Origin: Chrysophaeum taylorii
Lineage: Eukaryota; Sar; Pelagophyceae; Pelagomonadales; Pelagomonadaceae
Reading direction: 5' to 3'
NCBI GenBank assembly: GCA_029834535.1
Contig: JAQMWT010000394.1
Span: forward strand, 7,501 to 61,293
Length of the DNA: 53,793 nucleotides
The position numbers and the translations under genes were made by a program. The notes under the pieces are model-generated. The model was not told the DNA's origin. It searched no databases and saw only the letters and a list, made by a program, of their open reading frames with translations. Of this stretch, positions 1 to 53,793 are shown piece by piece (positions within the stretch are counted from its first letter, which is position 1; every line of letters begins with the position of its first letter).

Positions 1-4
1 ATCG

Positions 5-610
5 TCATAGTTGGGCTCGGCGTCCGGGCCGAGCGGGCGTCGTGGGCGGCGGCGCGGCGTTGGTGTTCGGCAGCGTGTCGTTCGCGACGGCTTCTGCAGT
101 TGTAAGCGACCTGCCGCGCTTCGACTTCTTCGTCGTCGACCCCTTCGGACAACCCAGCTTGATCTTGGGCTTGAAAAAGCTCGTAATCAACGAGTTAACG
201 GAGGCCTTCGCGGCGCTCGCGCTTTTGAACTTCTTCGACGGTCTGCCTACTTTGCGCGCCTCGGCCAGCGTGTCGTCGTCGTCTGGGTCGTCGAGGCTAT
301 TGGTGTCTTCCTCGCCTCTAATCACCACTTCGTCGTCGTCGCCGGCCGCAGCGCGATTGGACCCGTCGATATGCGCGGCCTGGACGACAAGATCAGCGTC
401 CGACGGGATCGGGCGCCGGAGCAACACGAAAGCAGCCTTCTCCATGTCTGTTAGTTCGCACACAGCGCTTTCCTCCGCGCACCTCCGCTCGAAATGCCGA
501 ATAAAGCGCTGCGCGCATCCACAAACGTCGCCGTCATTGTCCCGCACTTCCGGCATCAGCTTTGCGCGCGCAGCGACGACGTCCAGAGCAGAAGACATGT
601 ACCCATACAT
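5..610 (-). CDS. Hypothetical basic/acidic protein with AT-hook-like segments
   Basis: An open frame of 201 codons ends in TGA at 5-7. Two Met codons lie close together (residues 1 and 5), so the start is uncertain. The first 60 residues are mixed and contain several Cys. An acidic stretch near residue 106 (DDPDDDD) is followed by GRPSKK near 122, an AT-hook-like core, and by a Lys-rich tail with CPKGS and KKSKRGR around 152-167. This acidic-then-basic pattern suggests a nuclear DNA-binding protein, possibly the N-terminal part of a transposase. I recognise no catalytic domain. Codon use is GC-rich like the neighbouring LINE. Strand and reading frame are only moderately secure because long GC-rich frames also exist on the other strand. 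Confidence 0.4.
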   Translation of the reverse strand: MYGYMSSALDVVAARAKLMPEVRDNDGDVCGCAQRFIRHFERRCAEESAVCELTDMEKAAFVLLRRPIPSDADLVVQAAHIDGSNRAAAGDDDEVVIRGEEDTNSLDDPDDDDTLAEARKVGRPSKKFKSASAAKASVNSLITSFFKPKIKLGCPKGSTTKKSKRGRSLTTAEAVANDTLPNTNAAPPPTTPARPGRRAQL

Positions 611-811
611 GATTCAAAATTATTACAACGTCCACCGTCTGTCCCGGGGGGGGTGGGGGGTTGGTATGAAAATAAGGTCCAAGATCGCCCTGGGTGCTGC
701 CGCCAGTGTGGCGGTGGCATGGGGACCTCACGGACGAGTCTGTGATGGTCTTCTCATCTCTAGAAGTCATTATTAAGGAGGGTTCTTAATTTGAGTCTAT
801 AATTAATTAAT

Positions 812-824
812 TTCTGGCAAGGCG
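812..824. repeat. Left target-site duplication of the full-length LINE
   Basis: TTCTGGCAAGGCG here matches TTCTGGCTAGGCG at 4302-4314 (12 of 13 bases). The two copies bracket the LINE exactly, the right copy starting directly after the TTAG tail. Confidence 0.8.
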
Positions 825-3800
825 CGTAGGCGCCGTCCTCAATCGCAACCATAAGCTTAACGACCGTTGGGTTAGGGCGCCTAATACGCTTGCTCCCTGC
901 GGCGGCCCCGGCCGTCCCGGAGTGAGACGGTGCCTGCTCGCCTCGCGGGCTGGCCGGTTAGCACCCGGAAAGTCTGCGCTGGGATGGGGTTCGCTCGTTT
1001 GGGTAGAACGCGACGGACGGGTCGATTATTCGTGGACCAAAACGTTCGCGGTCTGCGACGCGACGAGAACAAGGAAGAGTTGTTCGCATCTTTACGGCGG
1101 CGTGACATCTTCGCGGCCACGTTGCAGGAGACATGGCTCACCGGCAACGAGTCGCTCGAGCGACACGGCTACGTCGCTGTTTGTTCCGGTTTGGCAGCCT
1201 CCGAGCAGTCTTCCCGCGCCAGCCAATGTGTGGCCGTGGTGCTGTCCCCTGCGGCGCAACAGGCGTGGCACGCGAGCGGCAGCACCGTTATCCGCGCATC
1301 TGCGCGAGTCATTGCGCTGCGACTCGATGTCCAGGACGATGACGATCGAGACCTCGGCCTCTTCGTCATGAGCGCTTACGCTCCAGTCGGAACCGCGCCT
1401 GACGAGAAATGGGACGCGTTCTTCGACGACATTGACCTTGCGCTTCAAGCGCGACGGCCGGACGACATCCTCGTCCTGGGGATGGACGGGAACGCGGCTC
1501 TCGGCGTGCGCTCCAAGTACGTCGTCGACGGCCCCTGTGGGCCCTACGGGGCGCCTTACGTCAACAACGCTGGCCGCCGTCTCCACACGTTCCTCGCAAC
1601 ACGGCGTCTGGCGTCGGTCGGCACGTTCTTCCGCAAGCGCGCCTACGCGTCGTGGCTGCACCCGCGCTCCTGGAAAACGTACCAGCTCGATCACATGATC
1701 TCACGGCGGCGCGACGTGCAAAGGCTCGCTGATGTGGGTTTGACCAGCAGCCTCGTGGACTCGGACCACCACGCTCTCAAGTGCATCCTGCGCGTCAAAG
1801 TCCGCCTCGCACGGCCTCCTGGCACACGGCCCTCTCTGGCGCGCCTCGACTACGCTCCCCTGCGCTCAGAAAGCACGCGCTTCGGATTCCGGCGCCGGTG
1901 GTGCTCGAAAGTGCGCGACATCTTCGGCTTGGGCCGTGGGTCACATGACGACGCGACCGACGACGCACCGACCGACGCCACGGACGGGGTACCCGACGCT
2001 GACCAGGGCTCGCCGTCCTCGCCGTACTTACGCCGTGCGCGGGCGGCGGCCTCGGCCTCTGACGCCTTACTGCCGAAGATCCGACGCCTCCGACCCGGAT
2101 GGTTTGAGGACGCGGCGGAAGAGCTCCAGCCTCTGATCGAGCGACGCAACTCCCTCCACGCGCTTGTGCTCTCGCTCGGTGCCCGGCGCCGTCTTCGCTC
2201 GGCGTCCACGGTCCTCGACGACCTTCGGGCGATCAAGTCGCGGCTCGCGAAGGCCGTAGCACGGGCGAAAGAGCGATGGATTACTCGTCTGTGCGACGGA
2301 CTCAACGCGGGAAGCGAGTCGCTCGGCGGCACCTCGAAATACTGGAACACGGTCGGACGGCTCCGACGCGGTCTCACGAAAACCACATTGGCCAGGCAGG
2401 TACAGATGACGAATGCCGACGGTAGCAGGTGCTCGTCGCCGCAGGAGAACACCGACGTGTTCAAGGCGCACTTCAAGCACCTCTACAGTCGACAAGCTCG
2501 CTACGACCCCACCGTGATCAACGACGTTGACCACTTGCCGATCCGTCCGGAACTCGGGGAACCACCGACGCAGGAGGAGATAAAGCGGGCCGTTGGTCAG
2601 CTGAACTGCACCGCGCCCGGCGAATCGGGCCTGCGCGCGGAGGTCTGGAAGGCGCTCGCCACCGACGCTCGCACGCTCCCGCTGTTGGAGCGTGTAGTCC
2701 TCGAGTTCTGGGAGTCCGACGTCCAGCCGGCCGAGTGGGACGTAGGCCTCCTCGGGATTCTCCCCAATAAGGGGGACCTCTCCCTGCCGGGCAACTACCG
2801 CGGGATCATGATGCTCGAGATCGCGCAGAAGATCGTTTCGAACATCGTCCGTGCGCGACTCAACGTCATCTGCGAGGACCTCGATCACGAGTCCCAATGT
2901 GGATTCCGACCCGAGCGCGGTACGTCAGACGCCACCTTCTCGCTCAAGCTGGCGCTGAAGAAGCGGCGTGAGCACGGTCAGGACTCGCGGGTACTGTTCA
3001 TCGATTTCGTTAAGGCGTTCGACCGCGTCCCGCGAGAGCTTCTCTGGGAGGTGCACCTGAAGTTCGGCGTCCCGCCGAAGCTCGTCGAGGTCATCAAGGG
3101 CCTCCACCGAATCCAGTTCCACTTCTCGGTCAGCGGTGTCGTCGCCTCGGTTGACTCGATCATCGGCGTCAAGCAGGGCGACGTCCTCGGCCCCGCCCTG
3201 TTCGTGCTGTTCATGGCGGCACTGACGACGTCGTTTCGACGACGCCATGGCCGCGCCCCGTGTGTCTACCGTACGCGGGAGGACTTTCAGATAACGAACC
3301 GGGGTTGGTCCGCTCGCGGCGACGAGTTCCCCTTCGATGAATCGGCGTACGCCGACGACGTCACCTTTCTCTTCTGGGACCGCCACATCGCCGCCAGCGA
3401 GACACCGCGCCTCATCGAACACTGCGACGCCTGGGGCATGGAGGTGCATTGCGGCAACCGACACACGAAGGCGGCGTCCAAAACGGAGATGCTGTTCGTC
3501 GCTCGCCCGGCACACCTGTACGGCGACCCAAAGTCGTTCGACGACACGGACCTCTCGGACATCGAGCTCGGGCGCGGCCGCTTCATACCGGTCGTCGACC
3601 AGTTTAAGTACCTCGGCTCGGTCCTCTCGCGCGACTGCCGCGACGACTCAGACGTCGACGCGCGGATCAAGAAGCCGTCTCAGGCCTTCGGTGTCTTGCG
3701 GGACTGCATCTTCGCCTCGAAGTCCGTCTCTGCTCGCGCCAAGCGCCTCGTCTATGTCTCGCTCGTCCTGGCCATCCTCCTTCACGGTGCGGAATCGTGG

Positions 3801-4301
3801 TGCCTCACCGAGGTCCTGTTCCGCCGGCTGCGGTGTTTCCACGCGCAGTGCGCCCGCGTCATGTGTCGTGTGACCCGGAAGCACACCTGGCCCCACCACA
3901 TCTCAACGGAGATCCTGCTGCGGCGCCTCGGCCTCGAGTCCATCGACGTCTACGTCACGCGCCGCCAGCTCCGCTGGGCCGGTCACGTCGCCCGCATGCC
4001 CTTCTCCCGACTCCCTCGCAAGATACTCTCGACTTGGGCCCGCTCCAAGCGCCCACCGGGGGCTCCGCAGATGACGTACGGGAGGACGCTCGCCAAGGCA
4101 CTCCGGAAATGCGACATCCCCTTCAACTTGTGGCACGACCTCGCACAAGACCGCGCGCAGTGGCGGTCCGCCATCCTCGCACTTTCATCCCTCGCCTCTA
4201 CCCCAACTGTGCGATTTTTGCTCTGTGATCCTGGACCGGCTCCTGCCGGCCCAGCCTGGCTCCCATGCCCGGGAGAGGTCCGAAGTTAGTTAGTTAGTTC
4301 G
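825..4301 (+). mobile_element. Full-length non-LTR retrotransposon (LINE), (TTAG)n tail
   Basis: The element runs from the left target duplication to a tail of GTTAGTTAGTTAGTT at about 4286-4301. It carries one long ORF with an endonuclease and a reverse transcriptase, a 5' leader of about 160 bases and almost no 3' UTR. A truncated second copy (10862-13352), a 3' fragment (39079-39754) and a deletion derivative (13669-13952) share its sequence and tail. The near-perfect 13-bp target duplication and the unbroken ORF make this the youngest-looking and possibly still competent copy in the window. I cannot assign the clade; I see no RNase H domain. Confidence 0.9.
984..4289 (+). CDS. LINE polyprotein: AP-like endonuclease and reverse transcriptase
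   Basis: About 1,101 residues from the ATG at 984; the frame is open a little further upstream from a GTG at 930. The N-terminal third is an exonuclease-endonuclease-phosphatase domain: QNVRGL at its start, QETWL, GMDGN, and a terminal SDHHAL motif. The RT follows: FIDFVKAFDRV (motif A Asp near residue 674), GVKQGDVLGP, and the catalytic YADD near residue 789, then FKYLGS. The C-terminal part has the RRLRCFHAQCARVMCRV and RQLRWAGHVARM segments common to many LINE ORF2 proteins. By family knowledge the endonuclease nicks target DNA and the RT copies the RNA from the nick. No frameshift or stop interrupts it. No ORF1-type protein is seen upstream. A weak start consensus leaves the exact initiation codon open. 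Confidence 0.9.
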   Translation: MGFARLGRTRRTGRLFVDQNVRGLRRDENKEELFASLRRRDIFAATLQETWLTGNESLERHGYVAVCSGLAASEQSSRASQCVAVVLSPAAQQAWHASGSTVIRASARVIALRLDVQDDDDRDLGLFVMSAYAPVGTAPDEKWDAFFDDIDLALQARRPDDILVLGMDGNAALGVRSKYVVDGPCGPYGAPYVNNAGRRLHTFLATRRLASVGTFFRKRAYASWLHPRSWKTYQLDHMISRRRDVQRLADVGLTSSLVDSDHHALKCILRVKVRLARPPGTRPSLARLDYAPLRSESTRFGFRRRWCSKVRDIFGLGRGSHDDATDDAPTDATDGVPDADQGSPSSPYLRRARAAASASDALLPKIRRLRPGWFEDAAEELQPLIERRNSLHALVLSLGARRRLRSASTVLDDLRAIKSRLAKAVARAKERWITRLCDGLNAGSESLGGTSKYWNTVGRLRRGLTKTTLARQVQMTNADGSRCSSPQENTDVFKAHFKHLYSRQARYDPTVINDVDHLPIRPELGEPPTQEEIKRAVGQLNCTAPGESGLRAEVWKALATDARTLPLLERVVLEFWESDVQPAEWDVGLLGILPNKGDLSLPGNYRGIMMLEIAQKIVSNIVRARLNVICEDLDHESQCGFRPERGTSDATFSLKLALKKRREHGQDSRVLFIDFVKAFDRVPRELLWEVHLKFGVPPKLVEVIKGLHRIQFHFSVSGVVASVDSIIGVKQGDVLGPALFVLFMAALTTSFRRRHGRAPCVYRTREDFQITNRGWSARGDEFPFDESAYADDVTFLFWDRHIAASETPRLIEHCDAWGMEVHCGNRHTKAASKTEMLFVARPAHLYGDPKSFDDTDLSDIELGRGRFIPVVDQFKYLGSVLSRDCRDDSDVDARIKKPSQAFGVLRDCIFASKSVSARAKRLVYVSLVLAILLHGAESWCLTEVLFRRLRCFHAQCARVMCRVTRKHTWPHHISTEILLRRLGLESIDVYVTRRQLRWAGHVARMPFSRLPRKILSTWARSKRPPGAPQMTYGRTLAKALRKCDIPFNLWHDLAQDRAQWRSAILALSSLASTPTVRFLLCDPGPAPAGPAWLPCPGEVRS

Positions 4302-4314
4302 TTCTGGCTAGGCG
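4302..4314. repeat. Right target-site duplication of the full-length LINE
   Basis: Partner of 812-824, one mismatch; it begins one base after the TTAG tail. Confidence 0.8.
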
Positions 4315-4553
4315 AATTTAGTCGTGCTCTAGAAACTTTCACACACCGTCGAATTGGATCTTCGCGATTTTTCTGCGCGCAGAGGGGCCCAAGACGCGTC
4401 GATTGCGCACACAAAATCCACCTGTTGCTCACACACCCCGGCCCCTGAATTTCGGCGCGCTTAGGTGGTTCTTAATTGTAGATCTATTCTACATAGAAGC
4501 CGCTTAAAAATAAGGGTGATGTAGCTATTAGGGAGGCGACAACGTTGAATTCT

Positions 4554-4725
4554 ATATGTATTGGGGGGGCGACCTAAAAAACATAGTGTTTTTGGGGGGT
4601 GCGACCGTAAAAAAAGTGGTGATATTGGGGGGGCGACCTTATAAACATGTTGTTTTTTGGGGGGCGACCGTAAAAAAGTGGTGATTTTGGGGGGGGGGCC
4701 TTAAAAAAAAGGGCGTCCTTAATTT
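4554..4725 (+). repeat. Left terminal repeat region of Mutator-like element (G-run subrepeats)
   Basis: Four to five degenerate units of about 45 bases, each with a G6-G9 run followed by CGACC(T/G)TAAAAA. A further one to two units sit at 5146-5225. The inverted equivalent is at 9605-9728. The outermost boundary is not certain. The stretch from 4315 to 4553 and that from 4726 to 5145 show no gene I can support. Confidence 0.6.
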
Positions 4726-5187
4726 ACAGGGTCGGATAAGAAAGTTCGTACGAGCCGTTAACTATGTTTCAGTTTGTACTAAGACATACTCAACGGATCG
4801 CTGAGCTATGTTCATTTGTACTCAAGCAGTATGTGCCGCCACGCCGCGAGATCGTCGCGATGGAACTAGTCCCCATAGTGAAGTCGGCATCCTTTCGTCC
4901 CCTCACGCAAAAAAAGGAAAAAGCCCACGCGTTGTAGGACCCGTCGTTGCGGCGCGGGCTAGTCTCGTTTTCTTATCCGACCCTAATATTAATTGTCCGA
5001 GAAACCTACATTTGGGATTTTACAGCATTGTAGGCTGAACGTCAATTAGCCAAACGCGGCATATATTGTTAGGTTTAGGCGAAGGTTTGGGGGGAGTGTT
5101 AGGGGATACTGTGAATGACGTCATCCATCCTCGGACCCTACCTAGGCTTAAAAAAAGTGGACGTTTTTGGGGGGCGACCTTAAAACC

Positions 5188-5445
5188 ATGCGTCGAAATT
5201 GGGGGGGCGACCTAAAAAAGTGGCGGTTGAAGAGACGAAAAATCCGTTTGGCCGTTAGTTCAGTGAAGAGCCAACGGAAATTTCTTCGTCAGCCGATGGT
5301 GTCGACGTCGTCGCGGCCGAGGACGCAGACCCTACAGGAGTCACCTATCCCACCATCGTCGTCGTCGCCGCCGCCGTCGCCGTCGCGGTCGCGGCCGCAA
5401 ACGTTTGAAGAATCACCGATTCCACCATCGCCACCACCGGCCTAA
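5188..5445 (+). CDS. Possible N-terminal Ser/Pro-rich part of the MULE gene
   Basis: The frame from the ATG at 5188 (or 5296) to a TAA at 5443 encodes a basic segment and then a Ser/Pro-rich stretch with a repeated RPQT-F/L-ESPIPPS motif. It is in the same frame as the next exon, separated only by the TAA. The first codons overlap a terminal-repeat unit, so the ATG at 5296 is the better candidate. It may be the true start of the transposase gene with a nonsense mutation, or a UTR that happens to be open. Confidence 0.3.
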   Translation: MRRNWGGDLKKWRLKRRKIRLAVSSVKSQRKFLRQPMVSTSSRPRTQTLQESPIPPSSSSPPPSPSRSRPQTFEESPIPPSPPPA

Positions 5446-5595
5446 ACCGATTCAGGAGCGGTTGCGCTGCAACCGCTGCCATGGGAGTCGGAGGAGTCAG
5501 TCGACGAGGCGAAGGAGCGCGTCATCGCGCGTATACTGACAGCTTCAGACGCCGTGACGGTCTTAGGCGCGAGAAAAAGTGTCACTCTTGAAAAG

Positions 5596-5655
5596 GTGCG
5601 TCCCGTCGCAGTAACGTGACTTCGAAAAGTTTTGACGTCTCCGCCCCGCGCGCAG
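5596..5655 (+). other. Predicted spliceosomal intron 1 of the MULE gene
   Basis: The 60-base segment begins GTGCGT after AAG and ends CGCGCAG. Removing it joins two frames in phase 0 across the J-domain-like helix and skips a TGA at about 5620. The continuity of the domain across the junction is the main argument. Confidence 0.6.
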
Positions 5656-7529
5656 GCGCAAGCATTGTTCCGCGACCTCGCGCGGCAGTTCCACGGGGAC
5701 AAATGGCGAGACCAGCGGGCGCACGAGGTGATGCAGCGGCTGAACCAAGCGTTACGAATGCTTCGCAACTACTTCGGAGCGACGCCGCCTCCTCCTGTCG
5801 GCTCGTCGTGCGAGGCTCGCTCAGTGCCTATGTCGACGGTTGAGGCTGAGTCCGATATCGATGACTCTGATGACAAATGTGAAGCGGAATCGGACGCGAG
5901 TTTTTGCAACCACGACGCTGACGAAAACTGCGAGAAGAAGCGCCACTTAAAAAAAAAGAGGAAGGAGAATGCGGCGGAAATTAATCGGGCTCGAAACGCG
6001 TCGAAGGCGGCGTACGAACGGCGTGTGGAGGAGCAAAGCCGGCTCCTCTTCGCGAAAGAACGCGGCGTTTTCTGGGAGCTTCTGCGCATTTACGACCCGC
6101 ACCTCGCGTGCGAGCTGGTTGTGGGTAATGAGACCGGGAACGACGGGGCAACGTCGTTCGAGTTTCGGTGGCAGGCCGAACAATTCGCGCACGGTCGATC
6201 GGCTAAATTTGGCACCGTGCTCAAAGCTCGCGAATGCAAGCACGACGTCCTCTGTTTAGTTTGCGGTGCGGCGGAGACGGCACCAGCTCGCGCCAGCAAG
6301 AAGGCCCGGCGTGGTGTTAGGGCGGCGACGCCAGACGAAGAGGCCCAAGACGAGTGTCCTTTCTTCGAGATATACCGACATTCCCCGACAACCGGCCGCT
6401 TCGTCTTGCGCAACCACACGGAGCACTCGCGAAGCTGTGCTGCGATCGCATCGAAACGCGGCCGCAGCCCATATTTGGCCCAGCGTCTCGCCCGTCTTGT
6501 TGTGCCTGTCCTTGCCGAGTGTCCCAAAATGACCTCCAAAGGCATCAACACTCTCCTCTCCCCCTTCGTCTCGTACAGCCTGAAACTCCCCTTTCTCCGC
6601 GAGATCAAGCGCCAAGCTCAACTGCTTCTTCTCGGCGACCGCCTCGCGGCGCTACGGCGCCTCCCTGCCTTCGCCGAGAAGCTTTACGACGAGTACGGCT
6701 GCAAGGCAAGCGTCTTCTTTTCGGATGCCGCCGAAATGCGAGAGAGCCATATCGCCTATGAGGCGTACCGGCTCGCCCAGGAGCAGTAGAAGCTGCCAGA
6801 GGCGGGTCGTGTGCGTTTCGACCCAAGCACCGTCGACATCTCCGACATCAGAGATGCTGTCAATGTCGATGGCGAGGATGTCCCGGCGAAGTACTACCAC
6901 AGCATGGTCGTCGTGTCACATTGGGGCAGGCGGCTAGCCGAAGTTGCCCGCCCCTTCTATCAGATAGACGGCGCGCACTGTGAACGGAAGGGCGCGTTCT
7001 GGTTGGTCACGGTCTTCAATTGGACCGTGTATGACTCGAACGACAACATTGGCAAGGTCGCCTTCTCGCACTTCGCAGACAACAAGAGAGAACATACGTA
7101 CCGCTTGATCTTTCAGTTTGTCAAGGAGGCAACGGCGTGCGACGGTGCAAGCGCCGGTTTCCTTTCGCAAGTGGATCGACCGGGCGCGGTGTTGCTCATG
7201 AACGGCGACAAAGACACGTTCACAGCCCATAAGAAGGAATTCAACGAAACGAACGCCATGCTCAACCCGAAGCACCTGGCGCCGAAACTACAACAAAAGG
7301 TCAGGTCGAATTCCTTGGACGTGGCCCGATGCTGGCAGTGTGTCCGTGCGCCCTCGAACAGGAAAGTCGACAATATCTGGAAAGCATGTCTGATCCCGCG
7401 AAAGAGTACCTTCTCGGAAATGATCGCAAGAAGGAGAACATCTTTCCCATCTACACTGGGATCAAGGACACGGAAAAGGTCACAAGCCAGGCCGTCGAGT
7501 CATCGAACAACGCTGACGATAAACATAAT

Positions 7530-7597
7530 GTAAGTCGCGTCGCATTCCATCTGTCAAATCGCGAGCGTGCAGTCATCTGATCTGACATTCCCTTCAG
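7530..7597 (+). other. Predicted spliceosomal intron 2 of the MULE gene
   Basis: The 68-base segment begins GTAAGT and ends CCCTTCAG, with TCTGAC as a plausible branch region 15 bases before the acceptor. It splits the frame in phase 0, directly after the segment carrying the third catalytic residue. Confidence 0.75.
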
Positions 7598-9000
7598 GTT
7601 CGATCGGCGTGCCCCTCGGTGATCCTCATGACAGAACTTTTGGCGCAGCGCCAGAAATTCCTTAATGACAAAGCTGCGGCGGATGGTTGTGTCGGGCCGC
7701 TTCCGCCGCGCGTTGAGGAGCGCCTCGCCAGGATCATCGCGGAAGCCATGCGATACCCCGACGTCTCGTGGATTGACGCCGAGACTAAGTCCGGAGCAAG
7801 GTGGATCCATCGAAAGTCCACAAGATAACTTTCACTGCGAATGCGACGGGGCCGCCGGAGTGTGACTGCTGTTACCATCGATCCGGCCTCCCCTGCTATC
7901 ACGGGGCTCGAGCTATCGTGGACAAGTGCGGCCAGCACGAAGTTTGGCGGTTTGTTTCGAAAAAACTCACAACCCAGCACTGGCGGGAGCTGTTTCAGGA
8001 CGTCGACTTCAACCTTCCGTCGTCCGCTGAGATCTCCGAGCTTCCTCGGGACCACTCGATCCTCTTCCCGGTTGCGATACGCCCTCCAAAGGGACGCCCC
8101 TCCAAGAACCCCGGCGCCCGGATCCACTCCGCCCATGAGGACGGCCGGCGGAAGCGCACTAGGGTGCGTTATTGCCGTCTCTGTAAAGACCAGGGCCACG
8201 CAACAGCGGAGTGCCCTTTCAAGCAATTTGCTGGTGCCCTCAACGACGACAGCAGCGACGACGACCGCGGCGACAACGACACCGAGGGCAACCATGGTGC
8301 CTATGATTAGCAACGCCCGCGCTTGCGCCTTTCACTCTCAGCTCCGTTGCGTCGTGGCTCGTGCTCCCGGTGCAAAGGCCCCATAGCCTGCCTGGTGCTG
8401 CGTTCCACTTTCCAAGGAAGTGCGCATGCTCAACACCCAAGTATTAAAACGTCGCCAAGACTCCTCGCAACGCCCCGTCTCTCTCCACTTACGGCAAAAA
8501 GGAACCGCCCGCCCATTCTCGAAAGCACCACCCGCACCCATCTTTTTAATGCCCCTTCGGTGGTTTCGTTGACCCCCGCCGCACAAATAGGGTTTCGTTG
8601 GCGCCGCCGCCGCCAGCCCGACCCCGTAAGGTCCAAGGGCAGACTTTGCGAGTATCAACTTGACCTGCGCCTAGGACGGACCTGGCTTCGGGGGACGGTC
8701 AAATTTGCTTTCGCTACCTCCGCGTCGCCCTGGCGTCAGGTCTGTCCGGGGTCTCCAAAGCAAAATACCTTCAATGGGCAGGGGCGAGGTCCTGACGCTC
8801 GTGCTGGAGGTGCATCGGCGAGGAGGCCGGCACAAAGCTAGACCAAGAGTGGGGCGACGTACCGGTGCCGTGGACGTCAATGACATCATCGAGCATACCT
8901 CACTCCTCGCCCCTCGGGGTCGCTGGCTAGCCCACGAAGACGGATACTAAGGCCCGCACTTCGCGGTGGCGAGCTTCATTGGCGTCGCCATCGACGCCTG

Positions 9001-9507
9001 GTGCCAGATCTGCAAGCACCACAGCGGACTGGCCGAGTTTTACGTTCCTTGCGACAAGCTGGAGTCCACAAGCTATCCGAGACAATGGCTATGAGGGGCA
9101 CCAAGGTTGAACTCGACGCCGGGCTGGAGGGAAAGGAGTTCGCAACAGAGAAGGGGGCCAGGCGAGCGCGCGAGCAGCTCCGGAAGAAGCTCATAAAGGC
9201 TCGGCGGTTGCTGGTCGACCCGTCGAGACTACGCCCGGAATTCAGCCCTGGGGACCGGATTCCAAGACCGAGCTCCGGGCATCCACTCGAACAGCTGCGC
9301 CGAGGCTGGGCTGACCTCGACAGCGAAGAGCGCACCGCTGTCGATCGCACTGTCGAGAGCGACATGGAGGGCTGCTACAGCGACCTCACTCCGCCCTCGG
9401 GATGGCCCATCGACGCGGAGTTCACGGTCGAGGAGCCAGCACCCCGGACGACCATGAGCCGTCCCAGCAGCAGCACGAGGGCGCAGTCGAGCTTGCTTCC
9501 CGTTTGA
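9001..9507 (+). CDS. Unrecognised ORF inside the MULE 3' region
   Basis: An open frame of 168 codons without a clear ATG start. The first internal ATG gives a charged protein with an Arg/Lys/Glu-rich segment (ARRAREQLRKKL). It lies between the transposase gene and the right terminal repeat, where MULEs often carry captured host fragments. I recognise no family, and the frame could be chance in GC-rich DNA. The stretch 8311-9000 has several GC-rich frames, none of which I can support as a gene. Confidence 0.2.
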   Translation: MPDLQAPQRTGRVLRSLRQAGVHKLSETMAMRGTKVELDAGLEGKEFATEKGARRAREQLRKKLIKARRLLVDPSRLRPEFSPGDRIPRPSSGHPLEQLRRGWADLDSEERTAVDRTVESDMEGCYSDLTPPSGWPIDAEFTVEEPAPRTTMSRPSSSTRAQSSLLPV

Positions 9508-9604
9508 AGGCCAAGCTGAAGGCGGTCATCAACGAGCGCTCGTGAGACATACTCAAGATTACAGTACGAGTCTTGATAAGGGTTCTAGTATGCAGCAGGA
9601 CAGC

Positions 9605-9728
9605 GTCGCCCCCCCAAAACCACCACTTTTTTTACGGTCGCCCCCCAATTTCGACGCGCGGTTTTAAGGTCGCCCCCAAAAAATCACCAGTTTTTCTACC
9701 GTCGCCCCCCCGAAAACAACAAATTAAG
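9605..9728 (-). repeat. Right terminal repeat region of Mutator-like element
   Basis: C-run units with GGTCGCCCCCC are the reverse complement of the 4554-4725 and 5146-5225 units. The outer edge reads ACAACAAATTAAGG. Confidence 0.6.
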
Positions 9729-9730
9729 GG

Positions 9731-9985
9731 ATCGGTCAAGTTTGGTCAACAAGTTTGGTGAATTTCTTTCATGTTTGCTCGATTTTGATGTATGATTAAG
9801 GAAAACTTCACAAGTTTGGTCACTTTCCATAGAAGTTTGGTCAGTTAAGTTTGGTCACTCCGAAGTTGCATTAAGTTTGATCAATCAACCCTTCAAGTTT
9901 GATTAATTTCCTTGTAAGTTTGGTCAACAAGTTTGATCACTACTCCTCAAACTTCCACAGTATTGACCAAACTTCGGCTTTAAAA
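9731..9985 (+). repeat. AAGTTTGGTCA interspersed array (family X)
   Basis: About a dozen degenerate copies of AAGTTTGGTCA or AAGTTTGATCA lie in 255 bases, mostly on this strand, with two inverted copies near 9950-9970. The same motif occurs at 34785-34875 and in decayed form at 13371-13440. The stretch 9986-10223 shows nothing I can support. Confidence 0.6.
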
Positions 9986-10223
9986 ATCAAACTTAAGGAG
10001 GCTTTTTAAGGGGGCGCGTGAGCGCTTTTGGTGCGAAAATGCTTTAAAAACGAGAGCTAGGTGCTGCAGCTACGCAGAATCTACCGTGGCGTTACACGCG
10101 CGGCATGGACACCCCCCCATGACCGCCTTAGAAGGAGGTCCGTCCTAAGACAGCGCGGCGATACGCAAGGAGAGCGGGCAGCGACACGCGGCCCCGAGAG
10201 CAGATTCCCACGGCTTGGCGTAC

Positions 10224-10788
10224 TTAAGCTGGGCCCATTCTCGTACCTTCCATCGTTCGTAGAAGCCAGCCAAACCGCGACTCACCACGGTGGTGTTGCC
10301 GTGGTCGTGCGTCATTCTTCAACAACAAGCGGACATCGGACACCAGACTTACATGGTCTGCGTGAGACGGATCACCCCATTCTGCATCCCAAAACTCGAG
10401 AGGGAGCGCGTCTTTGATAATCGACTCGGGGTTGAGAACGCGAAACTCGACGACCTCGAGAAACTGCGCGAGCACCGCCCCAGAAGCACCCAAAGATTTT
10501 AGTCCCACACTTGTGCGGGGCCGTACAGGACCACGTTCAGGAGTCCCTCATCGTCGCGTACCCGATCCGGAGTTAGCTGTCCAGCTTGATCACGGGACGG
10601 CAACAAGAGCACGTGCCGTTACGCAAGCATAAACAACTCGCACGACCGTAAGTGAACACCTCCTTGTCATCCTCCTCCTCGCGCATCTCGACAACCCCTC
10701 CCTGCCGCAAGATCTCCCGCTGCTGCTGCACCGTCGAGCACTGTACGAGAAAGTCGGCAAATACAAGCTGCGGCGCGAAGGGATGTCA
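10224..10788 (-). pseudogene. Unrecognised gene fragments on the minus strand
   Basis: Two minus-strand frames look protein-like. Codons between about 10788 and 10573 give a segment rich in Gln/Glu followed by a Cys cluster (CLCLRNGTCSCC). Codons between 10508 and 10224 give a hydrophobic-acidic segment ending in basic residues. A stop and a frame change separate them. I recognise neither. They may be a decayed host gene or cargo of a neighbouring element. Confidence 0.25.
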
Positions 10789-10861
10789 AGACGTCGACAG
10801 CCTCGCTCCGGAAGAGATCGCTGACACCACCCCTGTAATTCTAACCCAGTCATCAGCGCCA

Positions 10862-13352
10862 GGCCTCCTGGCACACGGCCCTCTCTGGCGCGCCTCGACT
10901 ACGCTCCCCTGCGCTCAGAAAGCACGCGCTTCGGATTCCGGCGCCGGTGGTGCTCGAAAGTGCTCGACATCTTCGGCTTGGGCCGTGGGTCACATGACAA
11001 CGCGACCGACGACGCACCGACCGACGCCACGGACGAGATACCCGACGCCGACCAGGCCGACGCCGACCAGGGCTCGCCGTCCTCGCCGTACTCCCGGCTT
11101 GCGCGGGCGGCGGCCTCGGCCTCTGACGCCTTACTGCCGAAGACCCGACGCCTCCGACCCGGATGGTTTGAGGACGCGGCGGAAGAGCTCCAGCTCGATC
11201 GAGCGACGCAACTCCCTCCACGCGTTTGTGCTCTCGCTCGGTGCCCGCGCCGTCTTCGCTCGGCGTCCACGATCCTCGACGACCTTCGCTTCGGGCGATC
11301 AAGTCGCGGCTCGCGAAGGCCGCAGCACGGGCGAAAGAGCGATGGATTACTCGTCTGTGTGCCGGACTCAACGCGGGAAGCGAGTCGCTCGGCGGCACCT
11401 CGAAATACTGGAATACGGTCGGACGGCTCCGACGCGGTCTCACGAAGACCACATTGGCTAGGCAGGTGCAGATGACGAAGGCCGACGGTAGGGTGTCGTC
11501 GCCACAGGAGAACGCCGACGTGTTCAAGGCGCATTTCAAGCAGCTCTACAGTCGACATGCTCGCTACGACCCCACCGTGATCAACGACGTTGACCACTTG
11601 CCGATCCGTCCGGAACTCGGGGAACCACCGACGCAGGAGGAGATAAAGCGGGCCGTTGGTCAGCTGAACTGCACCGCGCCCGGCGAATCGGGCCTGCGCG
11701 CGGATCTGGAAGGCGCTCGCCACCGACGCTCGCACGCTCCCGCTGTTGGAGCGTGTAGTCCTCGAGTTCTGGGAGTCCGAAGTCCAGCCGGCCGAGTGGG
11801 ACGTAGGCCTCCTCGGGATTCTCCCCAAGAAGGGGGACCTCTCCCTGCCGGGCAACTACCGCGGGATCATGATGCTCGAGGTCGCGCAGAAGATCGTTTC
11901 GAACATCGTCCGTGCGCGACTCAACGTCATCTGCGAGGCCCTCGATCACGAGTCCCAATGTGGATTCCGACCCGAGCGCGGTACGTCAGACGCCACCTTC
12001 TCGCTCAAGCTGGCGCTGAAGAAGCGGCGTGAGCACGGTCAGGACTCGCGGGTACTGTTCATCGATTTCGTTAAGGCGTTCGACCGCGTCCCGCGAGAGC
12101 TTCTCTGGGAGGTGCTCCTGAAGTTCGGCGTCCCGCCGAAGCTCGTCGCAGCCATCCTCCACCGAATCCAGGTCCACTTCTCGGTCAGCGGTGTCGTCGC
12201 CTCGGTTGACTCGATCATCGGCGTCAAGCAGGGCGACGTCCTCGGCCCCGTCCTGTTCGTGCTGTTCATGGCGGCACTGACGACGTCGTTTCGACGACGC
12301 CATGGCCGCGCCCCGTGTGTCTACCGTACGCGGAAAGACTTCAGATGACGAACCGGGGTTGGTCCGCTCGCGGCGACGAGTTTCCCTTCGATGAATCGGC
12401 GTACGCCGACGACGTCACCTTCTCTTCTGGGACCGCCACATCGCCGCCAGCGAGACACCGCGCCTCATCGAACACTGCGACGCCTGGGGCATGGAGGTGC
12501 ATTGCGGCAACCGACACACGAAGGCGGCGTCCAAAACGGAGATGCTGTTCGTCGCTCGCCCGGCACACCTGTACGGCGACCCAAAGTCGTTCGACGACAC
12601 GAACCTCTCGGACATCGAGCTCGGGCGCGGCCGCTTCATACCGGTCGTCGACCAGTTTAAGTACCTCGGCTCGGTCCTCTCGCGCGACTGCCGCGACGAC
12701 TCAGACGTCGACGCGCGGATCAGAGGGCGTCTCAGGCCTTCGGTGCCTTGCGGGACTGCATCTTCGCCTCGAAGTCCGTCTCTGCTCGCGCCAAGCCTCG
12801 TCTATGTCTCGCTCGTCCTGGCCATCCTCCTTCACGGTGCGGAATCGTGGTGCCTCACCGAGGTCCTGTTCCGCCGGCTGCGGTGTTTCCACGCGCAGTG
12901 CGCCCGCGTCATGTGTCGTGTGACCCGGAAACACACCTGGTTCCACCACATCTCAACGGAGATCTTGCTGCGGCGCCTCGGCCTTGAGTCCATCGACGTC
13001 TACGTCACGCGCCGCCAGCTCCGCTGGGCCGGTCACGTCGCCCGCATAACTTCTCCCGACTCCCTCGCAAGATGCTCTCGTCTTGGGTCCGCTCCAAGCG
13101 CCCACCGGGGGCTCCGCAGATGACGTACGGGAGGTCGCTCGCCAAGGCACTCCGGAAATGCGACATCCCCTTCAACTTGTGGCACGACCTCGCACAAGAC
13201 CGCGCGCAGTGGCGGTCCGCCATCCTCGCACTTTCATCCCTCGCCTCTACCCCAACTGTGTGATTTTTGCTCTGTGATCCTGGACCGGCTACTGCCGGCC
13301 CAGCCTGGCTCCCATGCCCGGGAGAGGTCCGAAGTTAGTTAGTTAGTTAGTT
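10862..13352 (+). pseudogene. 5'-truncated, frameshifted second LINE copy
   Basis: The copy begins at the position equivalent to 1819 of the full-length LINE, so the endonuclease domain is missing. It continues through the RT to a GTTAGTTAGTTAGTTAGTT tail. Small indels relative to the intact copy shift the frame several times: loss of two bases near 11190, an inserted CTTCGG block near 11286, near 11705, near 12345, near 12420 and near 12730-12800. The YADD region is still readable near 12403. A short possible target duplication TCATCAG occurs at 10850-10856 and after the tail at 13352-13358, but it is not flush with the 5' end. Confidence 0.85.
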
Positions 13353-13655
13353 CATCAGTATGAGTCTAAAATAAGACAAGTTTGATGTGATTGTTCGAAA
13401 TTTGATCACGCCAAATTGAATGCCTCCAAGTTTGCCCATACACACGCATCAACATGCGAATACTCGCAGAACAACATCCACAAACAAGGCCTGCGTAAAA
13501 CAACGCTGATACCACGCTGTTTCGTCGCCCAAGATTATTCGGATGCGCCTTATTAGTTCGATGTTTATGACAGACTACCCGAACGATCCCGGTTCGTCAT
13601 CCGTGCCTTTAGCGGATGACATTGTTGCAAGTCTATCAAACGCATATGCCGAGAA
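13353..13655. other. Non-coding spacer
   Basis: No convincing gene. The first 90 bases contain decayed AAGTTTG(A/C)-type motifs of family X; the remainder is unique sequence. Confidence 0.4.
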
Positions 13656-13668
13656 GAGCCGCCTGACT
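13656..13668. repeat. Target-site duplication, left copy, of miniature LINE derivative
   Basis: GAGCCGCCTGACT is repeated without mismatch at 13953-13965. Confidence 0.85.
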
Positions 13669-13952
13669 GACTAACCACTAACTAACTTCAGACCCTCCCG
13701 AGCATGGGAGCCAGCCGGACCGGCAGGCCGGTCCGGAATCACAGAGGAAAATCACGCAGTTGGGGCAGGGGCGAGGGACGAGGACAGACTTGTTGATGGT
13801 GGACCGCCACTGCGCGGTCTTGTGCGAGGTCGTGCAAAAGCGTCGCAGGCCGCGGACGCGTTGGTCCACGATCAATCGCCCTGTCCGTCGCGCTCTGCCC
13901 AACCGAGCGAACCCCATCCCAGCGCGGACTTTCCGGGTGCTAACCGGCCAGC
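13669..13952 (-). mobile_element. Miniature deletion derivative of the LINE
   Basis: Read on the minus strand, about 150 bases match the LINE 5' coding region (GMGFARLGRARRTGRL and QRVRGL are still readable). They jump directly to the LINE 3' end at the codons for DLAQDRAQW and finish with a TTAG tail. About 3 kb of the parent is missing. A perfect 13-bp target duplication shows the 284-base unit moved as such, or was deleted after insertion. It encodes no enzyme. Confidence 0.85.
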
Positions 13953-13965
13953 GAGCCGCCTGACT
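13953..13965. repeat. Target-site duplication, right copy, of miniature LINE derivative
   Basis: Partner of 13656-13668, identical over 13 bases. Confidence 0.85.
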
Positions 13966-14273
13966 TGCCCTCCATAAAGCCCTTGATGAGGACCGACACG
14001 GCCTCGCAGAAGTGCTTCGCGCGATAGCTGGATCTTTGTCGGCAAGAAGGTTCGGAGCAGGTGTGCCTTTTACAACACACGTGACGGTATTGTCTACTTG
14101 CACATCACAGCGAGCAGCACGCACATAAACGCTGCATCTTGCATATAGCACTTGAACGACAGCGCTGTCGCGCTGTAGACCATATTGTACACGCCGTCAA
14201 CTTGCCGCCCGTGTCGAACATCATCTGCTGCAAGTCGGCCTCGAGAACACACATGCTGAACTTGGCATCTTGG

Positions 14274-14507
14274 TTAGATCGAGTAAAGTGGAGCCTCGTA
14301 TTTGCGCGCTCTGAGCTGCGACAGCGTACTCGGCGATCTCTCATAGTCGTTTACCTTCGTCTGGGCACGCGACTTCTTGTTTTCTTTCTCGGCGTCGTGG
14401 TCAACCGACGTCGGCGTGTTACCACCACGCGACCTGAGCGACGAAACCCGCATCGATACCGTGTTCGTTTCGAAGTCGAAGGACGATCCGGAGTCGCAGC
14501 GCGACAT
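14274..14507 (-). CDS. Unrecognised short ORF fragment
   Basis: A 77-codon frame with an ATG at 14505-14507, rich in Ser, Asp and Arg. A second frame at 14344-14105 continues in the same direction with several Cys. Together they may be a decayed gene on the minus strand in the 600 bases between the miniature LINE and the Helitron. No family is recognised. Confidence 0.2.
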   Translation of the reverse strand: MSRCDSGSSFDFETNTVSMRVSSLRSRGGNTPTSVDHDAEKENKKSRAQTKVNDYERSPSTLSQLRARKYEAPLYSI

Positions 14508-14602
14508 GCAGAACCGCTGAAAGCTTGATCACGGCGGGCCTTGTTTTGTCATCGAACCGTATGTTTGCTCTCTGAGAGTACAAGTTTAGTCAACCACACA
14601 AG

Positions 14603-15432
14603 TTCAGGCCAGTAAGTTCACCTAGTCCCAATCTCTAACCCCAGCAAGTTCACCTGTTCCCGTTAAGTTCACCTAGTCCCAATCTCTAACCCCAGTAAAT
14701 TCGGCGTAAACCCCATCCTAACCCCAGTAAGTTCGGCGTAAACCCACCCACTCACCCCACTCTCCTTCTAAGCCCGTCGCTCTCACCCCCGCCAATCTAA
14801 GCTGCTTTGATCCGCAGACGCCGCCGCTTTGAGTTTACTCTAAAAGCTCCGTAAGTTCACGCCCTGTCTCGTCAAGTTCGCCTGGTCACTAAGTTCAATT
14901 AGTCCCATCCTAACCTTGCAAGTTCACCTGGTCCTGCAGCACCCATAGTGCGCGTGCGTGATGCTGATGCGGGCTTATCGGTATTGTGGCCACGTGGAGT
15001 AGGGTGGTCGTCGACCAAGGCTGTGCCGCTTATGTCCGCTGCTGGATCATGAGAGCCACGCGTGAGCTGGACGTGGCAGAAGGTGGTTAAACCGACTTTT
15101 CCCTTGTCACCAAAATGCGTAGGCCACAAGTTCGCCAGTAAGTTCACCTAGTCCCAATCTCAACCCTGCCTCACTGGTCCTGTTCACCTGGTCAGTAAGC
15201 TCACCTAGTCCAAATCTCTAACCCCAGTAAGTTCAGCGTACTCGTGCTCTCACACTCCTTCGAGCCTGTCGCTGTCGCTCCGCCAATCTAAGCTGCTTTG
15301 ATCCGCACACGCCGCCAAACCTTCAGTTTACTCTAAACCCTCAGTAAGTCACCTGGTCCCGTAAGTTCACCTGGTCACCATATTCCTAGTCCCAATCTCA
15401 ACCCCGTAAGTTCACGTGGTCCAGTAAGTTCA
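14603..15432 (-). repeat. Helitron 3' minisatellite (AAGTTCACCTGGTC-type units)
   Basis: Degenerate units built from AGTAAGTTCACCTAGTCC and CAATCTCTAACCCC are separated by longer spacers that themselves recur (a segment with CGCCAATCTAAGCTGCTTTG appears twice). Equivalent arrays lie at 31446-31746 and 48423-48743 in the other short Helitrons. Confidence 0.8.
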
Positions 15433-15990
15433 CCTACAGTGCGCGTGTAGACGCCGGGAGGGGCTTATCGGTATTGCGCACGTGTGGGGTAGGGCGGTCG
15501 TCGACTCAGAAGAGCATCCTCGGGGTTGCCGATCGACAGAGAGCCACGTATGGACGTGACAGAAGACGGGCTTGGGCAAGAGGACGGACCTCGCGGGGCG
15601 TCTGGCCCTGGCTCTTGTTGATCGTTTGGCGTAGGCGGGCCTTAAGGGATACAGGTTGGAGGAGCCTCGGTGACAAACACGATCGATCATCTGGTACCGT
15701 TGCAGTGGCCGTGCGACGGGTCGAGGTTGCGAAGACTTTAAGCTCGCGATCAAAGTCAGCATGCCGTTGGTTGTCGGAGTTCAAAACTCGACTGTTGAGA
15801 GCGAGGCGTCGTCTTCCGACCCAACCTAGTCGGCCGAAAAGAACTCCGACGCCTCGTCTCCGGGAAAGGCCGTGGTCATGCGCGCGTTGTCAGCATCGAC
15901 AACATCGTTTCGACGGGGCGTGAGAATGGCGCGCCGAAAGAGCCGCCGCGGGTCGTGGAAATAGTCTGCGAGGTCGCCGTAGACGGCTGG
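15430..15990 (-). pseudogene. Helitron helicase C-terminal remnant (copy 4)
   Basis: In three frames the minus strand retains pieces corresponding to the last third of the PIF1-like helicase of the large Helitron, including INKSQGQTPREV and the region equivalent to YVALSRV. Many stops and frameshifts; no function expected. Confidence 0.75.
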
Positions 15991-16106
15991 AGGATCACTG
16001 TCTGGCTCGCGGGCTCTCGCGCCTACCTGATCCTCACTCTCGCGCCTAACCTGATCCTTACCCTAAATGGAGGGACAAACAGACAAACAAACAAACAAAC
16101 AGACAA

Positions 16107-16390
16107 ACGGCGTAGGTTGGCACCTATTCGCCTCCCGGGCGGGCCGGTTGGCAGCCGGAACGTTCGCAGTGTGACGGGGTATGGCCGGGGGGCGAAGACG
16201 GAAGGTTATCGACGAGTTGGTTGTCAGTCACATCGCGGTCTCCTCGTCGCATGGCGACAAGCTTGATGGCCACTTCCGCCGACCTGCACCTTCGGCGCTC
16301 CTCGTCTACAGGCCCGTGATTCCGGATGGTTCTGTCGGTCCGGCCTGGCTCCCATGCTCGCAGAGGTCTGAAGTTAGTCAGTTGTTAGTT
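16107..16390 (+). mobile_element. SINE-like element, copy a
   Basis: About 284 bases that start GGCGTAGGTTGGCACC and end in GAAGTTAGTCAGTTGTTAGTT. AAACAGACAA lies on both sides (16097-16106 and 16391-16400) as a target duplication within the Helitron microsatellite. The 5' third and the 3' tail resemble the LINE, while the middle does not. Copies b and c are at 39952 and 41090. Confidence 0.75.
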
Positions 16391-16504
16391 AAACAGACAA
16401 CCATTGTCGATAAGTAGCGCGCAGGCCGCAAGTGCAGGCCAGTAGTTTGCTCAGATTTCTAACCCCACATTCACCTTTGAGTTTACCCCACATTCACTTG
16501 GTTC

Positions 16505-19500
16505 TCAAACCCCACAAAGTTCGTGCTGCGCTGCTGCGCTGACTTCGACCCGGTCCTCGCGAACAACACTCGTCCTAATAAGGGTAGTGCGGCTACCGAG
16601 GACCAGTGGTAAAACCACGTTGCGCGTGTAGACGCCAGGGTGGCGTTGTCGGTATTGCGCTACGTTGTAGGGTGGTCGTCGACCAGAAGACGATGCCTCG
16701 GGCTTGCCAACTCGGCTGAGAGCCACGTAGAGCTGGCCGTGGCCGAAGACGGGCTTGGGCAAGAGGACGCCGACCTTGCGAAGCGTCTGGCCCTGGCTCT
16801 TGTTGATCGTCATGGCGAACGCCGGCCTTAACGGAAACTGGCGTCGGCGCAGCTCGAAGGGGAGGTCGCCGTGCTTCGTGGTGAGGGTGATGCGCGGGAC
16901 CATGAGGGTTTTTTTCTCGCCGTCCACCCAATGGGCGAGTTGGAGAAGCCTCGGCGAGACGATGCGCTCGATGATGTATCGGGTGCCGTTGCAGTGGCCG
17001 TGCGACGGGTCGAGATTGCGAAGCAACATCACCGGCATGCCGACTTTGAGCGCGAGCTTGTGCGGCGGCATGCCGTTGATTGTCAGGAGTTGAGAAACTC
17101 GACTGGAAAGAGCGAGGGTCGTCGTCCGTCCCAACCTCGTCGGCCGAAACTCCGTCGCCTCATCTCCGGGAAAGGCCGCGGCGCGTTGACAGAATAATCG
17201 ACAACATCGTTTCGGGGCGTAAGAATGGCGCGCTGGAAAAGCCACCGCGGGTCTTGGAAATTGTCTGCGAGGTCGCCGTAGACGGCTTGATCAACTCTGG
17301 CTCGCGCTCGACGCAGCGAACGTAATCGTCGATCTTGATCCAGTCCCGTCCCAAGCTCGGGACAGTAGGAACCAAACCGTTTCCGACCTTGAGGAGAAAG
17401 TCGGAAAATTCAGCGAGCTGCCTGGCATCGAGGCCACCCGAAAGCTCGACGCGCATGTTCTTCGTAAGGTAGCGGATGCGGACGTGGGGCCAAATCCGTC
17501 GAGACTTCTTCAGCGTTGCGTCCACGATCTGGAACTGGCGGGCGTGCTTGAGGACGGGCAGACATTGGCGAAAGTCGCCCAAAAAGACAACGACCTTGCC
17601 ACCGAACGGCTGGGCGCACTCGAACACGCGCTGGAGCGTGCGGTCGAGGGCCTCGAAACAGAGCTTGTTCGTCATCGGAACCTCGTCCCAAAGCAGCAAG
17701 TTGGCCTCGGCAATGACGGCCCGCGTCTGATCGTGTACTCGCTGCGTAATGTTGCAGAACGACAACTCGTCGGGGTCGAGTGGAATTTTGTAACGCGAGT
17801 GCGATGTCCGTCCGCCGGGAAGAAGCGTAGCGGCGATCCCGGAGCCCGCAGTCGCGAGCGCGACGTTTTGGCTCTTGCGGACGTACGCGAGCAGCGTCGT
17901 GCTCAAGAAGGGTCTTTCCAGTGCCGGCGGGCGCGTCGACGAAGTACACTCGGCCGGTACCACTGTCGATGTCCCTACAGATCTCCTCATAGAGCCGAAA
18001 TTGGTCTGGGTTCCTTTGCCGCATGCTGGCGACGTTCGCGATGACTTGGCTGCACAGCGCCTGCCTGCCTTTTCTCGGTCGAGTCGCTGAAGATGAGCTC
18101 GTCGACGACCTGTCGGCAAGTGACGTTCGCCACCTGTCGTCGCTCGGGAAATTCGTTCGGAAGCGTGCAGCCGACGGCGTCGAGCATCGACTCAACATCG
18201 AGCAGCGCCTCGTTCTCAATTTCGGCGTTGAGCTGGAGGTTCGGGTTCTGGTGGCTCACTCGATGCCTGTGGAGAATGTCATCGCACAGCGCCTCTGTGT
18301 GCGTCGTCCAAAGCCCGAACGGATCCGAGGGCTCGCAGGTCGAGAGGATGGTCGCGAAGAGCCGTCGCAACGACGCCCCAATAAGAAAGTTGGCGGCCTC
18401 GCGAAGGCACTCGTCCCACTCGTCGTCGTCTTGTGTGAGGCCTCGCGCGCGGCAGGCAGCAACATACGTTGGATAGACGATGCCTCCGAACTCGCGCAGA
18501 TCTTCGAATGAGGTCGCGCCCTGGACGTGTGAGAGCAGGATCCGCAAGTAGAAGCACTCGCGGTCCTTGGGCGACACCGAGTACACGCGTGCGACCTTGT
18601 CGCAGGAGAAGTCGTCGAGGTCCAAGCCGAGGCGCTCGCGGCGGCGGGTGTCGCCCTGCTTCCGAGGCTTCCACGTCGCTGTCGTCCCCGTCTTCTCGAA
18701 GGTAAAATTTTTCGGCATCTCGTGGTAAAAATATTTCCGTGAATCCCGTTCGCCGCGAGCGAGGGATTCGTCGAAAACATCCTGGTCCCCCCCTGAGTGG
18801 AGCCAGAGATTCTTGTAGTGGCGGTTAATGTTGAACCACGCCGTCGTTTCCGGAGGCACCGCGGCCGCGATTCGCGCCCGCTCCGCTCTTACGACAGGGT
18901 CGTCCGAATCCTCCCAAACGATGCGCTGCCCATTTTCCAGGTGCACGGCGAGGCGCTCGACCGGCGGATAATGACCGTGGGTCTCGAAGCCGTAGAGCCG
19001 CCAGGCAGCCTCGGTCGCGCAAACGTACCGACCGTTGACGAACTCGTCGATCTCGTCCCGCGCTTGGGAGGTCTCGATGGACACGGTCGCCTCGTCGTGG
19101 CCCTTGTAGACGTACTTGTGGATGTACTTGACCGACTTGACCGAGGCACAAAACTCGACGTTTATATGTGCCTCGTACTTCTTCGCGAGGTAAGGGTTGT
19201 ATGGGACAACCCAACGGTTATCCAACAGGACGTCGCGGCCGCGGATTTGCTTCGTAACAGTGCGGCCGCCCTGGTCGGGGCTGCGGCGCCGATAGACCGC
19301 GTACCCGTCCTCTGGAACCGTGGTCTGCGACTTAAAATCCTTGGGGAAGCTCTTCGAGCAGATGCCGTCCTTAATGCACGACGCTTGACGGTCGCCGTGC
19401 TCACAGCACGGGTTGTGGATGAGGTTGCTGACGACGATGCGGTGGAGTTCAGGCTGCGTGCGTGGGTCCGGGATCTCGGTGCACACGTACTTGTCTATGT

Positions 19501-22500
19501 CCTCGGGCGGTATCTTGGAGTCGCGATCCAGAATCAGCAAAATGTGCGCGTGCGGGAGCCCTCGTTTCTGATACTCGATCGAGTAGCTGTACGCCACGGC
19601 CTTGCCGAGAACGCCCTTGTCGAAGATGTCCGAGAGGAGCTCCTTGAGCTTGACGTGGAACACCCGACAGACCAAATCCGGTCGGTCCTTCGCGCTCTGG
19701 TTCGGTTCGAGCTCGCGCTGGATCTCATCCCACTTGGGGTTGGTCGTGAACGTGATGAAGAAGTCCGGCTTGCCGTATTCGCGCACTATGGCCATGGAAT
19801 CCTGGTACGCCGCCCGCATTTCGCGCGGCCCACCCTTGAACGACGACGGCAGAAGGAAAAACTTGCCGGCATCTCTTTCGTTGCCGCTCGCCACCGCATC
19901 TTCGAGTCCGTGGTAGAGATCGGCGCGGAGTTGGTGCTGGTTGTTACGAAGAAAGTCGAGGCGCGAGGCCTCCACCTTCGTGTGCGCGTCGAGGAGGTAC
20001 TCCTGAAAGAGGAGCCTGCTGAGGTGCAAGGCCGAGAACTCGCGAGCTGGATGGTTGCGTTGATCGACATCCATGTCGTTCTCTCCTCCGCCAGCGCTGT
20101 CGTCAGCACGCACTTGGATCCTGTACGCGTAGAAGTCCATCTCGGTCACCTTCTTGTCGGTCGAAATGCCGTTCTCTGGATTGACGCGTCGAATCCCCAG
20201 GTGGAAGCCTTCCGTCGCGCCGTCGAGGTACAGGAGCACGTAGTGGAGAGGGTCGCGCCATCGATGCAAATTGCTGATGGTGACCAAGGAACCGCCATGG
20301 TCCGGCCGGTGCTTGACGACAATGTCCCTCGACTTGGCGACTGCGGTCGCATCGCCGTGGTATACGAAGGCGACCTCTTCCGCCGTCGGCGCGTTCGCGC
20401 GGCGTTCGTGGACATTGCCGGCACGTTCCTCCGCATGGAACACGATCCGCGCGTCGGCGACATTCGCACGGTTGATGCGAAAATCCCGGTCGAGCTGGAC
20501 GAACTCACGGCAAAACCGGTTGCGTCGCAGAATGTAATCCTGAAGCACGCCGAGCACCTGTCGGTCGAGCCGCGCATTACGGGCACGATGATTCAACTGT
20601 GATTGGGGGTCAAGCAAGTAGACCTGGGCGCAGACTGGATCTGCTCCGTCGGCGGCGCGGACTGGACCGAGAAAGACGTTGACTTGGCCGGAGATGCGCA
20701 ATGCGGAAATCGGGCAGCGGTGGTTCGCCTGCCCGCGGGCCATAAGGCGCTCGTCCGTGCATTTGAGCGACGCGAAGTTCAGCGCGCAGTTGTACGACCG
20801 GATGTTGGCGAGGAAGTCGGGGGACTGCGCCGTGTTGCCTTTGAAGAGGGCCTGGATCTCATTAGGCGGCTCCGGAATCCGCGGCAGCACCACAGTGCCA
20901 TTGGCGCAGCACTTCGTGAACACGCCGGCTTGAGTGGCCTCCCCTTCAAAGTACAGCGCGTTGCAGTGCGAACAGAGCTTGGACATGTATCCGCAGTCGT
21001 GTTTCTCGACTTTGCCCTCGTCAAACTCGTCGATCGTGTGCTGGCCGGCGACACTGACACTGCTTCGGCGTCGACGGTTGATTTGACCTTGTCGGTCTGA
21101 CCGCTGGCGCGCAGCCTGGGCACCGATTCGAGCACTTCTTTGGTCGACGTTTTCTCGTGCCCGCGCTGTCCGGTGGCGCGCGGCGTCGGCGCCGACTCGA
21201 GCATCTCGCTCGTCCTCGTCCTCAAGCGCCCGCGCTGTCCGCTGGCGCGCAGCCTGGGCGCCGACTCGAGCATCTCGCTCGTCCTCGTCCTCAAGCGCCC
21301 GCGCTGTCCGCTGGCGCGCAGCCTGGGCGCCGACTCGAGCATCTCGCTCGTCCTCGTCCTCAAGCGCCCGCGCTGTCCGCTGGCGCGCAGCCTGGGCGCC
21401 GACTCGAGCATCTCGCTCGTCCTCGTCCTCAAGCGCCCGCGCTGTCCGGTGGCGCGCGGCGTCGGCGCGGACTCGAGCATCTCGCTCGTCCTCGTCCTCA
21501 AGCGCCCGCGCTGTCCGGTGGCGCGCGGCGTCGGCGCCGACTCGAGCATCTCGCTCGTCCTCGTCCTCAAGCGCCCGCGCTGTCCGCTGGCGCGCAGCCT
21601 GGGCGCTGACTCGAGCATGTCGTTGGTCACCACCTTGGGAATGCAATCGATTCCACCTCTTGAGGCTTTCGTAAGAAGGGTGATGCGGGCACAGCCTTCT
21701 GCCGCAGCAGGCGCCTGGAGAGCATGGTCCGCAGACGGCACAGCCGACTCCTCCGCAGCTCAAGCACAGTAAATCGCGCTCGGCCCACAGCTTCATCCTC
21801 AGCGCGTCACTCTGGGGCCGGTGTGACGCTGGTTGCCTGGATGGGATCCTGACGCCCCGCGGCAGCTGCTGAGTCGAGTAGTCGAATGCCGGCGGTCGCA
21901 CGTTGTTGTCCAAGGGCGCCAAGGCGCGTCGGTCCTGCGCGCCAACGCTTCCTCCGCCATGTGCTACACGACCACGACCACCGCCTCGCGCACCTCGACC
22001 ACCGCCTCGGCCCGCAGGTCTCGTTCGAGCTCCACCGAGAAGCTTGGGTGGTCGCACGGGTAGGCTTTGGACGTGCTCTATGAGCTTGTAGAACGCTACG
22101 TCGACATTCAGTCGTTGAGGGACGCGGGCAACCAACATTGTGGCGGCGCGCTGGATGGCGCCGAGGTCGTTGAACCCGATCCGCATGGCTAGAGCGAGCT
22201 CTCGTGGCCGGATACGGTCGGCGGAAGCTGCGGGTGACGGCGCAGTGTGAGTGCCGACCCCGTCGCCATCACTTTTCTGCTCTTCCCAGCCGCCGTCACA
22301 GTGCTGGCCGCGCTCGCAGATCGATACGTCGTCGGGCGGCCCGGGGACCACGATGTCGTCGTCGTCATCCTCCTCGATGATCGGCAACATGTTGAGCACG
22401 CGCATGGCGCGAGCGGCGGCGTCGGCGGCGAGCGATCGGTCGAGCTCCTTGCCCCGCAACGGAGAGATCGGCCAAGGTCCACGTGAGCGAGTGTTCACCT

Positions 22501-23053
22501 CGACCCAATGGGCGAACGCGCCAGAGACATCCAACACTCGGCGTCGAGAGCAACGGAGGAGCATCTGGCGCATGTCGTAGGCGGCTTCAAGCTGGTCGAC
22601 GGTGCGTTCGAGGCCTTCGATCTCGAACCAAACGGTGCGTTGATGCAGCTGCTCGGCGGCGGCGCCCAGGTGGTCGTCCAGCCGGGCCTTGAGGCCTGCG
22701 AGCTCCTGCTCGAAGGCGTCGATCTCTCGCTGAAGAGCGTTGAGGTCACGCCCTTGCTTTTTCTTGACCCCAACCCGTTTCCGCTCAGCCATCCGCGCTC
22801 GCACCGCCTCCACCTTGAGTTCCCGTATCTTGATCTTCCGAGTCAGCGCCCGACGTACAGGGTCCCACTCGTCCTCCTTCTGCGCCTCCATCGCGAAGCA
22901 CGCTGTGAGTCGCCCGGGCGCGAGCCTGTCAATGTCGCTCGATGTCGCGTCGTCGCACATGACCCCGAAAGCATGGCGATACCGCGCTCGAAGCTCGTGA
23001 AGCTCCTCTCTCTTCGCGGCGACGTGCGCGTGCGCGTCCCACCCAAAGCACAT
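16505..23053 (-). pseudogene. Helitron Rep-helicase (RepHel) gene with several frameshifts
   Basis: The N-terminal 1,650 codons are intact from the ATG at 23053. They hold a coiled, charged region, a 23-residue tandem repeat (residues about 470-650), a Helitron-type N domain (about 750-850), the Rep domain with KPDFFITFTTNPKWDEI (near 1090), the LPHAHIL metal-binding His pair (near 1169), and YIHKYVYKGHD with the paired tyrosines (near 1306). The PIF1-like helicase follows, split over frames: DAPAGTGKT (Walker A), LLLWDEVPM (Walker B), GDFRQCLPV, then INKSQGQT and QLYVALSRV. Breaks: a duplicated GGCA unit near 18065, an extra base near 17915, and shifts near 17280 and 17165. Family role: rolling-circle transposition. 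A long plus-strand frame opposite it (18797-20602) is a shadow. Confidence 0.9.
21130..21650 (-). repeat. 69-bp coding tandem repeat in the Helitron Rep protein
   Basis: About seven to eight copies of a 69-base unit encode 23-residue blocks such as RTARALEDEDERDARV followed by GAQAARQ or GADAARH. Units are nearly identical and alternate between two variants, a sign of recent unequal exchange. The predicted structure is a long charged helix. Confidence 0.9.
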
Positions 23054-23079
23054 TGGGTACAGAAAAAAGCAACCGTCGT

Positions 23080-23171
23080 CTCCTAATCCTTTTGATCCTT
23101 ACCCTAAATCGAGGGACAAACAGACAGACAAACAAACAAACAGACAAACATCTGTCGATTAGTAGTTAGGA
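23080..23171 (-). repeat. Helitron 5' terminus with GTTTGTCTG microsatellite
   Basis: Minus strand: TCCTAACTACTAATCGAC, then repeats of TGTTTGTCTG, then CCTCGATTTAGGGTAAGGATC. The same arrangement is found at 30750-30842 and at 47634-47790 on the plus strand. Confidence 0.8.
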
Positions 23172-23421
23172 CTCCTGTATCGAGGACCTGTGTTGCTATT
23201 GCCGATCTAGCATATCTTGCTGGATCTCCCATTGGAATCTATCGATTCTTGCTGATTCCTTGAAATTACCCTCTTTTGAATGTTCGACAGCATGGCGTGA
23301 GCGGAGTGTGAGCGCTTGGTTGGACGTGTGGTGGAACCACCCGTGGTTCAGGACCGTTGAGCGGTCACGTTGTGACTGACGGTTAGGCGAAGAGGGGCGG
23401 GTGAGCTGAGTTTCCACCACA
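23172..23421 (+). repeat. Gypsy G1 5' LTR, first 109 bases missing
   Basis: These 250 bases match 29758-30007 of the 3' LTR with only a few substitutions (for example GAGCGG versus GAACGG, and the last CCACCACA versus CCACTACA). The upstream part is replaced by the Helitron 5' end. Confidence 0.9.
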
Positions 23422-23423
23422 GG

Positions 23424-23440
23424 TGGTCTCAGAAACGGGA
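23424..23440 (+). other. Gypsy G1 primer-binding site
   Basis: TGGTCTCAGAAACGGGA begins with the TGG expected opposite a tRNA CCA end, two bases after the LTR. An identical 17-base site is at 48910-48926 in G2. I cannot identify the tRNA. Confidence 0.75.
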
Positions 23441-23903
23441 ACTGATAGTTTCCGGGGTTGTTGTTACGCGAATCCCGGACTGTCAGTCTCCCGCGCCCGG
23501 CGGCGAATCGGTGTTCAGGCTTTGGGCGAGTGCAGAGCCGACGTGTTTGTGGGTGCGGTTCCGGCGAATCGAGGGTGTCACTCCGATACGCGAAGCGGAA
23601 CAAGCGTTCGGCGTGTTCGAACGTGAGCGGACGTTGTCGTGAGTCTCGAAAAAAAAAAAAATCGCCTGGGGAGCGGGGAGTAAGCCATCGCTCCCAGAAC
23701 GGCAGACCGGGGAGGACAACCATATCCTCAAGACAACCGAAAAAAAAAAAAAAGAGTTCGCCTGGGGGAGACAGCCATCTCCCAGAACAGGTAGGCCGGG
23801 GAGGACGACCATATCCTCTAGTCAACCGGCTCAAGCGCGCAGTCAAGCAGTAGCCGGCAAATTGCTGCTTTGACGACAAAAAAAAAAAAAAAAACAAAAT
23901 TAG
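23440..23903 (+). promoter_or_regulatory. Gypsy G1 leader with hairpin array and A-runs
   Basis: No ORF is convincing here. A hairpin follows the primer site (CTGATAGT...ACTGTCAG). Four short hairpins then occur between about 23672 and 23820, for example GAGGA-CAACCATA-TCCTC and GGGAGA-CAGCCA-TCTCCC, with related loops. They form two tandem units of about 90 bases separated by A-runs of 12-13. A 17-base A-rich run directly precedes the gag ATG. Related hairpins occur in the leader of G2 (49135-49225). Confidence 0.6.
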
Positions 23904-25483
23904 ATGACGGCCCCGTGGTTTCGGGACGCCCAGGAACGTCTGCGGCGAGTCATCACCCCAGTGATGGAGTCATCCCTCCGAAGACGGCTAGATGTCGGGA
24001 CGGGTGGCGAACGAGTGGAGATACCAGTGGAGAGTGCGGCGGATACGGCTGTCCGGCCAGAAGTGCGCACTCCAGAAAGTGAAGAGGTGGGGGCCATAAC
24101 AGCCCCAGAACCTATGCCTGCGACGGTAGTCGGGGGCGAGCCAACGCCTATGCCCGTGCACGTACGAGAAGACGAGACGATCCGTACGGAACGACGACGG
24201 TCCGACCCAGGAACTCCAGCTGCAATCCGGGAGCCGGTGACTCGAGCACCGCCGGCCCCACCTTACTCTGCGATTGCTGGAGAAGAAAGATAGAGGGGGA
24301 TCCCGCGCTTATGCGCACCCTCCTCGAAAAAGTTGAAGAATATCGCTCTAAGATCCACTATCTCGAAGGGACGATGGAATACGAGCGAGAAGAGTCTCAG
24401 CGCCAATACCGAGACGCTGAGCTTCAGCGTCGGATAGTTCAGCATGAACGAGCCAAGAATGAACGGCTTCGACGAGAAATCGAAGATACGAGACGAGCTC
24501 GAGAAGAATATCCACCATCTCTCGATACTACCCTCGTCGAGCAACATCGTCGAGAGGCCGAGTTTCAGCGGCACGAGGCCGAGAAGCTGCGGCGTGAGCT
24601 TAAAGAGGCCACACGAGTCCGAAACAAGCGACCACCATCACCTGACGTTGATCGCGCCAGACCGGAACTAGCGGACGACGCCGCGGCGACTCGTGCAGAC
24701 GACCACCCGCCTCGAAAGCATCCCGAACCAATACGGCGGAGGCCCTCTGCACCTGACTTCGATCCTTCTGGCGACGATGATGAGTTCGATGATACCATCA
24801 GCATCGATAGAGGTCCGACGGGGATGCACAGGTTGAACTTCCCGACACTCCAGGGCCCTATTGTCAAGACGCGTGACGAAGTACGGACGTGGTGAAACGA
24901 ACTGATGCGGATCATCGAGCTAAGGCTCGACCGTCATTCATGCGCCATGAACATGATCGGTGGCGAATATCAACTCGCTCCCATGACTGTTTATAACAAG
25001 TGGGAAGACGAGCACAAGCCACTATGGAAAGGGTATTTACGCGGACGTGTTTCGAAGGCGGAAATCCGTAAGCACGACGAGGAGTACTTGGCCAAAATCG
25101 AGGAAGCACTCCTATTGCCCTGGCCTCCTCGAGCTACTACAGAGCAACTGGAGTACGAGTGGTACACGATGACGCAAGGCAACCTTCCGCTCTCCAAGTA
25201 CGTCAGCAAGTGGGTCCAAAAATTTGGACTATGGCGAGCTGCTTCTAAGAACCCGGTGGAACCCGAAGCTTTTCGGATGCACTTTCTCCGAGGGTTATCG
25301 TCTGACAAGCTCCGACATGACATTCACCTTGCGCGGATCTCGGCCCCGGACCAAACGCTAGACCAGACGTTCCAACTTGCCTTGCAATTGGGCGCGATGC
25401 CAGAGGTGGGGACGTCCAGCGACAAGCATGAAGATCCAAAAAAAGACCAAAGTCCCAAAAGACAAGCCCCACCGTACGCGTAA
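23904..25483 (+). pseudogene. Gypsy G1 gag, interrupted
   Basis: The ATG at 23904 opens a Pro/Glu-rich N-terminal region ending at TAG 24291. A shifted frame from 24311 encodes a strong coiled coil (Glu/Arg-rich, about 90 residues) and an acidic linker. It meets TGA at 24893 directly after a TGG codon and continues in the same frame from 24896. The last part resembles a retrotransposon capsid domain (YEWYTMTQGNLPLSKYV and FRMHFLRGLSSDKL). It ends at 25483 without a CCHC knuckle. Gag would form the particle. Confidence 0.75.
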
Positions 25484-27668
25484 GGAATGCCATTCTTATG
25501 TGCTGGAGCTTGTCTGTGACGCGCCACTGATGAGAGGTCAGGCCTACCGCCCTTATCACTCGCTATACCCTGATTTGCGTGTGATACCAAACTCTTTGTC
25601 GTCATATTGCTTCCACGAGCCGAACGAAGTTTACGTGGCTGTGGAGCATGTTGGCACAGGACCTATTGGACTCGACCCTGAGGTACCCATGATCGAGGGA
25701 GAGATCATACCACATGAAGGTTGCGTCAAAGTACAGCTGGAAGCCGCTGAAGAGGATACGAGAGTCTGTTTTGCGACTGCTTCAGCTGACGAAGATGAGA
25801 CGGAAGTCGAGGAGGAGGTCTTAGCTGTGAGACCCCCTCCTGAACCTCCTCCAGAAGAAGGAACAAAACAAATGTCGAAGGAAACTGTTCCCCCCGCCAC
25901 CCCACCACCACCGTTGGTTGTATCGCCTGGGACGGCTCAATCTTTTTCCGGGAACACCGTCGCCACTGCTGTGATGCAGAGCAACCAAGTCTCTACGACC
26001 GCTGAAGAGGAAGGCACATTGAAGGAGCGACCAGCGTATTTCAAGACGTACGCAGTTCCGTGGGCGGACGCGCCTAACGACGAACATGGTTATCCTGTAC
26101 CAGTGATGCCTCCTCATTTAGCTGATCAAGAGAGCATGCAAGTCATCCCTCCGACCGTCGCGCAGGTCGAAGAGGTGATGGCTGCGCTGGGCATTACAGA
26201 TCATCCCGTTTTAAATGAGGATGCAAAACGGATGATGCGACACTTGCTTTCCTACTCGTGGGCATTCTTTGATGACGTGATGAGACCCGTTGATTCGCCT
26301 GAGGTCACCCTCCGGTTCAAAGAGGACAATCCGAGCCCGATTAAGTTGTCGCCGTATCGGTTGTCCAAGGAGAAGATCGAGTGCTTGAGACTTCAAATCG
26401 AGGAATGGAGCCGAGACGGAGTTGTCCGTCCCGCGAACTCTCCTTGGGGTTTTCCTATCCTGATGCTGCCTAAGAAAGGGGCTGAGCCAGGCACTTCCAA
26501 CGCTTACAGAGCGGCTGTCGACCTGCGGCGCCTCAACAAATTGCTCAAGGATGACAGTTGGCCGAGCGTGAGCATGACCGACGCGTTGATGTTTCTCACC
26601 GACAAGTTTCGTCGTTCTAGCATGGACATCCGATGGGGTTACCACAATTTGCGATTGTCAGCGGACGCGCAGGATGTAGTGACCTTCACTAGTCCTTTGG
26701 GAGCATTCAGTTATATGCGTTTACCTTTGGGAGTCAAGCCTGCTGGCAGCCTGTTCTGCAAGCAACTCAACACCGATCTGTCGAAGTGGTTGTACCGTGA
26801 CCTAGTGGCTTATATCGACGACATTTTGGCTGGGCATGCAGACACTAAGAGTCATTTGCAATGCCTTGTTCAAGTCATTCCCCACTTGGCGTCGAAAGGG
26901 TATAGCGGCAAGGTTAAGAAGATCCACTTCATGAAGGAGGTCATTGAGTTCTTAGGGCATTTGTCTACCCCGAATGGACTTCTCCCGTCACTAAGATCGA
27001 CAGAGGCCATCCGGCATATGCCAATCCCTGGTACTTTGTCAGATGCTGATCCCAAAAAGCAAGTCCGCTCCTTCCCTGGGATGGGGAGTTTTTGTCGTCG
27101 TTATGTGCGCAATTTCGCGCGAGTCGCGGAGCTGTTAAGACAGTTGACTTTGCCAGATGTTAAGTTCGAGTGGACGAAAGAGTGTCAAGAGGCCTGGGAT
27201 GCCATCATCGAAGCTATTGTTACTTCTAAGGGCATTTACCATCCGGACTACTCATTGCCGTTCTACATTCGGACAGATGCATCTGCGCATGGATTAGGCG
27301 CTTACTTGTTTCAGAAAGTGCCAGTCGTTGGTGACGATGGAAAAGAACGGGTGGAGGAGAGAGTTATTGAGTACTGGAGTCGAACTGTGCCCAAATCGAT
27401 GAGGAAGTATGATCCTCGGCGCTCGGAACTCCTCGCAGTACTCTCTGCTCTCGAAAATTTCCGATTTTATATCGAAGGTCATCAGACAAAGTTAGAGACG
27501 GATCATCGTAACTTAACGTTTCTGCGGGATTCGAATCATACGTCTGGACAGTTAGCACGATGGGCTATGCGGCTTGCTGCGTTCGACCGGGAGCTCGGAT
27601 ACAAACCTGGAAGCTCCCGGGCATGCGCATCCCTGATTGCCTGTCGCGCAATCCAATCGACAAGTTAA
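25377..27668 (+). CDS. Gypsy G1 pol: reverse transcriptase and RNase H
   Basis: This frame is +1 relative to gag and overlaps its end, so pol expression would need a frameshift. The first 280 codons are an acidic/Pro-rich region in which I find no D-T/S-G protease triad. The RT has SPWGFPILMLPKK, the first Asp in SMDIRWGYHNL, LPLGVKPAG, and the catalytic YIDDIL. The RNase H has TDASAHGLGAYL, ELLAVL and ETDHRNL. Near 27615 the frame runs off and the RNase H/integrase junction continues in another frame (CLSRNP motif). RT copies the genomic RNA and RNase H removes the template. The enzyme parts look intact. Confidence 0.9.
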   Translation: MPCNWARCQRWGRPATSMKIQKKTKVPKDKPHRTRKECHSYVLELVCDAPLMRGQAYRPYHSLYPDLRVIPNSLSSYCFHEPNEVYVAVEHVGTGPIGLDPEVPMIEGEIIPHEGCVKVQLEAAEEDTRVCFATASADEDETEVEEEVLAVRPPPEPPPEEGTKQMSKETVPPATPPPPLVVSPGTAQSFSGNTVATAVMQSNQVSTTAEEEGTLKERPAYFKTYAVPWADAPNDEHGYPVPVMPPHLADQESMQVIPPTVAQVEEVMAALGITDHPVLNEDAKRMMRHLLSYSWAFFDDVMRPVDSPEVTLRFKEDNPSPIKLSPYRLSKEKIECLRLQIEEWSRDGVVRPANSPWGFPILMLPKKGAEPGTSNAYRAAVDLRRLNKLLKDDSWPSVSMTDALMFLTDKFRRSSMDIRWGYHNLRLSADAQDVVTFTSPLGAFSYMRLPLGVKPAGSLFCKQLNTDLSKWLYRDLVAYIDDILAGHADTKSHLQCLVQVIPHLASKGYSGKVKKIHFMKEVIEFLGHLSTPNGLLPSLRSTEAIRHMPIPGTLSDADPKKQVRSFPGMGSFCRRYVRNFARVAELLRQLTLPDVKFEWTKECQEAWDAIIEAIVTSKGIYHPDYSLPFYIRTDASAHGLGAYLFQKVPVVGDDGKERVEERVIEYWSRTVPKSMRKYDPRRSELLAVLSALENFRFYIEGHQTKLETDHRNLTFLRDSNHTSGQLARWAMRLAAFDRELGYKPGSSRACASLIACRAIQSTS

Positions 27669-29614
27669 TCGAGCAGGACGAAGACGGAGAACCGATCAAT
27701 GAAGCGTATCTGATCTTCCAGGAGATCCCCACCGATGTTCCGGGCACAGCGTGCTTCACCTTCTCATCAGTGACGATGTCTCTGTTGGCAGACAGGGAGT
27801 ATACTGCAGCTCTAGCAGCAGTTAGTACGCGTCGGAGCGCGCCGCCGCCTCAATTTGCGTACGAAGCCGATCCGGTAGACCCCGTTGAACGGCCCCCTTT
27901 TGCTGATCAAGCTGAGGATGAGATCACTCTCGAGGAGATAGCTAAAGAACAGATTGAAGACAAGACTTGCACGCAGATCCGTCAGAGCCTCGATTCGGAG
28001 CAGAAGGATCCACGCGATAAGCCACCCCTGCCGTACGAGATCGAAGACAACGTCTTGTACAAGGTTGACGAGTCAGAATCTCGACGTCTGATTGTGGTCC
28101 CACAGTCGATGCAGGAGCGTGTGATCACCATGCACCATCGAGGGCTGTTCGGAGGCCATGTGGGACGAGATTCGACAGCGAGCCAGATTTTGGAGCGATA
28201 CTGGTGGCCCAACGTCATATCGTCGGTCACCGACTTCATCAAGGCCTGCATCATTTGTCAGAAAGTTCGATCCACTGTGCCGAAGCGCTATGGCCTCCTT
28301 TGCCAACCGAATCGCATTGGTGATTGCTATGTCCTAGGAATGGATCTCTTTGGACCACTGAGAGGAGCCGACTTGCACACGTATATCCTCGCTATGTACG
28401 ATGCTGCGTCGCATTTTCTCAAGCTGGCGTTGATAAATACCAAGCATGACTACGCGATCTTGAATGCATTTGTTGACAAGATTGTCCTCGAGGGATGTCT
28501 CCCGCGGTGTATAGTTACGGATAATGGTAATGAGTTCGCGAACAAGTTGTTCCGGACGTTCGTTCGTCAATTCAACGTTCGATACCGCACGACCATTCCT
28601 TATCACCTACAGAGTAATCACACTGAGCGAGTCAATCGGTTCATCAAGGCCTTCCTCCGGGCCGCGATGGATGAGCAGCGCCAAACGGACTGGTCTATTT
28701 TTGTCCAGTACGTGGCTTTCATGTACAACCGGATGTATATCCCCGGAACGAAGATCTCGCCGTTTATGATGCGTACCGGCAAGCAACCCCTGTTACCGCC
28801 TGATTACAACATCTTGGGCGAACAGCGTGGTCTGCCTCAATCGCGTCAACAGATCCTGACGGACTTTAAGCACAAGTTTGAATTTTACAGTCAACTCGTC
28901 GCTCGGGCACATCAAAAGGCCCAGGAGACTCAGAAGATCAACTACGACGCCCATCAGATCGACATCCAGTTCTCTCCTGGCGATTATGTCTTGCGTTTTG
29001 TGCCTAAGACGCGTCACAAGTTGCGGCCTATTTGGCGTGGCCCATATATTGTTACCAAGAAGAAGTCTCCAGTCGTTTACGAAATTAAAGACGTGCACGA
29101 CGACAATGCCGAACCCGTTGTGGTATCCGTGCAGCAGATTGTGCCTTTGAAAGTGCCGATAATCGACACCTCTTCGGCCCCCCTGCACACGCCTTCAGAC
29201 CGCGACCGCTTTAAGCACGGCAAATTTGTCATTTTTCGGGTCAAAGCACGAGGTAATGCGTGGAAGAAACGTATCTATGTTGCCGAGGTCTATGAAGACT
29301 ATGATCAGGACAATGATACTGTGGCATTACACTATTATACTGATCTAGGTTCACGCGATGACCCCCGTGTTTTCGACCCTACCAAGCCTCTAACTGAGCG
29401 ACAGCTCAGACCAGAATACAAAGATCGTGACGGATGCAGTTTCACTCGTTTTCGAGCGAACATGGATGGCTGTGAGCCTTGTGTCAACGATTTCCACCCT
29501 GACGAGATCGATACCCTTGTCACTAACTTCAGCCTCCACAGCAACAAAGTCCCTACGGACATCGCTGAAGGCGCTTATCGTCTCATTCGTGAGCGCGACC
29601 TTCGTCACCCTTGA
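27560..29614 (+). CDS. Gypsy G1 integrase and C-terminal domains
   Basis: The frame overlaps the RNase H end, and real coding begins near 27615 with PDCLSRNP. An HHCC zinc domain follows (MHHRGLFGGHVG ... CIICQKV, about 28130-28265). The DDE core has GMDLFGPLRG, IVTDNGNEFANKLF and SNHTERVNRF. A GPY-like segment (RPIWRGPYIV) and then a Tyr-rich segment (KRIYVAEVYEDYDQ...VALHYYTD) suggest a small barrel domain, possibly Tudor- or chromo-like. I do not see a classical chromodomain. The far C terminus (YKDRDG ... EIDTLV) is conserved in G2 and G3 relics, arguing for function. One frameshift separates it from the RT frame. Confidence 0.9.
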   Translation: MGYAACCVRPGARIQTWKLPGMRIPDCLSRNPIDKLIEQDEDGEPINEAYLIFQEIPTDVPGTACFTFSSVTMSLLADREYTAALAAVSTRRSAPPPQFAYEADPVDPVERPPFADQAEDEITLEEIAKEQIEDKTCTQIRQSLDSEQKDPRDKPPLPYEIEDNVLYKVDESESRRLIVVPQSMQERVITMHHRGLFGGHVGRDSTASQILERYWWPNVISSVTDFIKACIICQKVRSTVPKRYGLLCQPNRIGDCYVLGMDLFGPLRGADLHTYILAMYDAASHFLKLALINTKHDYAILNAFVDKIVLEGCLPRCIVTDNGNEFANKLFRTFVRQFNVRYRTTIPYHLQSNHTERVNRFIKAFLRAAMDEQRQTDWSIFVQYVAFMYNRMYIPGTKISPFMMRTGKQPLLPPDYNILGEQRGLPQSRQQILTDFKHKFEFYSQLVARAHQKAQETQKINYDAHQIDIQFSPGDYVLRFVPKTRHKLRPIWRGPYIVTKKKSPVVYEIKDVHDDNAEPVVVSVQQIVPLKVPIIDTSSAPLHTPSDRDRFKHGKFVIFRVKARGNAWKKRIYVAEVYEDYDQDNDTVALHYYTDLGSRDDPRVFDPTKPLTERQLRPEYKDRDGCSFTRFRANMDGCEPCVNDFHPDEIDTLVTNFSLHSNKVPTDIAEGAYRLIRERDLRHP

Positions 29615-29648
29615 AGTCGAGGACGACTTCACCTTAAGTAGGGGGCTC

Positions 29649-30007
29649 CTGTGGCGGTAATAACCATTCCCCCCCCCACTTATGTGCCTGTTACCTGCCT
29701 GTTACCTTGAATTTGGCGGTGTCATGCTTGACACCCACACCTGCTTCTCCAAGGATACTCCTGTATCGAGGACCTGTGTTGCTATTGCCGATCTAGCATA
29801 TCTTGCTGGATCTCCCATTGGAATCTATCGATTCTTGCTGATTCCTTGAAATTACCCTCTTTTGAATGTTCGACAGCATGGCGTGAGCGGAGTGTGAGCG
29901 CTTGGTTGGACGTGTGGTGGAACCACCCGTGGTTCAGGACCGTTGAACGGTCACGTTGTGACCGACGGTTAGGCGAAGAGGGGCGGGTGAGCTGAGTTTC
30001 CACTACA
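29649..30007 (+). repeat. Gypsy G1 3' LTR
   Basis: 359 bases starting TGTGGCGGTAATAACC after the polypurine tract AGTAGGGGGCTCC and ending CCACTACA. G2 and the 45374 and 45879 relics have LTRs with the same TGTGGC start. It contains inverted repeats GGTGG-AA-CCACC and GACCGTT-GAA-CGGTC. Confidence 0.9.
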
Positions 30008-30516
30008 AACCCTCGTGTAGAGATAGGTGTGAAATGTTCCAGTGTCGCACACATAATAGTGTAGCTCTCTGGAATTATGTTTTGCTGTGCCTCCTCAAAA
30101 GTATTTGGAGGAAACTGTCCAATATAAGAGACAAGTGATCGAGATATTATATGAGCCAAGACAGCAAGGGTGGACAACGTAGTATCCTGGTGAATTTGAT
30201 AGCTGGACAGTATATTGTCTAAGAGCGACACATGCTTGATGTTCTCGGTCACTTGCGCATTAAGAGTTTCGTTAGCATTTTTGAGTTGAGTTATGGTTTT
30301 CAAGGCATCAGAAGGTCGTTGATCTCGCTCTATAGATTGCTGATCACTCTTGGCGATATGCAAAGATGGAGATTGTATTTCTTCTCTTATCTGACGCAAA
30401 GTTTCCGGTATATTGTCATTAGGTTCGTCTGGCGTAGGTTCGACTTGTGCTGGTTTTTTAACCTCAGACAATTTAGTGCCTGAACATGCTTCTATTATGG
30501 CAGAGGGATAACCAAC
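30008..30516 (-). pseudogene. ORF fragment with coiled coil in a copia-LTR relic
   Basis: On the minus strand an open frame without ATG starts after a TAG at 30517-30519. It encodes about 145 residues, rich in Gln, Glu, Thr and Asn, with a likely coiled coil, then runs into a repeat found in the copia LTR (about 30072-30008) and is cut by the gypsy LTR. It may be the start of a gag of a third copia-related element. I recognise no specific family. Confidence 0.3.
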
Positions 30517-30749
30517 CTAGATCAGTTCTGGAGAGATTTGACCCTCTCCGGGTTCATGGTAGAGACTGCGTGCAGTCTTAGGGGTGTACAGACCATTCCG
30601 CTTGTCACATGCTATTACACAAGGTAGGGATTTAGGCCCCGACTCCTTAAGGACATTAAGTCCCATAGAAGCGTTTACACTGATAACGTTAAACGAAGTC
30701 TCTGTTAATTAAACCGAAAACCCCGTACCCGACGGTACGCACCTGGTGG

Positions 30750-31746
30750 TCCTAACTACTAATCGACAGATGTTTGTCTGTTTGTCTGTCTGTCTGTTTG
30801 TCTGTTTGTCTGTTTGTGCCTCGATTTAGGTAAGGATCAGGTTGGCCCCGAGCCAGACAGTGATCCTCCAAGCCGTCTACGGCGACCTCGCAGACTATTT
30901 CCACGACCCGCGGCGGCTCTTTCGCGCACCATTCTCACCCCCGTCGAAACGATGTTGTCGATGCTGACAACGCGCGCATGACCGCGGCCTTTTTCCCGGA
31001 GACGACGTCGGAGTTCTTTTCGGCCGACTAGGTTGGGTCGGAAGACGACGCCTCGCTCTTTACAGTCGAGTTTTGAACTCCCTGACAACCAACGGCATGC
31101 TGACTTTGATCGCGAGCTTAAAGTCTTCGCAACCTCGACCCGTCGCACGGCCACTGCAACGGTACCAGATACATGATCGATCGTGTCGTGTCACCGAGGC
31201 TCCTCCAACCTGTACCCCTTAAGGCCCGCCTACGCCAAACGATCAACAAGAGCCAGGACCAGACGCCCCGCGAGGTCCGCGTCCTCTTGCCCACAAGCCC
31301 GTCTTCTGTCACGTCCAGCTCTACGTGGCTCTCTGTCGATCGGTAACCCCGAGAATATGCTCTTCTGAGTCGACGACTCCACCCTACCCCACACGTGCTG
31401 CGCAATACCAATAAGCCCCCTCTCGGCGTCTACACGCGCACTGTAGGTTAGCTTACTGGGGTTTGAGATTGGGAATAGGTGATTATAGTGACCAGGTGAA
31501 CTTACTGGGACCAGGTGAGCTTACTGGGGGTTTTAGAGTAAACTCAAGGGTTGGCGGCGCGAGCGGATCAAAGCAGCTTGGATTGGCGGGGGTGAGAGCG
31601 ACGAGCTCAAAGGAGTGTGCGTGAGCACGAGTGGGTTTACGCCGAACTTACTGGGGTTAGAGATTTGGACTAGGTGAACTTACTGACCAGGTGAAACTTA
31701 CTGGGGTTAGAGATTGGGACTAGGTGAACTTACTGGCCTGCACTTG
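30750..31746 (+). mobile_element. Short non-autonomous Helitron, copy 2
   Basis: 997 bases from TCCTAACTACTAATCGAC to CTGGCCTGCACTTG. It contains the 5' microsatellite, a decayed helicase C-terminus (30850-31440) and the AAGTTCACCT-type array (inverted, 31446-31746). The equivalent uninterrupted sequence in the C1 LTR (about 35395-35420, opposite strand) gives an empty site and shows no target duplication. Confidence 0.85.
30850..31440 (+). pseudogene. Helitron helicase C-terminal remnant (copy 2)
   Basis: Frames retain VYGDLADYFHDPRRLF, TTNGML and a NKSQDQTPREV-like segment, equivalent to the end of the large Helitron gene, with many breaks. Confidence 0.75.
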
Positions 31747-31999
31747 TCTACTCCTTGTTGGAAGTGAACTGCAGATCTAATTCTTCATAATCTGAAATAT
31801 AGGGGCGGAAGGGGTAAGGAAGGAAAGAGGGAAGGCCGTATTACGGAGAGAAAATCCTCTTGCGGAGATAGGTGTAAAAGGAGTAAAATGTTCCAGTGTC
31901 GTACACATAATAAATAGTGTAGCTCTCTGGACCCTCAAGTAGAAGAAGTGGAAAAGAGGGAGTAAGGAATGCCAGTGCCGTACACATTGTAGTGTAGCG

Positions 32000-32560
32000 C
32001 TCTGGACGGGTGACCCAGGCCGCCGGCCCATCCGGCCTATCCAGGCTATCCACGGTATCCAGGGTGGCCGGGCGACCAAGGCCGGCGCCTCATCCGGCCT
32101 ATCCAGGGTGGCCAGGCGACCCAGGCCGCCGGTCCATCCGGCCTACCCAGGCTATGGGGTAGAGTCGGCGGCCCAGATAGCCTATCCAGCACATCCAGTG
32201 TGTCCAGTACAGATCGAAAATTCCCATCAAGGGTTAGCCTTACCACCACACACTAAGAAACCAGAAATCGCTGTGTTATCAACACCGTGCTGTCCTTTGT
32301 CGTTAGAGACAGGACACGGGGCAGCCTACCACTTCTCATCTGTACCGAAGGGCAACACCGTAGAAATTACTGTTCTCTATCCAGGGTGTCCGGCTTATCA
32401 AGGGCGCCCAACCGGTTTAGGGCGTCCAGTGTATCCAGCGTGTCCTTGGTTTCCAGGGCGTCCAGGGTGTCTAGCCGACCCAGGGTGTAAACGGCCGATC
32501 CAGGGTTTCCAGGGTATTTATTCAGGATTTTGAGGGCATCAGTAGTGTGCCCAGAATAGG
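32000..32560 (+). repeat. TCCAGGGTG-type minisatellite
   Basis: Two blocks (about 32000-32210 and 32376-32530) are built from degenerate 9-12 base units such as ATCCAGGGTG, GTCCAGGGTG and CATCCGGCCT. They flank the 150-base copia-LTR piece at 32225-32375. No gene is supported between 32530 and 32718. Confidence 0.65.
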
Positions 32561-32718
32561 CCTCTTATACGGCCCACGGCCCAAGCCCCAACATGATCTG
32601 TTATTCCATGCCAAACAGGGCTGGCGTGCTATCAGCCAGTCTAAACAGGGTTGACGTGCTATCCAGGGGCGGGGGTCTACTCCGCCTTGACTCATTTTAT
32701 GATATGTGCCAGATAGGA

Positions 32719-34721
32719 TTAACCCAGGCCTAATTTGCATACGAGATCCGGGTTACTGTCGAAAAACTTCTGTCTTGAGTTTGCAGGCTCGGTTCGGCGG
32801 TCAGCGACATGCGCCTGAATTGGGTCAGCTAGATCAGAAAGTGAAGCGTTATCGAGTATGCACTTCCACGAAGTCTCCAGATTGCCTCTTAGCTTGTTCG
32901 AGATCGACGCAAAGAGGAGTGCGAAGTCCATGCAATAATCGTTGGTAGAAACTGACTCAGCGGAACTTTGCACGGCATGCGAAAAGTCGATCAACCTGAA
33001 TTTGCGACCAACAACGATAATATTTTCGATTCGAGCATCAAAATGGACGATGCCTGCGGTGTGGAGGTCGTCGATCGACTCTAGGATTAACATGATATGA
33101 CCAATGCCCAGCGGGCTATATTTTCCGTCAGTCAAGGGAACGATCGGTTTATGTGATTGTCGATCTCGGCGAAGTGGTCTGCCAACGGGGAAAGTGAGTA
33201 TGGCACACGCTTGTCCATGTGCACCAGGAGGTTTCCATTCGAAACGCGAGACGAAGGAGACGAAGCCCGCTTCTTTTGGAGAAATAGTATGATTTTCATT
33301 TCGTTATTTGCAAACCTCGAAGAATCGGCTCGAATCAATTTCACCGCGATCGGCTCGTGAGCGCTACCTTGGCGGGTCATCTGAAGGACGATGCCAGTCA
33401 TGCCGCGGCCGAGAACTGGACGCTCCTTGTGGAGAACATAATCCCGAAGTTCATTTTGTTCCAGTGCCGACGTCGCAAGTATTTCTAGCGGATCCATGGC
33501 AGGCTGACAATCTGGAGACACCATGGCGTACAACTTGCCAGAGAGACTAGGCCCCATCAGAAATCGGGCCACGAAACTCTTTGAACCATGGCTGGTGAGT
33601 TCCCCCTCGACACAGCGCAGAAGTCGATCCTCATCCCAAACCGTTGCACGGAAATTTATACTGTCGAGAATGAGAACGTGGATGAGTTTCACGTCTTGGG
33701 AATGCCGGTTATTCTTCTTTGCATGATACGACATGTTCGAGGCATACATCTTTGCCTCACCAATGGCTTGACTGCTAGTTGCATTGCAGCCCCTCTTGCC
33801 CTCAATCAAAGATCGAACACACCCGTACACCGGTGGATCGAGGGCAGGCTTACCTTCGAACTCGCGTTTGGCGTGTATGCGCGGCTCAAATAGTATCTTG
33901 TTGATAACGAAGCCGTCGGGTTTCAAATCGTAACGAGTATCTTGGTTGGCTTGTTGCAGCCATTTGACGTCCTGACTGTCACCAAGCACCAGCTGCTTAT
34001 CTTGCACGGCATTCCGGAGTGTCGGGAAAAGCACCAACATGACGTCTGCTTCGCTCGCCTCCGGCGAGATGCGTTCAGCAAGGAGAGGTTCTCCTTCTTC
34101 GGGCTTGTACGGTTCAATTGCGCGACTTAATTGGAACCTCCTCAGCTCCTCGTCACCTTTGCTCGCGGTTGTCGTATCCGTAGAGTTGTCCTTAGCGTCA
34201 ATTCGTGCTTTAATTGATTGCTGGCCTTCTTTAATTGATTGCTGGCCTTCTTTAATTGATTCTTTAATTGATTGCTGGCCTTCTTTAATTGATTCTTTAA
34301 TTGATTGCTGGCCTTCTTTAATTGATTCTTTAATTGATTGCTGGCCTTCTTTAATTCCTCGAATAATATCCATTATCTCAAAGCTGACCCCATCTGCTAC
34401 ACGGGGCCGTTTCGCTCCGTGCTCCTCGCGCGCCGCCCGTTCGCGTTCCTCGTATCGATTGACGAACCGGTGCGACCCCTCGCGCTGTAAGTCCGTGATC
34501 CCCGCCAGTTCCAAGCGCGCGCAGTGGGCGTTGTATAGCTGCTCCTTCCCTTTAGCCTCGTCATCGGGATCCGTCGTCACGGAAACGATGGCCTCCCACA
34601 GTTCGACGATCTTCGAACGCTTCGTCACCTTCTCGGTCGGGTCGCAATGTACTACCTCGCGGGTGAGGCGTGTGATATCACTACGGCACGCCTTGACAAA
34701 GTCAGCGTCATCTGCCTCCAT
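32719..34721 (-). pseudogene. PD-(D/E)XK nuclease plus protein kinase, Crinkler-like, frameshifted
   Basis: From the ATG at 34721 the protein has a charged helical N terminus, a tandem repeat of IKEGQQSIKES units (residues about 125-175), then a nuclease-like domain: KPDGFV near 268, a downstream E-G-K triad near 308 and GEAK near 322, fitting PD-(D/E)XK. A kinase domain follows: GRGMTG loop near 437, AVKLI Lys near 459. A single-base frame change near 33135 ends this frame. The next frame continues with HFDARIENI (catalytic loop) and IDFSHA (DFG-like, here DFS). Nuclease-kinase fusions of this kind are known among Crinkler-type effectors and related selfish elements; that role is inference. 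No signal peptide or LFLAK motif is evident. Confidence 0.7.
34200..34345 (-). repeat. Coding tandem repeat (IKEGQQSIKES) in the nuclease-kinase gene
   Basis: Four to five near-identical units of 33 bases, with 21-base partial units, seen on the plus strand as TTTAATTGATTGCTGGCCTTC. It encodes an amphipathic helix, probably a coiled coil. Confidence 0.85.
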
Positions 34722-34784
34722 CGCGTTCTTTCCTTCCTTCCAAAAGCAGTATTGTTTTAGGGGAAAGTCAAGTTTCCAACCACC

Positions 34785-34877
34785 ATATATGTTTGGTCAC
34801 CGTAAACCCTCAACAAGTTTGGTCACTTAAGTTTGGTCAATCCGTATCTTGGTTGACTAAACTTGTACTCTTAGTAG
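34785..34877 (+). repeat. Family X array next to the nuclease-kinase gene
   Basis: Copies of AAGTTTGGTCA occur here, ending with TTGGTTGACTAAACTTGTACTC. The last segment recurs in inverted form at about 14570-14595, next to Helitron copy 4. Confidence 0.55.
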
Positions 34878-35630
34878 ATAACAGTAAAAATCACTGTGTC
34901 TCTGGTAGAGAATGGTGGCAGTGGTAGTGCTGCCTTTCTTCCTGTCCTCTAACGACACGCAGTACGGTGTACGACACAGCGATTTTGGGGGGTGTTTGTG
35001 TGAGTGTGATGTTTAGGGGGGGTGGTTCCTAACCCTAAATAGAATTCTCTATCTCTACGCCCTCGCAGATTGAACTCGGTGATGAGCGAAATCTGGGACA
35101 AACAAAACAAATGTCTGGCAAGGACAAATAGATGTTGAGTCGTGAGGAGGCGTGGCGGAAAGTGTGCGAAGTGCATGAAAGAGATAGAGGAGAGCAAAAG
35201 CAGGTCGTGTGTGAAGTGAGAAAGGAGAAAGTCCAGAGAGCTACACTATTATGTGTGCGACACTGGAACATTTCACACCTATCTCTACACGAGGGTTTTC
35301 TCTCCGTAATACGGCTTTCCCTCGCTCCTTCTTCCCTTACCCCTTCCGCCCCTTTTCTTCCACGACTATGAAGAACCCAGTCTGAAGCTCTTTTCCAACA
35401 TGGAGTAGGCCTCCAGGTGCATACCGTCGGGTACGGGGTTTTCTGTTTAATTAACAGAGACTTCGTTCCCCGTTGTCAGTGTAAACGCTTCTATGGGACC
35501 TAATGTCCTTAAGGAGTTAGGGCCTAAATCCCTACCTTGTGTAGTAGCATGTGACAAGCGGAATGGTCTGTACACGCCTAAGACTGCACGCAGTCTCTAC
35601 CATGTACCCGGCGAGGGTCAAATCTCTCCA
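34878..35630 (+). repeat. Copia C1 5' LTR
   Basis: About 753 bases ending CTCTCCA immediately before the tRNA-complementary site. The left part (34878-35236) matches 47119-47467 and 49997-50030 of C2, and the right part matches the LE relic. The left end lacks the usual TG, so the exact start is uncertain. It overlaps a short frame beginning MSG that carries a Cys pair in the C2 version. Confidence 0.65.
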
Positions 35631-35644
35631 GGTTATGGGCCCAG
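35631..35644 (+). other. Copia C1 primer-binding site, initiator tRNA-Met anticodon arm
   Basis: GGTTATGGGCCCAG is complementary to the anticodon stem-loop region of eukaryotic initiator tRNA-Met (CTGGGCCCATAACC). Priming by a 5' half-tRNA is known for Drosophila copia and yeast Ty5. The same 14 bases occur at 50389-50402. Confidence 0.85.
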
Positions 35645-36112
35645 ATGCGTAGGTGTGTCAGCCCAACTGTGTTGTACGTCTAAATCGAATGATCAATTTG
35701 CGCCTGATCACAAGTACAATGCGATGTGTTTGGCGGTGGTCTACTGTACATATTTGTTGTGTGACGGTATGTGCCCACCAGTTAAATTGGTTTGTGACCG
35801 AGTTGGGTCGGTCACTGGTCACATGCACTCGCATAACTAATAAAATTGAATTTTCCCTATACATGCCGCGGAAACTTGTACGGGTTTTTTACTTCCATTC
35901 CCCAACAAAAGACTGACTGCTCGAGAACTAATCCATTCTTCAGTCTCAAGTCACCCTGTTTTAAATAGCATTTTCATTTGCTTGGTCTTGTCAATATGCC
36001 TACGTTTAAAAATCGCGTACTGTACATAGAACCCGCACTTGAGAAGCCCTTCATTCTTATGTGTCGAATCTGTCTATCAGTCCTCTAACCTATCCCTTAA
36101 TAGCTCACAATC

Positions 36113-38846
36113 ATGTCAAAACAAAAAAACAATATCTACCACTGATATCTACAAACAAGAACAAATCCTCGTTGATAAGATTAACGCAGGATTGCGTTTC
36201 CAAGATAATTCAACTAAGGTGAGCTTGCAAATTGAAACGCTTCGCAGGCATATGACAAGTCCATATGTGGACGCGTTATTCTGCTTTGATTCATATGAAG
36301 CTTACACCCGGAATGCTCCGGAATATACTCAAATCCTTGAACAAGAAACTGATATCATCTTCGCTCAATGGAATGCTGAATAAGTTAACGATTTAAACTT
36401 ACCTGATGAAGATGCCCTGCCCGAACATTTAAAGACTTGGCACGTCAGCTCTTCTCATCAACTAACGGTTGATGCCCGTAATAGCCTTGAACGACTTTAC
36501 TACCAAGAGTCGTACAACCTTGTCCGTCCTGAATTAAATGAGGATGTTAAAAATGTCCTTACTTTATTAGATACCCGATTTCCTAAATCAATTGTGCATG
36601 ATTTATCTTTAACTAACATGTCCTTTACAGGTCTCTCTAATGCCGATTGGATCAAACACTGCGAAACTTATGCTGGTTTTGTGTACATATTCTTTAACCT
36701 CGAGTCCCAGGAAAAGCCCGCTCTCGCTATGTGGCCTCAACTAAAGAAAATTTATGCGATCCCTGCACATCCCTATAAATTACGTGCTGTAATACTTTTA
36801 GCCTGTCATTACTATGAGACAGTGTGTTGTACCGATGTAACTGAGCTTGAATCTCAGTTTAATCGAATGTCTCTAAATGTTAATAGGTATGCCCATGTAT
36901 TTGTCGAACAACTCCTTTCCTTTCAATCTCGGGCAAAGCAATTAAATAATGATGAAGCATCAATCCAATTTAATAACTCCATAATCACTCTTAAAGCTCA
37001 CGAGGAGATCTACCGTCTATATGCTAATCCATCGGATCACGAGCGCTATTCTCAATCTTTATTGGAATGGTGTAAACTCTACGAGACATGCTCTTGTAAC
37101 AACTCGAGTCACGATCTCGAATTGTTGAAGCTAGTTGATCCCAACGACGTTCGTCCACTACTGGAATTCTTGTTAAAGATATATAATGAGACAAAGTTTT
37201 CCTCTAACCGACGCTTGGATAAACCCGCTTCTTGGATCCCTTACATCCCTGGTACTACCGCTACCAAGCCACCTAAGGTATTATTGATGGACACTATTCC
37301 TCAATCCCACGATTCTCTAAACAACGCTTACTCGTTGTTAGCTACTGTAGCTGGACAGTCTGGCTTCAATGCTCGTAAGCTTCGTAATGCAAAAGACAAA
37401 GCATCGACAATCTCACCCCGTGACACGTCGTACTATCGTCCACCTTCAAATTATAACGTCAAAGGTACCAGCTTCGATCGTCCTGTCTACTCATCTTCCT
37501 CTAACCGCAATGCACGCTCTAATATATCTCTTATGGACCGGGCTACTTGTCAAGTTGATCGTCTTCGCTACCTGTCTGGTAAATTGCAGGAAGCGAATCC
37601 CAATCCTTCCACCGACTCTAAAATGGTACAGGAGGAAATGAAAAGCTTATTGAGTACCCTCTGGACAACCGCTTCTCAAGCTTCGACACAGTCCTTAGAT
37701 CCTGATGAAGCCACCCAAGTTCATCTCTACTTATCTCGAGTTGATATTATGTCCAATACCATATCGAACCTCTTGGAAGCCGATGAGGAATCTCTTGTTT
37801 CAGAAGAAAAGTATCAAACTGAAACATCTGCTCCTGAAGCGTCCCCCAGAGATGCGGAGCAGAGGGGGACTGCTGATACAGAGAAAATGTTCCACACTTT
37901 CCTGGCAATTAAAGATGAGGAAATCAATAACATCCCTCAGCCGCTACTGCAGCACATAAATGCTAAAGCTCAGAATGCTATTGTGCGTCGTCAAGCTCGG
38001 GAAACTTCTTCGCACTCTGAGCTCCCCAGTAGTTTAATCAATGAAGATGATACAGATTCCCCTGTGTTGCTACCAAAACTAAGTACTGGTTTTACACTCA
38101 TCGTTGTGCCTTCCGAACAAACGCAAAGTTTCATGGCACAGTACGTGTTTGGTCAAAGCTCAACACATGCCTGTTATGCAACAATGCTTTAATTGTACAA
38201 CGAGTACAATTTGCCGCTAATGACTACGCCAGGATATGCTGACACATGTGCTTCTCAACATGTAATTAACTTTAAACGTTACGCTGATCCTATCCACATC
38301 GTAAAGCTACCCGAGTCCTTATCACCTGCTATCCAGACTGCTACGGATACGCAGAGAATCACACATGCTATGATTATAAGGACCGTCATTCCCGCTCTCC
38401 CAAAGCATCCAAATGTGGGATATGTGAAGCTAGACGTTGCACTTTTTCTACCCAAGCAAAACGACCATAACGATCCCGATCTGCACATCATCAGTATGAC
38501 TCAATGGGGAGAAGATAAACTTGGTATACACCTTTATGGAGTCGAATTTAAAGGACAATCATCTATCCAGAGTAAAATTGATGATAATGTCAAGATTACT
38601 TTGTTTAGACTCAGTAACCTGTTGCTAACTCTACCAATTTGCTCGCTACAACAAGCAAAAGCGCGTAAAATGGAACTTCGCTCACTACAGTTCAGACTAT
38701 GTGCTTTTAATGAACAACGCGAATTGCTCAAACTATACTCCACCCTCGTGGAACGAGTAATTTACGTCCCATGGCTTAAAACCATCTTGGAGTCAATGCA
38801 CTCGCAGCTGCCTTATATACGCAAGCATTTCCCACCTCCAGTATGA
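36113..38846 (+). pseudogene. Copia C1 gag-protease with three in-frame stops
   Basis: One reading frame runs from about 36120 to 38846, interrupted by TAA at 36381 and TAA at 38190, and ends at TGA 38844. The ATG at 36113 is one frame off, so a small shift lies near 36140. Gag is mostly helical with no zinc knuckle. SYYRPPSNY and SRSN-like segments match C2. The protease is recognised from ADTCAS near 38238 (C2: FDSCAT) and a later NVGYVKLDVAL segment. The active-site Gly is Cys in both. Stops make this copy inactive. Confidence 0.8.
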
Positions 38847-38957
38847 CGCAAGGTTACAACACGTTTGCTCCACACAGTAACTTCATCTCCTAGCCCACGA
38901 ATACCTACAGTAACTTTACTTTGCTCTGGGATGTCCACTCCTGCATTCTTGGCTTGC

Positions 38958-39078
38958 GCTTCTAATGACTTGCAAATCAACATCAACGTTAAAGTTCTTG
39001 TTGAGAGCGACGACAATATCACGCACATGCTACGAATACGTTTTGGTAATTCCATCGAAGTTTTCCCATCCCTACCTA
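38958..39078. repeat. 121-bp target-site duplication, left copy
   Basis: Identical to 39755-39875 except for three substitutions. It lies inside the methyltransferase coding sequence. Confidence 0.9.
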
Positions 39079-39754
39079 CGACTGCCGCGACGACTCAGAC
39101 GTCGACGCCCGGATCAAGAAGGCGTCTCAGGCCTTCGGTGCCTTGCGGGACTGCATCTTCGCCTCGAAGTCCGTCTCTGCTCGCGCCAAGCGCCTCGTCT
39201 ATGTCTCGCTCGTCCTGGCCATCCTCCTTCACGGTGCGGAATCGTGGTGCCTCACCGAGGTCCTGTTCCGCCGGCTGCGGTGTTTCCACGCGCAGTGCGC
39301 CCGCGTCATGTGTCGTGTGACCCGGAAACACACCTGGTCCCACCACATCTCAACGGAGATCCTGCGGCGGCGCCTCGGCCTCGAGTCCATCGACGTCTAC
39401 GTCACGCGCCGCCAGCTCCGCTGGGCCGGTCACGTCGCCCGCATGCCCTTCTCCCGACTCCCTCGCAAGATGCTCTCGTCTTGGGTCCGCTCCAAGCGCC
39501 CACCGGGGGCTCCGCAGATGACGTACGGGAGGTCGCTCGCCAAGGCACTCCGGAAATGCGACATCCCCTTCAACTCGTGGCACGACCTCGCACAAGACCG
39601 CGCGCAGTGGCGGTCCGCCATCCATGCACTTTCATCCCAAGCTTCTACCCCAACTGTGTGATTTTTTTGCTCTGTGATCCTGGACCGGCTACTACCGGCC
39701 CAGCCTGGCTCCCATGCCCGGGAGAGGTCCGAAGTTAGTTAGTTAGTTTAGTTA
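39079..39754 (+). mobile_element. 5'-truncated LINE fragment
   Basis: About 676 bases equivalent to 3632-4301 of the full-length LINE, ending in a GTTAGTTAGTTAGTTTAGTTA tail. The C-terminal reading frame of the LINE (AGHVARM region) is still open. It is flanked by the 121-base duplication. Confidence 0.9.
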
Positions 39755-39875
39755 GCTTCTAACGACTTGCAAATCAACATCAACGATAAAGTTCTTGTTG
39801 AGAGCGACGACAATATCACGCACATGCTACGAAGACGTTTTGGTAATTCCATCGAAGTTTTCCCATCCCTACCTA
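39755..39875. repeat. 121-bp target-site duplication, right copy
   Basis: 118 of 121 bases match 38958-39078. Confidence 0.9.
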
Positions 39876-39939
39876 GGTTTTATACATATCTCCATCGAGC
39901 ATCGGACGTTGAACGTGCACGATATTACACTGACATAGT

Positions 39940-39951
39940 GGAATTGACATC
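39940..39951. repeat. Target-site duplication of SINE-like copy b, left
   Basis: GGAATTGACATC here and GGAATTGACGTC at 40308-40319, 11 of 12 bases. Both encode the same ELTS codons. Confidence 0.8.
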
Positions 39952-40307
39952 TAACTAACTAACTAACTTCAGACCTCTCCCGAGCATGGGAGCCAGGCCG
40001 AACCGACAGGAGCCAGTCCGGAATCACGGGCCTGTAGACGAGGAGCGCCGAAAGGTCGGTCGGCGGAGAGTGACCATCAAGCTTGTCGCCATGCGACGAG
40101 GAGACGGCGATGTGACTGACAATCAACTCGTCGATAACCTTCCGTCTTCGCCCCCGGCCATACCCCGTCCCACTGCGAACGTTCCGGCTGCCAACCGGCC
40201 CGCTCGGGAGGCGAATAGGTGCCAACCTACGCCGGGAGGGCGGATGCCCTCGCAAGGCTCAGGATTCATGAGGCACCGTCCTCCATCGCAACCGCGGTCG
40301 GCGGTTG
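39952..40307 (-). mobile_element. SINE-like element, copy b
   Basis: About 356 bases on the minus strand ending in GAAGTTAGTTAGTTAGTTAG. It is nearly identical to copy c and a longer version of copy a. It keeps a roughly 100-codon open frame in all three copies (GRRRKVIDEL, HIAVSSSHGDKLDGH). No A/B box promoter was recognised. Confidence 0.8.
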
Positions 40308-41089
40308 GGAATTGACGTCACCATGCACAAATCGCAACATAATCAACGGGAGATCCATTTCCACCTTCGAACGCGATATGGATGATTCCTTGTTTCCAAG
40401 TGCTCTAAGTGTACTTGAGCTTTTAAAGCCGTTTTTTCTTTTCATGGACATGACACCACCACACTCCGCATCGTACGAAGACCATATACGAGTTGCTACT
40501 CTCATCTTCTCAACGATGCACTACACGGTGGACATATGTGGCCGATTTCCTTGCTATCTATGTGGAGATTATCAAGCGAGATAATGATGGATCCTCGTTG
40601 CACGCAAATATAACACCGGCCCTCTCGATCTGCTTTCATGGCCTAATAAACGAGGTCACCTCCTTTCTGGATATCGCAGACCATGCTAACTCCATCAGTC
40701 GCAAGTTAATAGTCGACGAACCTTGGACACAAGTCTTTCCTGACTTACCATTTGTGTCCACACCTAAACACTGTAACATTTTTAGTCGTACCGGATCCGT
40801 GCGCTTAAAGGTGACTGAGCTCGAAACCTTAACTATGCTGTTCCTTCGTCTGCACTCTAATATAACAGTCGAACATCCCAGTCAAGATGAAATGGAAGGC
40901 ATTTCTAATTTTCGCCTGGGATTCTCGACTAGTTCGAGAAAACCACTAGCTTGCATGAGATCCCCTATTGAACTCAAAGCTTTTGTGCTCCTCTATAATA
41001 TCATGGGACGATTATTCCCTAAATCCATCACATTACCTGCGTCCTTTCGTATTACACTGTTGAATCTAACCAACCGTCTCACAGGTTAA

Positions 41090-41445
41090 CTAACTAACTA
41101 ACTTCAGACCTCTCCCGAGCATGGGAGCCAGGCCGGACCGACAGGAGCCAGTCCGGAATCACGGGCCTGTAGACGAGGAACGCCGAAAGGTCGGTCGGCG
41201 GAGAGTGACCATCAAGCTTGTCGCCATGCGACGAGGAGACCGCGATGTGACTGACAACCAACTCGTCGATAACCTTCCGTCTTCGCCCCCCGGCCATACC
41301 CCGTCCCACTGCGAACGTTCCGGCTGCCAACCGGCCCGCCCGGGAGGCGAATAGGTGCCAACCTACGCCGGGAGGGCGGATGCCCTCGCAAGGCTCAGGA
41401 TTCATGAGGCACCGTCCTCCATCGCAACCGCAGTCGGCGATCAGG
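41090..41445 (-). mobile_element. SINE-like element, copy c
   Basis: Same family and orientation as copy b, inserted further along the methyltransferase region. CAGGTTAAC at the left and CAGGGTAAG at the right suggest a short imperfect target duplication. Confidence 0.75.
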
Positions 41446-42149
41446 GTAAGGGGTTATTCCTAAATAAATCCTCTACTTCACCTATCATTTACATCACTGG
41501 TGGAAGACACACAGGCGGAGACATAACAGTTTCTAACTCTCCCTCTAAATACCAGGTACACATAAATGCCTTTGGCGAAACCTACACCCTTTTAACACAC
41601 GATGCCGGAATCGACAAGACTGCTTCTCTCGAACCAGTCACCGGCTTTCTTTGGCTTTGCCAAGCATACCATCATAATAATGAAAATCAAGACTCACGTC
41701 ATCTAGTACAAGCACTGGCTTCCTATACCTCTCCTGTATTTCATGATTCTTTTGTCTTATACCCTCTGGAAAATCGTCTCGAACTTATCGACAAAATGTT
41801 TGCTTTAAGTGACATGCATTTGTCCCAAAGCAGATATTTGGGCTTTATAACATCGAGCGACAGGAAGATGGGGGCCAAAGTTCACTCTATATATACTCCC
41901 ACTCCTACCATTCGTGGATTTGCTAATATGCTCGTGTACGATCCACGACTCGATCGCATCCGACACTACTCAACTCGCGAATTGGCACGCGCCAATAACT
42001 TCACAGCGCACCAAGTCAATTTTCTTTTGTCTTTGTCCCCTGTCCTATGCTGTGATATCGTCGCAAATGCTATTCCAGCTGGAACATATCATACAATTTA
42101 TAAACACTTGTGTCAGCTTGTTTACGACTTGCGTACATTAACGCTATCA

Positions 42150-43389
42150 CCATCGTTTGACCCTGATCACGCTCCTCTAACCAAAAACTATAGGTCAACC
42201 TTCTTCACAAATATATTCCCAACATATACGTCTTTAACATTACACCAGAGTTCCATTACTATGTTCTACATGTCCAATAAAAAACTCTTGTGTTGTGATA
42301 CTATCACTTCTAACCACGAACTTACCTCTTTTCATACTGATTCAGTAGCTCATGCTTTCCTGTCTAACATCCTATCCGCATATATATTATCTCCTACTAA
42401 AGAAAAACAAATACCACTTATAACGCCAAGACAGCTCCATGAGAAGCATGCGCCCTTCAATAAGAAAGTCCATGCCAGGGGCACCCTTGCATTTCGAGAT
42501 GCGCAACAACGAGCTACCAATTTTCACAACACTCACCATTCTAGTGATTCTCAAGCTATAAAAACTGTTCAGGTTATTGCCAGTCCTGGACACCACCCAT
42601 CTGACGAACCCTACCGTAAGTTTTGTGTGGATTGTACGATTCATAAAAAAACGCTTTCCTCGTCCACACCACCTTATCAAGCAACCTTCATTCGAAACAA
42701 ATTTTCAACCTGGTGAAGCCCGGGCATGTGACGGTGGTTACGTATCTGTGCTCTCGGAATGGGGATCCTTTCGACATATTATTGTCTTCCGGTGTCTCAT
42801 TTCTGAATTTCTGTTAGTGTACTTTTGTCGTAGCACTAACTCCAGCGAATTTTGTAACGCCCTTGAGTTTGTCCGCAATTTTCGCTCTACTTATGTTCAT
42901 GTACAACTAAAACAAATTTATTGTGATTCCTTTAAACCCTATTTATCGCAGCATGTTACAACCTCCTTCCGTGTAGAACACGGTATTAATATGTCCGCGT
43001 TCCCCCCTTACTTACATGCCTTTAATCATGAAGTCGAGGCCGCTGTTGGTCACATAGCCACTGCCGCGTCTACACGACTCAGGCATATGCTTAATGTATC
43101 CTATAAAGGTCACCCCCTAATAGATCCGGCACCACACTACCCGTGGGCTGTTATACATGCTATCCAATCATATAATCTCCGCCCTAACGTTTCCCTCGAA
43201 CGTATTTATAATAAAGTCCTAAGTCCCCAACAAGTTTTGTTAGACCAATGTAACGTTCCCCAACAAGACTACCTCCAACCTTTTGGTTCTGTTTGTTATT
43301 TGCATTTGGAACCTAACCAATTTCATAAATATGAACCCCGATGCTGTCCCTACATCTACTTATGCGGTGCTAACGTTATAAATCCTTAA
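42150..43389 (+). pseudogene. Copia C1 integrase
   Basis: The frame continues from the methyltransferase into a linker and an HHCC zinc region (FHNTHH ... YRKFCVDCTIHK, about 42520-42645). After a frameshift near 42690 comes the DDE core: EARACDGGYVSV (first Asp), QIYCDSFKPYLS (second Asp) and LHAFNHEVEAAVGHI (Glu), ending with a copia-type PFGSVCYLHL segment and a stop at 43387. Catalytic acidic residues appear present, though surrounding motifs are unusual. Confidence 0.8.
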
Positions 43390-44930
43390 TAGCACCCCAT
43401 GTTAATCATTTAGCCAATGTTGTCCTTAATCCTGAAAACGGTCAAGTCCGTGTTTCCTCTAAACTGACTTTCCCCCATCTTATTTCTAAATCTCCTCCTG
43501 ATTATGAACAGCATCCACCTCCCGCACCTTCACCCAACATTCCCTTCTCTGTTGACAGCACCCCCAATGATGCGGCGCAGAGGGGGAATGCTATGCCTAC
43601 CGACCCTGACCATGAGAGGGGGACTCCTTCTTCTCATCTCCACGCCCCCTCTCCCGCTCCCGCATGTGCTCCAGCTGCTCCTGCACCCGCTACTTCCGCC
43701 ACCATACCTACATCTGAAGTGTCTCCCGACACTATGCCACTTTTGCCGTCTTATCGGTCTCTCTATTCCCAGGATGTCCTCCGTCTCACCCGTGGTCCTC
43801 ATCACCCTCAGCCTCGCCGCAAAACCAATCTCAATGATGTTCTTACTCGTATTGCTTCGCCTACTGTTGCCGCTTATAAACAAGCCGGTGGTACGCTTGC
43901 CGACTTCAAGTATGACCTCTCCAAGCAGTACATAACATTCTGCGACCCCACCCTCCACTCCCTTCATATCGCTCATGGCATCCACTGGACGGCTATACCT
44001 CCAGAGGGGGAATTTACACCATCCCTTCATCACCATGTGCACCAAGCGATTTCACAGTCCTCTTCAGTTATGTGTCATAGGAGCCATAGCCACCCATCGC
44101 CTGATACTCCTCATGTTCACTTCTGCGACAACATCAACCTTGCAGACTTTCACCTTCCTCAAGCTCTCGTTCATTTAATCTCTGAACATGCTCACGCCTT
44201 TCAAGTTCCTCCCGCTCAATATGTTTATGCTTTGTTCACACCCCACTCCATTTTGGATCATAATGACGCTTCTTACGGTGCCTCTGAGCCTCATCTCTCC
44301 GCCATCGAAGACTATATCACCGTACAATCGCATTACATTGAAGCCCACCTTGGTGATGCTCCTCTACTAGTTGTTCAACTCGTCGAAGATCCCGATCATG
44401 CTCATCTGCACGATAATATCGCTTCTTATTCGATTACTCATCTGACGACGACTCATGACCCTAGCACGGTTGGTTCGGACGAATACAAGATTCAAGCCAA
44501 AGATATCAAAATTGATGAATATGAGTTGACCTGCCTCAGAGGTCTCTCAGACGCTGATCGCAAAGCTTATGTTGCTGCCATTTCCAAAGAGATTTTTGAC
44601 ATTGTTGAGTTTGGCTGCTTTAAACTAGCGCTGCAAATGGTCAACTCGAAACCTATTGACACCCGTCTCGTCCTACGTATAAAAACCAACGCTGCTGGTC
44701 AGTACATTAAACATAAAGCACGCCTGGTCCTACGAGGATTCTTAGCCTCGCTGGGCACCGATTTCTTCAACACATTCAGTCCTATGGCACAGCTTACCGG
44801 CATCCGTTGTGTTTTGGCGCTAGCAGCTCACCTGCAACTTCCCGTCTACCATGTCGACGTCCCTAACGCTTTTGTTCAAGCTCCCATCCATTCTCATGTC
44901 TACGTCGAACTGCCTCAAGGCATTTACATT
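43390..44930 (+). pseudogene. Copia C1 integrase-RT linker and truncated reverse transcriptase
   Basis: A Pro/Ser-rich linker (about 43500-44100) leads to the N-terminal part of a copia RT: IDTRLVLRIKTN, IKHKARLVLRGFLASLGTDFFNTFSPMAQ and YHVDVPNAFVQAPIHSHVYVELPQG. The last includes the first catalytic Asp. The sequence stops near 44928 before the YVDD motif, where a (CATTA)n run marks the insertion of another element. RNase H is absent. Confidence 0.85.
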
Positions 44931-45287
44931 ACATTACATTACCTCGCATCTACCGTGAGTGGGGGATCGCCAACGCCTTAGGCCGGGCTCGCTGTGCCCT
45001 CACCGCCCTCACCGCCCTCACCCATGTCGCCGCCTCGGGGAACCCCACTTAGGCCGCGCGATCCCAGCAGGACGTCGCCCTTCGTCGCACTTACGTCCGG
45101 CGGCAGCATGCGTACGACCTACGGGCGGGGCCCGTCCTCTCTTCGCATGCCCCACGACTCGGCGATGACCCCGACTAGGTCCCACGTACTTATCTCCGCC
45201 CGTCAGGCACATCCCTCCTACCCCACAAACCCACCCACATCCTTCATGCCCCCCACACACACGCCCCTCTTAGCAGTCGACATTTAA
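44928..45287 (-). mobile_element. Non-LTR fragment with (TAATG)n tail
   Basis: On the minus strand the unit ends in TAATGTAATGTAATG next to the copia RT. Its 5' part, TTAAATGTCGACTGCTAAGAGG and the following 45 bases, is repeated at 47678-47743 inside a Helitron. CATTTA occurs on both sides as a possible short target duplication. A GC-rich frame is open but not recognised. Confidence 0.5.
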
Positions 45288-45373
45288 ACACATAATCATG
45301 CGTCCGTTAAAACCAAACGATGTTAGGGTTTAGGAGTAAACTCGAATGTTAAAAAGGCAGAGCGGGCGCAGAG

Positions 45374-45541
45374 TGTGGCGGAAACGCCCATCCCCCCACT
45401 TACCTGCTTGTTACTTTCCTCTTACCTTGCTTGTTGCTCTGCTACTGACCTTGCAATTGTGGGGGGGTGTCACCTTGACACCCTCGCCTGCTATTCCACT
45501 GAAACCAATGTACCAAGAATTTGTATTGCTTCTTGCTATTA
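45374..45541 (+). repeat. Truncated gypsy LTR
   Basis: Starts TGTGGCGGAAACGCCCATCC and follows the G2 LTR for about 168 bases, to a TATTGCTTCTTGCTATTA segment. The remainder is absent. Confidence 0.75.
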
Positions 45542-45543
45542 CT

Positions 45544-45879
45544 GCGGCGGGCAGGGAAATTTTACCTAGACTCAACTTCGAATCTAGGTCGCCGCTCACG
45601 CCCGTGTTCTTGATGGAGTTGCCGGGTGCGGAAAGCAGCCGTTCTCCCGCCACAAGACCAAAAACAACTTCCTCGCCTGATCCTCACAACTTGAGGATCG
45701 GCTGTTGCTTTATGATTAAGATACTCTTGAATCACGGAAATCAGGGTGACGTATGTCACAGAAAAGGGAGATGATGTCATAGAGAAAACTGACATCATCA
45801 GATCGGAGTAGGGTGCCCCTGATAAGGGGGGGGGGGCTAAAGGAGGGGTAAGCCTTCGGAGGAGGGAGTTTCCGCCACA
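45544..45879 (-). repeat. Gypsy G3 3' LTR (minus strand)
   Basis: On the minus strand TGTGGCGGAAACTCCC follows the purine-rich CACCAGGGGAGTCC. It extends about 336 bases to meet the truncated LTR head to head. It contains the inverted repeats GATCCTCAA-GTTGTGAGGATC and GATGATGTCA...TGACATCATC. Confidence 0.6.
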
Positions 45880-45924
45880 GGACTCCCCTGGTGAGAATAC
45901 GAGCAGCCCCGGCGAGCGGCTAGC

Positions 45925-47118
45925 GCGAGGAGCGCGGCTTCGCCTTACGAGCATCTCGTGCACCAATCTTCTTGTAAACACGGGTGATGATCGGTTCGGG
46001 AACTCGACCACGGCGTAAAGTGAACTTGGGGGCCTACACATCAATCTCGTGCGGAGCGAAATCCGTGACACAAGGAGTTGTGCTGGATGAGATCTTGGAC
46101 TTGTCGGTGAAACTGCGACCGTCAGCGTCCTTGTACTCAGGCTTAAGCTTGCGGTTCGAAATGTGAGAGGTCGGTTTAAAGTAAGCGACATCATCATTCG
46201 GACCCAATCGGAGTAGAAGGGCAGAGCAGCCCGATCATTCTGGTAATCGTAAGGCCCGTGAACTTCAGCAACGTAGATCTTCTTGCGCCAATCAGAGCGC
46301 TTCCGGTCAGGAATCCGGAAAACAACAAACTTACAGTGCTGATGATCGTCGCGGAAAGTTTCTTCGGGTTAGCGGATGGCTCGATCAACGATCGGAGGGA
46401 CCATCGCAGGCGTGATCTGACTAACATGAACACGACGTTCTTCGGGCGGAGAGTCGAGACGACTTTCTTCTGGCGGAGAGTCGAGAGACTCAATCCTATA
46501 GGTGACCGGGAAAAGGCGTTCCTTAATAATAAAAGGTCCTCGCCACTCCGGTCGAAGCTTGTTATGAAGGAATGGAATGTAGAGCAAAACATGCGATCCC
46601 TCCTTGTATTCCACATCGACATGATCGGCGTTGTAAGCCAGTCGTTGTTTCTTCAAAGCTTTAACACGAGCGTCGTTGACGATCTTCGTATAATACTTCA
46701 ATCGTTCACGAGTCTCAGCGACTGCATCGGAGCGAGTCCTCGGCAGCAGTCGGGTATCGAAATCCATAAGTGTATAGTCAGTCGGCAACATGGGCTGACG
46801 GTTCAGGCGTAGCATGAAGGGAGAAATCTGCGTGCCTGGAATAAATTTGCGGTTGTAGCAAAGCGCAATATATTGGGCAAAGTCGGGCCAATCCGCAATG
46901 TTCCGGCCCTGAAGGCAGGCACGGAAGAAGGCCTTGATAAATCGGTTCACACGCTCAGTAGGATTCGACTGGGCATGATGCGGAATCGTAGTTTGGTAGC
47001 GCGCGTTGAAGAGATGGCAAAACTCGCGCATCAACTTATTTGCGAACTCTTTACCGTTGTCGGTACGAATCATCTGGGCCAAGTAGCCCTTGAGGAGGAT
47101 GTTAATGACAAAAGACTC
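45925..47118 (-). pseudogene. Gypsy G3 integrase fragment
   Basis: Read on the minus strand from 47118: MIRTDNGKEFANKL (second Asp of DDE) and NPTERVNRFIKAF (Glu), a RPEWRGPFII segment, then a C-terminal region with KPEYKDADG and PHEIDV, equivalent to the G1 C terminus. The first half of integrase and everything upstream is cut off where the C2 LTR begins. A frame change near 46370-46500 includes a duplicated DSPPEE-R block. Confidence 0.8.
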
Positions 47119-47467
47119 GCAGATAACAGTAAAAATCACTGTGCCTCTGGTACTCTGTGCCTCTGGTGGAGAATGGTGGCAGTGGTAGTGCTGCCTTTCG
47201 TCCTGTCCTCTAACGACACAAAGAGCAGCACGGTGTACGACACATCGATTTTGTGGTTGTAGGTGTGAGTGTGAGGTTAAGGGGGGGGTTCCTAACCCTA
47301 AATGGAATTTTCTATCTCTACGCCCTCGCAGATTGAACTCGGTGATGAGCGAAAACTGGGACAAACAAAAACAATGTCGGGCCAAGGACAAATGGATGTC
47401 GAGTCGCGAGGAGGCGTTGAAGGAAAGTGTGCGAAGTGCATGAAAGAGATAGAGGAAAACGAAACGC
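47119..47467 (+). repeat. Copia C2 5' LTR, first part
   Basis: Matches 34878-35220 of the C1 LTR. It resumes at 50001 after the G2 insertion. Together the parts total about 740 bases and end CTCTGCA at 50388, just before the primer site. A frame starting MSGQGQMDVES with a CAKC pair is open across the insertion point. Confidence 0.7.
47464..47467. repeat. 4-bp target duplication of G2 (ACGC)
   Basis: ACGC directly precedes the G2 5' LTR and recurs at 49997-50000 after the 3' LTR. The uninterrupted equivalent is near 35210 in C1. Confidence 0.75.
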
Positions 47468-47633
47468 TGTGGCAGTAACGCCCATTCCCCCACTTGCCTG
47501 CCTGTCACATGACTTACCCTGGTTGTTGCCCTGGTATTGACCTTGCATTTATGGGGGGGGGTGTCATCTCGACACCTTCACCTGCGCTTCCACTGGACCC
47601 AATGTACCGGGCATTTGTATTGCTTTCTTGCTG

Positions 47634-48743
47634 TCCTAACTACTAATCGACCGATGTTTGTCTGTCTGTCTGTCTTTAAATGTCGACTGCTAAGAGGGGG
47701 GTGTGTGTGGGGAGCATGAAGGATGTGGGTGGGTTTGTGGGGTCTGTCTGTCTGTCTGTTTGTCTGTCCCCCGATTTAGGGTAAGGATCATGTAGGCGCG
47801 AGAGTGAGGATCAGGTAGGCGCGAGAGCCAGACCGTGATCCGCCAAGCCGTATACGGCGACCTCGCAGACTATTTCCACGACCCGCGGCGGCTCTTTCAG
47901 CGCGCCATTCGCACGCCCCGTCGAAACGATGTTGTCGATGCTGACAACGCGCGCATGACCGCGGCCTTTTTTTCCCGGAGACGAGGCGTCGGAGTTCTTT
48001 TCGGCTGACTAGGCTGGGTCGGAAGACGACGCCTCGCTCTTTACAGTAGAGTTTTCAACTCCCTGACAACCAACGGCATGCTGACTTTGAGCGCGAGCTT
48101 AAGGTCTTCGAAACCTCGACCCGTCGCACGGCCACTGCAACGGTACCAGATACATGATCGATCGTGTCGTTGTCACCGAGGCTCCTCCAACCTGTATCCC
48201 TTAAGGCCCGCCTACGCCAAACGATCAACAAGAGCCACGGCCAGACGCCCCGCGAGGTCGGCGTCCTCTTTCCCAGGCCCGTCTTCTGCCACGTCCAGCT
48301 CTACGTGGCTCTCTGTCGATCGGCAACCCCGAGGATATACTCATCTGGGTCGACGACTCCACCCTACCCCACACGTGCTGCGCAATACCGATAAGCCCCC
48401 TCCCGGCGTCTACACGCGCACTATAGGTGAACTTACTGGGACCACGTGAACTTACTGGGGTTTGAGATTGGGACTAGGTGAACTGAGTGACCAGGTGAAA
48501 CTGGGACCAGGTGAACATACTGGGGTTTTTAGAGTAAAGGATTTTTAGAGTAAACTCAAAGGTTGGCGGCGCGTGCGGATCAAAGCAGCTTAGATTGGCG
48601 GAGGCGAGAGCGACGAGCTCAAAGGAGTTGGCGTGAGCTAGGTGAACTTACTGACCAGGTGAACTTATATGAAACTTACTGGGACCAGGTGAACTTACTG
48701 GGGTTAGAGATTGGGACTAGGTTAACTTACTGGCCTGCACTTG
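47634..48743 (+). mobile_element. Short non-autonomous Helitron, copy 3, inside the G2 5' LTR
   Basis: 1,110 bases from TCCTAACTACTAATCGAC to CTGGCCTGCACTTG. The intact 3' LTR of the same G2 element reads TTGCTGTCTTCTTGATATT across the site, giving an exact empty site and no target duplication. A 66-base piece of the TAATG-tailed element lies in its microsatellite (47678-47743). Helicase remnant at about 47850-48420; AAGTTCACCT-type array at 48423-48743. Confidence 0.9.
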
Positions 48744-48909
48744 TCTTCTTGATATTACCCTCTTTTGATTGTCCGATTTCGTGATGGCGTGAGGTATTAC
48801 GCTGAGATCGGGCGTGTGGTGGTTTCACCCGCGGTTCGGGTTGGGTGGAAGGGTTGTCGAGGCCCCCGGTCCGGCCAGGAGGGGCGGGTATCTGAGAAAA
48901 CCACTACAG

Positions 48910-49380
48910 TGGTCTCAGAAACGGGAATCGATAGTCCAACTCCCGGACTATCGATCTCCTGTTTTTCGGCGGCGAGTCGGTTCGCAGCGGTTGAGTGAGC
49001 GCAAAGCCGACGTGTTGGTAGGCGGTTTCGAAGGATCGGAAGAGCGATTGAGGCTCTTTAAATCGGAATAAACGGTCGACGGATTACTACTCGGACGTTG
49101 AGCGGATTTTTGCGGGTCTCAAGACAAAAAGCGAGCCCAGGAGACCACCCACAGTCTCCGAAAAGAGGCAGAAAGAAGGCCGGAGAGACTAACCATAGTC
49201 TCTGAGACCAACCATAGTTTCTGGCGAGGCAAAAGGCTTGTGCCGTGTAAGTCCGTCGCACCGATCAACCGCGCGAGTCGAACAGTAGCCGGCAAATTTT
49301 GCTGCTCGACGAGAAGTTTAGGTGTTCGAGATAGCCGTTGATATCCGAGAGAAACCGCACCATGGAAACTAGAGGAGACT
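48910..49380 (+). promoter_or_regulatory. Gypsy G2 primer site and hairpin-rich leader
   Basis: After the primer site, ATCGATAGTCC-AACTCC-CGGACTATCGAT forms a strong hairpin. Further hairpins are GGAGAC-CACCCACA-GTCTCC, AGAGACT-AACCAT-AGTCTCT and GAGAC-CAACCATA-GTTTC (about 49138-49222). Loop sequences resemble those of G1, while stems differ. Confidence 0.6.
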
Positions 49381-49390
49381 GACGTTTGTT

Positions 49391-49640
49391 TTGCGACCGC
49401 TTCTGCTGAAGAACGACGCTCAAGACCAGAAGACAAAGACCACGATGGAGGTAGATTCACTCGCCTACGAACGAATATGGACGGCTGTGAACCTTGTGCC
49501 TGACTTTCGCCAGAATGAAATTGATGTCCTCGTCAGTAACTTCGGCCTTCACAGCAACAAAGTTCCTGCTGATGTAGCTCACCAAGCTTATCGTACCATT
49601 CGTGAGCGTGACCTTCGTCACCCTTTGAAGTCGAGGACGA
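49391..49640 (+). pseudogene. Gypsy G2 residual pol C-terminus
   Basis: Codons in shifting frames match the G1 CFATASA segment, then NMDGCEPC and HSNKVP...IRERDLRHP, showing the deletion junction near 49430. Confidence 0.7.
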
Positions 49641-49663
49641 CTTCATCTCAAGTAGGGGGCTTA

Positions 49664-49996
49664 TGTGGCAGTAACGCCCATTCCCCCCACTTGCTTGCCT
49701 GCCACATGACTTACCCTGGTTGTTGCCCTGGTATTGACCTTGCATTTATGGGGGGGGGATGTCATCTCGACACCTTCACCTGCGCTTCCGCTGGACCCAA
49801 TGTACCGGGCATTCGTATTGCTTTCTTGCTGTCTTCTTGATATTACACTCTTTTGATTGTCCGATTTCGTGATGGCGTGTGGTATTACGCTGAGATCGGG
49901 CGTGTGGTGGTTTCACCCGCGGTTCGGGTTGGGAGGAAGGGTTGTTGAGGCCCCCGGTCCGGCCAGGAGGGGCGGGTATCTGTGAAAACCACTACA
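49664..49996 (+). repeat. Gypsy G2 3' LTR
   Basis: Starts TGTGGCAGTAACGCCC, ends CCACTACA, 333 bases, nearly identical to the 5' LTR with the Helitron removed. Confidence 0.9.
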
Positions 49997-50000
49997 ACGC

Positions 50001-50388
50001 AGGTAGTGTGTGAAGCGAGAAAGGAGAAAGAGCGGATGATTAAAGAAAGGAAAAAGCATCGATCGTGAGTAATGCAGGGAAATCTGCTGCCTCTTACCCT
50101 TATCCGTCCGTTGAGAGCGTGATCTCTTCCTCACCCTTCTTCTTCCATTCTACACTGTCAATTAGTCCTCTGATTTGTGCTTAAGCTCATCATCATGGTC
50201 TAGCGCGTCCCGAGGTGTGTAGCACTATACACTTTAAAATTTCTCGTGTAATTCTAGATACCGCCTGTCGTGTTCTGAGGATATAGGGAACATACCTTTT
50301 CATTCCCCGAATTAAATACTTCCAGACGTTCATGATGAGACGGGGTGGTTTCCCAGGTGACTTACCACTGCATGCTAAATGCTCTGCA
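50001..50388 (+). repeat. Copia C2 5' LTR, second part
   Basis: Continues the C1-like sequence (GTGTGTGAAGCGAGAAAGGAG) and ends CTCTGCA. The last 300 bases differ strongly from the C1 LTR, so C1 and C2 are separate subfamilies. Confidence 0.6.
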
Positions 50389-50402
50389 GGTTATGGGCCC
50401 AG
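50389..50402 (+). other. Copia C2 primer-binding site, initiator tRNA-Met anticodon arm
   Basis: GGTTATGGGCCCAG, identical to the C1 site, directly after the LTR end CA. The leader between 50403 and 50911 shows no gene. Confidence 0.85.
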
Positions 50403-50911
50403 GCGGGTCCCTGAGAAATCATGTGTCAGCATGCACGTAACCTATGGGTTTTGGACTGTTACCGCGCCGGTCCACCCTCGACATGCAGACACGCCTGTCA
50501 ATATAACGCCATTACCATTGGGCTGTATATAGCATATTTCGCACACGTGATCGTCCAACCTTGTGTGTACCTGTTCATAGCATCGTGCTGTCATGTCAAT
50601 GTTGATGTTTGTGTAATTTGCCAACCTGTACTCTTGCACACATGTTATGGAATATTTTGGGTACGTCGTCCACTCGTACATTCCATGGCAATGCACCTAG
50701 CGAGCTCCTTGAGAGCACCAAAACTAACCAGCTGCCTGAGCGACTACGCTTAGCGACACTACTCTGGACTCACAGCTTGCACAGTCGTCAAATAGGCATT
50801 TTTCCATCGAAAAACGAATGAGTGTACATAGACACCGATAGACAGACCCCCCTAGAATCTCTATACAGTGTCAACTGCGTGACTGCACCCATTGGTTCCC
50901 CGTCAACTGCC

Positions 50912-53522
50912 ATGGCAGAACACGCAGCACGAGCCGCACCCAAGACGATCACAGGTGCGGACATACGATCCTCAGGAATCAAGTTCTCGATCGCGTTTTC
51001 CTGGAATGGAAGACCAATAGGGATGCTGATCTCCGTTTGGCTGTTGATGAATTGCCCCCTGAGTATCAGGAATGGAATTTCACCAATGAAGCCTTCCCCA
51101 ACCTACCTGATGCAGAAGTAGCTCAGCTAGCTACTGTTTGTTGCGACTATGAAGTCAGGGCATTACGTCCTGAAATCAATGCTCGTTTCTTAGAAGAGGG
51201 ACGAATCTTACATCGCGCGCACCCGAAAGCATTAGCTTTTGACACCCGTGTTCGTGCCCCTGTGACTATGTTTTCGTTAACTCCTGCTGACTGGCACACT
51301 TATCAGAATACGTGTGCTATATTCTTGCATACTTACTTCGATCTTGAAAGTGTTGGAAAACCAGCACCTGCGGCCTGGCCCGCCATCAATGAGGTATACA
51401 ACAAGAGTTATTTACCCAACAAGGCTCGAGCCATTATGCTCATTGTCTTTAGTCACTACGAGTCTGTTACGACTACTGATGTGTCCTACTTGAAACAGCA
51501 GTTTAACTCTGTTGTTTATAATCCTAACTGGTAAGTCCATGGATTTATCGAAGCTGTCCTAGCATTTAGGCAAGTCTCTTACCAACTTAACCAGGAAGAG
51601 ACTGATCTTCAATTCGACTTTGGTGCTCTTTGTATAGAAATTTATGAAGGATACATCGGCACTACGCCGATAATATCAGCAACAATCGTTACGATCGTGG
51701 TTGGGTAGATTGGTGTTATATGTATGAAACTCGATCTTCATCTCGGCCTGTGCCAGAAGCTGAACGATTGTGTCACCCTACCAACCCTAGCTATATCTTA
51801 GAATGTACATTAGACTTATATAATGTAGTATCAAATGGGTCGAACAAAATACGCTTAGAACGCCCTGTTTCTTGGCAGCCCTATGTCGAAGGATTAGCAT
51901 CACAACCAAAGCCAAAGTTACTGCTTACAAACACGCTGGATTTATCAGGCAAAAGTCTGACTCAAACTGCTAACACACTCGCCTTCATTACTGCGTCTCA
52001 ACCTGGTACATCTTCCACGTTTAATGCTATACGCTTGCGTAACTCTAATGATGCTCGCCACCCTTTCTCTCGCAGCGATCTGTCATATTATCGTTCTGGT
52101 GATTCTTATGTCACCAAGAAAACTACTGGACAGTCTAATGATCGCCAAATTTACCCCCGCACTTTTGACAGGTCCTCTCGATCTAACATGAAATTATTAG
52201 ATCGAACGAAGCACACGTTAAATACACTGCAAGAGCAGTTTAGCGAACTTACGGAGCATGTGACAGACAATGATACCACGGCTCAGCTACACCAGAATAT
52301 CAACAAATTATTCGAGACTCTATTACAATCCGCTGACATTCTGTCAACGACATCTACTGAGGACAATCGTGCCTTACTTCGCCAAAACGAACAACTCATG
52401 TTCGCAGAAGACATCACTTATGATGTAGACGTCCATCTTTCCTCGACCGAACAGTCGTTGAACTACGTGGAGCCACAACGTCATACTGTTGCTACTGCTC
52501 CCACCCTAAAGGCCACTCCTACTACAGATAATAAGGATGCCTCCAACACACAGGGTAATCCCTCCAATAGTGTGCCTAGCTTCTTTACTGCTTCCGCCAT
52601 CTCGGCTTTACCACCAGCGTTACTGTCCTCGCTATCTTCACAGGTCCAATCTGCCCTCGACCAACCACCACAAGCCGAAACCAAAAGGTATGCCGATCAT
52701 ACTTCGCTATCGTCATTTGATGAGAAGCACGGCATGGTTGATGAGGCTGACGAACCACCACCACCTGTTCAACCTATTATCATTCCAACTCATCTGTTAT
52801 TGCTGGAGAACTTCTTCACTGCCAGCCTCTCCACTACTTGCCCGCATTCGGAAAATGCCTTCCTCACCAACTATATGAAGGTAAACAGTGTCCCTCAACA
52901 TTGTTCCTTTCTATATTTTGACTCTTGTGCTACCATCTCATTGATGTCCACGTACGATTTTGCAATACCAAATCACATTATTCCACTGGACTCCAAATAC
53001 GCGCCGATTGTCATTCAAACTGCCACTGGACAACAACGTGTCTCACACATGATGTTAACGCGCAACATAGTTGTTCCCCTACCAGATCATCCACAAGTTG
53101 GCTATGTTAAGATCGACTTCGCTTTATGTCTTCAGCCAGTGCATGACCGACATCTCGCTACCCTGTGCATGCTCGAGTGGAACCAGACGAACCTGACCAC
53201 TGTGTTCAATGATCGAGCTGAGCCAAAGCTCAGCGCTGTCACTAGCTGCATAGACAAAGATGTACGTATACCCGTACACTATGTAGCAGCTAATTTACCT
53301 GCACTCCCTTGTCTCACTTACAACATCGCGCGCGACAAGCGGCTAGAACTTCGTTCTCACGCATTTCCCCTCAAGCGATACCATGAAAACAGGGATCTGC
53401 TGGCATACTACAACTACCTACTCCAAAGAGTTTTACCAGATCGCCCGTGGATTCGCCCTTTGGTTCTCAATCTTCGGAAACAGAACAAATTTGTACAGCA
53501 AAATACGCAGCCATTAAGTTGA
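50912..53522 (+). pseudogene. Copia C2 gag-protease, interrupted
   Basis: The ATG at 50912 opens MAEHAARAAPK. A shift near 51000 leads to the frame of codons 51037-51534, which ends at TAA; another shift and stop lie between 51535 and 51720; then 600 open codons reach TGA at 53520. Gag segments LSYYRSGDSY and SSRSNMKLLDR match C1. The protease is marked by YFDSCAT at about 52914-52934 and PQVGYVKIDFAL near 53090-53125, again with Cys instead of Gly in the active site. The upstream part is broken, but the protease frame is clean. Confidence 0.8.
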
Positions 53523-53578
53523 CTACTCTCACGGCCAGTTTTCTCTCACAATAGTCCAATCGCCGCAAACCCTCTGTC

Positions 53579-53793
53579 ATGTTACTTTGTTCTGGTTTGT
53601 CAACTCCGGCGTTCCTGTCTCAAGCCACTAATGACTTAGGCTTAAATATCAATGTAAAAGTTGTTGTTGAGTCTGAAGATACGCTTGTTCGTATGTTACG
53701 CCACCGTTTTCCTACTGTAGTTTTATTTGAATCTCTCCCCGCCTTTATTAACCACATTCACCTAATCTCACCAGAGGAAAGGCGCACATTCTA
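53579..53793 (+). CDS. C5-cytosine methyltransferase-like domain in copia C2, cut by window end
   Basis: An ATG at 53579 begins LLCSGLSTPAFL, matching motif I of C1, followed by KVVVESEDTLVRMLRHRFP (motif II acidic residue and the conserved helix). The frame is open to the last base. It is shifted relative to the protease frame, whose TGA lies 57 bases upstream, so either reinitiation or a frameshift would be needed. Being intact as far as visible, it is the better copy for assigning the domain. Confidence 0.65.
   Translation, partial: MLLCSGLSTPAFLSQATNDLGLNINVKVVVESEDTLVRMLRHRFPTVVLFESLPAFINHIHLISPEERRTF

What the first reader, a model, noticed from the sequence alone, without database searches (positions are those of the whole stretch)
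38847..42149. Copia retrotransposon encoding a C5-cytosine methyltransferase between protease and integrase
Seen: after the protease, and before the HHCC zinc region of integrase, about 1.7 kb of coding sequence (insertions removed) carries, in order, LLCSG (motif I), VESD (II), ELTSPC (IV), LKPFFLF (VI position), STRELARANNF (IX) and CDIVANAIPAGT (X). Known: this order is diagnostic of C5-MTases, and DNMT-bearing retrotransposons have been described in Klebsormidium and Symbiodinium. Inference: this family captured a MTase, perhaps to act on its own DNA or on host silencing marks. The position inside pol and the copia lineage may make it a separate acquisition.
Basis: partly seen in the sequence, partly recalled or inferred. 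Interest (0 to 1): 0.92.

Follow-up and report, generated by a model that had tools for sequence, protein, structure and literature searches.

The report
Algal retrotransposon with built-in DNA methyltransferase
A jumping element of the copia type in an algal genome, present in about a hundred copies, carries its own cytosine-methyltransferase-like enzyme between its protease and integrase, which suggests that it may chemically mark its own nucleic acid as it copies itself.

Summary
Between protease and integrase of a broken copia element (38847-42149) lies a strongly diverged C5-cytosine methyltransferase (MTase), cut by three insertions. The window's pieces match no library, but relatives do. 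Five of seven other copies held over the whole domain read open from motif I to X; single copies match a phage MTase family near E 0.001. A 41%-identical MMETSP transcript protein matches that family at 3e-8 and PF00145 at 4e-4, just below cut-off. A second copia family has the MTase at the same place with clear PF00145 hits; a third, 53% identical over 77 positions, starts at 53564 in this window. The domain is under purifying selection (pN/pS 0.13). New here: an in-frame UGA separates gag-protease from MTase-integrase in 15 of 15 copies and 104 of 104 exact-flank places, so the MTase may head a readthrough Pol. DNMT-bearing LINE, DIRS and Gypsy elements are published; this is a copia variant. 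The window copy is dead (two stops in motif VIII, Glu to Asp in VI). Activity and purpose are inferred; no CpG footprint was found.

The parts
36384..38192 (+). gag-like ORF of family A (602 aa); the stop at its end is not in all copies (gag and protease are one ORF in L030, L031, L035)
   Evidence: 78 matches listed in the own genome
38193..38846 (+). protease region (YADTCAS at 38235-38255), same frame as gag
   Evidence: protease reading is by position and the D-T/S-x-A motif (recalled), no Pfam hit
38844..38846 (+). in-frame UGA between protease and MTase, next codon CGC
   Evidence: same stop in 15 of 15 loci in which motif I was found, window included; 104 of 104 exact-flank places; neighbour codon varies in only 2 of 106
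38847..39078 (+). MTase piece 1: motif I LLCSGMSTPAF (LLCSG 38916-38930), motif II VESD (39000-39011)
39079..39754 (+). insertion 1, LINE-like fragment ending in TTAG repeats, flanked by a 121-bp direct repeat (38958-39078 and 39755-39875)
   Evidence: LINE reading from its translation, no Pfam hit
39755..39951 (+). MTase piece 2 (motif II again, up to DIVELTS)
39952..40305 (.). insertion 2, about 350 bp, 98-99% identical to insertion 3, begins with TAAC repeats (SINE-like)
40306..41086 (+). MTase piece 3: motif IV ELTSPC 40309-40326, motif VI LKPFFLFMDM 40423-40452 (Glu in open copies, Asp here), motif VIII from 40561 with two adjacent stops; a frame change near 40654
41087..41438 (.). insertion 3, same repeat as insertion 2
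41439..42149 (+). MTase piece 4: end of the long VIII-IX segment, PTIRGF 41904-41921, motif IX STRELARANNF 41970-42002, motif X CDIVANAIPAGT 42051-42086
42150..43389 (+). HHCC zinc region and integrase
   Evidence: 26% identity to family B integrase over 234 aa; SH3_retrovirus 1.3e-4, below its cut-off
43374..44981 (+). end of integrase, linker, and the start of a copia-type reverse transcriptase, cut off after about 100 profile positions
   Evidence: RVT_2 E 5.1e-19, profile 10-106 of 244
50842..53522 (+). gag-protease of a second MTase-bearing copia element (family A2), ending in UGA followed by CUA
   Evidence: 33-35% identical to family A gag and protease in the significant matches
53564..53793 (+). 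start of the family A2 MTase (MLLCSGLSTPAF 53579-53614, VESED 53666-53680), cut by the window end; in this copy not in frame with the UGA
   Evidence: 53% identity to the family A MTase over 77 positions, E 1.9e-18

Best explanation
The window holds a dead copy of an LTR retrotransposon of the copia lineage (family A). Its pol carries a captured C5-cytosine methyltransferase domain of about 580 residues between protease and integrase, with an unusually long segment of about 300 residues between motifs VIII and IX (taken as the target-recognition region). Gag-protease ends in an in-frame UGA. Between that UGA and motif I the MTase frame has no methionine until the one inside motif I, so MTase-integrase-RT is most likely made by UGA readthrough, as the leading part of a low-abundance Pol. 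The MTase would then travel with integrase and RT in the particle and methylate the element's own cDNA (less likely its RNA) before integration, so that new copies arrive marked. Shown: anatomy, homology to C5-MTases through intermediates, conserved key residues, purifying selection, the shared UGA, and presence in three copia families of this genome. Inferred: readthrough, catalysis, cDNA as substrate, and the benefit (avoiding recognition of unmethylated DNA, or setting chromatin at the insertion).
For: Open copies with motifs I-X in order and PC (IV), E (VI), QARER (VIII), REL (IX), ANAIP (X). phrog_116 DNA methyltransferase: P0007 3e-8, 5 of 6 members of A7; family A L038 0.0013, L041 0.0012, L042 0.015, L040 none. 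PF00145: P0007 4.4e-4, family B 7 of 7. Joint profile finds a solved C5-MTase, 8yf3, at 5.4e-4. Same site in pol in family B: protease segment in 20 of 20 fetched loci, integrase or RT in 19 of 20. MTase tail and RT share one open frame of 1720 aa at C483. Family A MTase pN/pS 0.127 over 15 pairs, motifs I-VIII 0.093; family B 0.191 over 21 pairs. UGA in 15 of 15 and 104 of 104; A2 window copy has UGA-CUA. Some published retrotransposon DNMTs methylate CG de novo in yeast (PMC5890265, abstract and passages).
Against: No activity data. Motifs I and VI depart from the canon (CSGMS; EMT instead of ENV; canon recalled). No CpG footprint: CpG observed/expected 0.83-1.06 in family A pieces, against 1.2-1.33 in the first 25 kb of the window but 0.88-1.03 in the rest; transition rates at CpG and CpH are close (0.036 and 0.041 in the family A MTase, 0.041 and 0.036 in gag-protease, 0.038 and 0.032 in family B); C/T differences are not highest before G. 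Family A to B homology is weak on sequence alone: real HMM scores fall inside the shuffled range, and 3 of 100 column-permuted profiles reach the hhalign score. P0007 is labelled a complete ORF, starts with Met 16 residues before TVTLLCSG and ends before motifs IX-X, so in that relative the MTase may be made alone or be truncated. The UGA is not demonstrably more constrained than the neighbouring codon (2 of 106 changed); the RNA after it folds no better than shuffles; in the A2 copy of the window the MTase is out of frame with the UGA. No structure.
Confidence: 0.55

Rival explanations
1. The domain is a C5-MTase that acts on RNA (the element's genomic RNA or a tRNA primer), as DNMT2 does, not on cDNA.
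For: No CpG footprint in the copies; copia elements are packaged as RNA and primed by host tRNA (general knowledge); the tested SymbioLINE DNMT did not methylate DNA in yeast and its authors suggest RNA as a possible target (PMC5890265, Discussion).
Against: The long VIII-IX segment is unlike a compact DNMT2 (the host's own DNMT2-like protein is a 360-aa frame); I looked for no RNA-binding feature.
Confidence: 0.2
2. The domain is a catalytically dead MTase fold kept as a structural or nucleic-acid-binding part of Pol.
For: Diverged motif I and VI in family A; no CpG footprint.
Against: The residues for catalysis are retained (Cys of IV, Glu of VI, RxR of VIII) in open copies and in the 41% relative, and motifs I-VIII have the lowest pN/pS of the four family A parts measured (0.093; post-MTase 0.182).
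Confidence: 0.2
3. The motifs are chance resemblance in an unrelated spacer of pol.
For: Window pieces and family A alone have no Pfam MTase hit; no PDB MTase hit for family A with or without P0007, and P0007 alone reaches one only at 0.49 among unrelated hits.
Against: P0007 reaches PF00145 (20.2 bits) and phrog_116 (3e-8); family A copies reach phrog_116 near 0.001; family B has a clear MTase at the same place.
Confidence: 0.04
4. Families A/A2 and B captured their MTases independently rather than once in a common ancestor.
For: MTase identity between A and B is about 20%, lower than RT (41%) or integrase (26%); motif forms differ (CSGMS/EMT against AGGLH/ENV).
Against: Same position between protease and integrase, collinear motifs and a similarly long VIII-IX segment.
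Confidence: 0.25

Closest known systems
KnitGypsy-Dnmt3 (Klebsormidium nitens; PMC5890265)
   Same: LTR retrotransposon with a C5-MTase inside the Pol ORF, multicopy, MTase under purifying selection (passages)
   Different: Gypsy, with a Dnmt3-class MTase; here copia (RVT_2 RT, integrase before RT) and, in family A, an MTase too diverged for Pfam
SymbioDIRS-Dnmt3 and SymbioLINE-Dnmt (Symbiodinium; PMC5890265)
   Same: Retrotransposon-borne C5-MTase in high copy number in a marine alga
   Different: DIRS (tyrosine recombinase) and LINE; the same paper says Symbiodinium Copia elements lack any DNMT domain
'LTR Copia' DNMT3 elements mentioned in one sentence of Sarre et al. 2025 (PMC12344493)
   Same: States that some DNMT3 members lie in LTR Copia and DIRS elements
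   Different: It cites the 2018 paper, which describes Gypsy, not Copia, so it may be a slip or refer to details elsewhere; passage seen, supplements not opened
Tca2 of Candida albicans (PMC2194720)
   Same: Retrotransposon with an in-frame UGA that must be bypassed to express pol
   Different: UGA lies between gag and pol; in family A it lies after the protease and before the MTase. Abstract seen; that Tca2 is copia-type is recalled
CoDi elements of diatoms (PMC2806351)
   Same: Algal Ty1/copia elements
   Different: Domain order given as PR, IN, RT, RH; 'methyltransferase' has 0 occurrences in the main text (passages)

Membership tests
C5-cytosine methyltransferase (PF00145) | Ordered motifs I, IV (PC), VI (E), VIII (RxR), IX, X | tested here: met
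   In open copies, with changed motif I and VI surroundings; the window copy has stops in VIII and Asp in VI. Motif canon recalled.
C5-cytosine methyltransferase (PF00145) | Match to a curated MTase profile | tested here: inconclusive
   Family A: none in Pfam, 0 of 5 members; phrog_116 at 0.0012-0.015 in 3 of 4 copies. Relative P0007: PF00145 20.2 bits, cut-off 22; phrog_116 3e-8. Family B: met, 7 of 7.
C5-cytosine methyltransferase (PF00145) | MTase fold | not testable with these tools
C5-cytosine methyltransferase (PF00145) | Methylating activity | not testable with these tools
   Needs an assay.
Ty1/copia LTR retrotransposon | RVT_2-type RT, integrase upstream of RT | tested here: met
   RVT_2 5.1e-19; order protease, MTase, integrase, RT.
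Ty1/copia LTR retrotransposon | Flanking LTRs | tested here: inconclusive
   The window copy is cut in its RT; the only long repeat pair found across it (34876-35199 and 47121-47464) may belong to an enclosing element. Not tested in other copies.
Known DNMT-bearing retrotransposons (SymbioLINE, SymbioDIRS, KnitGypsy) | Belongs to a LINE, DIRS or Gypsy element | tested here: not met
   Copia-type RT.
Dnmt3 class | Clusters with Dnmt3 in a tree | not tested
   No DNMT reference set at hand; only P0007 came from the 5.8-billion-protein search.
Readthrough gag-pol retroelement | In-frame stop shared by copies, no start codon before the downstream domain | tested here: met
   with the tempering control; recoding itself is not testable here.

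The most novel reading that the evidence does not exclude
A lineage of algal copia elements captured a C5-MTase once, before families A, A2 and B split, placed it as the leading domain of Pol behind a UGA readthrough signal (in A and probably A2), and has kept it under selection to methylate its own cDNA inside the particle: an acquisition separate from the LINE, DIRS and Gypsy cases, with translational control of the MTase dose.
Probability: 0.4. Interest if true: 0.75.

Novelty: new variant of a known kind. Interest (0 to 1): 0.62.

Why it matters
Elements usually suffer from cytosine methylation, so a mobile element that keeps its own methyltransferase is a test case for how the mark can serve the parasite. 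If independent captures occurred in LINE, DIRS, Gypsy and now copia elements, there is a repeated selective reason for it. The copia case puts the enzyme inside the polyprotein that makes and integrates the cDNA, in a 71-Mb genome small enough for a complete methylome, which makes self-methylation directly testable. The MTase is also so diverged that Pfam does not see it in family A, so such elements may be under-counted elsewhere.

Tried and rejected
Structure prediction: switched off, so no fold search. PF00145 on the window pieces and on family A copies: no hit. NCBIfam: no hit for P0005 or P0007, an unrelated weak match for P0001. PDB profile searches: alignments A1, A4 and A7 found no MTase; alignment A2 (family B Pol) reached 8yf3 at 0.81; P0007 alone reached 3g7u at 0.49 behind unrelated hits; only the joint profile A3 reached an MTase below 0.001. 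Long Pol queries in the protein database: no relatives. Viral contigs with the family B MTase: none. Cross-family HMM and hhalign tests were weak and are reported as evidence against. CpG depletion or CpG transition excess: not found. RNA structure after the UGA: not unusual. A stop-and-restart reading at the overlapping AUGA was rejected by inspection of the window sequence: that AUG lies in another frame, which ends at a TAG before the MTase. Tree of MTases: not attempted, too few references. Host name: not determined; a chlorophyll a/b-binding-like frame beside the host DNMT2-like gene points to a photosynthetic eukaryote. Papers opened beyond those cited elsewhere, by passages only: PMC9998398, PMC3145265, PMC12477816, PMC5963040; the passages shown describe no copia-borne C5-MTase.
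Full report
What is in the window. From 36384 the plus strand carries, in order, a gag-like ORF, a protease region, a stretch with MTase motifs, an HHCC zinc region, an integrase and the first part of a copia-type RT (RVT_2, E 5.1e-19, profile 10-106 of 244). The region is cut by three insertions. The window copy is dead: besides the insertions it has two adjacent stops in motif VIII, Asp instead of Glu in motif VI, a frame change near 40654, and an RT cut short.

Other copies of the same family. The genome (70.8 Mb, 697 contigs, unnamed) gives 78 matches to the gag and 94 to the MTase tail and zinc region; the tool calls such counts lower bounds, and a few copies appear as two or three matches. 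Of 14 other loci held over the start of the MTase (L030-L036 and L038-L044), 14 of 14 encode it, at 91-99% identity to the window's first piece. Of the seven held over the whole domain (L038-L044), five (L038, L040, L041, L042, L043) read from motif I through X in one frame; L039 and L044 are interrupted. L040 and L042 stay open past the integrase. At C483 the MTase tail and the RT hit lie in the same reading frame, each listed with an open frame of 1720 aa. The open copies show motif I TLLCSGMSTPAF, II VLVESDD, IV DIVELTSPC, VI LVLFMEMTPPH, VIII GDYQARERWILVARK, about 300 residues, IX RHYSTRELARANNF (ACANNF in L040) and X ANAIPAGTY. Canonical forms are recalled; the residues taken as essential (Cys in IV, Glu in VI, the Arg pair in VIII) are all kept.

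Is it a C5-MTase? Family A alone does not reach Pfam or a PDB MTase. Three results bridge the gap. First, the only hit in 5.8 billion proteins (of 5512 candidates, E up to 10) is an MMETSP transcript protein, P0007, 41% identical to family A over 360 positions; it matches PF00145 at E 4.4e-4 (20.2 bits, cut-off 22) and phrog_116 DNA methyltransferase at 3e-8. It ends before motifs IX-X. Second, family A copies match phrog_116: 0.0013, 0.0012 and 0.015, with L040 not listed. Third, 57 places in the genome match PF00145. Two are probably host genes: L001 is DNMT2-like (DNMT2 1g55, E 3.9e-39) and L002/P0006 has a strong PF00145 match. Of the other 55, I fetched 20 with flanks. All 20 are one further copia family, B: MTase beside the protease segment in 20 of 20, and integrase or RT found in 19 of 20 (not in L014). 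MAFFT aligns A and B motif by motif at 19-21% identity, and their joint profile finds a solved C5-MTase, 8yf3, at 5.4e-4 over motifs IV-VIII. Against: direct A-to-B statistics are weak (real HMM scores inside the null; 3 of 100 permuted profiles as good in hhalign), so the homology claim rests on the bridge, the collinearity and the shared position.

A third family. The last 230 bases of the window begin another MTase, 53% identical to family A over 77 positions, behind a gag-protease 33-35% identical to that of family A. It is probably the young family with many RVT_2 hits over profile 8-220: at C42 the P0007-like MTase and the RT are each listed in an open frame of 1691 aa and lie in the same frame. 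By eye in the two lists, contigs C9, C29, C33, C42, C46, C77, C127, C331, C334 and C679 show the same spacing, 4.25-4.27 kb from the start of the MTase hit to the start of the RT hit (both lists are cut and I picked matching pairs, so this is no rate). That these belong to A2 is inferred from pattern hits beside some of them (C46, C77, C501).

Selection. In family A (6 sequences, 15 pairs) the whole MTase has pooled pN/pS 0.127, motifs I-VIII 0.093, the VIII-IX segment 0.145, IX-X 0.131, the part after it 0.182. In family B (7 sequences, 21 pairs) the MTase has 0.191, the part after it 0.293, protease 0.272 (20 pairs), integrase 0.118 (14 pairs); RT had one pair only. Pairs are not independent, and codons in stretches aligned below 50% identity were left out. 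The MTase is conserved more than protease and less than integrase.

The stop codon. In 15 of 15 loci in which the script found motif I, the window's own included, an in-frame TGA precedes the MTase frame. In the genome 104 places match the flanks with TGA, and 104 match when the codon is left free, so none of these has another codon. The control tempers this: leaving the preceding codon free gives 106, so only 2 of 106 vary there; the UGA is shared, but not demonstrably more constrained. In the MTase frame there is no Met between the UGA and motif I, so readthrough is the simplest way to a complete MTase-Pol in family A. In A2 the codon is TGA followed by CTA in the window copy, where the MTase is out of frame with it; of 51 places matching the A2 flanks the text of one was shown, also TGA. 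From positions, the MTase frame is in step with that codon at C46, C77 and C501 and out of step at C555. In family B the whole Pol including protease is one frame with no such stop in P0001. UGA-CUA is recalled as a leaky context. The RNA after the stop folds no better than shuffles (z -0.06 to 1.12, 4 sequences). In P0007 the ORF is labelled complete and starts with Met, which does not fit obligatory readthrough there.

How it probably works. As part of Pol the MTase would be packaged with RT and integrase and meet cDNA before integration. De Mendoza et al. 2018 proposed cDNA methylation for SymbioDIRS and showed that some retrotransposon DNMTs methylate CG in yeast (PMC5890265; first two parts, passages and Discussion seen). 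In the present copies I found no trace of CpG methylation. CpG observed/expected is 0.83-1.06 in family A pieces and 1.0 in family B; it is 1.2-1.33 in the GC-rich first 25 kb of the window and 0.88-1.03 elsewhere. Transition rates at CpG and CpH are close, slightly higher at CpG in gag-protease and family B, slightly lower in the family A MTase. At fourfold sites of the family A MTase, C/T differences are 38 of 605 before G, 46 of 769 before A, 69 of 618 before T and 8 of 386 before C. Self-methylation, if any, is therefore transient, in another context, or on RNA.

Known or new. DNMT-bearing LINE, DIRS and Gypsy elements are published, and the 2018 paper says that Symbiodinium Copia elements lack DNMT. 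A 2025 paper (PMC12344493, passages seen) has one sentence on DNMT3 members in 'LTR Copia and DIRS' elements, citing the 2018 work. My searches (listings, with passages of those opened) found no description of a copia element with a C5-MTase beyond that sentence; most subscription papers are not held and supplements were not opened. I rate it a new variant of a known kind.

Noticed in passing
window 53564-53793 (and gag-protease 50842-53522): A second, different MTase-bearing copia element (family A2) starts at the window's right edge; the finding given to me does not mention it.
   Followed up: partly
window 38958-39078 and 39755-39875: The LINE-like insertion 39079-39754 is flanked by a 121-bp direct repeat (98%), very long for a target-site duplication, and ends in TTAG repeats.
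   Followed up: partly
window 39952-40305 and 41087-41438: Two insertions of the same 350-bp repeat (98-99% identical), both beginning with TAAC repeats, sit in the MTase; possibly a SINE that uses the TTAG-tailed LINE.
   Followed up: no
window 34876-35199 and 47121-47464: A 347-bp direct repeat (86%) brackets the copia element; with the gypsy-like integrase on the minus strand at 46369-47577 it may be an older element into which this one inserted.
   Followed up: no
L001 about 1015-1314 (minus): Beside the host DNMT2-like gene (1498-2577, plus) a minus-strand frame matches chlorophyll a/b-binding proteins (PF00504, 1.2e-13), pointing to a photosynthetic host.
   Followed up: partly
family A copies (L029-L043): At fourfold sites C/T differences far outnumber A/G (161 to 19 in the MTase, 248 to 42 in gag-protease) on the coding strand, without CpG preference; partly base composition, cause unknown.
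   Followed up: partly
window 38235-38255 and 52914-52934: The protease active-site motifs read DTCA and DSCA where D-S/T-G-A is usual (recalled).
   Followed up: no
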